From Acidimicrobiaceae bacterium (GTDB taxonomy: Bacteria > Actinomycetota > Acidimicrobiia > Acidimicrobiales > UBA8592): a stretch of DNA of 64,000 nt. Location: positions 1 through 64,000 of the forward strand of contig JAHECR010000012.1 of the NCBI GenBank assembly GCA_024641655.1, given 5' to 3'. Under the pieces are notes generated by a model that saw nothing but the letters and a program-made list of their open reading frames with translations, made no database searches and was not told the DNA's origin. This document shows positions 1 to 64,000 of this stretch, one piece after another; the first letter of the stretch is position 1, and every line of letters starts with the position of its first letter. The translations under genes and the position numbers were made by a program.

Positions 1-235
1 AGCGGGTGACGAGATCGACGTCGCCGACGTTGGCCGCCGCGTGCCCGACCTGCACGGCGATTCCCTCGGCTCGCAGGCGGTCGAGTCCCGGCGAGGTCTT
101 GAGGTCGCTACCCGAGACGCTGTGGCCCATCGCAGCGAGCACCGAAGCAATCGCTCGCATCCCCGCACCGCCGATCCCGATGACGTGGATCCGTTGGCCC
201 GGCACCGTGAGGTCGAGATCTTCGCTGCTGCTCAT
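1..235 (-). CDS. murC: UDP-N-acetylmuramate--L-alanine ligase MurC, N-terminal part (runs off the window)
   Basis: Only the first 78 residues are in the window; the gene continues past base 1. The reading frame from the ATG at 233-235 gives a MurC-type N-terminal Rossmann segment with IHVIGIGGAGMRAIA followed by SGSDL and DRLRAEGI, the UDP-binding glycine-rich loop of the family. MurC adds L-alanine to UDP-MurNAc in the cytoplasm, the first amino acid of the peptidoglycan stem. Its ATG overlaps the TGA of murG (ATGA), so it is translationally coupled and the last gene of the visible dcw run. No domain beyond the nucleotide-binding one can be judged. Confidence 0.93.
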   Translation of the reverse strand, partial: MSSSEDLDLTVPGQRIHVIGIGGAGMRAIASVLAAMGHSVSGSDLKTSPGLDRLRAEGIAVQVGHAAANVGDVDLVTR

Positions 236-1332
236 CGGGCGTGCTCCTCGAGCAGGTCGGCGACGGCGTGGGCCGAGTCCCTCCGACCAAGTCGTGCCGC
301 CCGCTCACCCATCGCAGCCAGCTTGTCGGAACGACCCAGCAGGCGGTCGAGCTCTTCCGCGATCCGAGGTCCGCTGCAGTCCCGATCGTGGACCAGAACC
401 GCCGCGCCCACGTCGACGAGCGCCCGGGCGTTCTTGGTCTGGTGGTCTCCGGGAGCACCAGGCAGGGGGATCAGGATCGACGGGAGACCCATGGCGGCGA
501 TCTCCGCTGTGATCGAGGCGCCGGCACGCGAGATCACGACGTCGGCCGCAGCGAGGACCGAGGGCATGTCGTGCTCGTAGCGCACCGGTCGATAGTCCAG
601 GACTGCGTCGAGGTCGCGCGTCGCCGCGCTGATGGTCTCCCAGTCCCGCTCGCCGATGACGTGGTGGATCACGAGGTCCGATCGGTGCGCGAGAAGACGG
701 GTGACCTCGGCGATCGCCTCGTTGATGCGTCGCGCCCCGAGTGAGCCGCCCGTGACAACGACCATGGTGGAGTCCGCAGGCACGTCGAGCGCAGTTCGCA
801 GCTCGGTGCGGTCGGCGCGGCTCACCGCCAACATCTCCGGACGAACGGGGTTGCCGGTGAGCACTGCCCGGGGTAGGTCGGTGCCGGGGTAGGAGACTGC
901 GCAGACCCTGGCCCAGCGCCCGACGAGCCGGTTGGCCGCTCCAGGCACCGCATTCTGTTCGTGGACGACGATCGGGATGCGCAACAGCCACGCCACCACC
1001 GCCACCGGCACGCTTGCGAAACCGCCCAGGGCCAACACGACCCTCGGGCGTTCGCGCACGACCACCCGACCGGCCTCGAAGACGCCGACCGCGATGGCCA
1101 GCACCGCCCGAACCGCTGCCATCGAGAGGCGACGGGGCACGCCACGGCCCGACACGGTCACCAAGTCGAACCCGGCCGCCGGTACGAGCTCGCGCTCGAT
1201 CCCACGGTCACTGCCCACGTAGAGAATGTCCGCACGCGGGTGACCGCGGTCGACCAGGGCGTTGGCAACCGCAAGGCCCGGCGAGACGTGTCCCGCCGTC
1301 CCCCCTCCGGCGACGAGTGCGTAGCGACTCAC
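232..1332 (-). CDS. murG: UDP-GlcNAc:lipid I N-acetylglucosaminyltransferase MurG
   Basis: This 366-residue protein has the normal MurG length. It converts lipid I to lipid II on the inner face of the membrane. The N-terminal donor loop GGGTAGHVSPGLAVA, the acceptor-side HEQN motif (VVHEQNAVPG), the GGSLGARRIN loop and the late SRAGASITAEIAAMGLPSILIPLP donor-site region are all visible and intact. It starts at GTG 1330-1332, preceded by a strong GGAGGAG site. It sits 43 bases after ftsW and overlaps murC by four bases. The order ftsW-murG-murC is the usual actinobacterial one. Confidence 0.97.
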   Translation of the reverse strand: MSRYALVAGGGTAGHVSPGLAVANALVDRGHPRADILYVGSDRGIERELVPAAGFDLVTVSGRGVPRRLSMAAVRAVLAIAVGVFEAGRVVVRERPRVVLALGGFASVPVAVVAWLLRIPIVVHEQNAVPGAANRLVGRWARVCAVSYPGTDLPRAVLTGNPVRPEMLAVSRADRTELRTALDVPADSTMVVVTGGSLGARRINEAIAEVTRLLAHRSDLVIHHVIGERDWETISAATRDLDAVLDYRPVRYEHDMPSVLAAADVVISRAGASITAEIAAMGLPSILIPLPGAPGDHQTKNARALVDVGAAVLVHDRDCSGPRIAEELDRLLGRSDKLAAMGERAARLGRRDSAHAVADLLEEHAR

Positions 1333-1375
1333 TGGCGCTCCTCCGCTTCCCCTGCACCGGCCCTCAGCATGGCGT

Positions 1376-2554
1376 TCACGAGTGTGCCTGCCGGCCGATG
1401 TTCAACAAGATCCCCACCGCACCCATACCTGCGACAAGTGAGGTTCCACCGAAGGACACGAATGGAAGCGGCACGCCGGTGATCGGCAGCACGCCCACCA
1501 CGGCGCCCACGTTCACCAGCGCCTGGAGCACGAGCCAGACCACGATCCCGACCGCGACCAGGGTCCCGAATCGGTCCGGGGCGCGCAGAGCGATCCGCAC
1601 CCCGACGACGGCCAGAACGAGGAACAGGACGAGGATCATGGACGCACCGACGAAGCCCATCTCCTCGGCGACGACGGCGTAGATGAAGTCGGTGTGCGCG
1701 AACGGGAGGTAGCCCCATTTCGCCCTACCCTCACCAATCCCGACACCGGTGACCCCGCCGCTGGCGATACCGACCATGGACTGGATCGTCTGGTACCCCG
1801 TGTTGAGAGGATCGGCCCACGGGTCGAGGAACGCCAGGAGCCGGTCGCGTCGGTACGACTCGCTCATGGAGAGCAGGACTGCGCCGCTGGCGCCGATCGC
1901 GCCCGCGATCGCCATCGGGAGCACCCGCACGCCTCCGATGAACATCACCACCATCATGATCCCGCCGGCGATCAGCACGGTGCCCAGATCCGGTTGACGA
2001 AGGACGAGCAGCCCCGCGAATCCGAACACAACGAGCGGCGGGACGAGCGTGCGGCTCCAGTCGTCGAGCTCCGACGACCGCTTCGCCAAGAGGTCAGCCG
2101 TGTAGAGGATCATCGTCAGCTTCAGGCCCTCGCTCGGCTGGATCGTGAACCCACCGACCTGGATCCAGCGGCGCGACCCGTTGGCGACGACGCCGACGCC
2201 GGGGACGAGCACGAGCGCCAGGGCCGCGACGGTCACGACCAGCACGACGGGAACGGCCCGACGCCAGAGCTGGTAGGGAACGGCGCGTCCGACGAGCAAC
2301 GCGCCCACCCCGATGGACAACCAGATCGACTGGCGGGTGAAGTGGTACCAGGTCGACTCCCCCTCGTAGAGCGAGTACACCGACGAGGCGGACAACACCA
2401 TGGCGAGGCCGAGCACGTTGAGCGTGGCGACCACCGCGACCACGGTGACTTGTCCGGTTCCCCAACCTCCGGGACCCGAGCCTGCCACCGATCGGGCACG
2501 CACCTTCCCGCTTCGGACCGCGGTGCGCGAGTGCAAGGTGCTGACGACGGTCAC
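1376..2554 (-). CDS. ftsW: Lipid II polymerase / cell-division protein FtsW
   Basis: This is a SEDS-family polytopic membrane protein of 392 residues with about ten hydrophobic segments. FtsW polymerises lipid II at the septum together with its partner FtsI, found upstream in the same cluster. The family signature near the C-terminus (PITGVPLPFVSFGGTS) is present, and GVGIGEGRAKWGYLPFAHTD matches the SEDS loop with its catalytic Asp. The start chosen is GTG 2552-2554, which overlaps the murD TGA (GTGA) and follows GGAG; a longer in-frame extension upstream lies inside murD and is not believed. The N-terminal tail of about 30 residues before the first membrane span is hydrophilic and basic. 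Confidence 0.96.
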   Translation of the reverse strand: MTVVSTLHSRTAVRSGKVRARSVAGSGPGGWGTGQVTVVAVVATLNVLGLAMVLSASSVYSLYEGESTWYHFTRQSIWLSIGVGALLVGRAVPYQLWRRAVPVVLVVTVAALALVLVPGVGVVANGSRRWIQVGGFTIQPSEGLKLTMILYTADLLAKRSSELDDWSRTLVPPLVVFGFAGLLVLRQPDLGTVLIAGGIMMVVMFIGGVRVLPMAIAGAIGASGAVLLSMSESYRRDRLLAFLDPWADPLNTGYQTIQSMVGIASGGVTGVGIGEGRAKWGYLPFAHTDFIYAVVAEEMGFVGASMILVLFLVLAVVGVRIALRAPDRFGTLVAVGIVVWLVLQALVNVGAVVGVLPITGVPLPFVSFGGTSLVAGMGAVGILLNIGRQAHS

Positions 2555-3915
2555 GGCTGCTCCGGTTCGTGGTGCACGACCTCGTCCAGGACGAGCGTGC
2601 GGACAAGGCGGGCGAAGTCTTCGCCACGCTCGGCGTAGTTGCGATACCAATCGAACGACGCGCAGGCCGGCGAGAGCACGACGGCGTCACCGTCGCCGGC
2701 TACGCCCGCGGCGCTGCGGACCGCACCGGCCATGTCGACCGCGATCTCTACGGGCACGATGCCTTCGAACACCGCCGCGACCTCGGCTGCCGCGTCGCCG
2801 ATCGCGACGACATGACGCAGGCGAGGTGCCGCCTCGGCGAGTCGAGTGAGGTCGATCCCCTTGTTGCGCCCGCCGGCGATCAGCACGACCGAGTCGAATG
2901 CCGACACGGCAGCGATCACCGCGTGCGGCGTCGTCGCCTTGGAGTCGTCGTACCACCGGACTCCGGCCGCCGATCCGACGAGCTGCAGCCGATGGGCGAG
3001 ACCGGTGAAGGTCGCGAGCACCTCGACGATTGCGTCCCGCCCCACGCCGATGGCGGCTGCGGTCGAGGCGGCGGCAAGGCTATTCGCGACGTCGTGGGGT
3101 AGGCGCCGTGCCAGGTCGTCAACCGCCATGAGCGGCTCGTCGTCGAGGACGAGGCGGCCCTCGACGACCCGATTCCGACCCGCTGCCAGACCAAAGGTGC
3201 AACGACGCGCCGGGCCACGCAGGTTGCGCATCACCACGGCGTCGTCGGCATTGGCGACGGCCCATTGCTCGGGCGACTGGTCGCGCCAGATCGCCGCTTT
3301 CGCCGCTTCGTAGGCTGCGAGCGACGCGTGCACGTCGAGGTGGTCCGGATCGAAGTTGAGCCAGGTCCCGACATCGGGCGCGAAGTATGCGCTGTGGCCG
3401 AGACGGAACGACGATGCCTCCACCACGAACACTTCGGTCGCCGGGTCATCGATGGCCTCGACCAGCGGGAGATCGGTGTTGCCGGCCGCCACCGCGGCGC
3501 GACCATCGCGGCACACCATCTCGGTGACCATCATGGTCACAGTGGTCTTTCCGTTCGTGCCGGTGATGGCCGCTATGGGGCGGTCGTCCCACATCCGTGC
3601 CAGGTCGAACTCGCTCAGCACTCCGACGCCGTGACGGCGGGCCACCACGAATGCCGGGTGGTGGTCGGGCAGCCCCGGCGTCGGGAGCAGCGCGTCGGCA
3701 GCGGCGACGACCCGTTCGAGCGCAGCGTCGGTTGGCGCGACGAGGAGATCGATGCCGGCGGCCTCGGCCGCAGCGCGGGCAGCCTCACCGGGTGCATCGT
3801 CGACGACGACGATCTCGACCCCACGGCGGCCGAGCGCCGCCGCGACGGCGCGCGCGGTGCCGCCGCCGCCGCCCAGCACCGCGCGCGCTCCGGCGTCGAG
3901 GGTCGGGCCGGTCAT
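2551..3915 (-). CDS. murD: UDP-N-acetylmuramoyl-L-alanine--D-glutamate ligase MurD
   Basis: This 454-residue cytoplasmic Mur ligase adds D-glutamate to UDP-MurNAc-L-Ala. The ATP loop ITGTNGKTTVTMMV is clear, as are the central DPDHLDVHASLAAYEAAKAAI region and the C-terminal SKATTPHAVIAAV and SPACASFDWYRNYAERG motifs, the last being diagnostic of MurD. The ATG at 3913-3915 overlaps the mraY stop (ATGA) and follows GGTGGAG; the open frame runs much further upstream inside mraY, but that extension is antisense-like and rejected. The gene lies between mraY and ftsW, as in most dcw clusters. Confidence 0.97.
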   Translation of the reverse strand: MTGPTLDAGARAVLGGGGGTARAVAAALGRRGVEIVVVDDAPGEAARAAAEAAGIDLLVAPTDAALERVVAAADALLPTPGLPDHHPAFVVARRHGVGVLSEFDLARMWDDRPIAAITGTNGKTTVTMMVTEMVCRDGRAAVAAGNTDLPLVEAIDDPATEVFVVEASSFRLGHSAYFAPDVGTWLNFDPDHLDVHASLAAYEAAKAAIWRDQSPEQWAVANADDAVVMRNLRGPARRCTFGLAAGRNRVVEGRLVLDDEPLMAVDDLARRLPHDVANSLAAASTAAAIGVGRDAIVEVLATFTGLAHRLQLVGSAAGVRWYDDSKATTPHAVIAAVSAFDSVVLIAGGRNKGIDLTRLAEAAPRLRHVVAIGDAAAEVAAVFEGIVPVEIAVDMAGAVRSAAGVAGDGDAVVLSPACASFDWYRNYAERGEDFARLVRTLVLDEVVHHEPEQP

Positions 3916-4961
3916 GGCTCCACCGCCTGGGCCAGCGTGGCGATGTCGAGGTAGTCGGCGTAGAAGACGCCGAGGCCGACCGCCACGAGGAATCCCCCGA
4001 TGAGCCAGAAGCGCACGATCACCGTGGTCTCGGGCCAGCCGAGGAGCTCGAAGTGGTGATGGATCGGAGCCATCCGGAAGATGCGCCGGCGGCCCATGAG
4101 CCGGAACCCGATGATCTGGATGACGACCGACACCGTCTCGATGACGAAGATGCCACCGATGATCGGCAGCAGGAGCTGGGTGTTCGTGGCCAGCGCCAGA
4201 CAACCCAGGCCCGTGCCGATGGCGAGTGAGCCCGTATCCCCCATGAAGATCTGCGCCGGCGCTGCGTTCCACCAGAGGAACCCCACACAGCCCCCGAGCA
4301 TCGCCACCGCCACGACAGCCAGATCGAGGGCGTGATCGAGGTCGTAGATCGACGGGTTACGGAACGCCCAGAACGCGATCACCGTGAACGCGCTGAACGC
4401 GAGCGTCGAGGAGCCCGCAGCGAGCCCGTCGAGACCATCGGTGAGATTGACCGCGTTCCCCATCGCCAAGATGACGAACACCGCCCAGAACACCCACCCG
4501 ACCGGGCCGAGGTCGAAGCCGATCGAGTCCCACCGGGTGAACGAAACCTCGGTGTGGATCTCGGTGAGCGTCACCATGGAGATCGCAAACCCGAAGGCCA
4601 CCGTGAGCAGGCCGACCACCTTGGCGCGCTTGTTCAACCCCAGGTTGCGTTCACGAGACACCTTGAGCCAGTCGTCCAGGAGGCCGACGAAGGCCGCAGC
4701 GGCGATCGCCGCGACCACGAGCAGTCCGGACCGGGTGTAGATGCCGTTGTAGAAATCGGAGATCATGTAGGCGACGACGGCCCCGCCAACGATGGCGACG
4801 CCGCCCATCGTGGGGGTGCCAGCCTTGGTGAGGTGCCCCCCCGGTCCGTCTTCTCGAATCGGTTGGCCGATGCGGTGCTGTGTGAGCCAGCCGATGAGGA
4901 ACCGGGTTCCGAAGAGGGAGACCGTGGTCGCGATCGTCACCGCCATGAGAAGTCGGATCAC
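3912..4961 (-). CDS. mraY: Phospho-N-acetylmuramoyl-pentapeptide transferase MraY
   Basis: MraY is a membrane enzyme that transfers phospho-MurNAc-pentapeptide to undecaprenyl phosphate, forming lipid I. The 349-residue product has about ten membrane segments and the family motifs HLTKAGTPTMGG near the N-terminus, NLTDGLDGLA in the middle (Asp-rich metal site) and MGDTGSLAIG plus RRIFRMAPIHHHFELLGW near the end. It starts at GTG 4959-4961, overlapping the murE TGA, with a strong TTGGAGGAAC site. murF would normally sit between murE and mraY; here the two genes overlap directly and murF is missing from the cluster. Confidence 0.97.
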   Translation of the reverse strand: MIRLLMAVTIATTVSLFGTRFLIGWLTQHRIGQPIREDGPGGHLTKAGTPTMGGVAIVGGAVVAYMISDFYNGIYTRSGLLVVAAIAAAAFVGLLDDWLKVSRERNLGLNKRAKVVGLLTVAFGFAISMVTLTEIHTEVSFTRWDSIGFDLGPVGWVFWAVFVILAMGNAVNLTDGLDGLAAGSSTLAFSAFTVIAFWAFRNPSIYDLDHALDLAVVAVAMLGGCVGFLWWNAAPAQIFMGDTGSLAIGTGLGCLALATNTQLLLPIIGGIFVIETVSVVIQIIGFRLMGRRRIFRMAPIHHHFELLGWPETTVIVRFWLIGGFLVAVGLGVFYADYLDIATLAQAVEP

Positions 4962-6397
4962 GTGGTTCCTCCAACCCGGGAATCGATTGCCGCCGCGGCG
5001 ACGACACGATCGTCGAAGGGGTGCTCGTCGGGCCCGATGGTCTGCGTCGTTTCGGCGCCTTTGCCGGCGACCACGACGACGCCCGACGGCGGCGTCGTAC
5101 GGATCGCGTGCTCGATCGCTGCGGCCCGGTCGGGCTCGATCTCCACGGACTCGGGCCGGGAGAAGCCCGTCATGACCGCAGCAATGATCGCCGCCGGATC
5201 CTCCGAACGGGGATTGTCGGAGGTCAGCACTACTCGGTCCGCCTGGGCTTCGGCAGCAGCGGCCATCAGTGGCCGCTTCGCCCGGTCGCGGTCGCCACCG
5301 CAGCCGAACACGATGGTGATCTCGGCGTCGGGGGCGATCGCGCGGACCGAGCGCAGGATCTTGTCGATCCCGTCGGGGGTGTGCGCGTAGTCGACGATGG
5401 TCACGGGTGCGGGTGCTCCTGCGGAGACGACTTCGAAGCGCCCGGGAACCGCCGGTACCGACTCGAGGGCTCGGGCAATGGTGGCATCGTCCACGCCGAC
5501 AAGGCCCGCGGCTGCGGCTGCCGCCAGCGCATTGTCGATGTTGAAGAGCCCCGGGATCGCGATCGTGATCTCACGGTCGTGCCAGCGCAGCCGACTGCCC
5601 GTGAGCGAGACGTCCAGGAGATCGATGTCACGGCGCGACACTGGGGTGACGGGCACGGTGACCCGTGCCGCAAGGACCCGCCCATGAGGGTCATCGACGT
5701 TGATCACCGCAGCGTCGACGAATTCGGGTCGGAACAGCATCGCCTTGGCTTCGAAGTAGTCTTCGAGGTCGCGGTGGTAGTCGAGATGATCAGGCGTCAG
5801 GTTGGTGAAGACGCCCACGTCGAAGTGGGTGCCGGTGACTCGCTGTTGCGCAAGGGCATGCGAGGAGACCTCCATCGCCACCGCTCGCGTGCCTGCGTCG
5901 ACCAGTCCACGCAACGCGCCCTGGAGATGAGGAGCCTCCGGGGTCGTCCGGACCCCGGTGAGGGTGCCGATCGTCGCGGTAGGGATGCCTGCTGCGGCCA
6001 GGAGCCACTCGACGAGCGCCGCCGTGGTCGTCTTGCCGTTCGTCCCGGTGATGCCCACCATCGTCAGCGACCGGGAAGGGTCCCCGTGGTAGGCACAGGA
6101 CAGCCGAGCCATCGCTGCACGCACGTTCGTGGCCAGCACCTGCGGCACGGCAAGCGCGAGCGCGCGATCGACGACCAGCGCGCCCGCTCCCGCCGACACC
6201 GCCGCGGCCGCGAAGTCGTGACCGTCGACGATCCCGCCGGGCACACAGAAGAAGAGATCTCCGGGCTGCACGACACGGCTGTCGAGTGCAAGACCGGTGA
6301 TCTCGGTGACCGCCCATGCAGAGGCCGGACCGACGGAGCTCCACCCCAGGTCAGGAGCCTTCGACGACGCAACGGCGACGAGCTCACCGAGGAGCAT
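4958..6397 (-). CDS. murE: UDP-MurNAc-tripeptide synthetase MurE, meso-diaminopimelate type
   Basis: MurE adds the third stem-peptide residue. The ATP loop GITGTNGKTTTAALVEW, the UDP-MurNAc binding motif EVSSHALAQQRV, FTNLTPDHLDYH and, near residue 405, TSDNPRSEDP are visible. The DNPR motif is the accepted marker of meso-diaminopimelate specificity, so the organism should have DAP-type peptidoglycan. The ATG at 6395-6397 is preceded by GGTGAGG and is preferred over an in-frame GTG twelve bases upstream. It overlaps ftsI by 14 bases and mraY by four. Length (479 residues) is that of MurE alone, so it has not absorbed MurF activity. Confidence 0.96.
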   Translation of the reverse strand: MLLGELVAVASSKAPDLGWSSVGPASAWAVTEITGLALDSRVVQPGDLFFCVPGGIVDGHDFAAAAVSAGAGALVVDRALALAVPQVLATNVRAAMARLSCAYHGDPSRSLTMVGITGTNGKTTTAALVEWLLAAAGIPTATIGTLTGVRTTPEAPHLQGALRGLVDAGTRAVAMEVSSHALAQQRVTGTHFDVGVFTNLTPDHLDYHRDLEDYFEAKAMLFRPEFVDAAVINVDDPHGRVLAARVTVPVTPVSRRDIDLLDVSLTGSRLRWHDREITIAIPGLFNIDNALAAAAAAGLVGVDDATIARALESVPAVPGRFEVVSAGAPAPVTIVDYAHTPDGIDKILRSVRAIAPDAEITIVFGCGGDRDRAKRPLMAAAAEAQADRVVLTSDNPRSEDPAAIIAAVMTGFSRPESVEIEPDRAAAIEHAIRTTPPSGVVVVAGKGAETTQTIGPDEHPFDDRVVAAAAIDSRVGGTT

Positions 6398-8195
6398 CGG
6401 CCGCCTCACCGGTCACGCCCAGCGCCTGCTGCTCAGGACGGTCGAACACGAGATCGGTGCCGGGCGAAACCTGGAAGTGGCGCAGGGTCCAGGCCGCCAG
6501 CTCGCCGAAGAGCGGAGCCGACGTCCGGCTCGCATAGGACCCGTCGGGCTCGTCGAGTACGACGATCATCGAGAACCTCGGCGCGTCGGCAGGGAAGAAG
6601 CCGGCGACGGTGGCGACGTAGTGATAGTGCCCGTCGGCATCGACGTAGCCGCCGCCGTCTTGGACCTTGCGGGCGGTCCCGGTCTTCGCCGCGATCCGGT
6701 AGCCCGGGACCGCCGCAGCGGTCGCGGTCCCACTGTCGACGACACCCACGAGCATGTCGGCAACCTGTGAGGCGGCCTCGGCACTGACGACCCGCCGGGC
6801 CGCAACCTCGACCACGGTCTCAGCGCCGCTGGGCTCGATCGTCCCTGGCGCGACGAGGCGAGGGGCGACGTCGATGCCGTTGTTCGCGATCACGTTGTAG
6901 GCCTTGAGCATCTGCATCGGCGTCACGGCGATGCCCTGGCCGATCGCGATCGTGGCGAACGAGGTCCCCGACCAGTCCTTCACGTCGTCGAGGATGCCCG
7001 ATGCCTCGTTGGGGAAGTCGAGCGCGGTGCGATGGCCGAACCCGAAGTCGACCAGGTAGTCGTGCAGTACGGAATCACCAAGGTCGTCGGCCCACAAGAT
7101 GGTGCCGACGTTGGAGGACTTCATGAGGATGTCCCGCATGCTCATCAGCTCGGGGTCGTGGCTCTCATCGTCGCTGAAGACGTCCTCGTAGATCGGGTAC
7201 TCGTCGGGGACCAGTCGGGACGTCGTCGGGAGGCCGAGGCCGTGGTCGAGCACGGCTGCGAAGGTCATGGCCTTCATGACCGATCCCGGTTCGTACATCT
7301 GGGTCAGCGCCGGACTCGAAGGCGTCGTGGCGACACCGCCTTCGTCGGAGGCCGAAACCGAAGCCATCGCGAGGATGTCACCGGTCGCGGGTTCGCAGAT
7401 CACGACGATGCCGCCTCGGGCGTTCGTGCGTTCGACAGCGTCGGCGAGGGCTTGCTCCGCTTGGAACTGGAGCGCCCGTTCGATGGTGAGGGTCACATCT
7501 TTGCCTTGTTGGGCCGGCTCGACCTCGCGGACACCGTCGGGAATCGTGCGTCCGTCGATGCTCTGTTCGACCACGAGCTGACCAGCAGTCCCCCTGAGCA
7601 GGTCGTCGAACTGCAGCTCGAGGCCGGACAGGCCGACGTTGTCGACACCGACCGCTCCGAGAACACCGCGCGCGAGCTCCTCACCGTCGGGGTGGAAGCG
7701 CCGCGGTTCGTCGCGCACGATGAGGTACGGCAGCTGCAGCGCGCGCAGCTCGTCTGCCACCTTGTCGTCGGCCATGCGCTTCAAGTACACGAACCGGGTC
7801 GGGCGGAGCAGCTCGAACTCCAGTTTGGCGGCATCGATCCCGAGCAGTGGCGCCAGGGTTGCGGCGGCCTGCGCGGCGTCGTCGACGAGACCGGGATCGG
7901 CGGCAACATAGGGTTGGGGCAACGAGACGGCAAGCGCTTCGCCGTTGCGGTCGAGCAGCCGGCCGCGCTGGCCCTCCAGCGGGATGGTCTGCAAACGCTG
8001 GTCGCGACCCCAGGCCACATACCGATCTCGGTCGAACATCTGGAGCTGGAGCAACCGCAGGCTCAGGAGCCCCGCGACGAGGACGAACAGGACGACCACA
8101 CCCAGCAGGCGGCGCCGGTGCTCGAAGCGCTCGGCGGAGGCCGGTCGCGCCGAGGCGCCCCGTGGGGCAGAGTACACGCGGCGGGGTGGAGTCAC
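6384..8195 (-). CDS. ftsI: Septal peptidoglycan transpeptidase FtsI (PBP3, class B)
   Basis: This is a 603-residue class B penicillin-binding protein with one N-terminal membrane anchor (about residues 29-50), a PBP dimerisation domain (RGRLLDRNGEALAVS region) and a transpeptidase domain. The catalytic motifs are complete: SVMK (in EPGSVMKAMTF), SSN (MKSSNVGTI) and KTGTARK. It cross-links peptidoglycan at the division site with FtsW. The start is GTG 8193-8195, overlapping the ftsL stop and preceded by AAGGGGAG. No C-terminal PASTA repeats are present. It lies between ftsL and murE as expected. Confidence 0.96.
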   Translation of the reverse strand: MTPPRRVYSAPRGASARPASAERFEHRRRLLGVVVLFVLVAGLLSLRLLQLQMFDRDRYVAWGRDQRLQTIPLEGQRGRLLDRNGEALAVSLPQPYVAADPGLVDDAAQAAATLAPLLGIDAAKLEFELLRPTRFVYLKRMADDKVADELRALQLPYLIVRDEPRRFHPDGEELARGVLGAVGVDNVGLSGLELQFDDLLRGTAGQLVVEQSIDGRTIPDGVREVEPAQQGKDVTLTIERALQFQAEQALADAVERTNARGGIVVICEPATGDILAMASVSASDEGGVATTPSSPALTQMYEPGSVMKAMTFAAVLDHGLGLPTTSRLVPDEYPIYEDVFSDDESHDPELMSMRDILMKSSNVGTILWADDLGDSVLHDYLVDFGFGHRTALDFPNEASGILDDVKDWSGTSFATIAIGQGIAVTPMQMLKAYNVIANNGIDVAPRLVAPGTIEPSGAETVVEVAARRVVSAEAASQVADMLVGVVDSGTATAAAVPGYRIAAKTGTARKVQDGGGYVDADGHYHYVATVAGFFPADAPRFSMIVVLDEPDGSYASRTSAPLFGELAAWTLRHFQVSPGTDLVFDRPEQQALGVTGEAADAPR

Positions 8196-8602
8196 CGCTC
8201 CCCTTCCGAGTCGGTTCCGCCGCGCGCTGCGAGCTGACTCCGAGAGATCGGTTCGAGGTACTCGATGGATTCGGGTTCGATCATCCCGAGCTGCGTGACG
8301 GCGACCTCGCGGATGCGCTCGGGCGACTCGAGCTCGGCGATGTCGAAGCGCAGCCTGTGGTTCGTCTGGGTGATCTCGTCGAGGCGGGCGTCGAGGTCAT
8401 CGATGTAGCTCTGGTTGTCGACGATCAACGCGTTGAACGCAACGAGGCCGAACAGCACGAAGACGGCGAACACGGTGACCGCGACCATCCCGACACCGAG
8501 GAGCCGGCCACCGCGGGGAACCACGTTCAGCTCGGCATGAGCCTGCGAGCGAGGTTGGCGCTTCGGCGCGGGCTGGGGGGCCGCGTGCCCGGCCCCGCTC
8601 AT
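8192..8602 (-). CDS. ftsL: FtsL-like septum formation protein
   Basis: This is a small bitopic membrane protein of 136 residues. A hydrophilic basic N-terminus of about 30 residues is followed by one membrane span (about 36-60, VGMVAVTVFAVFVLFGLVAF) and then a coiled-coil-like segment (IDDLDARLDEITQTNHRLRFDIAELES), the FtsL/DivIC layout. In the family it recruits and regulates FtsW-FtsI. Sequence conservation of FtsL is low, so the call rests on position between rsmH and ftsI, size and topology. Its ATG overlaps the rsmH stop, and its own stop overlaps the ftsI start. Confidence 0.87.
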   Translation of the reverse strand: MSGAGHAAPQPAPKRQPRSQAHAELNVVPRGGRLLGVGMVAVTVFAVFVLFGLVAFNALIVDNQSYIDDLDARLDEITQTNHRLRFDIAELESPERIREVAVTQLGMIEPESIEYLEPISRSQLAARGGTDSEGER

Positions 8603-9567
8603 GCTGCGACCTCGGCGGTTCGGACGAAGGAGCGCAGTCGTGCGGCGCTGGCCCGGGGATTGCGTTCGATCTCCGCCGGCGACGCCGTCCGCGACCCCCG
8701 GTGCAGCAATTCGATCGGCCCGTCCACGTCGGCCACCGGCAAGCCGCGCGGCACCTGACGGTCGAGACCAGCGAGGTGGCGAAGGGTGCGCTTGACGATC
8801 CGGTCCTCACCCGAGTGGTACGACAACACAATGCCTCGGCCCCCGGGCACCATGCGGCGCACCGCGTCGACGAGTGCGGGTTCGATCACTTCGAGCTCCT
8901 CGTTCACCGCGATGCGCAGTGCCTGGAAGGTACGGCGGGCGGGGTGACCCGGACTGCGACGCGACGCCGCGGGCATGGCGGCAGCGACCACGTCGGCGAG
9001 CTCGGTGGTGGTCGTCAACGGGCGCGCAGCGATGATCGATCGGGCAATCCGGCGGCTGTGCCTTTCGTCGCCGTGGAACCAGAGGATGTCGGCAAGCTCA
9101 CGTTCACTCACACTGTTCACGATGTCCGCTGCGGAGCGGCCCTTGGTGGGATCCATCCGCATGTCGAGCGGGCCATCGTTGCGAAAGCTGAATCCCCGCT
9201 CACCGGCATCGAGCTGATGTGAGGACACGCCGAGGTCGAAGAGGACCCCGCAGATACCGGCGACCCCGAGATCGTCGAGCACGGCGGCGAGCTGGTCGAA
9301 GCGGGCGTGGCGCACGGTGGCTCGACCGCCGAAGCGGGCGAGCCGGGCGCCCGAGACCGCCACGGCAGTCGGATCCTGATCGAGCCCGACGAGTTCGAGG
9401 TCTTCGCGCAGGTCGAGGATGGCGATGGCGTGTCCGGCGCCACCGACGGTGGCATCGACGACCACGCCGGGAGGAACGGGTTCGAAGATCGCCAGGATCT
9501 CCGCCAACATCACCGGATCGTGGGAGAACGCCCCCGGCGCGTCGGGCGCACTGGCGGTCGGCGTCAT
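8599..9567 (-). CDS. rsmH: 16S rRNA (cytosine-1402 N4)-methyltransferase RsmH (MraW)
   Basis: This is a 322-residue SAM-dependent methyltransferase that modifies C1402 of 16S rRNA. HDPVMLAEIL at the N-terminus, the SAM loop VVDATVGGAGHAIAIL, FDLGVSSHQLDAGERGFSF and the C-terminal ILSYHSGEDRIVKRTL-like block identify the family. The open frame extends 75 codons further, but the upstream part has no family similarity; the ATG at 9565-9567 just before TPTASAPDAPGAFSHDP gives the usual length. It is separated from mraZ by 239 bases, a wider gap than elsewhere in the cluster. Confidence 0.95.
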   Translation of the reverse strand: MTPTASAPDAPGAFSHDPVMLAEILAIFEPVPPGVVVDATVGGAGHAIAILDLREDLELVGLDQDPTAVAVSGARLARFGGRATVRHARFDQLAAVLDDLGVAGICGVLFDLGVSSHQLDAGERGFSFRNDGPLDMRMDPTKGRSAADIVNSVSERELADILWFHGDERHSRRIARSIIAARPLTTTTELADVVAAAMPAASRRSPGHPARRTFQALRIAVNEELEVIEPALVDAVRRMVPGGRGIVLSYHSGEDRIVKRTLRHLAGLDRQVPRGLPVADVDGPIELLHRGSRTASPAEIERNPRASAARLRSFVRTAEVAA

Positions 9568-9806
9568 GATCTGGACTCGGTCTGCTCGCTCCTCGGCAGC
9601 CTCCCGGCCAACGGGCGCACGTCGGGATGTCTCCCCGATCGAGCTAGATGGCAAGCGGGCGGAGTAGGGGCCTTCCATCTTGTCAGCCGGAAGACTGCCC
9701 AAGCGCGAGCAGATGTCTGGATCATGTCGGTGCCTCGTTCGGACTTCGGTTTTCGGTTTCCTCCTGTGCTCAGCGTGTCGAGCAGATGCCATCGGGTCCG
9801 GCTCGA

Positions 9807-10253
9807 TCAGAGCCAGAGACCCTCGCTGATTCCTTCATCGGTCGAACTCTCCACGGCCGCCCATGCGTCTGCACCCCACACCTCTGCCCGGTCGACCACA
9901 CCGATCACGACCACCTCGCGATCGAGGCCGACCTGCTGGCGAAGTTTCGGCGGGATCGCGATCCGGCCCTGGGCGTCCGTGCGGACCTCGCTGATGCTCG
10001 CCGACCAGCGACGTTGTTCGTTCGGCGATACCTCGCCGTTGCGGACCCGCTCCTTGAGCCGGTTCGCGACCTCGTTGATCCCGTCGGGCGAATAGAGGAG
10101 CAGGCACGGGTCCGAACCCGAGCGCGCGAGGAACACCGTGTCTTGAAGGTCTCGACGAAATAGCGGCGGCAGGACCAGCCGCCCCTTCTCGTCGAGCAAG
10201 CGCTCGTGTTCGCCGGTGAACACTCCTGCAATCCATCCCTGCTGTGCCGACAC
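9807..10253 (-). CDS. mraZ: Transcriptional regulator MraZ
   Basis: MraZ is the AbrB-fold DNA-binding regulator that heads dcw clusters and represses its own operon. The two half-repeats of the fold are visible: GEHERLLDEKGRLVLPPLFR and, about 75 residues on, SEVRTDAQGRIAIPPKLRQQVGL (DxKGR and DxQGR motifs). The GTG at 10251-10253 gives 148 residues. An in-frame GTG at 10221-10223, giving VFTGEHERLLDEKGR, is an equally good or better homology start because most MraZ proteins begin M-F-x-G. Upstream are TGGG repeats with 10-bp spacing that fit MraZ autoregulation. Confidence 0.94.
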   Translation of the reverse strand: MSAQQGWIAGVFTGEHERLLDEKGRLVLPPLFRRDLQDTVFLARSGSDPCLLLYSPDGINEVANRLKERVRNGEVSPNEQRRWSASISEVRTDAQGRIAIPPKLRQQVGLDREVVVIGVVDRAEVWGADAWAAVESSTDEGISEGLWL

Positions 10254-10354
10254 CGCTCTGGTGCTTCTGATCGATCGAATTGAGCCCGGAACTGCCTGCC
10301 CGTGATCTGGTCGGTCGGACCTTCACCACGGAGCGCCCTTGCCCTCCCCTATCT

Positions 10355-10388
10355 CCCATGACGGCCCACTTTAAACCCTTCCCTCCCA
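10355..10388 (-). promoter_or_regulatory. Putative MraZ-box array in the mraZ promoter
   Basis: On the minus strand TGGG occurs at 10388-10385, 10368-10365 and 10358-10355, all on one 10-bp register, with a degenerate copy (AGGG, shifted by one) in the missing slot near 10378. MraZ proteins are known to bind tandem TGGGN motifs spaced by five bases, i.e. a 10-bp period. Position 100-135 bases before the mraZ start fits an operator. The function is inference from spacing and location. Confidence 0.6.
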
Positions 10389-10526
10389 CATGGCAATGAT
10401 CTGACGGAGATTTCTCCCGGCGCGTCCTCGCAGGTCAGCGGCAGCGCGCGACCGAACAACGCCCCGAACGGCGTGGGAGCGGCTCATCACCACCACTCCC
10501 CCTTCCGCTCCACCGGGCCTCGCGTC

Positions 10527-10550
10527 GGTGCCTGGCACGTGCCTGGCACC
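10527..10550. repeat. Head-to-tail 11-bp repeat, also an imperfect palindrome
   Basis: GTGCCTGGCAC occurs twice back to back at 10528-10538 and 10539-10549. With flanking bases (GGTGCC...GGCACC) the 24-bp block is also an inverted repeat with one mismatched pair in each arm. It lies 19 bases past the stop of the lipoate-ligase-like gene on the minus strand and could act as its terminator hairpin, though no T-run follows. Confidence 0.6.
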
Positions 10551-10568
10551 AGGGCAGTGCGAGGGCGG

Positions 10569-11243
10569 CTACAGCAGCGGGAGTTGGGCCAACAGGGCCG
10601 CTTCGGCGTCGGCTACCGAACAGCCGAGCCCGTAGCCCGCCGCAGCAACAACGTCCGCGAAACCGTCGATCGGCACCGAGGCGAACACCTCGACGAGCGG
10701 TTGCGGCCGCCAGCGCAGCGACAACGCACACTGGAACCGGGCCCCGGCACGGGTGCGGCGTTGCGCCATGCCGACCACCTTCGCGTCAGCCACGAACACC
10801 TCACCGGGTCCCCGACCGGCGAAACACACGACGTCAGACGCAGGCGATCGCTCGAAACCCCCGAGATGGAGGGCCGTTCGCACACCGAGAGCAGCCACGA
10901 CCTCGGCCCACAGCTGGCCCAGCGGATGAAACGACCGACCCACGTCGTCGCTCCAGAGCACGTCGCCCACGGGAACCAACACATCGACCCACAGCAGCTC
11001 GCCCGGGACGACGAGCACCGCTCCGCCCCCGCTGCGGCGACGCACCACCTCGAGTCCGAGTTGCCGAGCCCGCGCGTGATCGAGGTACGTGTCGCGTTGC
11101 GCGCTGCCGAGCACGACCGACGTATCGCTCGCCTCGATCAGCCACACGGTCGGCTCGAAGGCCGCGGGAAGCTCGCGCGCGTGCACCTCGGCGGCCGTGC
11201 CGCTGATCCGCTCGACCGACCAGCGGCCGACCCGGCGGCTCAC
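10569..11243 (-). CDS. Lipoate-protein ligase A family protein
   Basis: This is a 224-residue BPL/LPL catalytic-domain protein. The lipoate-ligase motif RRRSGGGAVLVVPGELLWVD and the catalytic-lysine region VADAKVVGMAQRRTRAGARFQ are present in the right order, so ligase or transferase chemistry is plausible. In the family such proteins attach lipoate or octanoate to lipoyl domains; several relatives have other acyl roles. It lacks the C-terminal LplA accessory domain. Start GTG 11241-11243 overlaps the stop of the HNH gene (GTGA); a longer frame upstream is inside that gene. De novo lipoylation is encoded at 53.5 kb, so this would be a salvage or relay enzyme if active on lipoate. Confidence 0.78.
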   Translation of the reverse strand: MSRRVGRWSVERISGTAAEVHARELPAAFEPTVWLIEASDTSVVLGSAQRDTYLDHARARQLGLEVVRRRSGGGAVLVVPGELLWVDVLVPVGDVLWSDDVGRSFHPLGQLWAEVVAALGVRTALHLGGFERSPASDVVCFAGRGPGEVFVADAKVVGMAQRRTRAGARFQCALSLRWRPQPLVEVFASVPIDGFADVVAAAGYGLGCSVADAEAALLAQLPLL

Positions 11244-11743
11244 GCCGACGGAACCGGATCCAGGTAGGGCTCCCATGACGCCGGCACGTGCGGCACCGAC
11301 AGGGTCACCCACGCGCTCGGCGGCGGCTCCGACGGGGCCGCCGCCAGCCGCATCGACGTCTCCTGGAGCAGGTGATCGCGCTTCGCGCTGTTGCACCGGC
11401 GGCAGGCGGCGACCACGTTGTCCCAGGTGTGACGGCCGCCTCGACTACGCGGCAACACATGGTCGATCGACTCTGCCCTGCCTCCGCAATACTGGCAACG
11501 ATGGCCGTCACGGGCGAACACCCCCCGCCTGCTGAGCGCAGAGCGCCGCCCGAAGGGGATCCGCACGTAGTAGCGCAGCCGAACGACCGAAGGAACGGCG
11601 AGAGTCAGCCGCTCGGATCGCACTGGCTCGTCGCTCGCGTGCACGACATCGGCCTTGCCGGCCAAGACCAGCACCATGGCCCGACGACCCGGCACCACGC
11701 TGATGGGCTCGTAGGTTGCGTTGAGCACCAGCGCCTGACCCAT
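11240..11743 (-). CDS. HNH endonuclease
   Basis: This 167-residue protein begins with an actinobacterial-type N-terminal domain (MGQALVLNATYEPISVVPGRRA) and carries an HNH nuclease fold: CQYC at about residue 83, DHVLPRSRGG (catalytic His), WDNVVAACRRCN (second Cys pair with Asn). All four Zn cysteines and the HNH residues are intact. This is a widespread chromosomal actinobacterial family not tied to introns or phages; its substrate is unknown. Translation probably begins at the transcript end, as a TAGGAT -10 box sits six bases before the ATG. The lipoate-ligase-like gene follows with a 4-base overlap. Confidence 0.9.
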   Translation of the reverse strand: MGQALVLNATYEPISVVPGRRAMVLVLAGKADVVHASDEPVRSERLTLAVPSVVRLRYYVRIPFGRRSALSRRGVFARDGHRCQYCGGRAESIDHVLPRSRGGRHTWDNVVAACRRCNSAKRDHLLQETSMRLAAAPSEPPPSAWVTLSVPHVPASWEPYLDPVPSA

Positions 11744-11749
11744 CGCGAA

Positions 11750-11755
11750 ATCCTA
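11750..11755 (-). promoter_or_regulatory. -10 box of the HNH gene (leaderless transcript)
   Basis: TAGGAT is followed by six bases (TTCGCG) and then the ATG of the HNH gene, with no Shine-Dalgarno sequence. This spacing puts the transcription start on or next to the start codon, as in leaderless actinobacterial mRNAs. Confidence 0.6.
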
Positions 11756-11763
11756 GTTGTCCG

Positions 11764-12024
11764 TCAACGGGCCACGTGGGGCCAGGCGCGGCACCAGGCG
11801 AGGTAGGTGATCACGTCACCGGGCTCGGGGGGCCTGCTGCCGTCACCGCCGTAGGCAGTGACCGAGCGGAACCGCAGGTAGTCGGGATCGGGCACCGGCA
11901 GGAAAGGAGCGATGCGATACCAGTGTCGACGCCGAAGCCGCCATCCCTGCGCGATGGCGGTGCCCCACAGCGCGGGGCGAGCCGCGACCGCAGCCCCGAT
12001 TCGCAGGATCCAGCCCAGTGTCAT
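11764..12024 (-). CDS. Small conserved actinobacterial protein of unknown function
   Basis: The 86-residue product has a weakly hydrophobic N-terminal segment (MTLGWILRIGAAVAARPALWG), a basic stretch (RLRRRHWYRIAP) and PVPDPDYLRFRSVTAYGGDG. I recognise this layout as a common small actinobacterial hypothetical protein, but no function is known to me. The same frame stays open for another 780 codons through the antisense of moxR and DUF58; that part is an artefact. TATCCT lies seven bases before the ATG at 12022-12024 with no ribosome site, so the mRNA is probably leaderless. It is divergent from moxR. Confidence 0.75.
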   Translation of the reverse strand: MTLGWILRIGAAVAARPALWGTAIAQGWRLRRRHWYRIAPFLPVPDPDYLRFRSVTAYGGDGSRPPEPGDVITYLAWCRAWPHVAR

Positions 12025-12180
12025 CGCTGCGAGGATAGTCCGACCGACGCGTGCGCCGGTCGGCGCGCCTCCCGGGTCCCGCCGGGCACGATCGAGGCGG
12101 CGTTCCCCTAGAGTTGTGGCCTGCGGTGCCCGCGGCACCTCGATTCCTCGGACCGCCGTTCCCTCAGGAGGAGTGCAGAG

Positions 12181-13146
12181 TTGAGCGAGCTGACCCGAGA
12201 CCGAATCCTGACCTTCAGCGAGCTCTTCGACATCGTGGTGCGCAACGTCGAACAGGTCATCCAGGGCAAGACCGATGTGATCCGCCTGGTGCTGTTGGCG
12301 CTCATCGCCGAAGGCCACGTGCTCATCGAGGATGCGCCGGGCACCGGCAAGACGAGCCTGGCCAAGGCGCTCGGGCGTTCGATCGACGCCGAGGTCGGCC
12401 GGATCCAGTTCACTCCCGATCTGCTTCCGAGCGACGTCGTCGGGTTGTCGGTCTGGAACCGCTCGACGAGCCAGTTCGAGTTCCGACCAGGCCCGATCTT
12501 TTCGGGCATCGTGCTCGCCGACGAGATCAACCGCACCTCGCCGAAGACCCAGTCCGCACTGCTCGAAGCCATGGCCGAGGGTCAGGTCACCATCGAGGGC
12601 CACACGCACCCCCTGCAACGACCGTTCATGGTCCTGGCGACCCAGAACCCGCTCGATCACGAAGGCACGTACCCGCTTCCCGAGAGCCAGCTCGACCGAT
12701 TCCTGATGAAGGTCTCGATGGGGTACCCGAGCCATGACGCAGAGCTGCAGATCCTGACCACCCACGCCGGTCGCTCCACGATCGAGGGCCTCCGGCCCGT
12801 GATCACCCGTGAGGAGGTGCAGGGAATGTCCGCGGCAGCCGCGACCGTCCACGTCGCTCCCTCGGTGCAGGGCTACCTCGTCGACCTCGCCGTGGCTTCG
12901 CGCAACCACCGCGACCTGGCGCTCGGCATGTCCCCCCGGGCCACCCTTGCTCTGCAGCGCGTGTCTCGCACCTTGGCCGCGGCCCAAGGTCGCGAGTACG
13001 TGACGCCCGACGACGTGCGGGCACTGGCCCACCCGGCGCTCGACCATCGCATGGTGCTCAGCACCGACGCAGCGCTCCGTGGGGTCCGCAGCCGGGACGT
13101 CACCGACGACATCCTGCGATCGGTGCCGGTGCCCCGGCTCGGCTGA
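12181..13146 (+). CDS. MoxR-family AAA+ ATPase
   Basis: This 321-residue MoxR ATPase has a Walker A loop DAPGTGKTSLAKAL near residue 52, Walker B VLADEINRTSPKTQSALLEAM, a sensor region LATQNPLDHEGTYPLPESQLDRF, and the winged C-terminal lid. MoxR proteins act as chaperones in complex maturation and are almost always followed by a DUF58 protein, as here. Start is TTG 12181-12183, strongly supported by AGGAGGAG seven bases upstream. The gene heads a moxR-DUF58-transglutaminase operon with 12-base and 4-base-overlap junctions. Confidence 0.93.
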   Translation: MSELTRDRILTFSELFDIVVRNVEQVIQGKTDVIRLVLLALIAEGHVLIEDAPGTGKTSLAKALGRSIDAEVGRIQFTPDLLPSDVVGLSVWNRSTSQFEFRPGPIFSGIVLADEINRTSPKTQSALLEAMAEGQVTIEGHTHPLQRPFMVLATQNPLDHEGTYPLPESQLDRFLMKVSMGYPSHDAELQILTTHAGRSTIEGLRPVITREEVQGMSAAAATVHVAPSVQGYLVDLAVASRNHRDLALGMSPRATLALQRVSRTLAAAQGREYVTPDDVRALAHPALDHRMVLSTDAALRGVRSRDVTDDILRSVPVPRLG

Positions 13147-13158
13147 CGGCCTCGAGCC

Positions 13159-14337
13159 ATGTTGACCAGAGGCGGCATCGCCACCATCGCCGGCAGCATC
13201 GCGATTCTTGCCATGGGTCGCATGTTCGCGCTGCCCGAACTCTTCGTCATCGGGTGCGCGGGCCTCATCGTGGTCGCGCTGGCGATCGCCTATGTCGTCG
13301 TGCGCCGGCTGCAGGTCGACGTCGGCCGCGTGCTCACACCATCGCGGGTACACGCGGGCAACCCGTGCCGCGTCGACCTGACCCTGCGGAATCGGGCGCG
13401 GGTCGCCACCCCCGTGCTGCGGCTCCGCGACGACGTCTCTGGCACCCACGGGGTCGAGCTGCTCATCGCCCCCATGCGGCGCAGCGCCGGGACCCGCGCG
13501 GTCTACCGGCTCCCCACCGAGCGCCGCGGCATCGTGCACGTCGGTCCACTGCGGCTCACGGTGGGCGACCCATTCGGCCTCGCCCGTCTGACGACAACCG
13601 GCGATCGCGAGATGTCCCTGGTCGTGTACCCGCGCATCGACGACCTTCGTCCGCCTCGGCGGGCGTCGGGGAGCGACGTCGAACGGCGAACCCTTCTGCA
13701 GCATCAGGTGGCCCCGATGGGCGACGAATTCTATGCGCTGCGCCAGTACGTGGTCGGTGACGACCTGCGGCGGGTGCACTGGCCGTCGTCGGCCCGTCAG
13801 GACGACCTCATGGTCAGGCAGGACGAGATCCCGTGGCACGGGCATCTGACGGTGCTGCTCGACACCAACCCGGGGCCCGCCCCGGTGGAATTCGAGCGAA
13901 TGGTCTCGGCGGCCGCGAGCATCGCCGCGGCGAGCATCGCTCGGGGCGATCAGGTGCGGGTCATCACCAGCGACGGCCAGCACACGCCGTTCGGCACCGG
14001 GCCCTACCATCTCGACCGCATGCTCGAAGTCCTGGCGCTCGTCGAGCAGGGAACCCAGCTGAGCGCGACGGCCCTCGAGCATCTCACGAGCATGGACAGT
14101 GGAGGCGCCATCGCGTGCATCACCGGTAACGCACGCGAGCTCGAACGTGGGCTGCTCCACACCGCGGCGAGCAGCTATCGCCACCGTTTCCTCGTGTTGT
14201 TCGCCGACCGCGGGGCGACACCAACCGGTGCTGGCGGTCCGGTACGTTCGACCACTGTGGTGCTGGTCCCAGCCGACGAGTCGTTCGCCCATGCATGGGT
14301 CCATGCAGTGGGATTCGGCGCCCGAGTGGCCCGATGA
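13159..14337 (+). CDS. DUF58 domain protein (VWA-like) of the MoxR operon
   Basis: This is a 392-residue protein with two N-terminal membrane segments (about 8-25 and 30-48) and a long soluble part. The DUF58 core is visible as GDEFYALRQYVVGDDLRRVHWPSSARQDDLMVRQDE, followed by a VWA-like region with LLDTNPG. In the family it is a membrane-tethered partner of MoxR, proposed to act in envelope or protein-complex assembly; the exact role is unknown. The stop overlaps the ATG of the transglutaminase gene. Confidence 0.9.
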   Translation: MLTRGGIATIAGSIAILAMGRMFALPELFVIGCAGLIVVALAIAYVVVRRLQVDVGRVLTPSRVHAGNPCRVDLTLRNRARVATPVLRLRDDVSGTHGVELLIAPMRRSAGTRAVYRLPTERRGIVHVGPLRLTVGDPFGLARLTTTGDREMSLVVYPRIDDLRPPRRASGSDVERRTLLQHQVAPMGDEFYALRQYVVGDDLRRVHWPSSARQDDLMVRQDEIPWHGHLTVLLDTNPGPAPVEFERMVSAAASIAAASIARGDQVRVITSDGQHTPFGTGPYHLDRMLEVLALVEQGTQLSATALEHLTSMDSGGAIACITGNARELERGLLHTAASSYRHRFLVLFADRGATPTGAGGPVRSTTVVLVPADESFAHAWVHAVGFGARVAR

Positions 14338-16622
14338 CCGGCGACAGCGAACGGCGTCGCCCGGCCCCACTGCTCATCGCGACCGAAATTGCCGCGTTGG
14401 GGATGACGCTCGCCGCGGTTGCCGGGTTTCACCGCCTCTTCACCGACACCCTCTGGGTTCGCCCACTCGTGGTGTCGGCGATCGCCGCGCACGTCGTCAT
14501 GGCGGTCGTCCGGCGCAGCGGCCGTGGGCTCATCGTGACGGGCATGGCCGCCGTGATCGGGGCCGTCGCCGACGTCACCTGGACGCACTATCGCGCGACA
14601 TCGACCGCGCTGCTGCCGACAAACGCCACCCGGCACGCCATCGACCTCGACCTCGAGAGCGCATGGACCCTCTTCGCGGAGGTCAAGGCACCGACGGCGA
14701 GCACCACCGGCTTCCTCGTCCTCTCGACGATCGCCCTCTGGGTGATCGCCTATCTCGCCGACTGGGCAGCCTTCCGGCTGTGGTCACCACTCGAAGCGAT
14801 GCTCCCCGGCTTCGCGATGTTCGTCTTCATCGCCTTCTTCGGGTCATCGCGCTCACGGCTCACCCTCACCGCGCTCTACCTCGTGGCGGTGGTGGTGTTC
14901 CAGCTGCTGCACCACCTGGTTCGCCAGGCGCACGATGTGCGCTGGCTCACGGGCTCGCGCTCGGCAGGCACGGCGGCGCTGCTCGGGACCGGGGTGATCT
15001 TCACACTGCTCGTCGTGGCCGGAGCGGTGGTGATCGGACCCACCCTGCCTGGAGCCGATCGTGATGCGATCGTCAGCCTCGACGGGGCCGGCAGCGGGAG
15101 CTCGAGCCGGGTCGTCGCCAGCCCGATCACCGACATACGCGGGAGAATCGTCGAACAGGCCGATGTGGAGGCGTTCACCGTCGACATCGGTGGCGTCGGA
15201 AACCCGACCTACTGGCGTCTCGCGAGCCTCGACAGCTTCAACGGACAGATCTGGGGCACCGAACAGCTCAGCTACGACGCGGCCAACGGCCGCCTCGACG
15301 GTGACGGGTTCGACACATCGACAGCGGTCGCCACCATCGAGCAGACCTTCACCATCGGGCGAATGGGCAGCGTGTGGGTACCGGCGGCGTTCGAGCCCAT
15401 ACGGGTCACCTCCCGCGCCTTCGACATCGGTTACGAGGAGATCTCGGGCACGCTGATCACCACTGACGATCGCGATCTCGACGCCCTCGAAGGCGAGCAG
15501 TACACCGTCGTGTCGGCGATCCCTGCCTATGACCCGAACCGGCTGGCGACGGCGCCACCGGCGATCCCCCAGCTCATCGCCGACCGGTACCTCGGCTTGC
15601 CCGACGACTTCTCGACGAACGCAAGCGCGCTGGCGCAGCAGCTCACTGCCGGCGAAACCACGACGTACGGGAAGTCCTTGGCCCTTCAGCAGTACTTCCG
15701 CACGTTCATCTACGACCTCAACGTCGGACCGGGGAACTCGACCGACCGCATCGATCAGTTCCTGGCTGCCGGACGGGGCTACTGCGAGCAGTTCGCATCG
15801 GCGTTCGCGGCGATGGCCCGGTCGATCGGTATCCCGGCACGCGTCGCTGTGGGGTTCACCTGGGGCAACTACGACCCCTCCGACGGCCTCTACCACGTCC
15901 GTGGCGAGCACGCGCACGCGTGGCCCGAGGTGTACATCGCCGAGTCCGGGTGGGTCGCGTTCGAGCCCACGCCCGGCCGGGGGGCTCCCGGCGCCGAGGG
16001 TTGGACCGATGTCACCGCCGCCCAGGCCGGCTCCGACGATGGCGCGGCCGCGCCAACTCCGACGCCGGCGGTCACCACCGCTGCGAGCGACCCGTTGCCG
16101 GACCCGGACCTCGGTCTTCCGCTCGAGGAGCCCACCGGCGCCGGTGCGACGCCCACCGGATCGTCGGGCGGATCGATCCCCGAGCCCGTACGTATCGGTG
16201 CGGTCATCCTGCTCGCTGCGGCGCTGCTCCTGGCCGGCTACAGCGCCGTCGTGATCGGCGCCAAGCGCTCTCGGGCTCGACGACGCGTCGAACGTGCAGC
16301 CGATGCCCGCTCGAAAGTAGGGGCCATTTGGCACAACACCACCGACGCCTTGCGACCACTCGACGTCCGCCTCGAGGAGTCCGAAACCGTCCGAGAGTTC
16401 GCCCAGCGCGTCCGCTCCAGCACAGGCAGCGCGTCGACGCACCTCGACCAGATCGCGGGTGTCGTGAGCAGCGCGCTGTACGCACCGGACCCGCCCGACG
16501 GCGCAGCTGTCGAGTCCGCCGAGCAGCACCATGTGGCGCTGGTCGCGTCGGTCAATGAACGCCTCGACCGACGAGCGCGGCTACGGAACCTGCTGGACCC
16601 CCGCCCGCTCGTTCGCAAGTAG
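14334..16622 (+). CDS. TgpA-type membrane transglutaminase
   Basis: The 762-residue protein has about six N-terminal membrane segments, a large extracytoplasmic transglutaminase-like domain and a further membrane span near residue 625 before a cytoplasmic C-terminus, the TgpA layout. The catalytic Cys lies in GYCEQFASAFAAMARSIGIP and the His in VRGEHAHAWPEVY; the third position reads WVAFEPTPG, with Glu where many relatives have Asp. A Thr/Pro-rich linker precedes the last span. ATG 14334-14336 overlaps the DUF58 stop. The substrate is unknown; envelope protein cross-linking or proteolysis has been proposed for the family. Confidence 0.9.
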   Translation: MTGDSERRRPAPLLIATEIAALGMTLAAVAGFHRLFTDTLWVRPLVVSAIAAHVVMAVVRRSGRGLIVTGMAAVIGAVADVTWTHYRATSTALLPTNATRHAIDLDLESAWTLFAEVKAPTASTTGFLVLSTIALWVIAYLADWAAFRLWSPLEAMLPGFAMFVFIAFFGSSRSRLTLTALYLVAVVVFQLLHHLVRQAHDVRWLTGSRSAGTAALLGTGVIFTLLVVAGAVVIGPTLPGADRDAIVSLDGAGSGSSSRVVASPITDIRGRIVEQADVEAFTVDIGGVGNPTYWRLASLDSFNGQIWGTEQLSYDAANGRLDGDGFDTSTAVATIEQTFTIGRMGSVWVPAAFEPIRVTSRAFDIGYEEISGTLITTDDRDLDALEGEQYTVVSAIPAYDPNRLATAPPAIPQLIADRYLGLPDDFSTNASALAQQLTAGETTTYGKSLALQQYFRTFIYDLNVGPGNSTDRIDQFLAAGRGYCEQFASAFAAMARSIGIPARVAVGFTWGNYDPSDGLYHVRGEHAHAWPEVYIAESGWVAFEPTPGRGAPGAEGWTDVTAAQAGSDDGAAAPTPTPAVTTAASDPLPDPDLGLPLEEPTGAGATPTGSSGGSIPEPVRIGAVILLAAALLLAGYSAVVIGAKRSRARRRVERAADARSKVGAIWHNTTDALRPLDVRLEESETVREFAQRVRSSTGSASTHLDQIAGVVSSALYAPDPPDGAAVESAEQHHVALVASVNERLDRRARLRNLLDPRPLVRK

Positions 16623-16663
16623 GCCCCGAACGCGCCGACGCCCGCCGCAGCGCCCGAGAGGGC

Positions 16664-17044
16664 TCAGCGCGAACCGTTGTCGGTGTCGTCACCCCGGTCG
16701 CGCCGGCCGAGGTTGCCGGGACCGGCTCGGAAACCGCCCGAACGCATGCTCTGCGACAGCTGCTGGAGCCCCACCTTTCCCAGACGTCGGGCGTTGCGCT
16801 CGAAGTACAACGCCGCGGCGAGCATGACGATGAACCCACCGAATGCAAGCACGAAGCTGGTCGACAAGGTGAGCACCATGATCGCGAGTCCGGCGATGAA
16901 ACCGAAGACGGCCCAGCGGATGTTGCGGGCCGCGTGGGTGTAGACCGTCGTCGACCCCACCTCACGCGCGAGTGCCGGGTCGGTCTGATAGAGCTGTTGC
17001 TCGATCTGGCTGAGGATGCGCTGTTCGTCCTCGGAAAGTGGCAC
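16664..17044 (-). CDS. DUF3040 small membrane protein
   Basis: This 126-residue actinobacterial protein begins MPLSEDEQRILSQIEQQL, the hallmark of DUF3040. Two membrane segments follow (about 44-65 and 69-88), then a basic tail with glycine and arginine. The start chosen is GTG 17042-17044 with GATGGAG just upstream; the open frame ten codons further has no family similarity. The gene is convergent with the transglutaminase. The family is frequent near dcw genes in actinobacteria; its function is unknown. Confidence 0.88.
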   Translation of the reverse strand: MPLSEDEQRILSQIEQQLYQTDPALAREVGSTTVYTHAARNIRWAVFGFIAGLAIMVLTLSTSFVLAFGGFIVMLAAALYFERNARRLGKVGLQQLSQSMRSGGFRAGPGNLGRRDRGDDTDNGSR

Positions 17045-17107
17045 GGCTCCATCTTCGCACAGCCTCCGCGCCACAACAACGCGTTCTGGCGTCGGATTTT
17101 CGCCGAT

Positions 17108-18376
17108 TCAAGAAGCGTCGGGCGACGCCGAGGGGCCCCATTGTTGCTCGCCTCGGCGCTTGGTACGAAGCCCTGAATCCCCAAGGGTGCTCGCGGGCCC
17201 GATCGCCGAGGCACCGAAACGGGCGCGAATCGTGTCCATCGCGGCTTCGGTCTGGCGCCAGTCGGGTGGCGTTTCGCGCCCCAGGTCGTCGAAACTGAGC
17301 TGCCGGCTGACCGCACCGGTGGCCAGGCCTGACACACCCACGCCCAGAAGCCGCACCCCGGGAGACGGGTCGACCGCGGCCATGAGTGCTTTCGCTGTCC
17401 GCGCGATGACCGTGCCGCTGTCGGTCGGCGCGTCGAGGGTGACGGACCGGGTGATGGTGGTGAAGTCCCCGAAGCGCACCTTGAGATGCACGGTGCGCCC
17501 GGATCGCCCGGCGCTGCGCAATCGGCTGCCGACGGCATCGGCCATGCGAAGCAGTTCGGCCTCGATCCGCCGAACCTCGAAGAGGTCCGCAGCGAAGGTC
17601 TCTTCGTGCGACACCGACTTCGGATCCAGGTTGGGCTGAACCACCCGAGGGTCGCGACCGTGGGCGAGCTCGTGGAGGTGCCGGCCATGCGCCTTGCCGA
17701 GCGAACGCACCAGACTGTCGACCGGGACGCGACGGAGGTCGGCCACCGTGGCCACACCCAGGCGGTCCAGACGGGTGGCGGTGGCGGCGCCGACACCCCA
17801 CAGGGCGCGAATCGGCAGCGGATCGAGGAAGGTCTGGATCTCATCGGCCTCGACGACCTTCACGCCGAGCCCGGGCAGCGGCCCGGCCGCGCTCGGCCGG
17901 GGCTTGGCCTGTTCGGTGGCGAGCTTGGCGAGGAACTTGTTGGGGGCGACACCGACCGAACAGGTGAGCGCCTCCTCGTCGAGGACATCGGCTCGAATCC
18001 GGGCTGCGATGGCCGCCGGCTCGCCCAGCAACCGCCGCGCCCCGCTGACGTCGAGAAAGGCTTCGTCGAGTGAGATCGGTTCGACGAGGGGCGTGTACCG
18101 CCCGAAGATGGCCATCACCCGAGCGCTGACCTCACCGTAGTGGGCGTGATCGCCGAGAAGGAAGATCGCGTCGGGGCAGAGCCGCCGTGCCTGCGCCGAG
18201 GACATGGCACTGTGGATCCCATACACCCGGGCTTCGTAGGACGCCGCTGCGACGACCCCACGCTGGCCGGCGCCGCCGACCACCACCGGCCGTCCCCGCA
18301 GCTCGGGCCGCCGGACGAGCTCCACGGACACGTAGAACGCGTCCATGTCGACATGGAGGATGTCCGCTCGGGCCAC
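17108..18376 (-). CDS. dinB: DNA polymerase IV (Y-family translesion polymerase)
   Basis: Y-family polymerase of 422 residues. ILHVDMDAFYVSVELVRRPEL near the N-terminus gives the first metal-binding Asp, and SLDEAFLDVSGARRL at about residue 100 gives the catalytic Asp-Glu pair. CSVGVAPNKFLAKLATEQAKP and the thumb/little-finger regions are intact. The enzyme bypasses damaged template bases. GTG 18374-18376 is favoured because CATACT lies six bases before it, consistent with leaderless translation, and because family proteins begin just before the ILHVDMD strand. A GTG fifteen bases upstream is an alternative. It is divergent from the next gene with 74 bases between. Confidence 0.94.
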   Translation of the reverse strand: MARADILHVDMDAFYVSVELVRRPELRGRPVVVGGAGQRGVVAAASYEARVYGIHSAMSSAQARRLCPDAIFLLGDHAHYGEVSARVMAIFGRYTPLVEPISLDEAFLDVSGARRLLGEPAAIAARIRADVLDEEALTCSVGVAPNKFLAKLATEQAKPRPSAAGPLPGLGVKVVEADEIQTFLDPLPIRALWGVGAATATRLDRLGVATVADLRRVPVDSLVRSLGKAHGRHLHELAHGRDPRVVQPNLDPKSVSHEETFAADLFEVRRIEAELLRMADAVGSRLRSAGRSGRTVHLKVRFGDFTTITRSVTLDAPTDSGTVIARTAKALMAAVDPSPGVRLLGVGVSGLATGAVSRQLSFDDLGRETPPDWRQTEAAMDTIRARFGASAIGPASTLGDSGLRTKRRGEQQWGPSASPDAS

Positions 18377-18382
18377 GACGAC

Positions 18383-18388
18383 AGTATG
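18383..18388 (-). promoter_or_regulatory. -10 box of dinB (leaderless transcript)
   Basis: CATACT, then GTCGTC, then the GTG start codon of dinB. No Shine-Dalgarno sequence is present. The spacing would place the transcription start at the G of GTG. Confidence 0.5.
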
Positions 18389-18450
18389 CACGGACTCGGT
18401 GACAGCACCGACGAGCGGGGCTGTCACCCGATCGCAGTAGCCTTCGACCG

Positions 18451-18852
18451 GTGAGCGACCAAGACGACGAGCACGACGCTCCAGCTCCCGATGTCCCGGG
18501 CGATCAAGAAGGTGGCGCGATTTCCCCGCGTCGCAGCGCCGAGATCGAGCCGTTCGATCCGGCGTCGTTGCCCGTCGCCGCACTCCCGTCGGCTGCGCCT
18601 ACGCGCGGCGTGCGACTGCTCGCGTTCGCGTCGATCGTCATCGCCGGGCTCTGCGGCGGCCTCATCGGCTATGCCTTCACCGATCTGCAGTGCACCGACG
18701 GATGCAGCACGCTCGCCGGCTTCGGCGCGCTGGTCGGGGCACTCATCGGCGCCGTCGGCGTGGCCATCGTGGCCGTTCTGGTGCTGCGTGCCATGGACGA
18801 ATGGGATTCGGTCAAGGGCGACAAAGTCACCCGACGGCGTGACCCCTCGTGA
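18451..18852 (+). CDS. Putative small membrane protein
   Basis: This 133-residue protein is not recognised. About 50 acidic, proline-rich residues at the N-terminus precede two hydrophobic segments (about 53-75 and 86-112), separated by a short loop with two cysteines (LQCTDGCS), then a charged tail. Start is GTG 18451-18453. The TGA overlaps the GTG of the inositol-phosphatase-like gene, so both are one transcription unit. Cysteines outside the membrane spans could form a disulfide. Confidence 0.7.
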   Translation: MSDQDDEHDAPAPDVPGDQEGGAISPRRSAEIEPFDPASLPVAALPSAAPTRGVRLLAFASIVIAGLCGGLIGYAFTDLQCTDGCSTLAGFGALVGALIGAVGVAIVAVLVLRAMDEWDSVKGDKVTRRRDPS

Positions 18853-19640
18853 CCGAACCGCTCGTCGACGCGGTTGCGCTGCGGGATCTCGCCCACGCGG
18901 TCGCTCTGGAGACCGGTCACTTCCTCCTCGAGCAGGTCGGCGCAGCTGCCGACGCGACCAAGTCGTCACGCACGGATCTCGTCACCGCGGTCGACCGCGC
19001 AGCGGAACGCCGTATCCACGATGCCATCGTCGCCGTGCGACCCGACGACGGGTTCAAGGGTGAGGAGGGCACCTCGATCAGGGGCACCAACAACGTTCGC
19101 TGGATCATCGATCCCATCGACGGCACCGTGAACTTCGTCCACCGTCATCCCGGATTCGGCGTCTCGATCGCAGCGGAGGTCGACGGCACCGTCGTCGCGG
19201 GAGCGGTCGCCGACCCCGTCCACGGCCAGGTGTTCGACGCCGCGCTCGGACACGGCGCCCGGTGCAACGGTTCGACGCTCGCGGCCCCGGCCACCGCCGA
19301 TCTCACCATGGCCCTGGTCGCCACCGGCTTCTCCTATGACGCGGCGCGGCGCGAGCGCCAAGCCCAGGCGCTCGTCCACATCCTCCCCCGTATCGCCGAC
19401 ATCCGGCGCATGGGGTCGGCTGCCCTCGATCTGTGCGGGGTTGCGTCGGGCCGAGTCGACGCCTACTGGGAGCTCGCGCTCAACGAATGGGACCTCGCCG
19501 CCGGGGCGCTCGTGGCCGCCGAGGCCGGCGCCGTCGTGTACGTCCCGGGCGCCGGCGGTCCCGACGGCCTCACGATTGCCGCGGCGCCTGGGATCGCCGA
19601 TGCCTTTCTCGCGCTGCTCGGTGAGGCGGGCGTCCGCTGA
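18849..19640 (+). CDS. Inositol monophosphatase family protein
   Basis: This 263-residue member of the lithium-sensitive phosphatase family carries all metal-site motifs: GEEGTS (about residue 75), WIIDPIDGTVNFVHRHPG and NEWDLAAGALVAAEAGA. It should dephosphorylate inositol-1-phosphate or a related sugar phosphate in the cytosol, but the family also includes histidinol-phosphatase and fructose-bisphosphatase, which cannot be separated here. An inositol role would fit the PimB-like mannosyltransferase at 28 kb. Starts at GTG, overlapping the previous stop; 103 bases separate it from mtrA. Confidence 0.88.
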   Translation: MTEPLVDAVALRDLAHAVALETGHFLLEQVGAAADATKSSRTDLVTAVDRAAERRIHDAIVAVRPDDGFKGEEGTSIRGTNNVRWIIDPIDGTVNFVHRHPGFGVSIAAEVDGTVVAGAVADPVHGQVFDAALGHGARCNGSTLAAPATADLTMALVATGFSYDAARRERQAQALVHILPRIADIRRMGSAALDLCGVASGRVDAYWELALNEWDLAAGALVAAEAGAVVYVPGAGGPDGLTIAAAPGIADAFLALLGEAGVR

Positions 19641-19743
19641 GCCCACGACGCCGGAAGTCGCCAGGGTGCCTCCTGGCAGCAGCCCCCGACCTCGTCCCGG
19701 TAGTCTTGGCGGAGCGAGAAACCACCTCTCCCGAAAGGCCCAC

Positions 19744-20424
19744 GTGGGAACACAGATCCTGACGGTCGAAGACGACGAGCGCATACGGACTGCCGTTCGA
19801 CTCGCGCTCGAGGACGAGGGTTGGGACGTGACCGAGGCGCGCAACGGCGAGGAGGCGTTGGAGGCATTCAAACGCTCCCCCGCCGATGTCGTGCTCATCG
19901 ACATCATGCTGCCCGGCATCGACGGTTTCGAAGTCTGTCGAGCGATACGGCGCAACAGCGACGTGCCGATCGTCATGGTCACCGCACGCGACGACACCCA
20001 CGACGTCGTCGCCGGGCTCGAAGCGGGCGCCGACGACTACCTCACGAAACCCTTCGCGCCCAAAGAGCTCAGCGCCCGCATCCGGGCCCTGCTGCGACGC
20101 GTCCGTACCACCTCACCGGCCATGAGCCAGATGGAGTTCGGCGACCTCGAGATCATCCCCGACCAGGGGCTGGTGCTCTTGAAGGGCGAGGAAATCCACC
20201 TGACCAAGACCGAGTTCCGGCTCCTGGTCGAGCTCGCGTCCAGCCCCGGTCGCGTCTTCAGCCGCGAGGTGCTCCTGGAACGAGTGTGGGGCTACGGCTA
20301 CTTCGGCGACGGACGACTCGTCGACGTGCACATCCGCCGGTTGCGCACGAAGATCGAGCCCGACCCGGCCAAACCGCGGTACGTGATGACCGTACGCGGC
20401 CTCGGCTACAAGCTGCAGACCTAG
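19744..20424 (+). CDS. mtrA: OmpR-type response regulator, MtrA-like
   Basis: This 226-residue response regulator has a receiver domain with the acidic pocket VEDD, phospho-acceptor Asp53 (VVLIDIMLPG), Thr (VTARD) and Lys (YLTKPF), and a C-terminal winged helix (GEEIHLTKTEFRLLVELASSPGRVFSREVLLERVWG). The closest named relative by sequence and by the following kinase and lipoprotein is MtrA, an essential regulator of division and wall genes in actinobacteria. Start is GTG 19744-19746 with GAAAGG five bases upstream. A TAGTCT -10-like box lies at 19701-19706. Confidence 0.88.
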   Translation: MGTQILTVEDDERIRTAVRLALEDEGWDVTEARNGEEALEAFKRSPADVVLIDIMLPGIDGFEVCRAIRRNSDVPIVMVTARDDTHDVVAGLEAGADDYLTKPFAPKELSARIRALLRRVRTTSPAMSQMEFGDLEIIPDQGLVLLKGEEIHLTKTEFRLLVELASSPGRVFSREVLLERVWGYGYFGDGRLVDVHIRRLRTKIEPDPAKPRYVMTVRGLGYKLQT

Positions 20425-20428
20425 TCAC

Positions 20429-21838
20429 ATGGTCAAACCCACCCGAGGCAAGGTTCGTCTCCGGGCTCGCCTGACGCTTGCCTTCGGTCTGGGAGCGCTG
20501 CTCCTGTCGACCCTGCTCGCAGCGGTCACCTACGGGCTGGTGCGCGAAACTCTCCTGGAGAGTCGCGAGAGCAACGCGTTCAGCGTGGCGCTCAACAATG
20601 CGACCCAAGTGCAGCGTCGCGTCAAGGATGGCGACGACGAGGCCACCGTTCGAGCCGTGTTGACCAGCTTCCGGGGATTCGCGTCGTCGACCTCGGTGCT
20701 CAGGGTCGGAGTGAACTGGTACTCGGCGAACCCGGAGTCGTTCGTGGCGGCCAACATCAAGACCGAGCTCGCCGATGCCGTGATGGACCCCAGCGAAGGC
20801 CCTGCGCAGATGCGCTACCGCCTCCCCAACAATCAACCGTTCCTCGTCATCGGCTTGCCCATCGAGGGTCTCACGCGAACGTCCTATTTCGAGGCGGTTC
20901 CCCTCGACGACATCGAGGACACCCTGCGATCGGTCGGCCTGGCGCTTCTCGGGGCCGCGGCGGTCAGCACCTTGGCCGGCGTCGGAACCGGCGCGTGGGC
21001 GGCGCGCCGGGTGCTGCTCCCTCTCGAAGAAGTCAGCCAGACCGCCGAGGCCATCGCTGCGGGCGACCTCACCGCCCGCCTCGAGGTCGGCCAGGACCGC
21101 GACCTGGCGCCGATCGCGGCGTCGTTCAACGAGATGGCAGCCAACCTGGAGGAACGCATCCAGCGGGACGCGCAGTTCGCCTCCAACGTCTCCCATGAAC
21201 TGCGCTCACCGCTGATGACGATCATGGCATCGGTCGAGGTTCTCAAGGGCCGCGCCAACGAGCTGAGCGAGAAGGGCCAGACAGCGCTCGGCCTGCTCGA
21301 CGGCGATCTCGAGCGCTTCCGGCAGCTCGTCGAGGACCTCCTGGAGATCTCCCGCTACGACACCGCCGGCGGCGCGCTCGACCTCGATCACCTCTTGCTG
21401 ATCGAGTTCGTCACCCGGGTGGCCGAGCAAATCGACCACGCCGGCGTCCCCGTCGTCTACGAACCTGGCATCGAGGACCTCGTTGTCGAGGTCGACAAGC
21501 GCCGCCTCGCGCGCGTGGTCACGAACCTCCTGCAGAACGCGCGCAATTACGCCGGTGGGGCCACCGACATCGAGGTACGGCAGGTCGGCACCGGTATCGA
21601 GATCGCGGTACAAGACGCGGGCCCCGGAGTCCCGCCGTCAGAGCGCCAAGCGATCTTCGGGCGCTTCAGCCGCGGAGCCGAAGGTGGCCGCCGCGGGTAC
21701 GGAACGGGCACCGGCCTCGGCCTCGCCCTCGTCGCCGAGCACGTCCGGATGCACGGAGGTCGGGTACGCGTCGACGATCGACCCGACGGCAACCCGGGCG
21801 CGTGCTTCGTGGTGGAGCTGCCAGGAGTGGTGCGATGA
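20429..21838 (+). CDS. mtrB: Sensor histidine kinase, MtrB-like
   Basis: This 469-residue kinase has two membrane spans (about 15-36 and 166-188) flanking a roughly 130-residue extracytoplasmic sensor, a HAMP linker, a dimerisation/phosphotransfer helix with His256 in FASNVSHELRSPLMTI, and an ATPase domain with N box NLLQNARNYAG, G1 DAGPGVPP, F box IFGRFSRG and G2 GTGTGLGLALV. It is the partner of the MtrA-like regulator four bases upstream, and its stop overlaps the lipoprotein ATG. Gene order and domain layout match mtrA-mtrB-lpqB of actinobacteria. Confidence 0.9.
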   Translation: MVKPTRGKVRLRARLTLAFGLGALLLSTLLAAVTYGLVRETLLESRESNAFSVALNNATQVQRRVKDGDDEATVRAVLTSFRGFASSTSVLRVGVNWYSANPESFVAANIKTELADAVMDPSEGPAQMRYRLPNNQPFLVIGLPIEGLTRTSYFEAVPLDDIEDTLRSVGLALLGAAAVSTLAGVGTGAWAARRVLLPLEEVSQTAEAIAAGDLTARLEVGQDRDLAPIAASFNEMAANLEERIQRDAQFASNVSHELRSPLMTIMASVEVLKGRANELSEKGQTALGLLDGDLERFRQLVEDLLEISRYDTAGGALDLDHLLLIEFVTRVAEQIDHAGVPVVYEPGIEDLVVEVDKRRLARVVTNLLQNARNYAGGATDIEVRQVGTGIEIAVQDAGPGVPPSERQAIFGRFSRGAEGGRRGYGTGTGLGLALVAEHVRMHGGRVRVDDRPDGNPGACFVVELPGVVR

Positions 21839-22503
21839 ACAAGAGCCGCGTGCACCCTCGTCACTTGGCGCTGCTCATCCTGGCCGTGATTGCCAGTGTC
21901 GTGGCCTCGTGCGGCATACCAGAGGATCGCGAGCCGCGAGCCATCTCGCGCGCCGTCGAGACGGCGACGCCTGCGCCCACCCCGACCACCGCGGCAGACG
22001 ATGAGCTTCCGCAGGTCGAGATCTTCCTCCTCGATGCCAACGGGCGCGTCCACACCGTGACGAGACAGGTGGCCACGCTCAAGATCTCCGATGTGCTGCC
22101 CCAGCTCACACTGGACCCGACGCCGGAGGAGGTCGCCGAGAACCTGACGAGCGCGGTGCCGAAACAGATGACGCTCATCGAGAACGACAGCTTCCCGTCG
22201 CTCAAGGAAGGGCTTGCAGCCGTGAACCTCGAGCCTGGGTCACTGGAGACCCTCGAAGGTGGTGAGCGCTTCGCTGCCCTCGCCCAGATCGTCTGGACGC
22301 TCACCAACTACGCGAACGTCGACACGGTCCAGATCCTGATCGATGGCGCCCCGATCACCTGGCTGACCCCCGACGGGGGCGAGCAGCCCAAGCTCACTGA
22401 AGGAGACTTCAGGAGCTTCGACCCCACCTATGTGGCACCCACGGCCACCCCGGCACCCACCAGCGCGCCCACGCCGAAACCTGCACCCACGGCCACTTCC
22501 TGA
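21835..22503 (+). CDS. GerMN-domain lipoprotein, short LpqB-like
   Basis: The 222-residue lipoprotein has a signal peptide and lipobox VVASC (Cys26), a GerMN domain (about 55-185, with EIFLLDANGRVHTVTRQV and ALAQIVWTLTNYANVDTVQILIDGAP) and a Thr/Pro/Ala-rich tail. It occupies the lpqB position: LpqB in mycobacteria is a lipoprotein of nearly 600 residues with the same GerMN domain plus a large beta-propeller that modulates MtrB. Here the propeller is missing and the protein ends in a low-complexity tail. ATG 21835-21837 overlaps the kinase stop. Confidence 0.88.
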   Translation: MNKSRVHPRHLALLILAVIASVVASCGIPEDREPRAISRAVETATPAPTPTTAADDELPQVEIFLLDANGRVHTVTRQVATLKISDVLPQLTLDPTPEEVAENLTSAVPKQMTLIENDSFPSLKEGLAAVNLEPGSLETLEGGERFAALAQIVWTLTNYANVDTVQILIDGAPITWLTPDGGEQPKLTEGDFRSFDPTYVAPTATPAPTSAPTPKPAPTATS

Positions 22504-22543
22504 CCGAGCCGGTGCAGCGGGTCGGGGAGGCGTGCGGGAGCGC

Positions 22544-23575
22544 TCAGGAGAAGAACGTCTTGGCCTGCGCCCAGAGCTCGGCGTCGACGATCTTGAGCGA
22601 GGCCACCGCCTCGGCGATGGGCACGGTGACGATGTGGTTGCACTGGAGGGCAACCATCTGACCCCAGGCCTCGTCATGGACAGCGTCGATGGCACCCACG
22701 CCGTAGCGGGAGCACAGGAGGCGGTCGAACGGGCTCGGGGACCCGCCGCGTTGGACGTGGCCGAGCACGGTGACCCGCGTCTCGTAGCCCGTGCGCCGCT
22801 CGATCTCCTGCGCGACGACGTTGGCGATGCCCCCGAGGCGTTGATGGCCGTATTGGTCGATCTCGGGCTCGGGAAGCTCGAGCGTGCCTGCCTTCGGGAC
22901 CGCACCCTCGGCCACCACGACCACCGAAGCATACCGCCCATGTTCGTGGCGACGGCTGATGGCTGCGGCAACCTGCTCGATGTCGAAGGGTTCTTCGGGG
23001 ATGAGGGTGAGCGTCGCGCCTCCGGCGATCCCGGCCCACACCGCGATGTGGCCGACGTGTCGACCCATGACTTCCACGACCATGACCCGGTCGTGGGACT
23101 CTGCGGTGGTGTGGAGTCGGTCGATCGCCTCCGTGGCGATGTCGACGGCGGTCGCGAAGCCGAAGGTCATCTCGGTGGCGCCGATGTCGTTGTCGATCGT
23201 CTTGGGCACACCAACGACGTTGAGGACGCCCTCCTGCCAGATGCGCATGCCGCACGACAGCGTTCCCTCACCCCCGATGACGATCATCGCGTCCAGGGCG
23301 AGATCTGCCGCTGTCGCACGTACCCGCTCGACGCCGTCGTCGTACATGTACGGATTGATGCGCGTCGTGCCGAGGATCGTGCCCCCGCGCGTGAGCGCAC
23401 CGCGCATGTTCTCCACGGTGAGCTCGGTGTATTCGTGGTCCATGACCCCGCGCCAGCCGTCGCTGAATCCGATGATCACATCGCCGTGATGTCGCTCGCC
23501 CTTGCGCACGATCGCTCGTAGGACCGCGTTCAAACCAGGACAGTCTCCGCCACCGGTGAGCACTCCGACACGCAT
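22544..23575 (-). CDS. pfkA: 6-phosphofructokinase
   Basis: PfkA-family enzyme of 343 residues committing fructose-6-phosphate to glycolysis. GGGDCPGLNAVLRAIV (phosphate loop), GGEGTLSCG, PKTIDNDIGATEMTFGFATAVD (catalytic Asp) and MGRHVGHIAVWAGIAGGAT are present. In this group the residue after GGE decides the phosphoryl donor: Gly usually goes with ATP and Asp with pyrophosphate. Gly is found here together with Lys in PKTIDND, as in actinobacterial ATP-dependent enzymes. ATG 23573-23575 is seven bases after a TAACCT box, so the mRNA is probably leaderless. It is divergent from glpK by 23 bases. Confidence 0.93.
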   Translation of the reverse strand: MRVGVLTGGGDCPGLNAVLRAIVRKGERHHGDVIIGFSDGWRGVMDHEYTELTVENMRGALTRGGTILGTTRINPYMYDDGVERVRATAADLALDAMIVIGGEGTLSCGMRIWQEGVLNVVGVPKTIDNDIGATEMTFGFATAVDIATEAIDRLHTTAESHDRVMVVEVMGRHVGHIAVWAGIAGGATLTLIPEEPFDIEQVAAAISRRHEHGRYASVVVVAEGAVPKAGTLELPEPEIDQYGHQRLGGIANVVAQEIERRTGYETRVTVLGHVQRGGSPSPFDRLLCSRYGVGAIDAVHDEAWGQMVALQCNHIVTVPIAEAVASLKIVDAELWAQAKTFFS

Positions 23576-23582
23576 GCCCCGA

Positions 23583-23592
23583 AGGTTACAGT
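23583..23592. promoter_or_regulatory. Overlapping divergent -10 boxes for pfkA and glpK
   Basis: On the minus strand TAACCT (23588-23583) is followed by seven bases and the pfkA ATG; on the plus strand TACAGT (23587-23592) is followed by six bases and the glpK ATG. Neither gene has a Shine-Dalgarno site and the entire spacer is 23 bases, so both mRNAs would be leaderless and the two polymerases would compete for one site. Confidence 0.6.
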
Positions 23593-23598
23593 CCGACC

Positions 23599-25095
23599 AT
23601 GGCCCCTCCTTCCACCCTTGTGCTCGCCGTCGACGCAGGGACGACGGGGGTGCGAACCGTGGCGGTCGATGAGTCCGGGACGATCGTCGCCCATGCGTAC
23701 CGTGAGTTCCCGCAGTACTTTCCCAGTCCCGGCAGGGTCGAGCACGACGCCGAGGAGATCTGGGCGGCCACCCAGGCCACTCTCGCCGAGGTCTGCGCGG
23801 CGATGCCGTCGACCCCTGCAGCGTTGGGCATCGCCAACCAGCGCGAGACGATCGTCGCCTGGTCCCGCAGCACCTCGCGTCCGCTGGCACGAGCCGTGGT
23901 CTGGCAGGACCGCCGCACCGCAGCCCGGTGTGACCAGCTGGAAGCGCTCGGGGCTCTCCCGCTGGTTCGTTCGGTGACCGGCCTGGTGCTCGATCCGTAC
24001 TTCTCGGCGTCGAAGATCGAATGGCTGTTCACCTCCGGTGGCCTCGCTCCCACAGCGGACGTCGCTGTCGGCACCATCGATTCCTGGCTCGTTCACAAGC
24101 TGACTGGTGGCGCCTCGCACGTCACCGATGCCACGAACGCCAGCCGGACGATGCTGTTCGATCTCGACCGACTCGCCTGGTCTCCGGAGCTGTGTGGGCT
24201 CTTCGGGGTGCCTGCCCACGTCCTGCCGGAGGTGCGCCCATCGAGCGGCGACTTCGGTGTCACGACCAGCGAGGCGGCCTGTGGTCCTGGGATCGCCATC
24301 ACCGGGGTCGCCGGCGATCAACATGCGGCGCTGTTCGGGCAGGCCTGCTTCGCGCCCGGCGACGCGAAGAGCACCTACGGCACCGGCTCGTTCGTGCTCA
24401 TGAACGTCGGCAGGGCGCGGCCCGAACCCGTCGACGGACTCCTGACGACGCTCGCCTGGGTGCTCGACAGCCCCAGCGGGCCCCAGCCCACCTACGCCCT
24501 CGAAGGGGCGATCTTCATCACCGGCGCGGCAGTGCAGTGGTTACGTGACGGTCTGGGCATGATCGACGACGCTTCCGAGCTCGAGCCCCTCGCCCGCCAG
24601 TGCACCAGCAGCGGCGGGGTCTACTTCGTGCCCGCGTTCACGGGGCTGGGAAGCCCGTGGTGGGACCCGTACGCCCGCGGGACACTGATCGGTCTGACGC
24701 GTGGGACCGGCCGACCCGAGATCGCTCGGGCGACGATCGAGGCCATGGCCCACCAGACCCGCGATGTGGTCGACGCCATGGCGGGTGCCTCGGGTCAGCG
24801 TCTCAACCGGTTACGCGTCGACGGAGGCGCCTCGGCGAACACGCTGTTGCTCGAGTTGCAGGCCGATCAGCTCGGGGTACCGGTGCAGCGGCCCGTGACG
24901 CTGGAGACGACCGCGCTCGGCGCGGCCTATCTCGCCGGTTTCGCCGGCGGGGTCTGGGGCTCGCTCGATGACATAACCGGCCGCTGGCAGCTCGACGTCG
25001 AGGTCGGGCCCAGCAGCGCCCGCGCCGACGTCGACGCCGCGCACGCCGGCTGGCTTCGGGCGCTGGAGCGGTCCCGTCACTGGGCGCAGGAGTAG
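23599..25095 (+). CDS. glpK: Glycerol kinase
   Basis: The 498-residue FGGY-family kinase phosphorylates glycerol to glycerol-3-phosphate. The N-terminal phosphate loop LAVDAGTTGVRTVAV, the glycerol-binding WQDRRT region, DPYFSASKIEWLF, the C-terminal FGGY signature around YGTGSFVLMN and FTGLGSPWWDPYARGTLIGLTRGT match GlpK better than other FGGY sugar kinases. ATG 23599-23601 lies 23 bases from the divergent pfkA start. It is convergent with the ACT-domain gene 16 bases further on. No glycerol transporter or glycerol-3-phosphate dehydrogenase gene is adjacent. Confidence 0.92.
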   Translation: MAPPSTLVLAVDAGTTGVRTVAVDESGTIVAHAYREFPQYFPSPGRVEHDAEEIWAATQATLAEVCAAMPSTPAALGIANQRETIVAWSRSTSRPLARAVVWQDRRTAARCDQLEALGALPLVRSVTGLVLDPYFSASKIEWLFTSGGLAPTADVAVGTIDSWLVHKLTGGASHVTDATNASRTMLFDLDRLAWSPELCGLFGVPAHVLPEVRPSSGDFGVTTSEAACGPGIAITGVAGDQHAALFGQACFAPGDAKSTYGTGSFVLMNVGRARPEPVDGLLTTLAWVLDSPSGPQPTYALEGAIFITGAAVQWLRDGLGMIDDASELEPLARQCTSSGGVYFVPAFTGLGSPWWDPYARGTLIGLTRGTGRPEIARATIEAMAHQTRDVVDAMAGASGQRLNRLRVDGGASANTLLLELQADQLGVPVQRPVTLETTALGAAYLAGFAGGVWGSLDDITGRWQLDVEVGPSSARADVDAAHAGWLRALERSRHWAQE

Positions 25096-25111
25096 CCGGG
25101 GACCCCGTCGT

Positions 25112-25501
25112 TCAGGACCGGAGCGCACCCACGCACGCCATGGCCCGGTCGGCGTCGTCGACCGGGACGAGAAGGTGGTCGTGGAATCGACCCGCGATCA
25201 CATTGCAGGCGATGCCAGCGAGCGCGAGCGCGGTGGACACTGCCGCCGTGAGCCCCACCGCGGCCAGCGCGCTGTGGACCTCGATCGTTAGCCATGCGGC
25301 CTCGAATTCGTAGACCCACCCGTGTCCGTCGGCCACCTCCTTGGCGGCGACCACGGTGGTGCCTTCGCGCTCGGTCACGACCGCCTCGACGCCCGCGCCG
25401 GTGGCCGCCGTCCCTGCGACGCTGGCGAACACGAAGCTTCCCGGTCGCCGGCTCACCGTCAGCGCATCGAAAATGGCGAGCAGGTCGGTCTCCCCGGACA
25501 C
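25112..25501 (-). CDS. ACT domain-containing protein (COG3602 type)
   Basis: This 129-residue protein contains two ACT-like halves, with RPGSFVFASV at the N-terminal end and WLTIEVHSALAAVGLTAAVSTALALAGI in the middle. It resembles the stand-alone ACT proteins of COG3602, whose ligand is unknown; ACT domains generally bind amino acids. GTG 25499-25501 follows GGGGAG with seven-base spacing. It is 23 bases beyond the end of the aminotransferase gene and may be co-transcribed with it, which would suit an amino-acid sensor. Confidence 0.75.
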   Translation of the reverse strand: MSGETDLLAIFDALTVSRRPGSFVFASVAGTAATGAGVEAVVTEREGTTVVAAKEVADGHGWVYEFEAAWLTIEVHSALAAVGLTAAVSTALALAGIACNVIAGRFHDHLLVPVDDADRAMACVGALRS

Positions 25502-25524
25502 GATCGCGCTCCCCGACCGGTCGG

Positions 25525-26697
25525 TCAGAGCCGGGTCAGGGTCTGCTTGAGGTTACGCATCGCCTGGTGGGTGCGCTGCTCGTTCTCGATCATCGCGAAC
25601 CGGACGAAGCCCTCGCCACCGGGCCCGAAGCCCACGCCCGGTGACGTGGCGACCTTGGCCTCTCGCACCAGCCAGGAGGCGAACTCGATGGACCCCATCT
25701 CGCGGTAGGGTTCCGGGATCGGCGCCCAGGCGAACATCGTGCCCCGCGGCGGCTCGATCTCCCAACCGATGCGGTTCAGGCCCTCGCACAGGGTGTCTCG
25801 TCGGCTCTGATAGATGTCATTGACGATCTTGGGGTGGTCGGCGGCCTCGTTGAGCGTCACGGTGGCTGCGATCTGGATCGGCTGGAAGGTCCCGTAGTCG
25901 AGGTAGGACTTCAGCTTTGCCAACGCGGCGACGACCTCGGCGTTTCCGAGCATGAAGGCGACCCGCCAGCCCGCCATAGAGAACGACTTCGTCATCGAAT
26001 ACAGCTCGACTGCGACATCCTTGGCCCCCTCGACCTGCAGGATCGACGGCGGCACGTACCCGTCGAATCCGAGATCGGCGTACGCGAGGTCGTGAACGAG
26101 GAGGACTTCCTTCTCACGAGCGAAGTCGACGACCTTCTGCATGAAGTCCAGATCGACACAGGTGGTGGTCGGGTTGTGAGGAAACGACAGCAGGATTACC
26201 CGCGGCCGGGGCCAGCTGTACTCCCAACGCTCTCGCATCGCCTCGAAGAAGTCACTGTCGGTCGACAGCGGGATCTCGCGCACTTCAGCGCCCGCGAACA
26301 ACGGCGCATAGAGGTGGATGGGATACGACGGCGAGGGCACGAGCACCGCATCGCCAGGCTGCACCAACGCCCACATCAGGTGAGACAGACCCTCTTTCGC
26401 TCCGATGGTGTTGATGACCTCAGTTTCGGGGTCGAGCGTTACCCCGAAGCGGTACTCGTAGTAGTTGCAGATGGCCTGGCGAAGCTTCGGGATGCCCTTG
26501 CTGGCCGAGTACCGATGGTTGCGGGGGTTGTTCGCCGCCTCGCACAACTTCGCGACGGCGATGTCCGGCGAGGGCAGGTCGGGATTGCCGAAACCGAAGT
26601 CGATGATGTCGTCACCAGCTCGGCGACCCGCAACCTTCAGATCATTGATGATCGTGAAGACATAAGGCGGCAGGTTGGTGATGCGGCGGAACTCCAT
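25525..26697 (-). CDS. alaC: PLP-dependent aminotransferase, AlaC-type
   Basis: Class I/II aminotransferase of 390 residues. Fold-type I landmarks are [11 protein letters not shown], the VPSPSYPIH loop, [24 protein letters not shown] (Asp that contacts the PLP ring) and [13 protein letters not shown] with the Schiff-base Lys. Overall pattern and N-terminus ([12 protein letters not shown]) match AlaC, the glutamate-pyruvate transaminase, rather than AspC or DapL. ATG 26695-26697 has TACGCT six bases upstream and no ribosome site, so a leaderless mRNA is likely. Confidence 0.88.
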
Positions 26698-26703
26698 GCC
26701 CGA

Positions 26704-26709
26704 AGCGTA
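26704..26709 (-). promoter_or_regulatory. -10 box of the alaC-like gene (leaderless)
   Basis: TACGCT, six bases (TCGGGC), then ATG. The same hexamer and spacing precede the Xaa-Pro peptidase gene at 53.4 kb. Confidence 0.6.
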
Positions 26710-26859
26710 GTGGCTGCGCGCCCCTGCGACGTGCAGGTTCGATCCTTCGATTTGGCACTTCGGGCCGGCGTCGGTCGGCGGTTCGACCTCACGCGCTCCC
26801 GCACGGGCAAGGGGCCACGAGGGCGATCACGTCACCACCCCGTCGAACCCGCGACGCGC

Positions 26860-27309
26860 TCAGGAGGAGACGGAAGTCTCGACCCGACGGCGCAGATCCT
26901 CGAGGGCGGTGCGGATGATGCGCGACTCGGCGCGGCGCTTGACAAAGCCCGGAATGGGGACCACGAGGTCGGCCTCGAGGTGGTAGACGACCTCGGTCTG
27001 ACCGTCACCGAGTGGGAGGAACTCGTACTCGCCGTCGAGGCGTCGGGTCAAGTCGCCCTCGACGAGGCGCCACGCGATCCGCAACGGATTGCTTCCGTAG
27101 TAGTAGCGCAGGGTGTAGGTGGTGCTGCGTCCCATCGCCGCGGCCCGGAAGGTGACATCGCCGCCGCGTCCTTGGTCGTCGCGGCGATCGATGAGCACGT
27201 GCTTGACGTCGGAGGCCCACTCGGGATACCGATCGAAATCGCTCGCGACATCGAAACACTGCTGGGGCGTGGCATCGATGATGGTGCGCTGGGTGGTGTG
27301 TTCGCTCAT
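26860..27309 (-). CDS. SRPBCC (START-like) lipid-binding domain protein
   Basis: This 149-residue single-domain protein has the polyketide cyclase/SRPBCC pattern: TIIDATPQQCFDVASDFDRYPEWASDVKHV at the start, a YTLRYYYGSNPLRIAWRLVEGD middle and a C-terminal helix PGFVKRRAESRIIRTALEDLRRRV. Such proteins bind hydrophobic ligands. Mycobacterial TB16.3 (Rv2185c), a relative, also lies close to pimB, so the grouping looks conserved. The start overlaps the previous stop (ATGA), making it the last gene of the queG-pimB-membrane protein run. Confidence 0.83.
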   Translation of the reverse strand: MSEHTTQRTIIDATPQQCFDVASDFDRYPEWASDVKHVLIDRRDDQGRGGDVTFRAAAMGRSTTYTLRYYYGSNPLRIAWRLVEGDLTRRLDGEYEFLPLGDGQTEVVYHLEADLVVPIPGFVKRRAESRIIRTALEDLRRRVETSVSS

Positions 27310-27791
27310 GGTCGCTTCGTTCGCTGCTGGTCAGAACGGGGGTCTCGCCGAGGCGGGTAGGTTCCGTGCCGGGATCCCCACAACCCGGCGACGCCGAGAC
27401 CGTACATCGGCACCAGGATACCGAAAGCGACGCTGGTGAAGGGCCGCAGTGACGCGGCGGCGAAGGCAATGGCGAACTGCGCCAGGACCGAGCCCAGCAA
27501 CGAGACCCGCACCGCCGCCGGCGCGGACCCGGCCAGGAAGTAGATACCGGTCACGGCCAGCTCTTCGCTCCGGCTGCGCTCGAGGCCGATCATCCACGCC
27601 CACAGGAACGCGACGCAGCCGGCGCCGAACAAGACGAGCGCCGTCACGACGCCGATCGGACGCAGCGACTCGGCCACTACCGACATCGTCGACGTGAATG
27701 CGAAGACGACCGTGCCGGCCCACGAGGCCTGGATCAACGTTCGTCCCGGGACCGCAGAAGGGTCTGTGTCGCGCATGACAGAGCCGATCAT
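27306..27791 (-). CDS. Integral membrane protein, unknown
   Basis: The 161-residue protein has four hydrophobic segments (about 20-37, 43-68, 75-100, 105-130) and a basic tail ending in RSDQQRTKRP. No known domain is recognised. ATG 27789-27791 overlaps the glycosyltransferase stop and its own stop overlaps the SRPBCC start, so the three are co-translated. The equivalent mycobacterial interval also carries a small membrane protein, hinting at a conserved but uncharacterised role near mannolipid synthesis. Confidence 0.75.
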   Translation of the reverse strand: MIGSVMRDTDPSAVPGRTLIQASWAGTVVFAFTSTMSVVAESLRPIGVVTALVLFGAGCVAFLWAWMIGLERSRSEELAVTGIYFLAGSAPAAVRVSLLGSVLAQFAIAFAAASLRPFTSVAFGILVPMYGLGVAGLWGSRHGTYPPRRDPRSDQQRTKRP

Positions 27792-28960
27792 GCCAGCTCG
27801 TGGGCCGGCCGGGCCAAGCGGTCGACGGTTTGACCAACCGCTTGGTGGAATCGCTCTGCCAGGGTCGTGTAGTCGAACTCGGCCACCGCTCGCGCTCGCG
27901 CCGCCACGCCCATGGCCGCCCGGACCTCGACATCGTCGAGGAGTCCGCCCAGTGATCGAACGATCCCCTCGACGTTGTCGGGGTCTTCGACGACGAGCCC
28001 GGTACTCCCGTGGGTGACGGCTTCGGCCGCTCCCCCGCTTCGCCCCGCCAACTGGGGCACCCCGCACGCGGCAGCTTCGACGAACACGATCCCGAACCCC
28101 TCCTGTTCGAGGCCCCCCCATCGCACCCGACACAGCATGGCGAAGACATCAGCAGCTGTGTACAGGTGGGGCTTGTCCGCATCGGGTACCCGCCCGAGGA
28201 ACCGAACCGGCGCATCGATTCGCGCCGCGAGGCGTTCGAGTCGGGCTCGATCCCGTCCAGCCCCGGCGATGACGACGACGAGGTGCGGATCGCTGCGTCG
28301 GAGCTGCGCGGCTGCCTCGATGAGCCGATCCATGCCCTTTCGGGGGACGAGTCGACTCAGGGTCAGGACGACGTGATCGGCCGCGCCGAAGCCGTACTGC
28401 TCGCGTACGAGCGATCTGGTCGCCGAGTCGAGAGGTTGGAAGCGCTCGGTGTCGACGCCGGGCGGCACGACCACCACGGGAAGCTGCCGACCGGCAGCTC
28501 GTTCGGCCTCGGCCGCGCAGTAGGCGCCGGCGCTGACCACCAGCTCCGCCTTGCGGAGCACGTCGCCCAACACCCAGTGGGTGCCGGGCAACCGGCCGGG
28601 GACCGTGACCTCGGCCCCGTGGAGGATCACACCGTAAGGGAGACCCATGCGAGGGCCGAGTGCCCCCACCGGGACGGCGGGATCGTAGACGACGAGGTCG
28701 ATGCGGTGCCGGTCCACGATCGTGCGGATCTCCCTTGCCAGCCATGGCTCGGGAACCAGGAAGCGCTGGCGGGTGCGCACGATGGTGTGGTCCTGTTCTG
28801 CGTCGAAGCGCTCCCACCCCGGGTACGGCCGGGTGAGCACGACGAACTCGTCGGCGGGCAAGCGCCGGTACAGCTCCCAGAGGTAGTACTGGATGCCGCC
28901 CACCTTCGGTGGATAGTCGTTGGTGACCAAGAGGTGACGCACAGGCTGCAAGGATGGCAT
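27788..28960 (-). CDS. pimB: GT4 glycosyltransferase, PimB-like mannosyltransferase
   Basis: This 390-residue GT-B enzyme of family GT4. The N-terminus (HLLVTNDYPPKVGGIQYYLWELYRRL) closely follows PimB, which adds a second mannose to phosphatidylinositol monomannoside. The donor-site block EQEGFGIVFVEAAACGVPQLAGRSGGAAEAV with its EX7E pattern is intact, and FAMLCRVRWGGLE is typical of the PimB group. ATG 28958-28960 is chosen; an upstream TTG extension looks unlikely. Alternative GT4 acceptors cannot be excluded from sequence alone. Located 52 bases after queG and overlapping the small membrane protein gene. Confidence 0.78.
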   Translation of the reverse strand: MPSLQPVRHLLVTNDYPPKVGGIQYYLWELYRRLPADEFVVLTRPYPGWERFDAEQDHTIVRTRQRFLVPEPWLAREIRTIVDRHRIDLVVYDPAVPVGALGPRMGLPYGVILHGAEVTVPGRLPGTHWVLGDVLRKAELVVSAGAYCAAEAERAAGRQLPVVVVPPGVDTERFQPLDSATRSLVREQYGFGAADHVVLTLSRLVPRKGMDRLIEAAAQLRRSDPHLVVVIAGAGRDRARLERLAARIDAPVRFLGRVPDADKPHLYTAADVFAMLCRVRWGGLEQEGFGIVFVEAAACGVPQLAGRSGGAAEAVTHGSTGLVVEDPDNVEGIVRSLGGLLDDVEVRAAMGVAARARAVAEFDYTTLAERFHQAVGQTVDRLARPAHELA

Positions 28961-29012
28961 CCCAGCGGTCGAACGACGCAACGGACCAGCTGCCTGGCTG
29001 CCGATCAACCCT

Positions 29013-30125
29013 TCATGCCGGCGGCAGGTGGTTTCGGGCGAGTTCGGCGCGCACGGTGGGGTCCGGGTCGTCGGCCACTAGCCCCAGGAGATCGTCGAGA
29101 CCGAGGCGTCGCGCCGCCCACACCGCGTGCGCCCGAAGCAGCGCGTCGTCGCAGCCGAGCCAGTGACCGAGCGCGGCGATCGTGCGTTGGTCGTCACCGC
29201 GGCCGACGTTGCCGAGCGCCACGAGCGCGTTGCGGCGCAAGTACCGGGGCTCGCGTCGCGGGATGTACCACTGTCCGTAGTCGGCCATCAGCGCGGCGTC
29301 CGCTGCTTCGAGCAGCTCGAGCAGCGGTACCGCCCGACGCTGGGCGGCACCGCCGACGCTGACGGGGCGTCGGGTCTCGCGACGGTTGGGGGGGCAGACC
29401 TCCTGGCACTCGTCGCAGCCGTAGATACGGTCACCGAGCGCCACCCGATGCTCGGCGGGGAAGACGCCGTCGGCCTGCACCAGCCAGGCCAGACAGCGGT
29501 TGGCGTCGATCACACCGGGCTCGATGATCGCTCCCGTCGGGCACGAGCTGAGGCAGCGGTCGCAGCTGCCACACCCGTCGGCGACCGGCTCGGCGGCAGG
29601 GAGTTCGGCGTCGGTGAGAACGCTGCCCAAAACGAACCAGCTCCCCCTGCCCGGCAGGAGCAGGTTGGCGTTCTTGCCGTACCACCCGAGACCAGCCCGG
29701 TGTGCTGCTTCCCGGTCGACCAGGGCGTTGTCGTCGACGAGAATCCGAGCCTCGTACCCCCCATCGCTCAGAGCGGACGCGACCGCGCCGAGGGCGTGTC
29801 GTAGCGCGGCGTAGTGGTCCTCCCAGACATAGCGCGCGACCACTCCGGCGGGCGCGCCCACCGCCGACACCCCCCTCGCGTCTCGGAGGTAGCCCAGCGC
29901 TCCGACGACGAGCGAGCGTGCTGTCGGCAGGGAGCGGCGAGGATCGGTGGATCGATCGGGATTGCGATACGTGAACTGCATCGACGCGTGCAAACCGCGT
30001 GCCTTGCGCTCATGGAGGTGCACCCGAGTGCCGTCGAAGACCTCGGCCCGGGCCACGCCGAGCGCGTCGAGGCCATGCGCGACACCAATGCTGCGAAGTT
30101 CGTCGACAGAGGGCGGTGCTGGCAT
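29013..30125 (-). CDS. queG: Epoxyqueuosine reductase QueG
   Basis: This 370-residue enzyme performs the last step of queuosine formation in tRNA wobble position 34. Both 4Fe-4S motifs are complete: CGSCDRCLSSCPTGAI and CDECQEVCPPN, plus the cobalamin-binding N-terminal part with HAGLGWYGKNANLLLPGRGSWFVLG-like residues in the order AHRAGLGWYGKN. A HEAT-like tail (RRNALVALGNVGRGDD) ends the protein. ATG 30123-30125 is chosen; an in-frame GTG eight codons upstream is possible. No other queuosine biosynthesis gene is near, but GluQRS, which acts on queuosine-tRNA-Asp, is at 43.3 kb. Confidence 0.93.
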   Translation of the reverse strand: MPAPPSVDELRSIGVAHGLDALGVARAEVFDGTRVHLHERKARGLHASMQFTYRNPDRSTDPRRSLPTARSLVVGALGYLRDARGVSAVGAPAGVVARYVWEDHYAALRHALGAVASALSDGGYEARILVDDNALVDREAAHRAGLGWYGKNANLLLPGRGSWFVLGSVLTDAELPAAEPVADGCGSCDRCLSSCPTGAIIEPGVIDANRCLAWLVQADGVFPAEHRVALGDRIYGCDECQEVCPPNRRETRRPVSVGGAAQRRAVPLLELLEAADAALMADYGQWYIPRREPRYLRRNALVALGNVGRGDDQRTIAALGHWLGCDDALLRAHAVWAARRLGLDDLLGLVADDPDPTVRAELARNHLPPA

Positions 30126-30170
30126 GGGCCCATCGTGCCAGGCCGCCACGGCGACCTGGCGACATCGAGC

Positions 30171-30377
30171 TCAGGCGGGGCGAGACCGGTGTCGTAGATC
30201 GGGTACCAGGCCGGCCCCGCTGAACAACCGCAACGTCCGCATCTCATCGAGGCTGATGACCACCGCTTCGTGCTCGACGCGCCCGCAGATGAAGGTGACC
30301 AGACAGTCGGTGCAGGCATCGGTGTGCTGCATAGCGCAGGTGTCGCAGTCGACGATGAGCGGTTCGTTCGCGTCCAT
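30171..30377 (-). CDS. Small cysteine-rich protein
   Basis: The 68-residue product has CDTCAMQHTDACTDC followed by FICGR: five cysteines, four in two CxxC pairs spaced by eight residues, which suggests a single Zn or Fe-S site. It is otherwise acidic (DEMRTLRLFSG). Function unknown. ATG 30375-30377 has TATGGT six bases upstream, with GAGGAC between; this can serve as either a leaderless start or a weak ribosome site. It lies upstream of queG on the same strand with 45 bases between. Confidence 0.75.
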   Translation of the reverse strand: MDANEPLIVDCDTCAMQHTDACTDCLVTFICGRVEHEAVVISLDEMRTLRLFSGAGLVPDLRHRSRPA

Positions 30378-30383
30378 GTCCTC

Positions 30384-30389
30384 ACCATA
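30384..30389 (-). promoter_or_regulatory. -10 box of the small cysteine-rich gene
   Basis: TATGGT, then GAGGAC, then ATG. The six-base spacing fits the leaderless pattern seen at several other genes of the window and may be the promoter for the downstream queG-pimB run. Confidence 0.5.
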
Positions 30390-30490
30390 GGCAGCGGGTG
30401 TGACACTGCCGGCCCGCCTCCAGGGGGTCGTCGGGCCCACCAGCGGCGGTAGGGCGAACCGCCGCGGGCCCGGGCTGCGACAGGAGGGTC

Positions 30491-31537
30491 ATGGACACGC
30501 CGCTGCTCACTCCTCCTCCCCCGCCGCCCGCTGCACTCGGCAGTGACCGCCAGCGCCCTTCGTTGGTGAACGACGCCCGACCCAAGGAGCGGCACTTGCG
30601 CTTCTGGCTGGTCACGGTGTTGATCGCCATCGCTACCGCAGGGTCGCTCGTGTTCGTCGACCGGTCGCCGCTCGGCGTGATCGCGTTCGTGTTCGTGCTG
30701 GTCGTCCCGTTCGAGAAGTGGTTCCCTCGCCACCACGGCCAAAGGATCCGACGCCGCGCCCTGGGCACCGACCTGTCGTACGCGCTCGCGAGCCCAGTCC
30801 TGCAGTTCGTCGGGCTGCTGGTCGCGCTGCCCGTCGCGCTGCTGAGCCTCGCCTGGCTACCGGGGCTGGCACTGCGGCCACTCGTTGCGCGGATCCCCGC
30901 AGCGGCCATGCCGTTCGTCGCGTTGGTCGCGTTCGACTTCGTCATCTACTGGGTCCACCGCTGGAGCCACGACATCGCGTTCTTCTGGCGCTTCCACAGC
31001 ATCCACCACTCGCCCGAGACGATGGACTGGGTGAGTGGCTTCCGGAACCACCCCGTCGACGGCGCCATCCTCGCCCCCCCGTTCGTGTTCCTCCTCGCCG
31101 CCGGCTTCTCGCCCCAGGTCACCGGCGCGCTGGCGATCATCCAAGTTCTCCTGGGCCTGTTCCTGCACGCCAACGTGCGCTGGCGGCTGCGTCCGTTGCA
31201 CCGATTCGTCATCACCCCCGAGTTCCACCACTGGCATCACGCGAACGAACCGGGGGCGATCAGTACCAACCACTCGGTGTTCCTTCCGGTCTGGGACATC
31301 GCCTTCGGCACCTATCACATGCCCACAGACCGTCGTCCGCAGCGCTACGGGGTCGACGAGGAGATCCCCGCCGGCATGGCGGCGCAGCTCATGCACCCAT
31401 TTCGCGGCATCGGGAACCCGCTGTGCCACCTTCGCCACCCTGTCCGTGCGGTCGGCAGCGCGGCACGCAACGTCGCGGCGCTGACCACGGAGATCGCGCG
31501 GTCGACCGGTCGACGACGGCCGGTGAGAGCGATCTGA
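30491..31537 (+). CDS. Fatty acid hydroxylase / sterol desaturase family membrane enzyme
   Basis: This 348-residue membrane protein has a proline-rich N-terminus, about four hydrophobic segments and the three histidine clusters of the non-haem di-iron hydroxylases: HRWSH (residue 158 region), HSIHHS with SPETMDWVSGFRNHP, and FHHWHH. All eight canonical His are present, so oxygen-dependent C-H hydroxylation or desaturation of a lipid is expected. AGGAGG lies five bases before ATG 30491-30493. Likely substrates (carotenoid, hopanoid, fatty acid) cannot be told from sequence. Confidence 0.88.
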   Translation: MDTPLLTPPPPPPAALGSDRQRPSLVNDARPKERHLRFWLVTVLIAIATAGSLVFVDRSPLGVIAFVFVLVVPFEKWFPRHHGQRIRRRALGTDLSYALASPVLQFVGLLVALPVALLSLAWLPGLALRPLVARIPAAAMPFVALVAFDFVIYWVHRWSHDIAFFWRFHSIHHSPETMDWVSGFRNHPVDGAILAPPFVFLLAAGFSPQVTGALAIIQVLLGLFLHANVRWRLRPLHRFVITPEFHHWHHANEPGAISTNHSVFLPVWDIAFGTYHMPTDRRPQRYGVDEEIPAGMAAQLMHPFRGIGNPLCHLRHPVRAVGSAARNVAALTTEIARSTGRRRPVRAI

Positions 31538-31539
31538 GC

Positions 31540-31752
31540 TCACGCGTCGGCGGGGTCGATCTCCACCACTGCTGCGGCGCTGTCGCACCAGCGACACACC
31601 ACCGACTCCACCGTGTGTTCGAGCACCTGTTCGTCCTCGATCTCGAGGTCGCCCCCGGTGGTGTAGTGATGGAACGCTCGGGTTCGACTCGAGCTGGTGA
31701 CGTCGAAGCGGGTGAGGTTGCCACAGGCGCTGCAGCGGTAGCGCGGGGTCAT
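31540..31752 (-). CDS. Small zinc-ribbon-like protein
   Basis: A 70-residue protein with an N-terminal YRCSACGNLTRFDV knuckle and a second VVCRWCDS pair about 43 residues later, together forming a four-cysteine Zn ribbon. The region between is acidic (LEIEDEQVLEH). ATG 31750-31752 overlaps the trpD-like TGA, so it is translationally coupled to that gene. It ends two bases past the convergent hydroxylase gene. Role unknown; it might serve as a nucleic-acid or protein-binding accessory. Confidence 0.75.
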   Translation of the reverse strand: MTPRYRCSACGNLTRFDVTSSSRTRAFHHYTTGGDLEIEDEQVLEHTVESVVCRWCDSAAAVVEIDPADA

Positions 31753-32798
31753 GACGTGGCCAGGTCTCGGCTGAGGGCGATGAGCCGCTCGAGCCGATCA
31801 GCCGCAGCGCCGGAATCGATGGAGGCACGAGAGCGCTCGACACCCTCGACGAAGTCCGACGCGACCCCGGCGACCACCAGACCGGCAGCGGCGTTGAGCA
31901 CAATGATGTCTCGCTTGGGTCCAGGCTCACCCCCGAGCACTGCGTGCGCAATCGCTGCGTTGGCCACGGCATCACCGCCGTGGAGCGCGGCGACGTCGAC
32001 CACGGCGATTCCGAGATCACGCGGGTGCAGGCTGGAAGTCTCGACTCCTGCTGGGGTGACCGTGTGGATCGTGTTGGGCCCCGTGGTGGACAGCTCGTCG
32101 AGTCCTCCGTCACCGGTCACCACCAGCGCCAGCTCGGAACCCGTCGCCCGTAACACCTCCGCCATGCGACGACCGACCTCGGCATCGGGAACACCGACGA
32201 CCTGGTGCCGGAGCCGTCCGGGGTGCGACAGCGGACCCAGGATGTTGAAGACCGTCGGGATCCCGAGCTCGGCACGCACCGGGCCCGCGAACCGCATCGC
32301 CGGGTGGAAGGTCCGGGCGTAGGCGAAACCGACACCGACCTCTCGAACGCAGCGTTGGATCGCCTGGGCGCCGAGATCGATGGCGATTCCGAGCTCTTCG
32401 AGCAGGTCGAAGGACCCCGACGTCGAAGACGCCTTGCGGTTGCCGTGCTTGCACACCGTTGCGCCGGCGCCCGCGGCGACAAACGATGCGATCGTCGACA
32501 CGTTGAGTGCCGCGGCGCGTCCCATGGCCGAGCCGCCGGCCCCGACGAGATCGATGGTGCGCTCGGGGAGCTCCAAGATCACGCACGCGCCGCGCATCGC
32601 CTGGACCAGGCCGGACATCTCCTCGACGGTCTCGCCCTTCTGGCGGAGGGCGACGACGAACGCGGCGAGCTGCGCGTCGGTGGCCTCACCGGCGAGGACG
32701 GTGGCGAGGGCGGCTTCGGCCTCTTCGGAAGGCAGATCGTGGCCTTCGGTCAGCCGGGCCAGGATGGCAGGCCAGCCGCCGTAGTTCTCCAGAGACAT
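31749..32798 (-). CDS. trpD: Anthranilate phosphoribosyltransferase-family protein with altered PRPP loop
   Basis: Over 349 residues the protein follows TrpD: KHGNRKASSTSGSFDLLEELG, FARTFHPAMR-like YARTFHPAMRFAGPVR, FNILGPLSHPGRLRHQVVGV and GDGGLDELS. Normal TrpD binds PRPP through GTGGD; here the loop reads GAGGS (86-90) followed by AMGRAAALNVST, so Thr and Asp are replaced and the loop is about three residues longer. No other trp gene is adjacent. It may be a TrpD with changed metal handling or a paralogue with another substrate. Symbol given by family only. ATG 32796-32798. Confidence 0.78.
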   Translation of the reverse strand: MSLENYGGWPAILARLTEGHDLPSEEAEAALATVLAGEATDAQLAAFVVALRQKGETVEEMSGLVQAMRGACVILELPERTIDLVGAGGSAMGRAAALNVSTIASFVAAGAGATVCKHGNRKASSTSGSFDLLEELGIAIDLGAQAIQRCVREVGVGFAYARTFHPAMRFAGPVRAELGIPTVFNILGPLSHPGRLRHQVVGVPDAEVGRRMAEVLRATGSELALVVTGDGGLDELSTTGPNTIHTVTPAGVETSSLHPRDLGIAVVDVAALHGGDAVANAAIAHAVLGGEPGPKRDIIVLNAAAGLVVAGVASDFVEGVERSRASIDSGAAADRLERLIALSRDLATS

Positions 32799-32813
32799 CG
32801 CGCCAGTGTTGCT

Positions 32814-33401
32814 TCAGCCGCGCAGGTCTGCCAAGAGCTCAGCGGTGTTCTCTTCCGAGAGCACCGCTGCGTGCTGGTAGTTGGCGTGGACCACGGCGAG
32901 CTCGGACCTGCCGCTCGCGAACGAGGCGATCTGTTCGTCGGTGAAGGTGAAGTGCACGTAATGCACCGCTGCGGTGGTGTCGTCTCGGGTGAGTTGCTCG
33001 GCGTGATCGGCGTCGACGACGCAGCCGACGACGTCGCCGTCGGGCAGGCGGATCTCCACGGAGGTCTCGATACCGACCAGCTTGGGGAACCACTCGCGCA
33101 TGTCGTCAGCGGTGGTCAGCTCCACGAACAACGTCGCGGCCAGCGAGGCAGGCTCGGGGATCAACGGGTTGTAGATCGCCAGCTCGGTCGCGATCCCCTC
33201 GTCGGAGATGATCTTCTCGGCGCGAGCCATTTCCTGGATCTGGAACCGGATGGTGTCACGGTTCTCGAACACCAAGGTGATGAACGGCCCAACGCCGATC
33301 CGACGCCGCTTCTTGAGTGCGATCACCTGCCGACGGAAGTCCTCGCGCTCGCGTTCGTACGCCCGGAGGTCGGCGATGTCGTCCAGCGTGAGCTTGGTCA
33401 T
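32814..33401 (-). CDS. DUF3501 family protein
   Basis: The 195-residue protein begins MTKLTLDDIADLRAYEREREDFR and continues with GPFITLVFENRDTIRFQIQEMARAEKI, the pattern of DUF3501. No enzymatic residues stand out. In many bacteria DUF3501 genes sit beside a rubrerythrin and a GlpC/HdrB-like Fe-S protein; here all three lie in that order on one strand. The ATG is four bases past the Fe-S gene's stop, so co-translation is likely. Function unknown; a redox or sulfur-related role is inferred from company only. Confidence 0.85.
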   Translation of the reverse strand: MTKLTLDDIADLRAYEREREDFRRQVIALKKRRRIGVGPFITLVFENRDTIRFQIQEMARAEKIISDEGIATELAIYNPLIPEPASLAATLFVELTTADDMREWFPKLVGIETSVEIRLPDGDVVGCVVDADHAEQLTRDDTTAAVHYVHFTFTDEQIASFASGRSELAVVHANYQHAAVLSEENTAELLADLRG

Positions 33402-33405
33402 GGGC

Positions 33406-34731
33406 TCAGTCCTCTGCCGGCAGGTCGTAGGCCCGGCGCAGCATCTGCATCGGGTGCAGCGGCGCCTCGCCGGTCTCGAGCACGATCGCCCCGTTGGCCA
33501 GTGCGCAGTCGCCGGCGACCGCATCGGAGTCGGCCTTGTCGATGGCGCTCGCCATCTTCTTGGCGACCTTGCGCGCGGCGTCGAAGTTCTCCGACCGCAG
33601 ACCCCAGGTGCCGTCGATACCCGAACACTCGGCGACGACAGTGAGCTTGGTCCCGGTGAGCTTCAACACGTCGCGGCTCTTGAGACCGATGTTCTGCGCA
33701 CGAAGATGGCACGGCGCGTGGTAGGTGGTGGTCGCCGGGACGTCACCGGGGAACTCTGTGTCGATGGCGGTCCCGTCGCCCTTGTGGAGCGCCCAGAGGT
33801 ACTCGCTCGCGTCGCGGGTGTGTTCGGCCACGAGATCGGCGTCGGGGCCGCCGATGTAGTCCTTGTAGTCGTACTTGAGCACGTATCCACAGGTGGGCTG
33901 GGTGACCGCGATGACGACGTCGTCGTCACCTTCGGCCTTTGCCGACCGAATCGCGTCAGCGAGCACCTCGACGTTCTTCTCGCCGAGCTTGCGGAACCGA
34001 TCGACATCGCCTTGGTGCAGGAACGGCGCGCCGCAGCAGACCTCACCTTCGGGGAGGTCGCACTTGACGCCGTTGTGCTCGTAGACACGGACGGTGTCGC
34101 GACCGACTTCGGTCTCCTGGTACTCCACCAGGCACGTGGGGAACAGCACGGCGCGGCCCTGCTTGGCGCGGCCCAAGGCGGCCGTGCGCTTCTTGAACCA
34201 GGTCGAGAACCGCTGCTTCGCGTAGGGCGGCAACACCCGTTCGGGCGCGATGCCCACCACCTTGTCGAGAAGCTTGCGGGCAAGTCCGTCGTTGTTTCCC
34301 ATCGCCTTGTTCACGACGGGCGAGAGGGCGGTGTTGAGCTTGCCGGTGAGGTCGGTGTTGCCGAGGGCCTCGTTGGTGATGCGGGTCTTCAGGCCTTGCT
34401 TGCGGGTGCCGTGGAGGGTCTGCTCGGCTCGCAGCATGAGCCGCGGGAAATCGAGCTCCCACTCGTGCTGGCCGGGGATGTAGGGGCAGTTGATGTAGCA
34501 GAGTTTGCAGTTGAAGCACTCGTCGACGACGTGGTCCTGTTGGGCCGGGGTCATCTTCGATGCATCCTGGTTGTCGATCTGGTCGATGTAGTCGAACAAC
34601 ACCGGGAACGCGTCGCAGAACTTGAAGCACAGCCGACACCCGTGGCACAGGTCGTAGACGCGCTCCATCTCCTCACGGAGATCGGCCTCGTCGAAGTACT
34701 TCGGATGGAACGGGTCGTAGGTCGTGGTCAT
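33406..34731 (-). CDS. Heterodisulfide-reductase-like (GlpC/HdrB-type) Fe-S protein
   Basis: The 441-residue protein has two N-terminal 4Fe-4S motifs, [15 protein letters not shown] (near residue 29) and [13 protein letters not shown] (near 72), followed by two CCG-type domains with [12 protein letters not shown] and [12 protein letters not shown] plus [11 protein letters not shown]. Such proteins pass electrons or act on disulfides, often as a subunit beside a flavoprotein, but none is encoded here. ATG 34729-34731 follows GGAG at about ten bases. It lies between rubrerythrin and DUF3501; the 151-base gap to rubrerythrin contains two hairpins. Confidence 0.88.
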
Positions 34732-34758
34732 CGCGTGTCAGCTCCGGGAATCGTGGCG

Positions 34759-34781
34759 GCCGCCGGGCTCGGCCCGGCGGC
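34759..34781 (-). terminator. Perfect 10-bp hairpin upstream of the Fe-S gene
   Basis: GCCGCCGGGC at 34759-34768 pairs with GCCCGGCGGC at 34772-34781 around a 3-base loop. It lies 28 bases before the start of the HdrB-like gene, on the transcript leading into it. There is no T-run, so it may be a pause or RNA-stability element rather than a terminator. Confidence 0.5.
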
Positions 34782-34795
34782 GTGAGGAAACGAGA

Positions 34796-34835
34796 CCGCC
34801 CCGGGGACCAGGGTGAACCCTGCGCCCCGGGGCGG
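34796..34835 (-). terminator. Long two-tier hairpin between rubrerythrin and the Fe-S gene
   Basis: CCGCCCCGGGG (34796-34806) pairs perfectly with CCCCGGGGCGG (34825-34835). Inside it CAGGG and CCCTG form a second stem closed by a TGAA tetraloop. In the minus-strand RNA it is followed by TCTCGTTTCC, a weak U-rich tail. It would end or dampen transcription after rubrerythrin, giving more rubrerythrin than Fe-S protein. Confidence 0.6.
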
Positions 34836-34882
34836 TGCCAGTCCTTGTGCCGGCTACTGGCCGGCACGGTGGAGACGGAGGC

Positions 34883-35299
<417 letters not shown>

Positions 35300-35433
35300 T
35301 GCATTGCTCTCCGGGCTAGGGGGACGAGTGACGGGGTGGAACTTAGCAGCGACGCCACGACGGCGGTACGCCGCATCGCGAAAATACTGGAACTCCTCGG
35401 CCGAGTCGACTTGGCCTGATGCATCGGGGGCGG

Positions 35434-35462
35434 TTGCTGCGGTGGGCCCGTTGGGCCACACT
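35434..35462 (+). promoter_or_regulatory. rnpB promoter
   Basis: TTGCTG at 35434-35439 and CACACT at 35457-35462 are separated by exactly 17 bases, and the predicted first base of the RNA is seven bases further on. The spacing and position fit a housekeeping sigma factor promoter. Confidence 0.65.
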
Positions 35463-35468
35463 GACCGG

Positions 35469-35859
<391 letters not shown>

Positions 35860-35895
35860 ATTTAGGCTTCTGACCAGGGATTATGTTCCTGCTAG

Positions 35896-36072
35896 GCGCC
35901 GGCGTTCACGTCCGTCGCCGAGCTCGTCGACGCGATCGACGAATGGACCTCACACTGGAACGACGACCCCCGCCCGTTCGTGTGGACCAAGCCCGCCAAC
36001 GACATCATCGCCAAGGTCCAACGCGGCCGAGCCTCCCTGACCCACCAGATCAAATCCGCGACGCACCACTAG
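35896..36072 (+). pseudogene. IS630-type transposase C-terminal remnant
   Basis: The frame ending at TAG 36070-36072 reads FTSVAELVDAIDEW and then WTSHWNDDPRPFVWTKPAND, IIAKVQRGRASLTHQ. This is the C-terminal end of IS630-family DDE transposases. Only 58 codons are left, behind an in-frame TAG at 35893; the catalytic DDE region, the 5' half and any recognisable terminal repeats are missing. It starts 36 bases after rnpB, which suggests insertion next to the RNA gene followed by decay. Confidence 0.85.
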
Positions 36073-36288
36073 CCAGCAGTACGGACCCGCAGACCCTGGT
36101 CGATTCCCGCCCGCATATCGCGCCTCCCTCAGGCGGCCGAGCACTCGGTAACCGGCGAAGCACCGGGCCGGGCGACCGATATTGCCGGTGCGCGTTGGTG
36201 AGGCTGGCATGCACCGGCTCACTGTCCGTGCATCACGATGCGGCTCAGGACCAAGCTGCAGCGACGTCGGTCGTTGTGAACTGCCCGA

Positions 36289-36684
36289 TCAGCTACTTCC
36301 TGACGCGTCGGACTCCAGTGCAACCACGATCGCCAGAGCGTCGCCATCCAGAGGACCTGCGCCGTGTCCCTTCCCCGTCGTGTCCTCCATAAGTAGACAG
36401 TCCCCGGCCTCGAACTGCCTCGTGTCTCCCTTGCTCGTCCAACCTTCGACTCGGCCCGCAAGAACAACGAACAACTGCCGTCGAGGTGATGGGTGGGCAT
36501 CGTCTTTCCAATCAGCGGGAAAGCGCAACCAGGACACCCGTGTCGCCGCGAGGGGGTCTGATATCTCGAGTGCGGGCGCAGGTGGTGCGTACTGGACGGA
36601 GCTCATCGTCATCTCGACGTCCTCGAAGTGGCTCTCGCCGTCTTCATCGGTGAACAAGCGGACGAAGCGGGCAGGGCTGGTCAT
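36289..36684 (-). CDS. Cupin-domain protein
   Basis: The 131-residue protein has a single cupin barrel: VSWLRFPADWKDDAHPSPRRQLFVVLAGRVEGWTS and FEAGDCLLMEDTTGKGHGAG, the latter carrying the His of motif 2. A small-molecule or regulatory role is likely but no substrate is evident. Third codon positions are clearly less GC-rich than in neighbouring genes (GTT GTT CTT, GGT TGG, ATA TCA, CTA CTT), consistent with recent arrival. ATG 36682-36684 follows GTGGGG. It lies in the accessory zone behind rnpB. Confidence 0.7.
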   Translation of the reverse strand: MTSPARFVRLFTDEDGESHFEDVEMTMSSVQYAPPAPALEISDPLAATRVSWLRFPADWKDDAHPSPRRQLFVVLAGRVEGWTSKGDTRQFEAGDCLLMEDTTGKGHGAGPLDGDALAIVVALESDASGSS

Positions 36685-36999
36685 TGCCCCACGATTGCAC
36701 ACTTCTGAGGGAGGTAGTTGCGAATGGCTCTTCGTTCGTGGCTGCGCGGTTCCGACGCGGCTCGCTTCGTCTCTCAGGTGAGCTGATGTGATACCGGCAT
36801 GCGGTGGCACTACATCAATCCTTCGACGCGCTGTCGTCCTGACCTCGCCCGATGAGCCGGCGAGACGAGCTACCGCGGCGACCAGGCGATCCATCCCATG
36901 ACACCAGCGAACCGCATTGAGTGCGTGCGCTTCCCGGCCGTGATGCTCGGGTTGGTCGAGCGATAAGGCCGGTCCCCGTCTGGGCGCAACGCCGACGCC
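36685..36999. other. 315-base gap without a convincing gene
   Basis: Two tiny plus-strand frames exist: 20 codons from ATG 36724 (MALRSWLRGSD..., behind a GGGAGG site) and 22 codons from ATG 36898 (MTPANRIECV...). Neither resembles a known peptide, and GC content is lower than in the flanks. I see no RNA gene or terminal repeat here. Confidence 0.5.
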
Positions 37000-37890
37000 C
37001 TACGCGTCGGTGATGGTCGATGCCTCACGGGCTCGGCGGCGGGCGACGAGGGCGAGTAGTCGTTCGCTCATCTCCTCAGCCGGGAGTGTCGGGCTGATCG
37101 CGCCGTGCGACGGCAGCAGGGTCGTGAACCGATGGCCGGCGAGACGCTCCAGGCTCGCCAGTTGCTCGGGCCACGAGAACCAGCAGAAGTGTCGATCGGT
37201 CGTCAGGTCGCCAGTGTGGGGATTCCACGCCAGGGTGTCGCCGCTGAAGAGGATGGCGCCACGGTGGAGGAACACGACGTGGCCTGCTGTGTGCCCTGGC
37301 GTCGGTATGGCCACCGTGTCGGCACCCACCTGCATCGCATCGAGCCCTCGCCACCGCTCGGTGGCGAAGGGCGCTGCGTCGGCATCCGCTTCGTGAATCC
37401 CGACCTCGGCACCGAACACACGCGCGTAGCGCTCGGCGTCGCCGATGTCGTCGCGGTGGGTCAACGCGATGAATGCCAGCCCGCCGAGCCCCTCGATGGC
37501 GTCACGCAGATGGCCCGTGTATCGGGGCGCGTCGACCATCACGTTGCCCGACTCGTGCTGAATCACATACCCATGACCGCCTGCGGTGGAAGGCGCGTTC
37601 GAGCCGCAGCGCCAAACACTCGGCGCCACCTCGACCGGGTGATGCGACGCCCACTGCATCCGCGACGCCGTGCCAACTGACCGGGTCGGACAGACCTCGG
37701 CGACGAGCTGGGCGAGCCGAACCTCCTCCGGGTTGTCCGGCTGGCGGTGAAACACGTACTGGTCGCGGTCGGCTGAGAGACCGATCAGATCGGGAGCGAT
37801 CGCCTCCGACGCCCCGCACCGCATGCAGCGGTCATCGATGTACCAGTCCCCGGGAGACCCCTCCGGGTGGCGACGATCCAGTCGACTCAT
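37000..37890 (-). CDS. MBL-fold hydrolase with N-terminal ferredoxin-like domain
   Basis: The 296-residue protein begins with a ferredoxin-like segment (DDRCMRCGASEAIAPDLIG ... VCPTRSVG, three cysteines) and continues as a metallo-beta-lactamase fold with THRDDIGDAERYARVFGAE, PTPGHTAGHVVFL, SGDTLAW and LLPSHGAIS. Relatives I know of have HRDD..DH at the metal site; here the last His is Ala, so one metal ligand may be lost. The fusion type is common in actinobacteria, with unknown substrate. ATG 37888-37890; a longer frame upstream is unsupported. It lies back-to-back with the truncated enoyl-CoA hydratase. Confidence 0.78.
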   Translation of the reverse strand: MSRLDRRHPEGSPGDWYIDDRCMRCGASEAIAPDLIGLSADRDQYVFHRQPDNPEEVRLAQLVAEVCPTRSVGTASRMQWASHHPVEVAPSVWRCGSNAPSTAGGHGYVIQHESGNVMVDAPRYTGHLRDAIEGLGGLAFIALTHRDDIGDAERYARVFGAEVGIHEADADAAPFATERWRGLDAMQVGADTVAIPTPGHTAGHVVFLHRGAILFSGDTLAWNPHTGDLTTDRHFCWFSWPEQLASLERLAGHRFTTLLPSHGAISPTLPAEEMSERLLALVARRRAREASTITDA

Positions 37891-37999
37891 GCCAGCCACG
37901 CTGTCCAAACTGCGACACGACCCCCGTTGGGCCCCGCTCAATCCAACTCCGGTGTCCCGACGCGGGCTGCCGCCCTGAGTACGCGGCCAGTATACGTCA

Positions 38000-38590
38000 T
38001 TGGCCACGGCGAGCCTGCCCAACTCCGGCGGCAGGGGTGGTGGTCCGGGCGAAACGGGTTTCGGTGGCTACACGTGGCACTACATCGACAAGCCGACGAT
38101 CGCTGCGGTTGAGGGGTATGCGGTCGGGGGTGGGTTGGAGATGTGTTTGGCATCGGACCTCGTCGTTGCGTCGGCCGATGCGACGTTCGCGTTGCCGGAG
38201 GTGAAGCGAGGGTTCTTTGCTGGCGCAGATGGGGTGCAGCGCCTGGCTCGGCAGATGCCGGCGAAGGTGGCGCTCGACTATCTGTTGACGGGGCGACCTT
38301 TCTCCGCTGAGGTCGCGCACCAGTGGGGTCTGGTGTCGCGCCTCGTGCCCGCGGGCACGGCCCTCGGGAGTGCTCTGGCCCTGGCGGAGGAGATCGCAGC
38401 GAACGCGCCGTTGGCGGTCGCGGCGACGAAGCGGGTCGCACACGCGGCGTTCGATCAGGTCTGGTCCGAGGAGATTGCCCGCCATCAGTTCTCGAACGCG
38501 CAGCGCATCGAGATCCGTGGCACAGCCGATTTCCGCGAGGGCGTGGCGGCGTTTCTCGAGAAGCGCACGCCGAACTGGACCGGGACCTGA
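38000..38590 (+). pseudogene. 5'-truncated enoyl-CoA hydratase
   Basis: The frame reads GFGGYTWHYIDKPTIAAVEG followed by YAVGGGLEMCLASDLVVAS and continues to a normal crotonase C-terminus (ERGTADFREGVAAFLEKRTPNW-like), about 195 residues. Crotonases are about 255-265 residues; the first 60-75, including the first oxyanion-hole segment, are missing, and an in-frame TGA at 37976-37978 closes the frame upstream. Only a TTG near 38000 is available as start. The second oxyanion glycine (EGYAVGGG) and downstream catalytic region remain. It is probably a relic left by the rearrangement that made the accessory zone; a shortened expressed product cannot be excluded. Confidence 0.75.
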
Positions 38591-38687
38591 CCGGCCCATC
38601 CTGTGATTTCGAGCGCCGGCGTGGTGGCATGGAAGATCGCGCCGAGCCCTCCCAGGCTCGACGTACCGGCCTGAGGAGGCTGCGAAC

Positions 38688-39488
38688 ATGAACTTGTCAG
38701 GCAGGGTCGTGGTAATAACCGGAGCGAGCCGCGGGATCGGCCGAGCCACCGCTGTTCAGTTCGGTGCCGCCGGCGCGACGGTTGTGGTGGTGGCACGCAC
38801 CGCCACCGAACCCGGCCCGCTGCCGGGCACGTTGGCCGAGACCGTCGAGGCGGTGGAGCAGGCGGGTGGTCGAGCGTCTGCGGTCGCGTGCAATCTGGCG
38901 TCACAGGAATCGATCGAGGCCCTCATCGAGACGGTCGTCGAGCGCCATGGCAGCATCGACGTGTTGATCAACAACGCTGCGTTCACTGGCGCTGCGACGA
39001 TGAAGCCGACTCCCGAGATCACTCGCAAGGAGTGGGAACTTCAGTTCGCCGTCAACGTCCATGCACCGTTCATGTTGATCCGAGGGTTCACCGATCACTT
39101 CAGCCCCGAGGGTGGCGTGATCTTGAACGTGACCTCAGAGGCTGCTGAGCTCCGGTCGCCGTCTGAGCCACGGGGACGGATCGGAGCGACCCGGAGCCCC
39201 AGCTATGGAGCGACCAAGGCGGCACTGAACCGGGTTGGGAATCACCTCGCCGGCGAACTCGTCGACCGGAACATAGCGGTGATCACCGTCGACCCGGGCT
39301 CGGGGGTGTTGACCGAGACCATGAAAGCTGCCATCGGCACGCTTGGTGGCCGCGACCTGAGCGACACCATTGCTGTCGAGGTGCCGGCCGCCGCCATGCG
39401 CCGGCTCGTCGAACTGGAGGATCCCATGCTCTACAGCGGCGAAATCGTGCACGCGCCGACCTGGACCGGACAACCGGCCCCGGGCTAA
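38688..39488 (+). CDS. Short-chain dehydrogenase/reductase
   Basis: The 266-residue classical SDR has the dinucleotide loop TGASRGIGRATAVQFG, NNAAF, the catalytic Ser in LNVTSEAA and YGATKAALNRVGNHLA with the catalytic Tyr-Lys pair. A basic residue after GAS (Arg) suggests NADP(H), as inference. GAGGAGG precedes ATG 38688-38690. It follows the crotonase relic by 97 bases and may once have belonged to the same acyl-CoA or hydroxy-acid pathway; the substrate is unknown. Confidence 0.88.
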   Translation: MNLSGRVVVITGASRGIGRATAVQFGAAGATVVVVARTATEPGPLPGTLAETVEAVEQAGGRASAVACNLASQESIEALIETVVERHGSIDVLINNAAFTGAATMKPTPEITRKEWELQFAVNVHAPFMLIRGFTDHFSPEGGVILNVTSEAAELRSPSEPRGRIGATRSPSYGATKAALNRVGNHLAGELVDRNIAVITVDPGSGVLTETMKAAIGTLGGRDLSDTIAVEVPAAAMRRLVELEDPMLYSGEIVHAPTWTGQPAPG

Positions 39489-39901
39489 CGATCCAGGAGC
39501 CTCGCGCCGCATGATCCGGCGCTTCCGATTGCAGCGGACCCCATCGGCGCCCTCCAGTCAAGGGACAGGCCAGAGCCTCCACCAGACCCGCGGGGCGCTT
39601 CCCGCTGACCGACAGGCCCGAGGCGCTCAATCCCGAGGTATGGCTGTGCCAAAGCGTCGCCAGCACCCGTCGATCGCCGAGGAGAGTGGGAGCCCAGGGC
39701 GCCGGCGGGACAGCTCCGACACCCTGGGCACTCGTCTCCCCGTTGGTATGGCCGTGCGCTCCCACCGCGCACGGCCCAGGCAAGACGAGGGGGACGGAGG
39801 TGAAGTGTCCGGGTCGTGGCGGTCATCGCGGCGGCTCGGCGCCGCCGAGCCGCCAGAATCTGCTCGAAGCAGCAGGCGCTGGCCGGTTACGATGCGCGTC
39901 G
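39489..39901. other. 413-base gap with one strong hairpin
   Basis: No gene is supported. At 39830-39854 GGCGGCTCGGC pairs perfectly with GCCGAGCCGCC around a 3-base loop; it could end transcription of the SDR or insulate the next gene, though no T-run follows. TACGAT at 39888-39893 lies eight bases before the next ATG and is a plausible -10 box. A frame beginning MAVPKRRQ at 39639 only superficially resembles ribosomal protein L32. Confidence 0.55.
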
Positions 39902-40369
39902 ATGGCCGAGCAGTCGTTCCACTCCAAGATCCTGGCAGAACTCGCGGCAATGCCGTTGTTCGCCGGGCTCGATGAGCGGCAGTTGGACGACGTGGCCGGG
40001 ACCGTGATCCAACGACACGTCAAGGCCGGGAAGACGGTCATCAAGGAAGGGCAGTGGGGTCATGAGTTCCTGATCGTCGTCGAGGGCGAGATGGAGATCT
40101 GGCGAGGCGGTCGGGTCGTCGACACGGTCGGCCCCGGCGGTCACGTCGGGGAGCTCGCGCTGCTCGACGATGTTCGACGCAACGCGACCGTCGTCACGAC
40201 AACGGCCACGGTCGTCGGATCGATCGAGGCCAGCCTCTTCGTCCCCTTGCTTCGCGACATTCCGATCCTCGCCGAACGTATCGACTCGACGGTGGCCGAC
40301 TATCACCTTCCGCCAGACGGGCGCCGTCAACGTTCGTCGTCGCCACCGCTCGACGACGACAGGCCGTAG
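39902..40369 (+). CDS. Cyclic nucleotide-binding domain protein
   Basis: The 155-residue protein is a single CNB domain: FAGLDERQLDDVAGTVIQRHVKAGKTVIKEGQ, FLIVVEGEMEIWRGG, GPGGHVGELALLDDVRRNATVVT (phosphate-binding cassette with the Glu and Arg contacts) and SLFVPLLRDIP. No DNA-binding or kinase domain is attached, so it would act as a sensor subunit. ATG 39902-39904 has a TACGAT box eight bases upstream. Its 3' end overlaps the convergent membrane-protein gene by 43 bases. Confidence 0.87.
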   Translation: MAEQSFHSKILAELAAMPLFAGLDERQLDDVAGTVIQRHVKAGKTVIKEGQWGHEFLIVVEGEMEIWRGGRVVDTVGPGGHVGELALLDDVRRNATVVTTTATVVGSIEASLFVPLLRDIPILAERIDSTVADYHLPPDGRRQRSSSPPLDDDRP

Positions 40370-40884
40370 CGCTCATGGAGCAGCGCTCGGTTGTAACGCT
40401 GCAGCATCACCGGGTAGCCGTTGATCAGGAGGTCGAACATCGCGGTCGAGCCCGCAGCCACCCACCAACCGCGCATCGCTGCGTGCGCGGCCACCCCAGC
40501 GAGGGCCACGAGCAAGATGGCATGGCTGGCCTCGGCATCTCGCATCCGCTGGTCGAGTCTCACCAGGTTCTCGGCATTCAGTTCCGCGGGGAGATGGAGG
40601 TCGGGGTTGAACCGCGCAAGTGGCCCCCGGCGCAACGCGCTCTTGCATACCCGAACCCCGAGCGCTTCATAGACGCGCCCGTCGCGCTCGAAATCCCGCA
40701 GGACGTGATAGCTGTCAGGCAGGCGGGGCGTCACCATCCGGCTCACCGTGCCAAGCCAGGTCATCGGTAACCAAACGACGAGGAACGCGAACCAACCGCT
40801 CTCGGGTCCGAGCGCCTCCAGCGACCAGATCAGCAACACCGCTGCGAGCAGCGTCGCTGTCACGAAGAGCCAGGCCTTGTGCAC
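40327..40884 (-). CDS. CrtO-like membrane acyltransferase family protein
   Basis: The 185-residue protein has two N-terminal and two further hydrophobic segments and the block YEALGVRVCKSALRRGPL ... LVRLDQRMRDAEASHAILL ... NGYPVMLQRYNRALLHERYG. The final NxxPxxxQRYNR pattern matches glycosyl-4,4'-diaponeurosporenoate acyltransferase (CrtO) and related small membrane proteins. Whether the substrate is a carotenoid glycoside is unknown; no carotenoid genes are nearby. Start GTG 40882-40884. The last 43 bases overlap the CNB-domain gene tail to tail. Confidence 0.72.
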   Translation of the reverse strand: MHKAWLFVTATLLAAVLLIWSLEALGPESGWFAFLVVWLPMTWLGTVSRMVTPRLPDSYHVLRDFERDGRVYEALGVRVCKSALRRGPLARFNPDLHLPAELNAENLVRLDQRMRDAEASHAILLVALAGVAAHAAMRGWWVAAGSTAMFDLLINGYPVMLQRYNRALLHERYGLSSSSGGDDER

Positions 40885-41193
40885 CCCACCATCGTGCCGC
40901 CTCCCGCCCGATGCACTCAATCCCCAAGCGAGATCGCGATACGGGAGCCCCACCGTCGACGACAGGCTGCGGAACCCCAAACCCCCGACCGGCAGGCAGG
41001 CGGACCCGTGGTCGCCTCCGGCGTGCCCCGGCTGCAGGAAAGAACAGCCGGGGCACGATCCTCCACACAGGGCCGCGTGGAGGTCCGGAGGCTGCGGCGA
41101 CCGGCACATCCCGCCAATGCCGGTCCACCACATCCTGGGTGGGAGTTAGGCAAGCCTACCTCGACGGGTTCGCAGCGGGAGCGCGCCCGAGGG
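40885..41193. other. 309-base gap with hairpins and a DtxR-like palindrome
   Basis: No gene is supported. Besides the hairpin at 41022-41057, GACCGGCA (41099-41106) pairs with TGCCGGTC (41118-41125). TTAGGCAAGCCTAC at 41146-41159 resembles a DtxR/IdeR half-site pair. All lie downstream of pepA and upstream of the CrtO-like gene on the minus strand. Confidence 0.5.
41022..41057 (-). terminator. 13-bp perfect hairpin after pepA
   Basis: CGTGCCCCGGCTG (41022-41034) pairs with CAGCCGGGGCACG (41045-41057) across a 10-base loop. It is the strongest hairpin between pepA and the CrtO-like gene and would terminate pepA transcription about 140 bases past its stop, but a U-tract is lacking. Confidence 0.5.
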
Positions 41194-42621
41194 TCAGAGA
41201 CTGTCGATGAGATCCACCAGGAGCCGCACGCCGAAACCGGTCCCGCCACGGGGGTGTTCGTCCCACGATCCGGTGTCAATGAACGCAGGGCCGGCGATGT
41301 CGAGATGAACCCAGGGGATTCCCTCGGCGACGAACTCCTTCAGGAACAAACCGGCAGTGATGGCACCGCCATGGGGCCCCCCGACATTCTTGATGTCGGC
41401 CACCGGCGAGTCGATCATCGAGCGATATTCCGATGGCAGCGGCAACTGCCAGACGCGCTCCCCCGTGCGAGCACTCGAGGCGAGCACCTGGGCCACCAGC
41501 GGCTCGTCGGTGCCCATCGCGCCGGCATAACGGGGACCGAGCGCAACCATGCAGGCGCCGGTCAAGGTGGCCAGGTCGATGATGGCGTCGGGTTTGGACT
41601 CGGAGGCGAGCGAGAGGGCATCGGCCAGGACGAGGCGGCCCTCGGCGTCGGTGTTGAGCACCTCGACGGTCTTGCCGTTGCGGATCTCGAGCACGTCGCC
41701 GGGACGGGTCGCATCGCCACCGAGCATGTTGTCGGTGAGCGGCATGAACGCCGACACCTTCACCGCGGGTGCGAGCTGGGCGACGACCGACATAGTGCCG
41801 AGGACCGCGGCGGCACCGGCCATGTCGCACTTCATGGTCATCATCCCCGTGCCGGTCTTGATCGACAAGCCGCCGGAGTCGAAGGTGATGCCCTTGCCGA
41901 CGAGGGCGATGTGCTTGTTGGCTTTCGGCGGGCTGTACGTGAGCTGCACGAACCGGGGCTGCTGGCTCGAGCCGCGGTTCACGCCGAGGAGTCCTCCCAT
42001 ACGGGCGCGTTTGATCGCTGCGGCGTCCATCACCTTGACCGTGAGCTTGTGCTGGCGGCCGACGGCGCTGGCTCGGCGGGCGAACACCGTCGGCGTCAGC
42101 GAGCCGCCGGGCTCGTTGACCAGATCGCGGGCGAGGTTCACGCCCGCGGAGATCGTGAGTCCCCGCTCGACACCGGCGCGCAGCCCGCTGCTGCCTACCA
42201 ACGAAACCGATTCGACCTTGTTCGGCTCGCTCTTGGACTTGAGGCTGGTGAACTCGTAGCGCCCGAGGGCAAGACCCTCCGCGAACGCCTGAGCGGCATC
42301 ACGGGCCGACACGGTGTCGGGCGCCACGGCGAACACGTCGGCGGAGACCCGCTTGTGGCGGCTCGCCGCCCGCACGAAGGCCACGGCGGCCTGGCGATAG
42401 GACGACGTCGTGATGGATTCGGGATCGCCCATGCCCAGCACCGCGATCGGGCCTGCGGGCCCCGACGTGACGACGAGCTCGCCTGCCTTGCCGGCGAAAC
42501 CGTTGCTGGCCAGGACCTTGGGGTCGACGCCGTCGGGGTTGGGGTCTGCGGTGGTGACCGCGAGTGCATGCAGCTCGGTGCGGGCCGGAGCCTTGCGGAC
42601 GAGGCCGATGGTGAGCGCCAT
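41194..42621 (-). CDS. pepA: Leucyl aminopeptidase PepA (M17)
   Basis: This 475-residue M17 metallo-aminopeptidase removes N-terminal residues from peptides in the cytosol. Metal and active-site motifs are complete: VGKGITFDSGGLSIK (Lys and Asp), MKCDMAGAAAVLG (Asp), NTDAEGRLVLADAL (signature with Asp, Glu and Arg), then LTGACMVALG. The N-terminal domain is of ordinary length. ATG 42619-42621 is two bases past the stop of the adenosyltransferase gene, so both are one unit. Confidence 0.95.
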   Translation of the reverse strand: MALTIGLVRKAPARTELHALAVTTADPNPDGVDPKVLASNGFAGKAGELVVTSGPAGPIAVLGMGDPESITTSSYRQAAVAFVRAASRHKRVSADVFAVAPDTVSARDAAQAFAEGLALGRYEFTSLKSKSEPNKVESVSLVGSSGLRAGVERGLTISAGVNLARDLVNEPGGSLTPTVFARRASAVGRQHKLTVKVMDAAAIKRARMGGLLGVNRGSSQQPRFVQLTYSPPKANKHIALVGKGITFDSGGLSIKTGTGMMTMKCDMAGAAAVLGTMSVVAQLAPAVKVSAFMPLTDNMLGGDATRPGDVLEIRNGKTVEVLNTDAEGRLVLADALSLASESKPDAIIDLATLTGACMVALGPRYAGAMGTDEPLVAQVLASSARTGERVWQLPLPSEYRSMIDSPVADIKNVGGPHGGAITAGLFLKEFVAEGIPWVHLDIAGPAFIDTGSWDEHPRGGTGFGVRLLVDLIDSL

Positions 42622-42623
42622 GT

Positions 42624-43178
42624 TCAGTCCTTCGTTGGATTCGGGATGGATCGGGTGGTGAGCGACTCGCCCTCCTGCCAGCGGGCGAGCACCCAGAGCA
42701 GGTCGGACAACCGATTCAGGTAAGGCACGACGTGTGATCCCTTGGCTGCGGCGACGAGCGCGTCACGCTCGGCGCGGCGGGTGACCGTACGAGCCAGGTC
42801 GAGGGCCGCCGACACCGGGGTCTGCCCAGGTGCCACGAATTCGGTGGGCGCTTCGAAACGCGTCGAGACCGTATCGATCTGTTCTTCGAGGGCGACGACC
42901 ATCTCGGCGGTCACCAGCGTGGAGCCCGCAGCAAGCTTGTGCCGATTCTCCGGCAGCGTGGCGAGCTCGGCCATGAGTACCCACAGATCGCGCAGCAGCG
43001 GCACGAGGATCTCGTCGAGGGGGCCGCCGTGGTCGGTGAGCGATCGGGCGATGCCGATCGCGGCCTGGGCCTCGTCGACCCCGCCGTAGGCCACCGGCTG
43101 TGCGGAGTCCTTGCGTACCCGTCCGCCGAAGAGCAGACCCGTCGTGCCGTCGTCGCCGGCTCGCGTGTAGACCTTCAC
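42624..43178 (-). CDS. Cob(I)alamin adenosyltransferase, PduO type
   Basis: The 184-residue trimeric ATP:cob(I)alamin adenosyltransferase makes adenosylcobalamin. Motifs are VKVYTRAGDDGTTGLLFGGRV (ATP site), ENRHKLAAGSTLVTAEMV region and ARTVTRRAERDAL with PYLNRLSDLLWVLAR, the latter containing the Arg and Asn of the PduO active site. Starts at GTG 43176-43178 just before KVYTRAGDDG. Its presence implies cobalamin-dependent enzymes in the organism; QueG in this window also uses cobalamin. Confidence 0.93.
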   Translation of the reverse strand: MKVYTRAGDDGTTGLLFGGRVRKDSAQPVAYGGVDEAQAAIGIARSLTDHGGPLDEILVPLLRDLWVLMAELATLPENRHKLAAGSTLVTAEMVVALEEQIDTVSTRFEAPTEFVAPGQTPVSAALDLARTVTRRAERDALVAAAKGSHVVPYLNRLSDLLWVLARWQEGESLTTRSIPNPTKD

Positions 43179-43283
43179 AGCCCTCGACGTTACTGCCGCG
43201 GACGCCCGACCCACGCGACTCGTCGACCATCGCGTGATCGGCTCCCGCGCGGGTCGGCGAGCCGCAGCGGCTACAACATCGGG

Positions 43284-44207
43284 ATGCGTGGACGTTTCGC
43301 TCCGAGCCCCACGGGGATGCTGCATCTCGGAAACCTGCGCACAGCGCTCCTGGCGTGGCTGTTCGCGAGATCGGAGGGCTCGGCGTTCGTGCTGCGGTTC
43401 GAGGATCTCGACCGCCAGGCAGTCCGCCCCCGGTACTACGACGCGGCGCGACGCGATCTCGAGCGCCTCGGACTCGACTGGGACGACGAGCTGGCCCAGC
43501 ACGAGCACCTCGAGCGGTACCGCGGCGCGCTCGCCGACCTCGAGGAGCGCGGGCTCACCTACCCCTGTTTCTGCTCGCGCCGCGAGATCCGCGAGGCGGC
43601 CGCCGCGCCCCATGGCGACGTCGGCGGCGACGCGTACCCCGGCACGTGCCGTGGTCTCGGCGCCGCCGAGCGGGCCGCACGGATCGCCGCTGGCGAGCCC
43701 CATGCACATCGCGTGTTCGGCGACGGCCTCGACCGCACGTTCGTCGACCGGATCGCAGGAACCTACACCGGGGCCGTGGACGACTTCGTGCTGACCCGCC
43801 GCGACGGGATGCCGGCCTACAACTTCGCCGTGGTCGTCGACGACCACCACCAGGACATCGAGGAGGTCGTGCGCGGCGATGACCTCCTGTCGTCGACACC
43901 GCGCCAGCTGTACCTCGCCGAGCTGCTCGGCATCGCGGCACCGGCGTTCGCCCATGTCCCGCTCGTGCTGGGCCCCGGCGGCGATCGCCTGGCGAAGCGC
44001 GACGGCGCCGTCACCCTCGACGACCGGTTGGCGGCAGGTCAGACCCCCGCGGAGGTTCGCGGTTGGCTGGCGTCCTCGCTCGGGTTGGCCGAAGCCGGCA
44101 CCGCCCCGACCGTGGAGGCCATCGTCGAGCGGTTCGACCCGGCGCGACTCCCGCGTGCACCCTGGCGGCTACGCCCCGAGGATCTCGGTGTCGGCCCGAC
44201 CCGCTGA
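43284..44207 (+). CDS. gluQRS: Glutamyl-Q tRNA(Asp) synthetase
   Basis: The 307-residue paralogue of the GluRS catalytic half attaches glutamate to queuosine-34 of tRNA-Asp. FAPSPTGMLHLGNLRTALLAW contains the HIGH-type motif, RLAKRDGAVTL the KMSKS-type motif, and CFCSRREIRE with YPGTCRG the Zn-binding cysteines and tyrosine. The anticodon-binding C-terminal domain of GluRS is absent, as in all GluQRS. ATG 43284-43286. The 3' end overlaps the convergent transporter gene by 169 bases. It forms a functional pair with QueG at 29 kb. Confidence 0.93.
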   Translation: MRGRFAPSPTGMLHLGNLRTALLAWLFARSEGSAFVLRFEDLDRQAVRPRYYDAARRDLERLGLDWDDELAQHEHLERYRGALADLEERGLTYPCFCSRREIREAAAAPHGDVGGDAYPGTCRGLGAAERAARIAAGEPHAHRVFGDGLDRTFVDRIAGTYTGAVDDFVLTRRDGMPAYNFAVVVDDHHQDIEEVVRGDDLLSSTPRQLYLAELLGIAAPAFAHVPLVLGPGGDRLAKRDGAVTLDDRLAAGQTPAEVRGWLASSLGLAEAGTAPTVEAIVERFDPARLPRAPWRLRPEDLGVGPTR

Positions 44208-46324
44208 CCTGGCGCCTCGGTGTGGGGCAGGATCCGATCGAGCCAACCCGGCAACCACCAGTTCGCGGCCCCGAAGAGGCGCATGGTCGAGGGCACGAGC
44301 ATGCATCGCACGACCGTCGCGTCGACCAGGATCGCAGTTCCAAGTCCCAGGCCGACCATCTTGACCAACGGATCGCGGCTGAGCACGAACCCGAAGAAGG
44401 CCGTGACCATGATGGCCGCAGCGCTGGTGATGATCCGACCGGTCACCGCGATCCCGCGTATGACGCTCTCGGTGGTGTCGCCAGTTCGCTGGTACTCCTC
44501 GCGTACCCGGCTGAGCAGGAACACCTCATAGTCCATCGAGAGCCCGAACAGCACCGCGAACATGAACATGGGGATGACCGAGGTGATCGGCACCGGCTCG
44601 TTCAACCCGATCAGGCCGATGCCCCACCCCCATTGGAACACGGCGACGAGTACGCCATAGCCGGCGCCGATCGAGAGCAGGTTCAGCACCGCAGCCTTGA
44701 GCGCCACGACGATCGAGCGGAACAGCACCACCAGGAACAGGAACGAGACCGCCACGATCGCACCGATGAACCAGGGCATCCGGGCCCCGACGCGGTCGGC
44801 GAGGTCGATGAAGTTCGCCGTCGTCCCGGCAACGTGGGCCGTCGCCCCCGAACGCTCAACCCCGCCGGGCAGCACTTCGTGCCGTAGCGCAGCGACCAGG
44901 TGCTCGGTGTCGGTGCTGTCGGGCGCAGCGACAGGTTCGACGGTGTAGATCGCCGTGTCCCCGGCGTCGTTGACCAGGACCGGTGTCACGGCACTCACGT
45001 CGTCGCGTGCGAGGACGATCGGCAGGTCGGCGGCGACGTCGGTGACCGTTCCTCCGGAGCGCAGGTCGACCGCGATCAGCAGCGGGCCGTTCGCGCCGGG
45101 GCCGTAGTGCGCCGCGATGAGGTCGTACGCGCGACGATGACCCCGCGACTCCGGCAGGCTGCCCGCATCGCTCTGTCCGAGGTGCATCCCGAACAGTGGG
45201 AGCGAGAGTCCGACGAGGATCACCAGGGCAGTAGCGACGTAGGGCCAGGAGTGGGCCGACACGTGCCGGCCCCAGCGTGCCCAGCGCGAGCCTGGGTCGT
45301 ACCCGATGGACGGGCGAGTACCGGGAAGGCGCCACCGGTCGAGGTTGCCACCGAACAACTCGAGCAACGCAGGAACGAGTGTGGCGGAGATGAGGACCAT
45401 CACCAACACGACGATGGCCGCCGACACCCCCATCCACGCGATGAACGGCACCCCGGAGAGCACCAGCCCCAAGATCGCGATCATCACCGTGCCACCTGCG
45501 AACGCCACCGAACGACCCGCCGTGCGTGCTGCGGCCCCGATGGCGTTCTGGCGCCATCGGTACCGGAGTTGGGTCTCGCGCTGTCGGGTGACGATCAACA
45601 AGGCGTAGTCGATCCCGACCCCGATGCCGATCATCGTGGTGAGCTGCAGCGCCGACGACGGCATGTCGACCACGAGCGCGAGCAGCCGCACCGAGGAGAG
45701 GCCGATGCCCAGACCCACGAGGGCGGCGATCAACGGGATGCCGGCAGCCCCCGCGCTCCCGAAGGCGAACAACAAGATGAGGACCGCGCCGACGAACCCC
45801 ACGAGCTCGGCGAGCGACCCGCCGTCGGCGTCGAAGAATCCGAGTGCCCCGCCCACCTCGACGCGATAGCTCTCCCCCGGTGGAGGCTGCGCGGCAGCGA
45901 CAAGCGCAGGATAGGTCTCGATGGTCAGGTCGGTCTGGGACTTGTCGTAGCGAACCGTGACGACGGTCGTGGTGCCGTCGGAAGCCACGGCGCCGGGCTC
46001 CCAGGGGTCGGAGACCCACGCAACCGAATCGAGCAGCGAGATCCGGGCCAGGGACGCTGCGATGGCGTCGGCGTGTCGTTCGACGCCGTCGGGGTCGTGG
46101 AAGACGACCTGGGCGCTCACACCGCTGAACTCGGGGAAGCGCTCCTTCAGTAGGTCGATGGCGACCTGCGAGTCGGTCCCGGCCACTCGCAGCTCGCTCT
46201 GGGGTTCGATGCCCAAGGCCGCGACGCCGATGACGGTGGCGAGGCCGACCGCGATCCACACGAACGCCACGCGAGCAGCGTGGCGAGCGCAGAACCGAGC
46301 GAGACCTTCGAGCAGAGCTGCCAC
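44039..46324 (-). CDS. MMPL/RND-family transporter
   Basis: The 761-residue protein has two repeats, each with one membrane span, a roughly 130-residue extracytoplasmic loop and five more spans: the MMPL fold. [22 protein letters not shown] and [23 protein letters not shown] are the paired proton-relay segments with conserved Asp-Tyr. Substrate unknown; relatives export lipids or drugs. GTG 46322-46324 start. After the last membrane span the frame continues about 55 residues of Ser/Arg/Gly-rich tail that lies antisense to gluQRS; this part may be a read-on of lost stop rather than functional. Confidence 0.88.
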
Positions 46325-46456
46325 AGTTGCCCGAGGCTACATCGGCTTCTCGGCGGGGCTGACGACCCCAGGGCGCCGCGCCTCGATGCGTGCCCCCCGC
46401 AGGGAAGGCACCGGCCGGCCACTCAATCATCACCTCCGCGGGCCGAAGTGATACAG

Positions 46457-48583
46457 GTGACCTCAGACGATCCCGAGCGTTCCGAGCGCGGCCGGCCCCA
46501 ACAGCGGCGCACCAGCGCACCTCGCCATGGCGGCCGGAGGACCCACGACGGGGCCGCGATGGACCACGGCGAAGACCCTGGGGCCACCTGGCGCGTCGAG
46601 GGTCTCGAAGAACGCAAGCCTGGACGCTTCCGGCTTGGGGGCATTCCGCCGCTGCGTCGACGCACGTTCTGGGTGATCATCGGCGTGCTGCTGTTCGCGA
46701 ACTGGTTGACGGCACGAGCCATCCTGCTCGACCCGCCTGGTCTGCTGGTGCCCTACAGCGTCTTCCTCGACGAGGTCGAGCAGGGCAACGTGGTGCGCGT
46801 CACCGCTCGAGGCGATGCCATCGAGGGCATCTTCGCCGAACCGGTCACCTACCCGGCCGCCGGCCAACCCGACTCCGCCACCTCTGCGGACTTCGAGACC
46901 GAACGCCCGGCGTTCGCTTCCGAAGACGGGCTCCTCGACCTCCTGCGCAGCCACGACGTCATCATCGAGGCCACGCCCATCGATCCCCCCGCGCCCCTGT
47001 GGCAGCTGATCGTGTTCAGCTTCGGACCGACGATCATCTTCGTTGGCGTGTTCGTCATGATCCTCAAGCGGTTCGGCGGCGGCGGCCTGCCCGGCGGGCT
47101 GGGCCGATCGAAGGCCAAGCGCTACGAACACACTCCCAGCGGCCGGGTGACCTTCGCCGACGTCGCCGGGATCGACGAGGCGAAGGCCGAGCTGAGCGAG
47201 CTCGTCGACTTCCTGCGACGCCCCGAGAAGTACGCCCGGCTCGGCGGGCGCATCCCCAGCGGCGTCCTGCTGAGCGGCCCCCCCGGCACCGGCAAGACGT
47301 TGCTCGCCCGCGCCGTCGCCGGCGAGGCGCACGTGCCCTTCTTCTCGAGCTCGGCGTCGGAGTTCGTCGAAATGGTCGTCGGCGTCGGCGCGAGCCGTGT
47401 GCGTGACCTGTTCGCCGAAGCGCTGAAGGTGGCGCCGTCGATCGTCTTCATCGACGAGCTCGACGCCATCGGACGGTCCCGGAGCTCGGGACCCAACGTC
47501 GGCGGTCACGACGAACGCGAGCAGACACTCAACCAGATCCTGACCGAGATGGACGGCTTCAGCGGTGCGGAGGGCGTCATCGTGCTCGCCGCGACGAACC
47601 GGCCCGAGATCCTCGACTCGGCATTGTTGCGGCCCGGGCGCTTCGACCGTCAGGTGGTCGTGAATCCGCCCGATCAGGCCGGACGGCACGCAATCCTCGA
47701 GATCCACAGTCGCGGGGTACCCCTCGGACCCGACGTCGACCTGCGTGCGCTCGCCTCGGCAACACCGGGGATGGTCGGAGCCGATCTGCGCAACCTCATC
47801 AACGAGGCGGCGCTGTCGGCAGCACGTCACGACCGCGACCAGGTCACGATGGTGGACCTCATGTCCTCGCTGGACAAGATCCTCCTCGGTGTCGAGCGCC
47901 AGATCGTGATCGACGAGGCCGAGCGCTCCCGTACCGCCTTCCACGAGGCCGGCCATGCGCTCCTAGGCATGCTGCAGCCCGGAGCCGACCCGGTGCGCAA
48001 GATCTCGATCATCCCGCGCGGGAGGGCGCTCGGCGTCACCCTGCAGACCCCAGACGCCGACCGCTACGCGTTCGACGCGAACTACCTCCGAGGACGCATC
48101 ATCGGCGCACTGGGCGGACGAGCTGCCGAGGACGTCGTGTTCGGCAGCGTCACGACCGGCGCGGAGTCCGATCTCGAGCAGGTGACCCACATCGCCCGAT
48201 CGATGGTCGGGCGATGGGGCATGAGCGAACGGGTGGGTCTGGTCACCGCGCTGCCAGGGCCGGGCCAGGAAGGCTACGGCCGCGCCGCGTCGGAGGCGAC
48301 GCTGCAGCTCGTCGATTCCGAGGTCCGTCGCATCGTCGACGAATGCTACGAGACCGCCGTCGGCACATTGCGCGGCCACTTGCCCCAGCTCGAGGCCCTG
48401 GCCGCTGCGCTCCTCGAGCACGAGACGCTCGACGAGACGGCGTCCTACGCCGCAGCCGACATCGCCCACACCAAGGGGGCCGGCGCCCACTGGAGCGGGA
48501 GCGACGTCGCCGCGCTGGCTCCGGAGATCGCCGCGCTCAATCGCGACCTCGACGACGTCGGGCCATCCCCTCGTCACCACTGA
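46457..48583 (+). CDS. ftsH: ATP-dependent zinc metalloprotease FtsH
   Basis: The protein (708 residues from GTG 46457; 674 from ATG 46559) has two membrane spans around [20 protein letters not shown] and [20 protein letters not shown], an AAA module ([46 protein letters not shown]) and a metalloprotease domain with HEAGH and the distal Asp region [23 protein letters not shown]. It degrades membrane and cytosolic proteins. The start is uncertain: neither candidate has a clear ribosome site. It is divergent from the MMPL gene across about 130 bases. Confidence 0.93.
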
Positions 48584-48609
48584 CCTCCGGAGCAGACGTC
48601 GGCTGTCTC

Positions 48610-49512
48610 CTAGGCGGGCTTCGGCAGCGCCTGCTCCAGGGTGGTGGTCGGAGCGAACAGGTCACCGACGGCTTCGACCCGAGCGACGACGTCACCGGCG
48701 ACGAAGACCAGATCGGCGCCGTCGGCTCCCTCGGCGACCTCGTCCCACCGCAACGGTGTCGACACCGTCGGACGGGCTCGCGCCCGCAGCGAGTAGGGGG
48801 CGATCGTGGTCTTGTGGCGTGAGTTCTGGCTCCAGTCCACGAATACCTTCCCGGGCCGCAGGCTCTTCTTCATCAGCGACGTGACGGTGCGCGGGGTTTG
48901 CTTCTCGAGGAGTTGCGCGACTGCGAGCGCGAACTGTCCGGCGTGGTCATGGGTGTGCGGCGTGTTGAGCGGCACGTAGAGCTGCATGCCCTTGGAGCCC
49001 GACGTCTTCGGCCAGCACTGGAGCCCCAGGTCTGCCAGGAGGTCACGAATCCGCAGCGCGACCCGGGCGCAGTCGACAATCGTTGCAGGCGTGCCCGGAT
49101 CGAGGTCGAAGACGACCATCGTCGGCGACTCGATGTCGGCCGCTCGTGCCATCGGCGCGTGGATCTCGAGCGCGGCGAGGTTCGCCGTCCACACCAGCGC
49201 TGCCGGCTCGCTCAGGCGGCAGTAGTCGATGCTGCCCCCACGATCCCCAGGTCCGGCCGCGACCTCGAGCCACTCCGGACGATGCGAGGGGCAGCGCTTC
49301 TCGAAGAACGACGGGCCGTCGACACCGTCGGGCCATCGCCGCAACGTGATGCCACGATCGGCGATGTGGGTGAGCATCGTCGGCGCGATCGTCGCGTAGT
49401 ACCCGATGACCTCGGCCTTGGTGAACCCCTCGTCGGGGTACAGCACCTTGTCGAGATTCGTGAGCGCCAGGGAACGGGCGCCCACCTCGACGAGCGTCTT
49501 CTCCCCGACCAT
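48610..49512 (-). CDS. Stand-alone LigD polymerase domain (NHEJ primase-polymerase)
   Basis: The 300-residue protein is only the archaeo-eukaryotic primase-like PolDom of LigD: LTNLDKVLYPDEGFTKAEVIGYY, VVFDLDPGTPATIVDCARVA (metal-binding Asp pair), KTSGSKGMQLYVPL and VDWSQNSRHKTTIAPYSLRARARPTVSTPL. Nuclease and ligase domains are missing, so a separate ATP ligase is needed. The enzyme fills and templates ends in Ku-dependent end joining. ATG 49510-49512 lies five bases after the ku stop. Confidence 0.93.
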   Translation of the reverse strand: MVGEKTLVEVGARSLALTNLDKVLYPDEGFTKAEVIGYYATIAPTMLTHIADRGITLRRWPDGVDGPSFFEKRCPSHRPEWLEVAAGPGDRGGSIDYCRLSEPAALVWTANLAALEIHAPMARAADIESPTMVVFDLDPGTPATIVDCARVALRIRDLLADLGLQCWPKTSGSKGMQLYVPLNTPHTHDHAGQFALAVAQLLEKQTPRTVTSLMKKSLRPGKVFVDWSQNSRHKTTIAPYSLRARARPTVSTPLRWDEVAEGADGADLVFVAGDVVARVEAVGDLFAPTTTLEQALPKPA

Positions 49513-49517
49513 GTCGC

Positions 49518-50432
49518 TCAGGAGGCCTTCTTGGCTCGCGTCTTCCTCGGCGGAGCCTCTGCACTGGCGTCGGATTTCGCTGCCGTACGCGTCGCGCGCT
49601 CCTTGACCTTCGCAGTGGCTTCGGCACCGGCCGCCGGGTGCCGTTTCCGCGCTTCTTTGGCCGCGGCGACGCTCGCTTCGAGAGCGGCCATGAGGTCGAC
49701 GACCTGGGTGGGAGCGGGGCCCTCCGGGGCCATGACGATCTCCTCGCCGTTGGCCTTGCGATCGATGAGCTCGAGGACGCGGTTGCGGTAGTCGTCCTCG
49801 TACTTCTCCGGCTCGAAGTCCGCCGAGAGGCTCTCGATGAGTTGCTGGGCCATGGCACGCTCGGCAGCTGTCAACTCGATGTCGGCGAGGTCGTCGAGCC
49901 CGTCGATGCTCGATGCCGGGTTGACCTCGTCGGCGTAGACCATGGTCGACAACATCAACACGCCGTCCACGGGACGCATCGCCGCCAGGTACTGCTTGGT
50001 GCGCATCACGAACTTGGCGAGACCGACGCGCCCGGCTCCGCTCATGGCCTCGACCAGCAGCGCGTAGGCCTTGCGGGCGCCCTGGTCGGGCACCAGGTAG
50101 TACGCCGCGTCGTAGAAGACGGGATCGATCTCGGACTGGAGCACGAACTCCTGCAGATCGATGCTGCGGGTCGCCTCGGGGTCGAGCGAGGAGAGCTCCT
50201 CGTCGGTGATCGTCACGTATCGTCCTTCGCCGAGCTCATAGCCCTTCACGATCTGAGCGAAGGGCACCTCTTCGCCGGACTCGGCATTGACGCGCTTCTG
50301 GCGGATCCGCGATCCGGTCTCGCCGTCGAGCTGGTTGAACTGCACGGTCTTGCGGCTGACCGCGCTGTAGAGCTTGACTGGGATGTTCACCAGCCCGAAG
50401 CTGATCGACCCGCTCCAGATCGCTCTCGGCAT
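49518..50432 (-). CDS. ku: Ku protein for non-homologous end joining
   Basis: This 304-residue bacterial Ku begins MPRAIWSGSISFGLVNIPVKLYSAV and includes NQLDGETGSRIRQKRV, KGYELGEGRYVTITDEEL and the dimerisation region. It binds broken DNA ends and recruits LigD. The tail is Lys/Ala/Arg-rich (AKVKERATRTAAKS ... RKTRAKKAS), as in actinobacterial Ku where it contacts DNA. GGGAG lies seven bases before ATG 50430-50432. It forms an operon with the LigD polymerase gene. Confidence 0.95.
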   Translation of the reverse strand: MPRAIWSGSISFGLVNIPVKLYSAVSRKTVQFNQLDGETGSRIRQKRVNAESGEEVPFAQIVKGYELGEGRYVTITDEELSSLDPEATRSIDLQEFVLQSEIDPVFYDAAYYLVPDQGARKAYALLVEAMSGAGRVGLAKFVMRTKQYLAAMRPVDGVLMLSTMVYADEVNPASSIDGLDDLADIELTAAERAMAQQLIESLSADFEPEKYEDDYRNRVLELIDRKANGEEIVMAPEGPAPTQVVDLMAALEASVAAAKEARKRHPAAGAEATAKVKERATRTAAKSDASAEAPPRKTRAKKAS

Positions 50433-50601
50433 GTCTCGTCTCCCTGTAGCAGGCCCGCAACCGGGCACCGACGCTCTGACGCGCTCACCCCGGCCCGAAG
50501 CACCTCTGACCATTATGTCGGCAGGAAGCCAACCACCGATAGTCCGCGTGCATCGGTCGGCGGCGCGGCCCGTCTCGAGACCCCTCCGACCTGGACTTTC
50601 G

Positions 50602-51372
50602 TCAACGCTTCGCGAAGAACAGCTGCAGTTCCATGATGGCGTTGTCCTCGACCGACAGCACGACGGCGGCACGGGGCTTGTCGATGTCGTAGTCCGCGAG
50701 AAGGATCGGGCCGAGTGCCCCGACCACCCCGATCCGGACGCCGTCGAAGGACGCGGTGAGCGCGATGGTCTCGAGTCGGGTCACGCCGTGGATGGTCAAC
50801 TCGCCCGTGGCTTCGACGGCGACCTCGGCGCCGGGCTCGGGCACCGACCCGAGGTCGATGGGCGTGGCCAGCGTGAACCGTGCCTCGGGAAACGCCCTCG
50901 TCTCCAGCGCCTGACTGCGAATGGCCGAGTTCCGGCTGCTGCTGTCGGTGACCAGACCGGTCAGGTCGACGGTCACCTCGACCGCGGTGATGACCGATCC
51001 GTCGAGCGTCATCGTTCCCGACACGCCCGGGGCGCGACCGACCACGGTCTTCGCACCGAAGTTCGCCAGCTCCTCGTCGATCCGGAAGCCGGCAAAGGTC
51101 GCGCTGCACACATCGGTGAGGCAGCTCTGGTCGAAGGTCCCCACGGTGGTGTCGACGGTCCATACACCGTCGAGCACTTCGACGGCCTCGCCCCCCGCGT
51201 CGGCCAAGGCCTGGGCCCGGGCCCGGGCGGCAGCGTCGGAGTCCACTCGCGCCGCGGCATCGTCCCGAAAGGCCAGGTACCAGACCAGACCGGCCGCGAC
51301 GGCAATCGCCACTGTCACCGCGGCCACGATCAGCGGGGTTCGCCGCGTCCTGATCGTCTCGGTGTCGTTCAT
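50602..51372 (-). CDS. YceI-family membrane-anchored protein
   Basis: The 256-residue protein has one N-terminal membrane span (about 14-33) and an extracytoplasmic YceI lipocalin-like barrel: GVWTVDTTVGTF, FRIDEELANFGAKTVVGRAPGVSGTMTLDG, SSSRNSAIRSQALETRAFPEARF, TGELTIHGVTRLETIAL. YceI proteins bind polyisoprenoids. GGGAG precedes ATG 51370-51372. It is the last gene after the Xaa-Pro peptidase and a 7-span membrane protein, all on one strand with short gaps. Confidence 0.87.
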   Translation of the reverse strand: MNDTETIRTRRTPLIVAAVTVAIAVAAGLVWYLAFRDDAAARVDSDAAARARAQALADAGGEAVEVLDGVWTVDTTVGTFDQSCLTDVCSATFAGFRIDEELANFGAKTVVGRAPGVSGTMTLDGSVITAVEVTVDLTGLVTDSSSRNSAIRSQALETRAFPEARFTLATPIDLGSVPEPGAEVAVEATGELTIHGVTRLETIALTASFDGVRIGVVGALGPILLADYDIDKPRAAVVLSVEDNAIMELQLFFAKR

Positions 51373-51424
51373 CGTTCTCCCAAGGGGTTCGGCAGGCGGC
51401 GCACTCCGGGCCGCCGGCTCGGGG

Positions 51425-52279
51425 TCAGGTGTCGAGCAGAACGCGGGCGACCACATCCATACCGAACGCGGTCAGGATCGCCAGGTACATGAGGCCCGTT
51501 GCCGCCATCACGGCCGAGTATTGCTTCTCGCGCAGCGCGGCGATCGTCACCACGACCAGTCCGATCGTGGTGAGCACACAGGCCACCCAGAACCAGCCGA
51601 GCAGTCCGTTGTAGTTGTCGTCGATCGTGCCGTTGAGCACCGACCACATCCCGGTGGGCAGCAACAGGACCACGAGCTCGGGCAGCCACAGGTAGCCGGT
51701 GGCGCGGACGAGCTCGTGGATCGGCCGGCGGGAGAGCCCGGGCTGTACCAGGTACCAGTGTCCGAGCAACATGGCGTCGGTGACCGCCCCCAGGAATGCC
51801 GCTCCCACCAGCGTGCGCGCCACCGACAGCCACGCCGGGTCGCCCGCTTCGATCGCACCGGCCACGAGACCGATCACCCCGATTGCTGGCGCGACGAGAT
51901 CGAGGTCGGGGGGGAACTCACCGACGCTGCGATCGAAGCGCTGCACGTCACGGTCGATTCCGGTCATGGCCGTGACCCGCTCCGACCGGCGCTCGACGAC
52001 CTCACGTTGGCCCGACACCCCGGCCTTGCGTCGTGCCACCGAGACGGCCATGGCCACGATCACGGACGCGATGAGGCCCATGGAAGCAGCCTCACGCACC
52101 CACAGCGTGTGCCAGCGCAGGCCCACGACCAAGCTGAGGATGGCGATGGCGAGGTAGCTCAGCCGGATCGACCAGCCGTACCCGATCCCCACGAGGCGGT
52201 GGCGACCGGTCACCCAGAGGAAGAACAGCCCTCCGGTGGCCCATTGCAGGAGGAAGGTCGCGGCGTCGAGGTCGATCAT
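51425..52279 (-). CDS. Polytopic membrane protein, unknown
   Basis: The 284-residue protein has about seven hydrophobic segments with short loops and a 40-residue charged linker (RRKAGVSGQREVVERRSERVTAM) between the third and fourth. GHWYLVQPGLSRRPIHELVR is the most distinctive stretch. I do not recognise a family. It starts 18 bases past the Xaa-Pro peptidase and precedes YceI. A transporter or quinol/lipid-related role cannot be inferred from sequence alone. Confidence 0.75.
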   Translation of the reverse strand: MIDLDAATFLLQWATGGLFFLWVTGRHRLVGIGYGWSIRLSYLAIAILSLVVGLRWHTLWVREAASMGLIASVIVAMAVSVARRKAGVSGQREVVERRSERVTAMTGIDRDVQRFDRSVGEFPPDLDLVAPAIGVIGLVAGAIEAGDPAWLSVARTLVGAAFLGAVTDAMLLGHWYLVQPGLSRRPIHELVRATGYLWLPELVVLLLPTGMWSVLNGTIDDNYNGLLGWFWVACVLTTIGLVVVTIAALREKQYSAVMAATGLMYLAILTAFGMDVVARVLLDT

Positions 52280-52297
52280 GGGGCGGCCGCGACCGGC

Positions 52298-53401
52298 TCA
52301 GGCAAGAACCGCGAGATGGTGATCGACCACGTTCAACGCGTCGACGCCGGTGTCGGCGACGACGACGATGTCCTCGAGCCGTGCGCCCCAGCGGCCGGCG
52401 ATGTAGATCCCTGGTTCGATGCTGAACGCATGTCCCACCTCGAGGGGCTGCTCGTTGCCCTCGACGATGTAGGGGTCTTCGTGGGCCTCCACACCGATGC
52501 CGTGCCCGGTTCGGTGCACGAAGTACTCGCCGTAGCCGGCGTCGGCGATCACGGCGCGTCCGATGCGGTCGATCTCCTGCGCGGACACCCCGCTGGCCAC
52601 CGACCGGACCTGTTCGCCTTGCGCGGTGTAGAGCACGTCGTAGAGCTCCGCGAACGCGGGGTCGGGCGTGCCGGTCCACACGCATCGGGTGATGTCGGAG
52701 CAGTAGCCGACGCCGTCGTCACCGAACCACGTCCCGCCGAAGTCGCACAACACGACCTCGCCGGGAGCGATGACCCGGTCGCCGGGATGGTGATGGGGGC
52801 TCGCGGCGTTCTCCCCCGCGGCCACGATCGCGAAGTTCACCCGTCCGTGGCCCTCGGCGAGGATCTGTCGGCCCAGCTCTGCGGACACCTCGGCCTCGGT
52901 TCGTCCGACGAGGTCGATCTCGCCGGCCTGGAGCCGTGACGCGATGAGGTCGACTGCCGACGCCGCCTGGCGCAGTCGGCCGATCTCGTCGGCGCTCTTC
53001 ACGGCGCGGATCGGCCCGGTGATCTCGCTCGCTCGGCTCAACCAGAGCCTGGGGCTCGCGTTCAGCAGATCGACGGTGAAACGGCTCCAGGTCTGATCAC
53101 CGATCGCGGCCCGCTCGGTCGAACCGAGCAGCTCGGCGACGATCGCAATGGGGTCTTCGGTCTCCGACCAGGAGCGCAAGGTGAAGACTTCGTCACGGGG
53201 AACGACGCGCGGGGCCTCGAGCGCGGGAATCACGAGGGTCGCCTCGCCCTCCCTGGGCACCACCAGCATGGTGAGGCGTTCGAGCGGCATCGCCTCGTAC
53301 CCGGTGAAGTACGGCAGGTCGGCGCCAACTGACAACAGCAGGGCATCGATGTCGTGCTCCGCCATCGCTTTTCGTGCCAGGGCCATCCGATCCGCGAACA
53401 T
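52298..53401 (-). CDS. Xaa-Pro peptidase (M24B family)
   Basis: This 367-residue pita-bread metallopeptidase. The five metal ligands are in VLCDFGGTWF and CSDITRCV (Asp), HRTGHGIGVEAHEDPYI (His), FSIEPGIYIAG and RLEDIVVV (Glu). The N-terminal creatinase-like domain is present. It removes N-terminal residues preceding proline or splits X-Pro dipeptides; the two cannot be separated here. ATG 53399-53401 has TACGCT six bases upstream and no ribosome site. Confidence 0.9.
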   Translation of the reverse strand: MFADRMALARKAMAEHDIDALLLSVGADLPYFTGYEAMPLERLTMLVVPREGEATLVIPALEAPRVVPRDEVFTLRSWSETEDPIAIVAELLGSTERAAIGDQTWSRFTVDLLNASPRLWLSRASEITGPIRAVKSADEIGRLRQAASAVDLIASRLQAGEIDLVGRTEAEVSAELGRQILAEGHGRVNFAIVAAGENAASPHHHPGDRVIAPGEVVLCDFGGTWFGDDGVGYCSDITRCVWTGTPDPAFAELYDVLYTAQGEQVRSVASGVSAQEIDRIGRAVIADAGYGEYFVHRTGHGIGVEAHEDPYIVEGNEQPLEVGHAFSIEPGIYIAGRWGARLEDIVVVADTGVDALNVVDHHLAVLA

Positions 53402-53407
53402 GGCGAC

Positions 53408-53413
53408 AGCGTA
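53408..53413 (-). promoter_or_regulatory. -10 box of the Xaa-Pro peptidase gene (leaderless)
   Basis: TACGCT, six bases (GTCGCC), then ATG. Identical hexamer and spacing to the alaC-like gene. Confidence 0.6.
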
Positions 53414-53480
53414 CGCTGCCACCCTCGTCCGGACCTACCGGAACGCCCGATCGATCTCGTGGCGCCCGAGCACTGGGGCC

Positions 53481-55271
53481 CTACCTCCCAGCGGCGGCGC
53501 CCCCAGGTCCCGCTGCGGCGTCGGTCGCGGCCATGGCCCCGGCAGCGTGGTAGCTGCTGCGGGTCAACGGCGACGACTCCACGTGGGCGATGCCAAACGC
53601 CTCACCGACGGCCTTCAGATCGGCGAACTCCTCAGGTGTCCACCACCGGTGGATCGGCACGTGATGGCTCGTCGGGCGGAGGTACTGCCCGATGGTCACG
53701 ATGTCGACGCCGACGTTCGCCAGGTCGGCGAGGGTCGCGACGACCTCGTCAGGGGTCTCACCCATCCCCACGATGATGGACGTCTTGGTTGCGAGCCCGG
53801 CGGCCTTGGCGCGGGCCAGTACGGCCAAGCTGCGGGCATAGGACGCCGACGGGCGCACCGCCCGCTGCAGCCGGGGCACGGTCTCGATGTTGTGGTTGAG
53901 CACGGTCGGAAGACTGGCGAACACCGTCTCGAGCGCGTCGGGATCGCCTCGGAGGTCGGAGATGAGGACCTCCACGCTCGTACCTGCGGTCGCGGCGCGG
54001 ATGGCTTCCACGGTTCGGGCGACCTGCAACGCGCCCCCGTCGTCGAGATCGTCACGCGCCACCATCGTCACGACGACGTACTCGAGACCGAGGCGCGCCA
54101 CCGCGTCGGCTACTCGGTCGGGCTCGTCGGGATCGGGCGGTTCCGGCTTGCGGGTGTCGATCAGGCAGAAGCCACAGGCGCGGGTGCAGCGTTCACCGAG
54201 GATCATGAACGTCGCCGTGCCCTCGTTCCAGCATTCGTAGATGTTGGGACAACCGGCTTCTTCGCAGACCGTCACCAAGTCGAGCTGCCGGGTCAACGAC
54301 TTCAGACGCCGGTAGGCGTCGCCGCGTTCGGCCTTGACGCGCATCCACTCCGGCTTGCGTTCGGTGATCCCAAGCCCGCCGTGGACCCCGGCCTCGCGGA
54401 GTCGGCCCTGGAGCCGGACGGGGACGTCGCTGCGGGGCGTCTGCGGGGCCGCTGCGCCACGCACCTCGGGGCCCGGCCCCAGGCCTCGGGTGAAGGGGGC
54501 GAGATCCTCTGGCGCGACCCGCCAGGCGACGTCCTGACGTTCATGGCCACCGGCGGCCCAGCGCTCCGCGGCCAACGCGGCCACGACGTCGACGACGTCG
54601 GCCATGGCGACGTCGACACCTTCGGCGGCGAGCGACGTGACCGCCTTGTCGGCGATGCCACAGGGGACGATCGCGTCGAAGTAGGTCATGTCGGTATCCA
54701 CGTTCAAGGCGAACCCGTGCATCGTCCGCGCTCGGGTCAGCCGCACCCCGATCGCGGCGATCTTGCGGGGGTTGGCGCCGTCGGGCTCGACCCACACCCC
54801 CGGGTGTTCGTCCAGACGGCCGCAGCCAGGCAGCCCGAGCCGGGCCAGAGCGTCGATGAGCAGCTGCTCGACCGAGGCCACGTAGGCCTGGGTGTCGGCC
54901 ATGCCACCGCCACGCTTCCCCGGCAGGGTCCGGACCGGGTAGCCCACGAGCTGACCCGGGCCGTGGTAGGTGACGTCACCGCCTCGGTCGACGGCGACCA
55001 CCTCGGCGCCGAGGCTGACCGGGTCGACGAGGATGTGCGCCGTGTCGCCACGTGCGCCGAGGGTGAACACGTGCGGGTGCTCGAGGAGCAACAAGTGGTC
55101 GTCGACGCCGCGAGCGAAGAGGGCGTGCTGGAGCGCCAGCGCGTCGCGATAGCGGACCCGCCCGAGCCACCGGATGCGCAGTGGCCTGGGGGGCGAGGCC
55201 GAGCCGGGGCGTTCGGGGGCGGGGCGGAACAGCGACGAGCGAGGCGTCGGTTGCGCCGCCCGGGTGTTCAC
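53481..55271 (-). CDS. lipBA: LipB-LipA fusion: octanoyltransferase plus lipoyl synthase
   Basis: One uninterrupted 596-residue frame. Residues 30-260 are LipB: RGGDVTYHGPGQLVGYPV (96-113), Lys170 in NPRKIAAIGVRL and Cys204 in IVPCGIADKAVTSL. Residues 300-590 are LipA, a radical-SAM enzyme: auxiliary-cluster cysteines 336, 341 and 347 in CEEAGCPNIYEC, radical-SAM cysteines 362, 366 and 369 in CTRACGFC, and the terminal RSSYHA. A Gly/Pro-rich linker of about 40 residues joins them. All catalytic residues of both enzymes are intact, so one chain could transfer octanoate and then insert sulfur. GTG 55269-55271 overlaps the E2 stop, linking it to the lipoylated target. Confidence 0.93.
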   Translation of the reverse strand: MNTRAAQPTPRSSLFRPAPERPGSASPPRPLRIRWLGRVRYRDALALQHALFARGVDDHLLLLEHPHVFTLGARGDTAHILVDPVSLGAEVVAVDRGGDVTYHGPGQLVGYPVRTLPGKRGGGMADTQAYVASVEQLLIDALARLGLPGCGRLDEHPGVWVEPDGANPRKIAAIGVRLTRARTMHGFALNVDTDMTYFDAIVPCGIADKAVTSLAAEGVDVAMADVVDVVAALAAERWAAGGHERQDVAWRVAPEDLAPFTRGLGPGPEVRGAAAPQTPRSDVPVRLQGRLREAGVHGGLGITERKPEWMRVKAERGDAYRRLKSLTRQLDLVTVCEEAGCPNIYECWNEGTATFMILGERCTRACGFCLIDTRKPEPPDPDEPDRVADAVARLGLEYVVVTMVARDDLDDGGALQVARTVEAIRAATAGTSVEVLISDLRGDPDALETVFASLPTVLNHNIETVPRLQRAVRPSASYARSLAVLARAKAAGLATKTSIIVGMGETPDEVVATLADLANVGVDIVTIGQYLRPTSHHVPIHRWWTPEEFADLKAVGEAFGIAHVESSPLTRSSYHAAGAMAATDAAAGPGGAAAGR

Positions 55272-56998
55272 GACAGCTCAGCCGCCCAGTCGCGGGTCTC
55301 GATGATCGAACGCAGGTGGTTCATGAAGGCCGCGACATAGGCGCCGTCGAAGGCACGGTGATCCCATGCCAGCGCCAGGATGCCCACCGAGTGGATCGCG
55401 ATGCCCTCGTTGCCGGCGTTGTCGGTGATGACCACCGGTTTGCGGCGAATGCCATCGGTCGAGAGGATCGCCACCTGCGGCTGGTTGATGATCGGGAACT
55501 GCATCAGCGTGCCGTACTGGCCGGGGTTGGTGATCGTGAAGGTCCCACCCATGATCTCGTCGGCGGACAATTGCTTCGCGCGGGCCCGGTTGGCGAGATC
55601 GGACGTCTCGCGCGCCAGCGCCCGGAGCCGCTTGGTGTCCGCGGCCTTGATGACCGGGGCGAGCAGCCCCTGGAAGTCGAGGTCGACCGCGATCGCGAGG
55701 TTCACGTCGTGGTGCAGGATCAGCTCGTTCTCGCCGACGCTCGCGTTGATGTGCGGGTACTCACGCAACGCGTCGACGACGGCGCGGATGATGAAGGGCA
55801 GGTAGGTGAGGCTGAAGCCCTCGGCCTGTTTCCACTGCGCGCGATGCGTCCGTCGAACCTGCTCGACGCCTTCGAAGTCGACCTCGACCGCGGTGAGCAC
55901 ATGGGGTGACACCGCCTTCGACATCACCATGTGCTCGCCGGTGCGACGGCGGATGTTGTTCATGGGTACGACGGTGTCACCGGTTGCCGCGGTCACGCTG
56001 GGCGGCGGCGCGGGTGAGCTGGTCGCAGGAGCCGGGGCGGACCCAGACGTGGCTGCGCCCGCCGGCGCCGGCGTGACGGGCGCAGCCTCCGGTGCCGCTA
56101 CGGGCTGGGGCGCAGACGCGGCCCCGCCCAGGGTGAGCCCCTGCGCCTTGATCGCGCGCTCGACGTCGGACCGGGTCACGCGACCACCGACGCCCGAACC
56201 CGAGATCGCCGTCGCATCGATGCCGCTCTGGGCCACCAGACGACGCACGACCGGCGACAAGGGCAGCTCCGAACCGGGCGACCCCCCCTCGTCAGCGGGT
56301 TCGCCCGGTGACGGAGCGGGAGCGGGCGGGGACGCTGGCGCAGGAGCTGCCGGGGCCGCTGGAGCGGGTGTACCCACCTCGCTGCCGATCATGGCAAGGA
56401 CGGCACCCACCTCGACGGTCTCGCCCTCGTTGACGACGATCTGCGAGAGGACGCCGCTGGCCGGCGACGGGACCTCGGAATCGACCTTGTCGGTCGACAC
56501 CTCGAAGAGCACCTCGTCGACCGCGACGTGGTCGCCGACGGACTTGAACCACCGCGTGATCGTTCCCTCGGTGACGGTCTCCCCGAGCTGCGGCATCGTG
56601 ACCCGGTGGCCGGCACCGGCCTCAGGAGCGGCGGCAGGTGCCGGGGATGCGCCGGGTTCGGCAGGCGTCGGCTCGGCCTGGACCGGCGGCGGCTCGCTCG
56701 GAGCGGGTTCGGCGAAGAACGCCTGCTCCGGCTCCGGGGCAGCCGGTGCCGGCGTACTGGACCCCGCAGCCTCCACGACCGCCAGCACCGTGCCCACCTC
56801 GACCGTGTCGCCCTCGGCGGCGCGGATCTCGGTGACGACCCCGCTCAGCGGCGACGGGACCTCGGAATCGACCTTGTCGGTCGACACCTCGAAGAGCACC
56901 TCGTCGAGCGCGACGTGGTCGCCGACGGACTTGAACCACCGCGTGATCGTTCCCTCGGTGACCGTCTCACCGAGCTGGGGCATCGTCACATCTGCCAT
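55268..56998 (-). CDS. sucB: Dihydrolipoamide acyltransferase (E2), two lipoyl domains
   Basis: The 576-residue E2 has lipoyl domains at 1-78 and 130-207 (Lys42 and Lys171 in STDKVDSE), an Ala/Pro-rich linker, a peripheral-subunit-binding domain (VRRLVAQSGIDATAISGSGVGGRVTRSDVERAI, split across the linker), and a catalytic domain with DHRAFDGAYVAAFM (His and Asp). It transfers acyl groups in 2-oxoglutarate, pyruvate or branched-chain complexes; the two-lipoyl-domain form is common in actinobacterial SucB. E1 is not in the window. It starts 52 bases after lpdA and overlaps lipBA. Confidence 0.9.
   Translation of the reverse strand: MADVTMPQLGETVTEGTITRWFKSVGDHVALDEVLFEVSTDKVDSEVPSPLSGVVTEIRAAEGDTVEVGTVLAVVEAAGSSTPAPAAPEPEQAFFAEPAPSEPPPVQAEPTPAEPGASPAPAAAPEAGAGHRVTMPQLGETVTEGTITRWFKSVGDHVAVDEVLFEVSTDKVDSEVPSPASGVLSQIVVNEGETVEVGAVLAMIGSEVGTPAPAAPAAPAPASPPAPAPSPGEPADEGGSPGSELPLSPVVRRLVAQSGIDATAISGSGVGGRVTRSDVERAIKAQGLTLGGAASAPQPVAAPEAAPVTPAPAGAATSGSAPAPATSSPAPPPSVTAATGDTVVPMNNIRRRTGEHMVMSKAVSPHVLTAVEVDFEGVEQVRRTHRAQWKQAEGFSLTYLPFIIRAVVDALREYPHINASVGENELILHHDVNLAIAVDLDFQGLLAPVIKAADTKRLRALARETSDLANRARAKQLSADEIMGGTFTITNPGQYGTLMQFPIINQPQVAILSTDGIRRKPVVITDNAGNEGIAIHSVGILALAWDHRAFDGAYVAAFMNHLRSIIETRDWAAELS
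56463..56986 (-). repeat. Near-identical 137-bp direct repeat encoding the two lipoyl domains
   Basis: Bases 56463-56599 and 56850-56986 are aligned at a 387-base offset (129 codons) with only four mismatches by my count. Conservation extends to silent positions, which points to recent duplication or gene conversion within the E2 gene. The rest of each domain differs much more. Confidence 0.88.
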
Positions 56999-57050
56999 GT
57001 CTTGGGTGACCTCTCGTGGGTTCGGGCGGGACGTCGTGGGCTCGGCGGGG

Positions 57051-58460
57051 TCATCCGTGCAGTGCCCGGCCGGTGAGCGACAGCACCGTCTCGCCGAAGA
57101 GCTCGCTCATGGTCGGGTGAGGTTGCACGAACTGCGCTACCTCCTCGACGGTGGCCTCCCAGTTGACGGCCAGGTATCCCTGGCCGAGTTGTTCGGTGAC
57201 CCATGGGCCGGCCATGTGCACACCGAGGATCTGACCGGCGCTGCCGTCGGGGCGCTTGGCGGCGATGACCTTCACCATGCCCTCGGCCTCGCCGACGATG
57301 ATGGCCCGACTGTTGCCGTTGAAGCGGTGTTTGGAGACCACGGTCTCGATGCCCGCCTCGGCGGCCCTGGCCTCGGTCATCCCCGCGAACGCGACCTCGG
57401 GATGGCAGTAGATGGCCCACGGGACCCTGCCGTAGTCGATGGGGAGCGCCGCCTCACCGAGCAGGTGCTTGACCACCATGATGGCCTCGGCGAATGCGAC
57501 GTGGGCGAGCTGCGGCGTGTTCACGAGGTCACCGAGGGCGTAGACACCGGGCTCGTGGGTGCGACAGAAGCTGTCCACGACCACGAACTTGCGCTCGTCG
57601 ACGACGACCGCCGTCGCGTCGAGGCCGAGCAGGTCGGGGTACGGCCGACGTCCGACGCTTACGACGACCATCTCGACGTCGAGCTGTTCGCCGTCGGCCA
57701 AGGTGAGGACGGTGCCGTTGCCATGAGGCTGGTGCCCCGAGACGCTGACGCCCGTTCGGATGTCGATCCCGCGCTTCTTGAAGGCCCGTTCGACGACCTT
57801 GGTGACGTCCTGGTCGCAGCCGGTGAGGATCTGCGGTAACGCCTCGATGATCATGACCTTGGTGCCGAAGTCGGCAAGCGCCGATGCGAACTCGCAGCCG
57901 ATCGCCCCGCCCCCGATGATTGCGGCATGTGCGGGGATGTGATCGATCGACAGGACCTCGTCGGAGGTCACGACGATGCGGCCATCGACGTCGAAACCCG
58001 GGATCGTGCGCGGCTTCGAACCGCTCGCGAGCACGACGTTGGTACCGGTGATCTCGACGTCGCCGGACTCGCCGCCGGTGACCCGCACGGTCCGGCCGGC
58101 GTGGAGGGACCCGATGCCGTCGAACATGGTGACCTTGCGCCCCTTGAGGAGACTCTCGAGGCCCGAGGTGAGCTGATCGATCACGGCGTTCTTGCGGCTC
58201 ATCGTGGTGCCGAGGTCCAGCTGCGGCGCGGTGGTGCGTACGCCGAAGTCGCCGGCGCTGCGGACCGTGCGGAGCACGTGGGCGGTCTCGAGCAGCTCCT
58301 TGGCAGGTATGCAACCGAGGTGCAGGCACGTGCCGCCGACCCGATGCATCTCGACGAGCGCCACCTGGAGTCCGGCGGCGGCGCCATACAGTGCCGTGCC
58401 GTAGCCACCGGGTCCGCCTCCGATGACGACGAGATCGAAGTGCGTTGCATCGTTGGGCAT
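57051..58460 (-). CDS. lpdA: Dihydrolipoyl dehydrogenase (E3)
   Basis: This 469-residue flavoprotein reoxidises dihydrolipoamide in 2-oxoacid dehydrogenase complexes. FAD loop VIGGGPGGYGTALYGAAAG, redox-active disulfide GGTCLHLGCIPAKELL, NAD loop IGGGAIGCEFASALADFG, second FAD motif GVYALGDLVN and the C-terminal catalytic HPTMSE (in QPHPTMSELF) are intact. It heads the lpdA-E2-lipBA operon. ATG 58458-58460. Upstream on the same strand are two tiny frames of unproven function. Confidence 0.95.
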   Translation of the reverse strand: MPNDATHFDLVVIGGGPGGYGTALYGAAAGLQVALVEMHRVGGTCLHLGCIPAKELLETAHVLRTVRSAGDFGVRTTAPQLDLGTTMSRKNAVIDQLTSGLESLLKGRKVTMFDGIGSLHAGRTVRVTGGESGDVEITGTNVVLASGSKPRTIPGFDVDGRIVVTSDEVLSIDHIPAHAAIIGGGAIGCEFASALADFGTKVMIIEALPQILTGCDQDVTKVVERAFKKRGIDIRTGVSVSGHQPHGNGTVLTLADGEQLDVEMVVVSVGRRPYPDLLGLDATAVVVDERKFVVVDSFCRTHEPGVYALGDLVNTPQLAHVAFAEAIMVVKHLLGEAALPIDYGRVPWAIYCHPEVAFAGMTEARAAEAGIETVVSKHRFNGNSRAIIVGEAEGMVKVIAAKRPDGSAGQILGVHMAGPWVTEQLGQGYLAVNWEATVEEVAQFVQPHPTMSELFGETVLSLTGRALHG

Positions 58461-58545
58461 GGGGCGGATCCTATCGGTGGTCCGGTTCGCTCACGAGGAG
58501 GTGAGCGGCAGGCGGACGTCACCCCTGCGCCACGTGGGTGTCGGT

Positions 58546-58635
58546 TCAGGTGGCGACAAGCACCTGCACCGCGAAGGCGACCAGGATGGCCAGCCCGCAC
58601 AGGAGCGACGCCAAGATCAACATCCGCGTGCTCAT
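58546..58635 (-). CDS. Tiny single-span membrane peptide
   Basis: A 29-codon frame, MSTRMLILASLLCGLAILV then a hydrophobic FAVQVLVAT end, predicts one complete membrane span with two starting positive charges, much more regular than chance. Its ATG (58633-58635) overlaps the TGA of the frame upstream (ATGA), and it ends 85 bases before lpdA. Similar short membrane peptides exist near other actinobacterial operons, but I cannot name a family. Confidence 0.5.
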   Translation of the reverse strand: MSTRMLILASLLCGLAILVAFAVQVLVAT

Positions 58636-58736
58636 CGGGCCGACACGCCCTGCGGCGACCGAGGCCCGCTCCGTGCCCCCTGGCCGCCGTCGTCTTGGTG
58701 GTCGTCGGCCATCGCTTGGTCCTGCGCCGAGGTCAT
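58632..58736 (-). CDS. Tiny hydrophilic peptide coupled to the membrane peptide
   Basis: A 34-codon frame (MTSAQDQAMADDHQDDGGQG and onward), acidic and glycine-rich. ATG 58734-58736 has TACCGT six bases upstream, the leaderless pattern; it also overlaps a GTGAGG that could act as ribosome site. Its stop overlaps the membrane-peptide ATG. It may be a leader that brings ribosomes to the next frame. Confidence 0.4.
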   Translation of the reverse strand: MTSAQDQAMADDHQDDGGQGARSGPRSPQGVSAR

Positions 58737-58742
58737 GGCCTC

Positions 58743-58748
58743 ACGGTA
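58743..58748 (-). promoter_or_regulatory. -10 box upstream of the small-peptide pair
   Basis: TACCGT, six bases (GAGGCC), then ATG. It could be the promoter for the small peptides and, by read-through, for lpdA. Confidence 0.45.
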
Positions 58749-58845
58749 CCGGCCTCTCGCGCGACCGGCGCGGGTATCGCGCGCTCTCATCAGGCACCGG
58801 GCAACACTGTGACCATGGCTCGCCGCGACCACCCGTTCTCGACCC

Positions 58846-59601
58846 ATGCGTGACGCGATGGGCGCACCGCAGTCCGTCCTCGTCCTCGGCGGCGGTTCCG
58901 ACATCGGGTTCGCCGTCGTGGAAGCGCTCGTCGACGACCGCACCAGACGCGTCGTCCTCGCCGGACGCGACGTTGCCGCCATCGACGACCGTGCCGAGTC
59001 GCTGCGGGCGCGCGGGGCGGTGGTCGACGTCGTTGCCTACGACGCCCTCACCCCGCAGGCCACCGAGACCGTCATAGCGGCGGCCCGGACGCGTGGGGAC
59101 ATCGACGTCGTCGTCGTGGCGTTCGGCCGGTTGGGGCTCCCCTTCAGCCTCGACGACCCGACGGTGGACACCACCGAACTGAGTGAGCTGAACTTCACCG
59201 CCGCCATCGCCGCGATGCAGGCGGCGGCGCGAACCCTGAAGATCCAGGGGCACGGCAGCCTCGTGGTCTTGTCATCGGTCGCCGGGATGCGGGTACGGCC
59301 CGAAAATGCCGTGTACGGCGCCACCAAGGCGGGCGTCGACGGCTTCGCGCTGGCGCTCGCCGATGCGCTGCACGGCTCGGGCGTGCACGTGATGGTCGTT
59401 CGACCGGGGTTCGTCCACACCAAGATGACCGAGGGCCGACCGAAGGCTCCGTTCTCCACCACGGCCGACGCGGTCGCGCTCGATATCGTGGAGGGGATCC
59501 GGCGCCGTCGCCGCGTCGTCTGGTCGCCGGGTGTCCTTCGCTTCGCCTTCACTGCGTTGCGGGTCCTCCCCGCGCCGCTGTGGCGAAAGCTCGCGTCGTG
59601 A
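58846..59601 (+). CDS. dprE2: Decaprenylphosphoryl-2-keto-ribose reductase DprE2
   Basis: The 251-residue SDR reduces the 2-keto intermediate to decaprenylphosphoryl-arabinose. VLVLGGGSDIGFAVVEAL (NAD loop of the DprE2 type), VVVVAFGRLG, VVLSSVAGMRVRPENAVYGATKAGVDGFALALADAL (catalytic Ser, Tyr, Lys) and VVRPGFVHTKMTEG follow DprE2 closely. ATG 58846-58848, with an in-frame ATG four codons on. A 12-codon frame (58815-58853) overlaps the start and may couple translation. The stop overlaps the DprP GTG. Confidence 0.9.
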   Translation: MRDAMGAPQSVLVLGGGSDIGFAVVEALVDDRTRRVVLAGRDVAAIDDRAESLRARGAVVDVVAYDALTPQATETVIAAARTRGDIDVVVVAFGRLGLPFSLDDPTVDTTELSELNFTAAIAAMQAAARTLKIQGHGSLVVLSSVAGMRVRPENAVYGATKAGVDGFALALADALHGSGVHVMVVRPGFVHTKMTEGRPKAPFSTTADAVALDIVEGIRRRRRVVWSPGVLRFAFTALRVLPAPLWRKLAS

Positions 59602-60464
59602 CGATGCGCCGTCGGGCGCTCGCGGTCCTCCGGGCGACCCGCCCACGTCAGTGGATCAAGAACCTGCTGGTCGCAGCGGCTCCCGTCGCGGCAGCTGACA
59701 TCTTCGATGCCTCGACCTTCGGGCGCACGGTCCTGGCGATCGCACTGTTCACCCTCGCCGCCGGTGCCGTGTACCTCTTCAACGACGCTGCGGACGTGGA
59801 CGTCGATCGAGCCCACCCCACGAAGCGCCGACGCCCGGTGGCCGCAGGCGAGATCAGTGTCTCCTTCGCCAACCGTGCCGCGGCGGTGACGGGGGCGGTC
59901 GCCGTCGCCGGCGGGGTCGCGCTCGACGGGTCGTTCGGCATCGTGCTGGCCGCCTACCTGGCGATCAACGTGGCCTACTCCCGCACCCTCAAACACGTGC
60001 CATGGGTCGACCTGGTCGTCGTGGCGTCGGGCTTCGTGCTGCGAGCCGTGGGCGGCGGCACTGCCACCGACGTGCCGTTGTCGGCGTGGTTCGTCGCCGT
60101 CATCTGCGGTGGATCGCTGTTCATGGTCACCGGCAAGCGCACCGCCGAGCTGAACCGAGCGCCCGCCGGCAGCGGTCGTGCGGTGCTGGAGCAGTACTCC
60201 AAGGGGTCGCTCCGCGTCGTGACCGCAGCATCGGGTGCCACCACCGTCGTGGCCTATGCCATGTGGGTCATGGCCACGAACGCGCGCGTGGGCTGGCTCG
60301 CAGCGGGGTCGCTCGTGATGCTCGCGGGCGCGCTGGCGCGCTACGGCGCCGCCATCGAGGACGGACGGGGCGAGCATCCCGAGCAGGTGTTCCTCCACGA
60401 CCTCGCCTTCCAGGTGCTCGCCGTCGCCTGGGCGGCGTTCTACCTTGGGGCCGTCTATGGGTGA
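59598..60464 (+). CDS. UbiA-type decaprenyl-phosphate phosphoribosyltransferase (DprP)
   Basis: This 288-residue UbiA prenyltransferase-fold membrane protein has about nine spans. The first Asp motif NDAADVDVDRAHPTKRRRP and the second region YSRTLKHVPWVDLVVVASGFVLRAVGG match DPPR synthase (Rv3806c in M. tuberculosis), which joins PRPP to decaprenyl phosphate. Starts at GTG 59598-59600, overlapping the dprE2 stop; ATG two codons later is possible. Its stop overlaps the dprE1 start by eight bases. With DprE2 and DprE1 it completes a DPA route. Confidence 0.9.
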   Translation: MTMRRRALAVLRATRPRQWIKNLLVAAAPVAAADIFDASTFGRTVLAIALFTLAAGAVYLFNDAADVDVDRAHPTKRRRPVAAGEISVSFANRAAAVTGAVAVAGGVALDGSFGIVLAAYLAINVAYSRTLKHVPWVDLVVVASGFVLRAVGGGTATDVPLSAWFVAVICGGSLFMVTGKRTAELNRAPAGSGRAVLEQYSKGSLRVVTAASGATTVVAYAMWVMATNARVGWLAAGSLVMLAGALARYGAAIEDGRGEHPEQVFLHDLAFQVLAVAWAAFYLGAVYG

Positions 60465-61815
60465 CGACGAGCTACTCAGCGGTTGGGGACGTTCGACGTG
60501 GTCGCGGGCAAACGCGACGCGCCCGGCCTCGGTCGGCGACCTGCGCGTCCTGCTCGCCGACGTCGACGAGCGGGGCCTGATCGCGCGTGGGCTCGGCCGC
60601 AGTTACGGCGACCAGGCCACCAACGCCGGAGGGCTGGTGGTCGAGACCTCCCGCATCGACGACGCCGCCTTGAGTGTCGGACCTGACGGTCGCGTCCGGC
60701 TGCACGGCGGCACCACCATCGAAAATCTGTTGCGCACCGTGGTGCCGCAGGGATGGTTCACCCCCGTCAGCCCCGGCACCCGCTTCGTGACCATCGGTGG
60801 CGCCATCGCCAACGACGTACACGGCAAGAACCACCATCGCGACGGCTCGATCGGCTCCCATGTCGAGGAGCTCGAGCTCTTCTGCGCCGACGGCACGGTC
60901 GTTCGTTGCTCCCCCGACGTCGAATCCGAGCTGTTCTGGGCGACCGTCGGCGGCATGGGACTCACCGGGATCATCGTCGCCGCGACGCTCCGCCTGACTC
61001 CGATCCCGTCCTCGCGTCTACAGGTCGACACCACCCGTCTGGCGTCGTTGGACGCGCTCATGGACGCCATGCGCGTCGCCGACCACACCTCCCGCTATTC
61101 AGTCGCGTGGATCGATCTGGTGACCACCGGACGTTGCACCGGTCGCTCGGTACTGACCACGGGCGACTTCGCTCCGCTCGACGGGCTCGGCGACGACGCC
61201 CTCGGCGACGGCGCGCTGGCCTACGATCCGCGGCAGCGGGTCTCGGCGCCCGCCACGGTCCCCTCCGGGCTACTGCGTCGGGCGACCGTGCGGGCCTTCA
61301 ACGAGGCCTGGTTCCGTCGGGCGCCGCGTCGGCGCATCGCCGAGCTCCAGACGATCAGCCGCTTCTTCCACCCTCTCGACGGGATTCGCGGCTGGAACCG
61401 CCTGTACGGCCGACCCGGATTCGTCCAATGGCAGGTCGTGGTTCCCGACGGTGCCGAGGAGATGCTGCGGGAGATCGTCCACACCATCGCCCGGTCCAGC
61501 GCACCGTCGTTCCTGGCCGTGCTGAAACGATTCGGCCCCGCAGACCCTGCCCCGCTTTCGTTCCCGCTCCTCGGCTGGACCCTCGCTGCGGACTTCCCTG
61601 CGGGGAATCGCTCGGTCGCTCCGCTGCTCGACGCCCTCGACGTGAAGGTGGCGGCGGCGGGGGGACGCATCTACCTCGCCAAGGATGCGCGCCTCGACCC
61701 CGCCCTGGTGCCCACCATGTATCCACGCCTCGGCGAGTGGCAGGCGGTGCGCCGCTCGGTCGACCCCGGAGGCCGCTGGCAGTCCGACCTCGCCCGCCGC
61801 CTCGGGATCCTGTGA
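60457..61815 (+). CDS. dprE1: Decaprenylphosphoryl-beta-D-ribose 2-oxidase DprE1
   Basis: The 452-residue FAD enzyme oxidises decaprenylphosphoryl-ribose. The FAD-binding PCMH domain has GRSYGDQATNAGG and ANDVHGKNHHRDGSIGSHV (the conserved His-rich loop), and the substrate domain has GWTLAADFP and YLAKDARLDPAL. In mycobacterial DprE1 the segment reads GWNICVDFP with Cys387, the residue attacked by benzothiazinones; here the position is Ala377. Catalysis does not need the Cys. ATG 60457-60459 overlaps DprP. Confidence 0.93.
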   Translation: MGDDELLSGWGRSTWSRANATRPASVGDLRVLLADVDERGLIARGLGRSYGDQATNAGGLVVETSRIDDAALSVGPDGRVRLHGGTTIENLLRTVVPQGWFTPVSPGTRFVTIGGAIANDVHGKNHHRDGSIGSHVEELELFCADGTVVRCSPDVESELFWATVGGMGLTGIIVAATLRLTPIPSSRLQVDTTRLASLDALMDAMRVADHTSRYSVAWIDLVTTGRCTGRSVLTTGDFAPLDGLGDDALGDGALAYDPRQRVSAPATVPSGLLRRATVRAFNEAWFRRAPRRRIAELQTISRFFHPLDGIRGWNRLYGRPGFVQWQVVVPDGAEEMLREIVHTIARSSAPSFLAVLKRFGPADPAPLSFPLLGWTLAADFPAGNRSVAPLLDALDVKVAAAGGRIYLAKDARLDPALVPTMYPRLGEWQAVRRSVDPGGRWQSDLARRLGIL

Positions 61816-61822
61816 GCGGGCC

Positions 61823-62101
61823 TCAGCCCTCGACGTCGATGACGCCGAGCGTTTCGAGCGAGGCCAGGAGCGCTTCGATGTCGCCGCGAATCAATGCTGC
61901 GTCACCGGCGAACCGGTCGGCCATGGCTGCCACCAGCTCCTCGATGCTGCACGGCCGCTCCAGCGCTGCCCACACTGCGTCGCCCGGACTCGTCACGAGC
62001 ACAGGGTCGTCCATGGCCCGGGTGTGCAACAGCACGCCCCGCACGCTCTGGCGCCAGCGCACACCCGGGCGACGCGACACGATCCGGTCGAGGTGGTCCA
62101 T
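61823..62101 (-). CDS. PqqD-like peptide-binding protein
   Basis: The 92-residue protein matches the PqqD fold: SRRPGVRWRQSVRGVLLH, AVWAALERPCSIEELVAAMADRFAGDAA and the terminal LLASLETLGVIDVEG. PqqD domains bind leader peptides of ribosomal peptide precursors, and also occur beside glycosylation and kinase genes. ATG 62099-62101 has GATACT six bases upstream and no ribosome site. It is divergent from the HprK-like gene by 33 bases and convergent with dprE1. Confidence 0.78.
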   Translation of the reverse strand: MDHLDRIVSRRPGVRWRQSVRGVLLHTRAMDDPVLVTSPGDAVWAALERPCSIEELVAAMADRFAGDAALIRGDIEALLASLETLGVIDVEG

Positions 62102-62134
62102 GAGCTCAGTATCGGCGATGGGGGCGGTGGCGCG

Positions 62135-63298
62135 GTGACAACTCTCGAGTTGGCGGTGGGTGCCGACCTGGTCGTCCTCCAGGTGGCCGACGAGATCGTC
62201 GCGATGCTGCTGCAGCGGGCGCTGGGCGACCTGGTGGAAACGGCCTCGTCCCTCGACCCCCCAGGGTCGGTACACGACATCTCGATCAGTATCGACGACG
62301 ACCGCCTGGTGCTGGCCGGTGACGGCGCCGAGGTGCGCCGCAGCTTCGACCGCGCCCACATCGTCGATGCGCTGATCGCCTGGTGCAATCTCGTTGCGAT
62401 CGCATCGCGACCGGACCACGTGAACCTGCACGCCGCGTGCCTCACCGTTCCCGACAGTGCCGAGGCAGTGATCGCCGCCGCGCCGTCCACAGCCGGCAAG
62501 ACCACCCTCGCCGTGGCCGCATGCCTCCGAGGGTGGGGCTACCTGTCCGACGAGGTGGCGAGCGTCCGGGCCGACGCCGCGATCGTTCGGGCGTATCCGA
62601 AACCACTGACGGTCAAGGCCGGCTCCCGCCTGCGTACCGGCGTCGACCTCGACGCCGGAGCGCTCTCGGCGCACCAGCAACGCTGGTACGTGCGTCCCGG
62701 TGAGGTCGGCGGCTCGGTGGTCCGGGCGGGCCGACCAGCGGTCACGTTGTTCCCGTCCTGGCGTGGCGGTGCCGCACTCACGGTGTCGGAGCTCTCGATT
62801 ACCGAGGCCACCCTCGAGCTGGCCACGAACTCGCAGGACCAGCTCGACGCCGACGGTGCCGGACTGCTGACCCTCGCGACGCTCGCGTCGCGCACTCACC
62901 GGCGACGCGTCGAGCACGATGACGTCGACGCCGTGCTCGACCTCGTCGTGGACCTGGCGGGTCGCCCCGCCGACCTGGTGGCCGCTCCGAGCCGCCTCGT
63001 GTGCCGCCCCTCGCCCGGCACGACCGATCGTGAGGTGCTGCGTCCACACCCCGACGTCGCCGCGGTGCTCACCGCCGATGGCGCTGTGGTGCACCACACA
63101 GCGACGCAGGAGCTGCTTGCGCTTGACCCCGTCGGTGGGGCGGTGTTCGCGCTCTTGGACGGGGCGACCCGCACCGAGGCGGCCGTGGCCCAGCTCGCCC
63201 GCGCGTTCGACGAGGATGAGGCGATCGTCGCACGCGACGTCGCTACGTTGATCGATCGGCTCCGAGCGCACGGTGTTCTCATCGGCGACGAGGCCTGA
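62135..63298 (+). CDS. HPr-kinase-like domain fused to a PqqD-like domain
   Basis: The 387-residue protein starts with an HprK-type P-loop fold: HLHAACLTVPD-like NLHAACLTVPDSAEA, AAPSTAGKTTLAVAACLRGWGYLSDEVA (Walker A Ser-Thr-Ala-Gly-Lys-Thr) and a HprK-like AGSRLRTGVDL segment. Residues 290-387 form a PqqD-like domain (VLRPHPDVAAVLTADGAVVHH ... EAAVAQLARAFDEDEAIVARDVATLIDRLRAHGVLI). HprK homologues with a PqqD domain occur in lasso-peptide and exopolysaccharide loci. GTG 62135-62137 behind a G-rich site. No HPr partner is nearby. Confidence 0.75.
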   Translation: MTTLELAVGADLVVLQVADEIVAMLLQRALGDLVETASSLDPPGSVHDISISIDDDRLVLAGDGAEVRRSFDRAHIVDALIAWCNLVAIASRPDHVNLHAACLTVPDSAEAVIAAAPSTAGKTTLAVAACLRGWGYLSDEVASVRADAAIVRAYPKPLTVKAGSRLRTGVDLDAGALSAHQQRWYVRPGEVGGSVVRAGRPAVTLFPSWRGGAALTVSELSITEATLELATNSQDQLDADGAGLLTLATLASRTHRRRVEHDDVDAVLDLVVDLAGRPADLVAAPSRLVCRPSPGTTDREVLRPHPDVAAVLTADGAVVHHTATQELLALDPVGGAVFALLDGATRTEAAVAQLARAFDEDEAIVARDVATLIDRLRAHGVLIGDEA

Positions 63299-63316
63299 CG
63301 AGACCCGCCGCTCGTG

Positions 63317-64000
63317 TCAGCGAGCCCCGACCGGTTCGAGCTCGCTCCGCACGGCCTCGTCGGTGGCCTGCTTGGACTTCGCCTTGCGGCCCCGACCGCG
63401 ACCACGGCTGCCCTCGGCGTCGTAGTAATGCCCGTACCGGTACCGCAGGTAGTGCCTGCTGCGTCCGAACCCGGAGGCTGCCGTGAGGACAACGCCGGCA
63501 ACGGTCGCGCCGCGGCGACGCAGCAGGTCGACGGCCTCGCGTGCCGCGTCGCGGTCGGTGCGGCCCTCGCGGGCCACGATGACGACGAGGTCCACCACCG
63601 GCAGCAGCGCCGCGGCGTCGTTGGTCGCGAGGAGCGGCGCCGTGTCGAGCACGACGACATCGAAACGCCCGCGTGCCTTCTCGATGAGTGCTCGCTGCGC
63701 CTCGACCACCGCAGTGGGGTTCCTGCTCTGTTCGACGTCGGAGACGTCTCCGACGAGGGTCACGCCGCTGATCCCGGTTTCGAGGGTGCGACGCGGCTGG
63801 AGCGGCCGCTTGAAGTAGCGGTGCAGCTTGGGGATTCGGTAGTCACAGTTGACGACGAGGACCTCGTAGCCCGCCTCGGCGAGCACCACCGAGAGGTTCG
63901 CCGCCGTCGTCGTCTTTCCCTCCGAAGGGCCTGGGGAGGTGACCATGATGACCCGCACGTCGCGCTGGTCGGCGATGCCGGCGTCGTGCAGGCCGACGGG
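63317..64000 (-). CDS. Bacterial tyrosine kinase (CpsD/Wzc-type), C-terminal part
   Basis: The frame is open to the window end; 227 residues are seen. Walker A VTSPGPSEGKTTTAANL, Walker A' LVVNCDYRIPKLHRYF and Walker B FDVVVLDTAPLL are those of BY-kinases controlling polysaccharide export. The end is Tyr-rich (RSRHYLRYRYGHYYDAEG), the usual autophosphorylation cluster, followed by an Arg/Lys/Gly-rich tail. The membrane Wzz domain, if fused, lies outside the window. Convergent with the HprK-PqqD gene. Confidence 0.88.
   Translation of the reverse strand, partial: PVGLHDAGIADQRDVRVIMVTSPGPSEGKTTTAANLSVVLAEAGYEVLVVNCDYRIPKLHRYFKRPLQPRRTLETGISGVTLVGDVSDVEQSRNPTAVVEAQRALIEKARGRFDVVVLDTAPLLATNDAAALLPVVDLVVIVAREGRTDRDAAREAVDLLRRRGATVAGVVLTAASGFGRSRHYLRYRYGHYYDAEGSRGRGRGRKAKSKQATDEAVRSELEPVGAR

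Follow-up and report, generated by a model that had tools for sequence, protein, structure and literature searches.

We found that the gene directly behind the mtrAB-like pair of an Acidimicrobiaceae bacterium encodes a protein of a sister family of LpqB that is widespread and in which it is unexceptional. Comparison of relatives indicates that in the sister clade to which it belongs, the last part kept is the membrane-proximal peptide, not the GerMN domain. Based on the overlap of its start with the kinase stop, its lipobox, and an arrangement shared by Acidimicrobiia and several families of actinomycetes, we read the lipoprotein as the putative third part of a three-component signaling system, sister of MtrAB-LpqB, in which the anchor peptide would set kinase activity and GerMN would be a replaceable input; we give this reading about even credence. 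The features lie in a window of 64,000 nucleotides, the whole stretch of DNA that was analyzed (Table 1).

Table 1. Features of the regulator-kinase-lipoprotein locus in the window
Feature	Coordinates	Strand	Basis
Response regulator, MtrA-like (OmpR/PhoB type); GTG start inferred from frame	19744..20424	+	NCBIfam, Response_reg, Trans_reg_C
Sensor histidine kinase, MtrB-like: TM, ~130-residue extracytoplasmic sensor, TM, HAMP, HisKA, HATPase	20429..21838	+	NCBIfam; HAMP, HisKA, HATPase_c; AlphaFold2
GerMN lipoprotein without propeller, 222 aa	21835..22503	+	Translation, Pfam, AlphaFold2, Foldseek
Lipoprotein signal peptide, residues 1-25; lipobox VAS before Cys26	21835..21909	+	Translation; model helix 8-24
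Lipid-anchored motif CGIPEDREPRAI, residues 26-37	21910..21945	+	Pattern counts in relatives; retained where relatives lose GerMN
Flexible Pro/Thr/Ala-rich linker, residues 38-63	21946..22023	+	Sequence; pLDDT 65-73
GerMN (Germane) domain, residues 64-174	22024..22356	+	Pfam PF10646, 48.5 bits; HMM search of genome
Pro/Thr/Ala tail, residues 201-222	22435..22500	+	Sequence

The lipoprotein gene is a stop-free frame of 222 residues whose ATG (21835-21837) overlaps the TGA of the kinase (21836-21838) in an ATGA arrangement. Its PF10646 score of 48.5 bits exceeds the cut-off of 23. Germane was the sole domain in the Pfam scan, and the Gmad1 propeller (PF10647) was absent from the protein. The AlphaFold2 model (mean pLDDT, 88.3) has a complete GerMN fold, found here together with a lipobox, and its best solved structural match is 6gz8, the first GerMN domain of Bacillus subtilis GerM (Foldseek E value, 5.9e-7). 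A convergent phosphofructokinase frame (22544-23890, minus strand) begins only ~40 bases from the end of the gene, leaving no room for a propeller remnant. Truncation by a frameshift was rejected on the basis of the intact frame, the complete fold, and relatives of equal length at the same position in many genomes; the window lipoprotein is a complete short protein. The initial annotation, which had described a GerMN lipoprotein without a propeller at the lpqB position and had made its reading depend on the lack of a frameshift, was upheld on both points.

Its reading depended as well on the lack of a separate full LpqB, and PF10646 and PF10647 searches of the bacterium's own assembly (92.78% complete, 5.72% contamination, a caveat on any absence) recovered none. 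PF10646 matched at the window locus and on contig C40 only. PF10647 gave nothing at an E value of ≤1e-5 and just a 10-bit fragment on contig C17 (E value, 0.92), which reached 23 bits when summed with its neighbors in frame. The C40 protein is a GerMN lipoprotein with a Gmad2-like domain and without a propeller. It lies at L003:5630-6541 on the minus strand, its Gmad2 match falls below the cut-off, and the frame directly ahead of it resembles a NodB-type polysaccharide deacetylase lipoprotein, a name that comes from reading the sequence.

The name mtrAB needs caution here. The best NCBIfam models were MtrAB_MtrA (NF040689) for the regulator, at 276.8 bits (cut-off, 300; scanned from position 19750), and MtrAB_MtrB (NF040691) for the kinase, at 228.9 bits (cut-off, 450), yet both proteins score below these equivalog cut-offs. 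The lipoprotein reached 28.2 bits on the LpqB model NF010141 (cut-off, 602), matching model positions 210-310 of 584. The AlphaFold2 model of the kinase (mean pLDDT, 82.2) had a WalK-YycH model as its top structural match. Like MtrAB-LpqB of mycobacteria, Corynebacterium, and Streptomyces, the locus has the order regulator-kinase-lipoprotein, an overlapping start, a lipobox, GerMN, and MtrA and MtrB as best models. Unlike it, the lipoprotein has neither the N-terminal domain nor the Gmad1 propeller, all three proteins score below the family cut-offs, and the system belongs to a sister clade rather than the same clade. The mtrA-mtrB-lipoprotein order that had been proposed is thus kept in the window, but strict MtrAB identity is not, given the sub-cut-off scores and the sister-clade placement.

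A search with P0001 gave matches in 62 of the 198 class genomes (E value, ≤0.001). Among the 30 loci kept from it (L005 to L034, including the window), 27 had a kinase match adjoining the GerMN gene; at the threshold used, no kinase match was found at L019 or L031, and L021 had the kinase only. MtrB-like kinases were present in 127 of the 198 class genomes (E value, ≤1e-50) and in 207 of 296 genomes of the phylum (E value, ≤1e-55). A GerMN frame followed the kinase at 78 of 101 loci, namely, the window and 100 others (L035 to L134) that were hand-picked from kinase match lists with long matches favored, so that these shares are not natural frequencies. Eighty further loci came from named contigs, mostly of Acidimicrobiia, Ilumatobacteraceae, and Microthrix and also of Geodermatophilus, Blastococcus, Kribbella, Amycolatopsis, and Pseudonocardia, and later fetches were added. 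From 241 loci, we dropped 12 (L107, L143, L145, L151, L152, L154, L155, L156, L157, L173, L200, and L264) because of a contig-end cut, a second kinase, or repetition of another locus. The remaining 229 loci, which still include some repeats (L082 and L135, for example, are one genome), comprised 146 short forms, 14 long LpqB forms, 12 middle-length forms, 24 lipopeptides, and 33 with nothing recognized; the long, middle, and short labels derive from length and from a GerMN HMM built from the same loci. After its frame was read, L215 was moved by hand from the last group to the lipopeptides, bringing these to 25. Contamination or a one-genome oddity was rejected as the origin of the window gene, since the short form is spread across the class. 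Ten listed genomes (~1 Mb) of genus g41 in family f22 had no MtrB-like match at an E value of ≤1e-50 and zero to three candidates, and the MtrB-like system seems to be absent there.

Pfam was run on the window protein, the C40 copy, and 18 of these loci. At the position behind the kinase, we found GerMN alone (L110, L118, L120, and L037), GerMN with Gmad2 (L036, L043, L111, and L113), GerMN with SH3_3 (L038), and GerMN with Gmad1 (L095 and L100); a deeper long form, L108, had GerMN with a PD40 repeat, not Gmad1, and L122 had no Pfam match. In family f30 of the same class, the lipoproteins behind the MtrB-like kinases of L038, L041, and L049 carry ~290 residues in addition to GerMN, and the SH3_3 domain of L038 is a possible cell wall-binding input module. 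A 376-residue GerMN lipoprotein (L204, Blastococcus sp. MG754426) falls inside the short-form clade.

Our main tree, built from 57 regulator-kinase pairs, split systems with GerMN from those without it (support, 100/100). The long LpqB form was one clade (100/100), pointing to a single origin. Window-type systems and the second MtrAB-like systems of Geodermatophilaceae, Kribbella, and Pseudonocardiaceae formed one clade (100/100), and the Gmad2/SH3 and Streptomyces-like short forms formed another (100/97). An earlier kinase tree also placed kinases followed by a GerMN lipoprotein on one side (99, starred), within which a few rows lacked GerMN. Uniting the window-type and LpqB-type systems as one clade was rejected, at a cost of 130.6 log-likelihood units and a p-AU of 4.35e-7, a value that is optimistic because the tested grouping was chosen after the 196-row kinase tree had been seen; near-copies and distant GerMN-less kinases had been removed from that tree by hand. 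Two sampled actinomycete genomes hold a propeller-less system beside a long LpqB: G384 has a 608-residue long LpqB (L098) and a 200-residue protein of the window's clade (L260), and G422 has a 611-residue long LpqB (L096) and a more distant short form of the Streptomyces-like clade (L268). Because of the tree and these dual systems, we regard the window system not as MtrAB-LpqB itself but as its sister, and the description of its lipoprotein as a simply cut-down LpqB does not hold.

Two further observations concern other rows. In family f2, L040, L050, L053, L054, L055, and L068 represent a further paralogous system in which the regulator lies on the opposite strand and the short GerMN lipoprotein behind the kinase lacks the anchor motif. 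Four metagenome-assembled records, L176 and L205 (both titled Bifidobacterium breve) and L212 and L225 (both titled Acidobacteria), have mtrAB-like loci that are acidimicrobial on the tree, and their titles are probably wrong.

The 196-row kinase tree shows four independent branches in which GerMN has disappeared: acidimicrobial genera g6 and g21, the pair L215/L225, and Pseudonocardiaceae. There, the frame behind the kinase encodes 45 to 92 residues, consisting of a signal peptide, a lipobox, and ~20 to 70 further residues, with GerMN absent. In all four lipopeptide genomes tested (two each of g6 and g21), PF10646 had no match anywhere in the genome at an E value of ≤1. Nineteen of 21 genomes of g6 had the kinase match, and the 17 loci readable past the kinase end divided into 11 with a lipopeptide and 6 without a frame. 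Matches were found in 19 of 60 sampled Amycolatopsis genomes; 13 of the 23 loci read in this set had a lipopeptide (L194 and L288 are identical in sequence), and 10 had none. The second MtrAB-like systems of Geodermatophilus, Blastococcus, Kribbella, Amycolatopsis, and Pseudonocardia, which belong to the window's clade, have a short GerMN lipoprotein or a lipopeptide behind the kinase, and those sampled from Pseudonocardiaceae differ from the window in that GerMN is gone and just a lipid-anchored peptide, or nothing, remains. The hope that the retained part would tell what touches MtrB now leads away from GerMN, since this domain was discarded four times and the N-terminal motif with its lipid anchor was not.

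Lipopeptides retain an open frame, the lipobox, and, mostly, the ATGA overlap. The H-box is kept in every kinase of a lipopeptide or gene-less locus but that of L153, where the kinase is cut, and a regulator match occurs in the same locus except at L153 (contig edge), L240, and L241. Sensor-domain length is unchanged whether or not a lipoprotein remains and therefore gives no independent sign of contact. The pN/pS ratio of the sensor was 0.40 where the gene was wholly lost and 0.12 to 0.25 with a lipopeptide, a comparison that we set aside because the GerMN-bearing groups (0.34 to 0.95) look saturated. Several relatives have lost the gene entirely and kept the kinase, so the gene is dispensable there and a stub could be a stage of decay.

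After the signal peptide, the short-form alignment has the consensus CGVPxDxxPRxI (motif consensus, CG[IV]PxDxxPRxI). Pattern M2 of this motif matched 93 of 116 main-clade short forms and 24/24 lipopeptides, and pattern M1 matched 79/116 and 23/24, respectively. M1, used as control pattern C, matched none of 20 control lipoproteins, nor did the stricter pattern D, and the looser patterns A and B matched five and one; these controls were drawn from 260 kb, and some are probably false. A first control set was discarded, as it held just 4 non-GerMN sequences. Among 13 further non-GerMN sequences, the one motif match was the Actinophytocola lipopeptide itself. Because the lipopeptides descend from motif-bearing short forms, sharing of the motif was to be expected at first, and the informative point is its retention. 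M2 was found in 3 of 14 long LpqB forms and 1 of 11 middle forms. It was absent from one paralogous branch (19 rows), from the short forms of other classes (5), and from the Streptomyces-like group (7). The motif is not common to the whole superfamily, which counts against the mechanism proposed below.

Ratios of pN/pS, which here rest on short segments and related pairs, show the lipopeptide to be under purifying selection in both branches tested. In genus g6, the ratio for the mature lipopeptide was 0.24 in one subgroup, 0.14 in a second, and 0.17 between the two; the signal peptide had 0.51 and 0.33 and the kinase 0.08 to 0.12. In Amycolatopsis, the motif had a ratio of 0.195 and the next 12 residues one of 0.32, compared with 1.09 in the signal core and, from aligned codons, 0.30 in the kinase. 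Of four GerMN-bearing groups, three had stronger constraint on the motif than on GerMN (0.47 versus 0.63, 0 versus 0.27, and 0.35 versus 0.66), and the opposite held in the fourth (0.71 versus 0.58).

In the mechanism that we propose, the lipidated N terminus would tether the lipoprotein next to the kinase on the outer side of the membrane. The conserved 12-residue segment that follows the lipid cysteine would adjoin membrane-proximal parts of the sensor and set kinase activity, and we infer that this peptide contacts the kinase; judging from the model, the ~130-residue sensor between two transmembrane helices could receive the motif. GerMN, on its flexible linker, would act as a replaceable input module and feed in an envelope signal, probably cell wall state. 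Other branches carry Gmad2, SH3, or a beta-propeller in addition, and some have dropped GerMN and kept the lipid-anchored peptide only. A more general version, which we advance tentatively and with less than even credence, takes the 12-residue lipid-anchored peptide as the working core in this sister clade, with GerMN, Gmad2, SH3, and the propeller exchangeable around it, and the lone lipopeptides of Amycolatopsis, Pseudonocardia, and three acidimicrobial branches as built-in kinase ligands. If true, histidine kinases would have a class of lipopeptide regulators whose genes lie in the kinase operon itself.

The history of the propeller bears on two other readings. The split between the long form and the propeller-less forms is basal in the GerMN clade (96/91 in the 57-pair tree; 92/88, unstarred, in a second tree), which makes propeller gain and propeller loss equally parsimonious. 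Phylogeny had been expected to tell an ancestral module from a loss; it returned the single origin of the long form without choosing between the two. We lean toward a gain in the long form rather than losses elsewhere, as several branches, and organisms beyond the phylum, have short GerMN lipoproteins. The short form might accordingly be the original MtrAB-LpqB module, to which the N-terminal domain and propeller were added later, with GerMN making the contact to MtrB. The single origin of the long form, the position of kinases without a GerMN lipoprotein outside the clade (100/100), and the presence of short GerMN lipoproteins in several deep branches and in another phylum (Clostridioides difficile CD630_36690) fit this account, which we nevertheless find rather doubtful: with the long and propeller-less forms as basal sister groups, one gain costs the same as one loss, and contact through GerMN conflicts with the repeated loss of that domain.

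Conversely, a long LpqB ancestor may have lost its N-terminal domain and propeller in the window lineage, the lipopeptides then being a functionless next step of decay. Further reduction is indeed seen inside the window clade, from short form to lipopeptide to nothing, but the lipopeptides keep their frame, lipobox, and mostly the ATGA overlap, and their mature part is under purifying selection. Moreover, of the 198 class genomes, just 3 had a Gmad1 match at an E value of ≤1e-5, each with a weak score (27 to 31 bits), leaving little trace of a lost propeller, and we consider such reduction unlikely. It is more improbable still that GerMN lipoproteins were recruited several times behind different OmpR-type systems and resemble LpqB in position only. 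The window protein's mere 28 bits on the LpqB model and the occurrence of GerMN proteins away from kinases, such as the C40 copy, would suit independent recruitment; it is weakened by the tree, where GerMN-followed kinases lie on one side (99, starred, and 100/100), as a single recruitment predicts.

The proposed action of the lipoprotein on its kinase is analogous to that of YycH/YycI, membrane-tethered partners that tune WalK. MgrB with PhoQ and CseA with CseBC are likewise small or membrane-tethered partners that tune sensor kinases, and LpqB is a well-known regulator of mycobacterial cell division. To our knowledge, none of YycH/YycI, MgrB, and CseA is a lipid-anchored peptide that arose from a lipoprotein with a domain. 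GerM of B. subtilis resembles the window protein in domain fold (6gz8 and 6gzb), and we know of no kinase partner for it. One source describes GerM, unlike the window protein, as a tandem GerMN protein with a role in sporulation and C. difficile CD630_36690 as a short GerMN lipoprotein of 191 residues (PMC3841139). LpqB is described as conserved across actinobacteria in another (PMC10714768), and a physical or functional interaction of the lipoprotein with the kinase is published for LpqB only (PMC3353115, PMC13189361, and PMC5487470). In the openly readable literature searched on LpqB and GerMN, we met no report of an LpqB lacking the propeller or of lipopeptides encoded after MtrB, no account of which LpqB part acts on MtrB, and no name for the window-type sister family.

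The series from long form through GerMN with added modules, GerMN alone, and lipid-anchored peptide to nothing amounts to a natural deletion experiment, and this erosion singles out the 12-residue segment as the first part to test. Labels of mtrAB-lpqB in Acidimicrobiia probably name the sister system, and annotation can easily overlook lipoprotein genes of very small size that follow a kinase. In genus g310, which includes Amycolatopsis (L289 to L296, L305, and L306; L297, L298, and L307), most lipopeptides hold a conserved SRQVQ near their end. At g310 loci without a lipopeptide, TCGTCAG-like repeats, ~11 bases apart in L298, lie just behind the kinase and may be a candidate binding site for the regulator.
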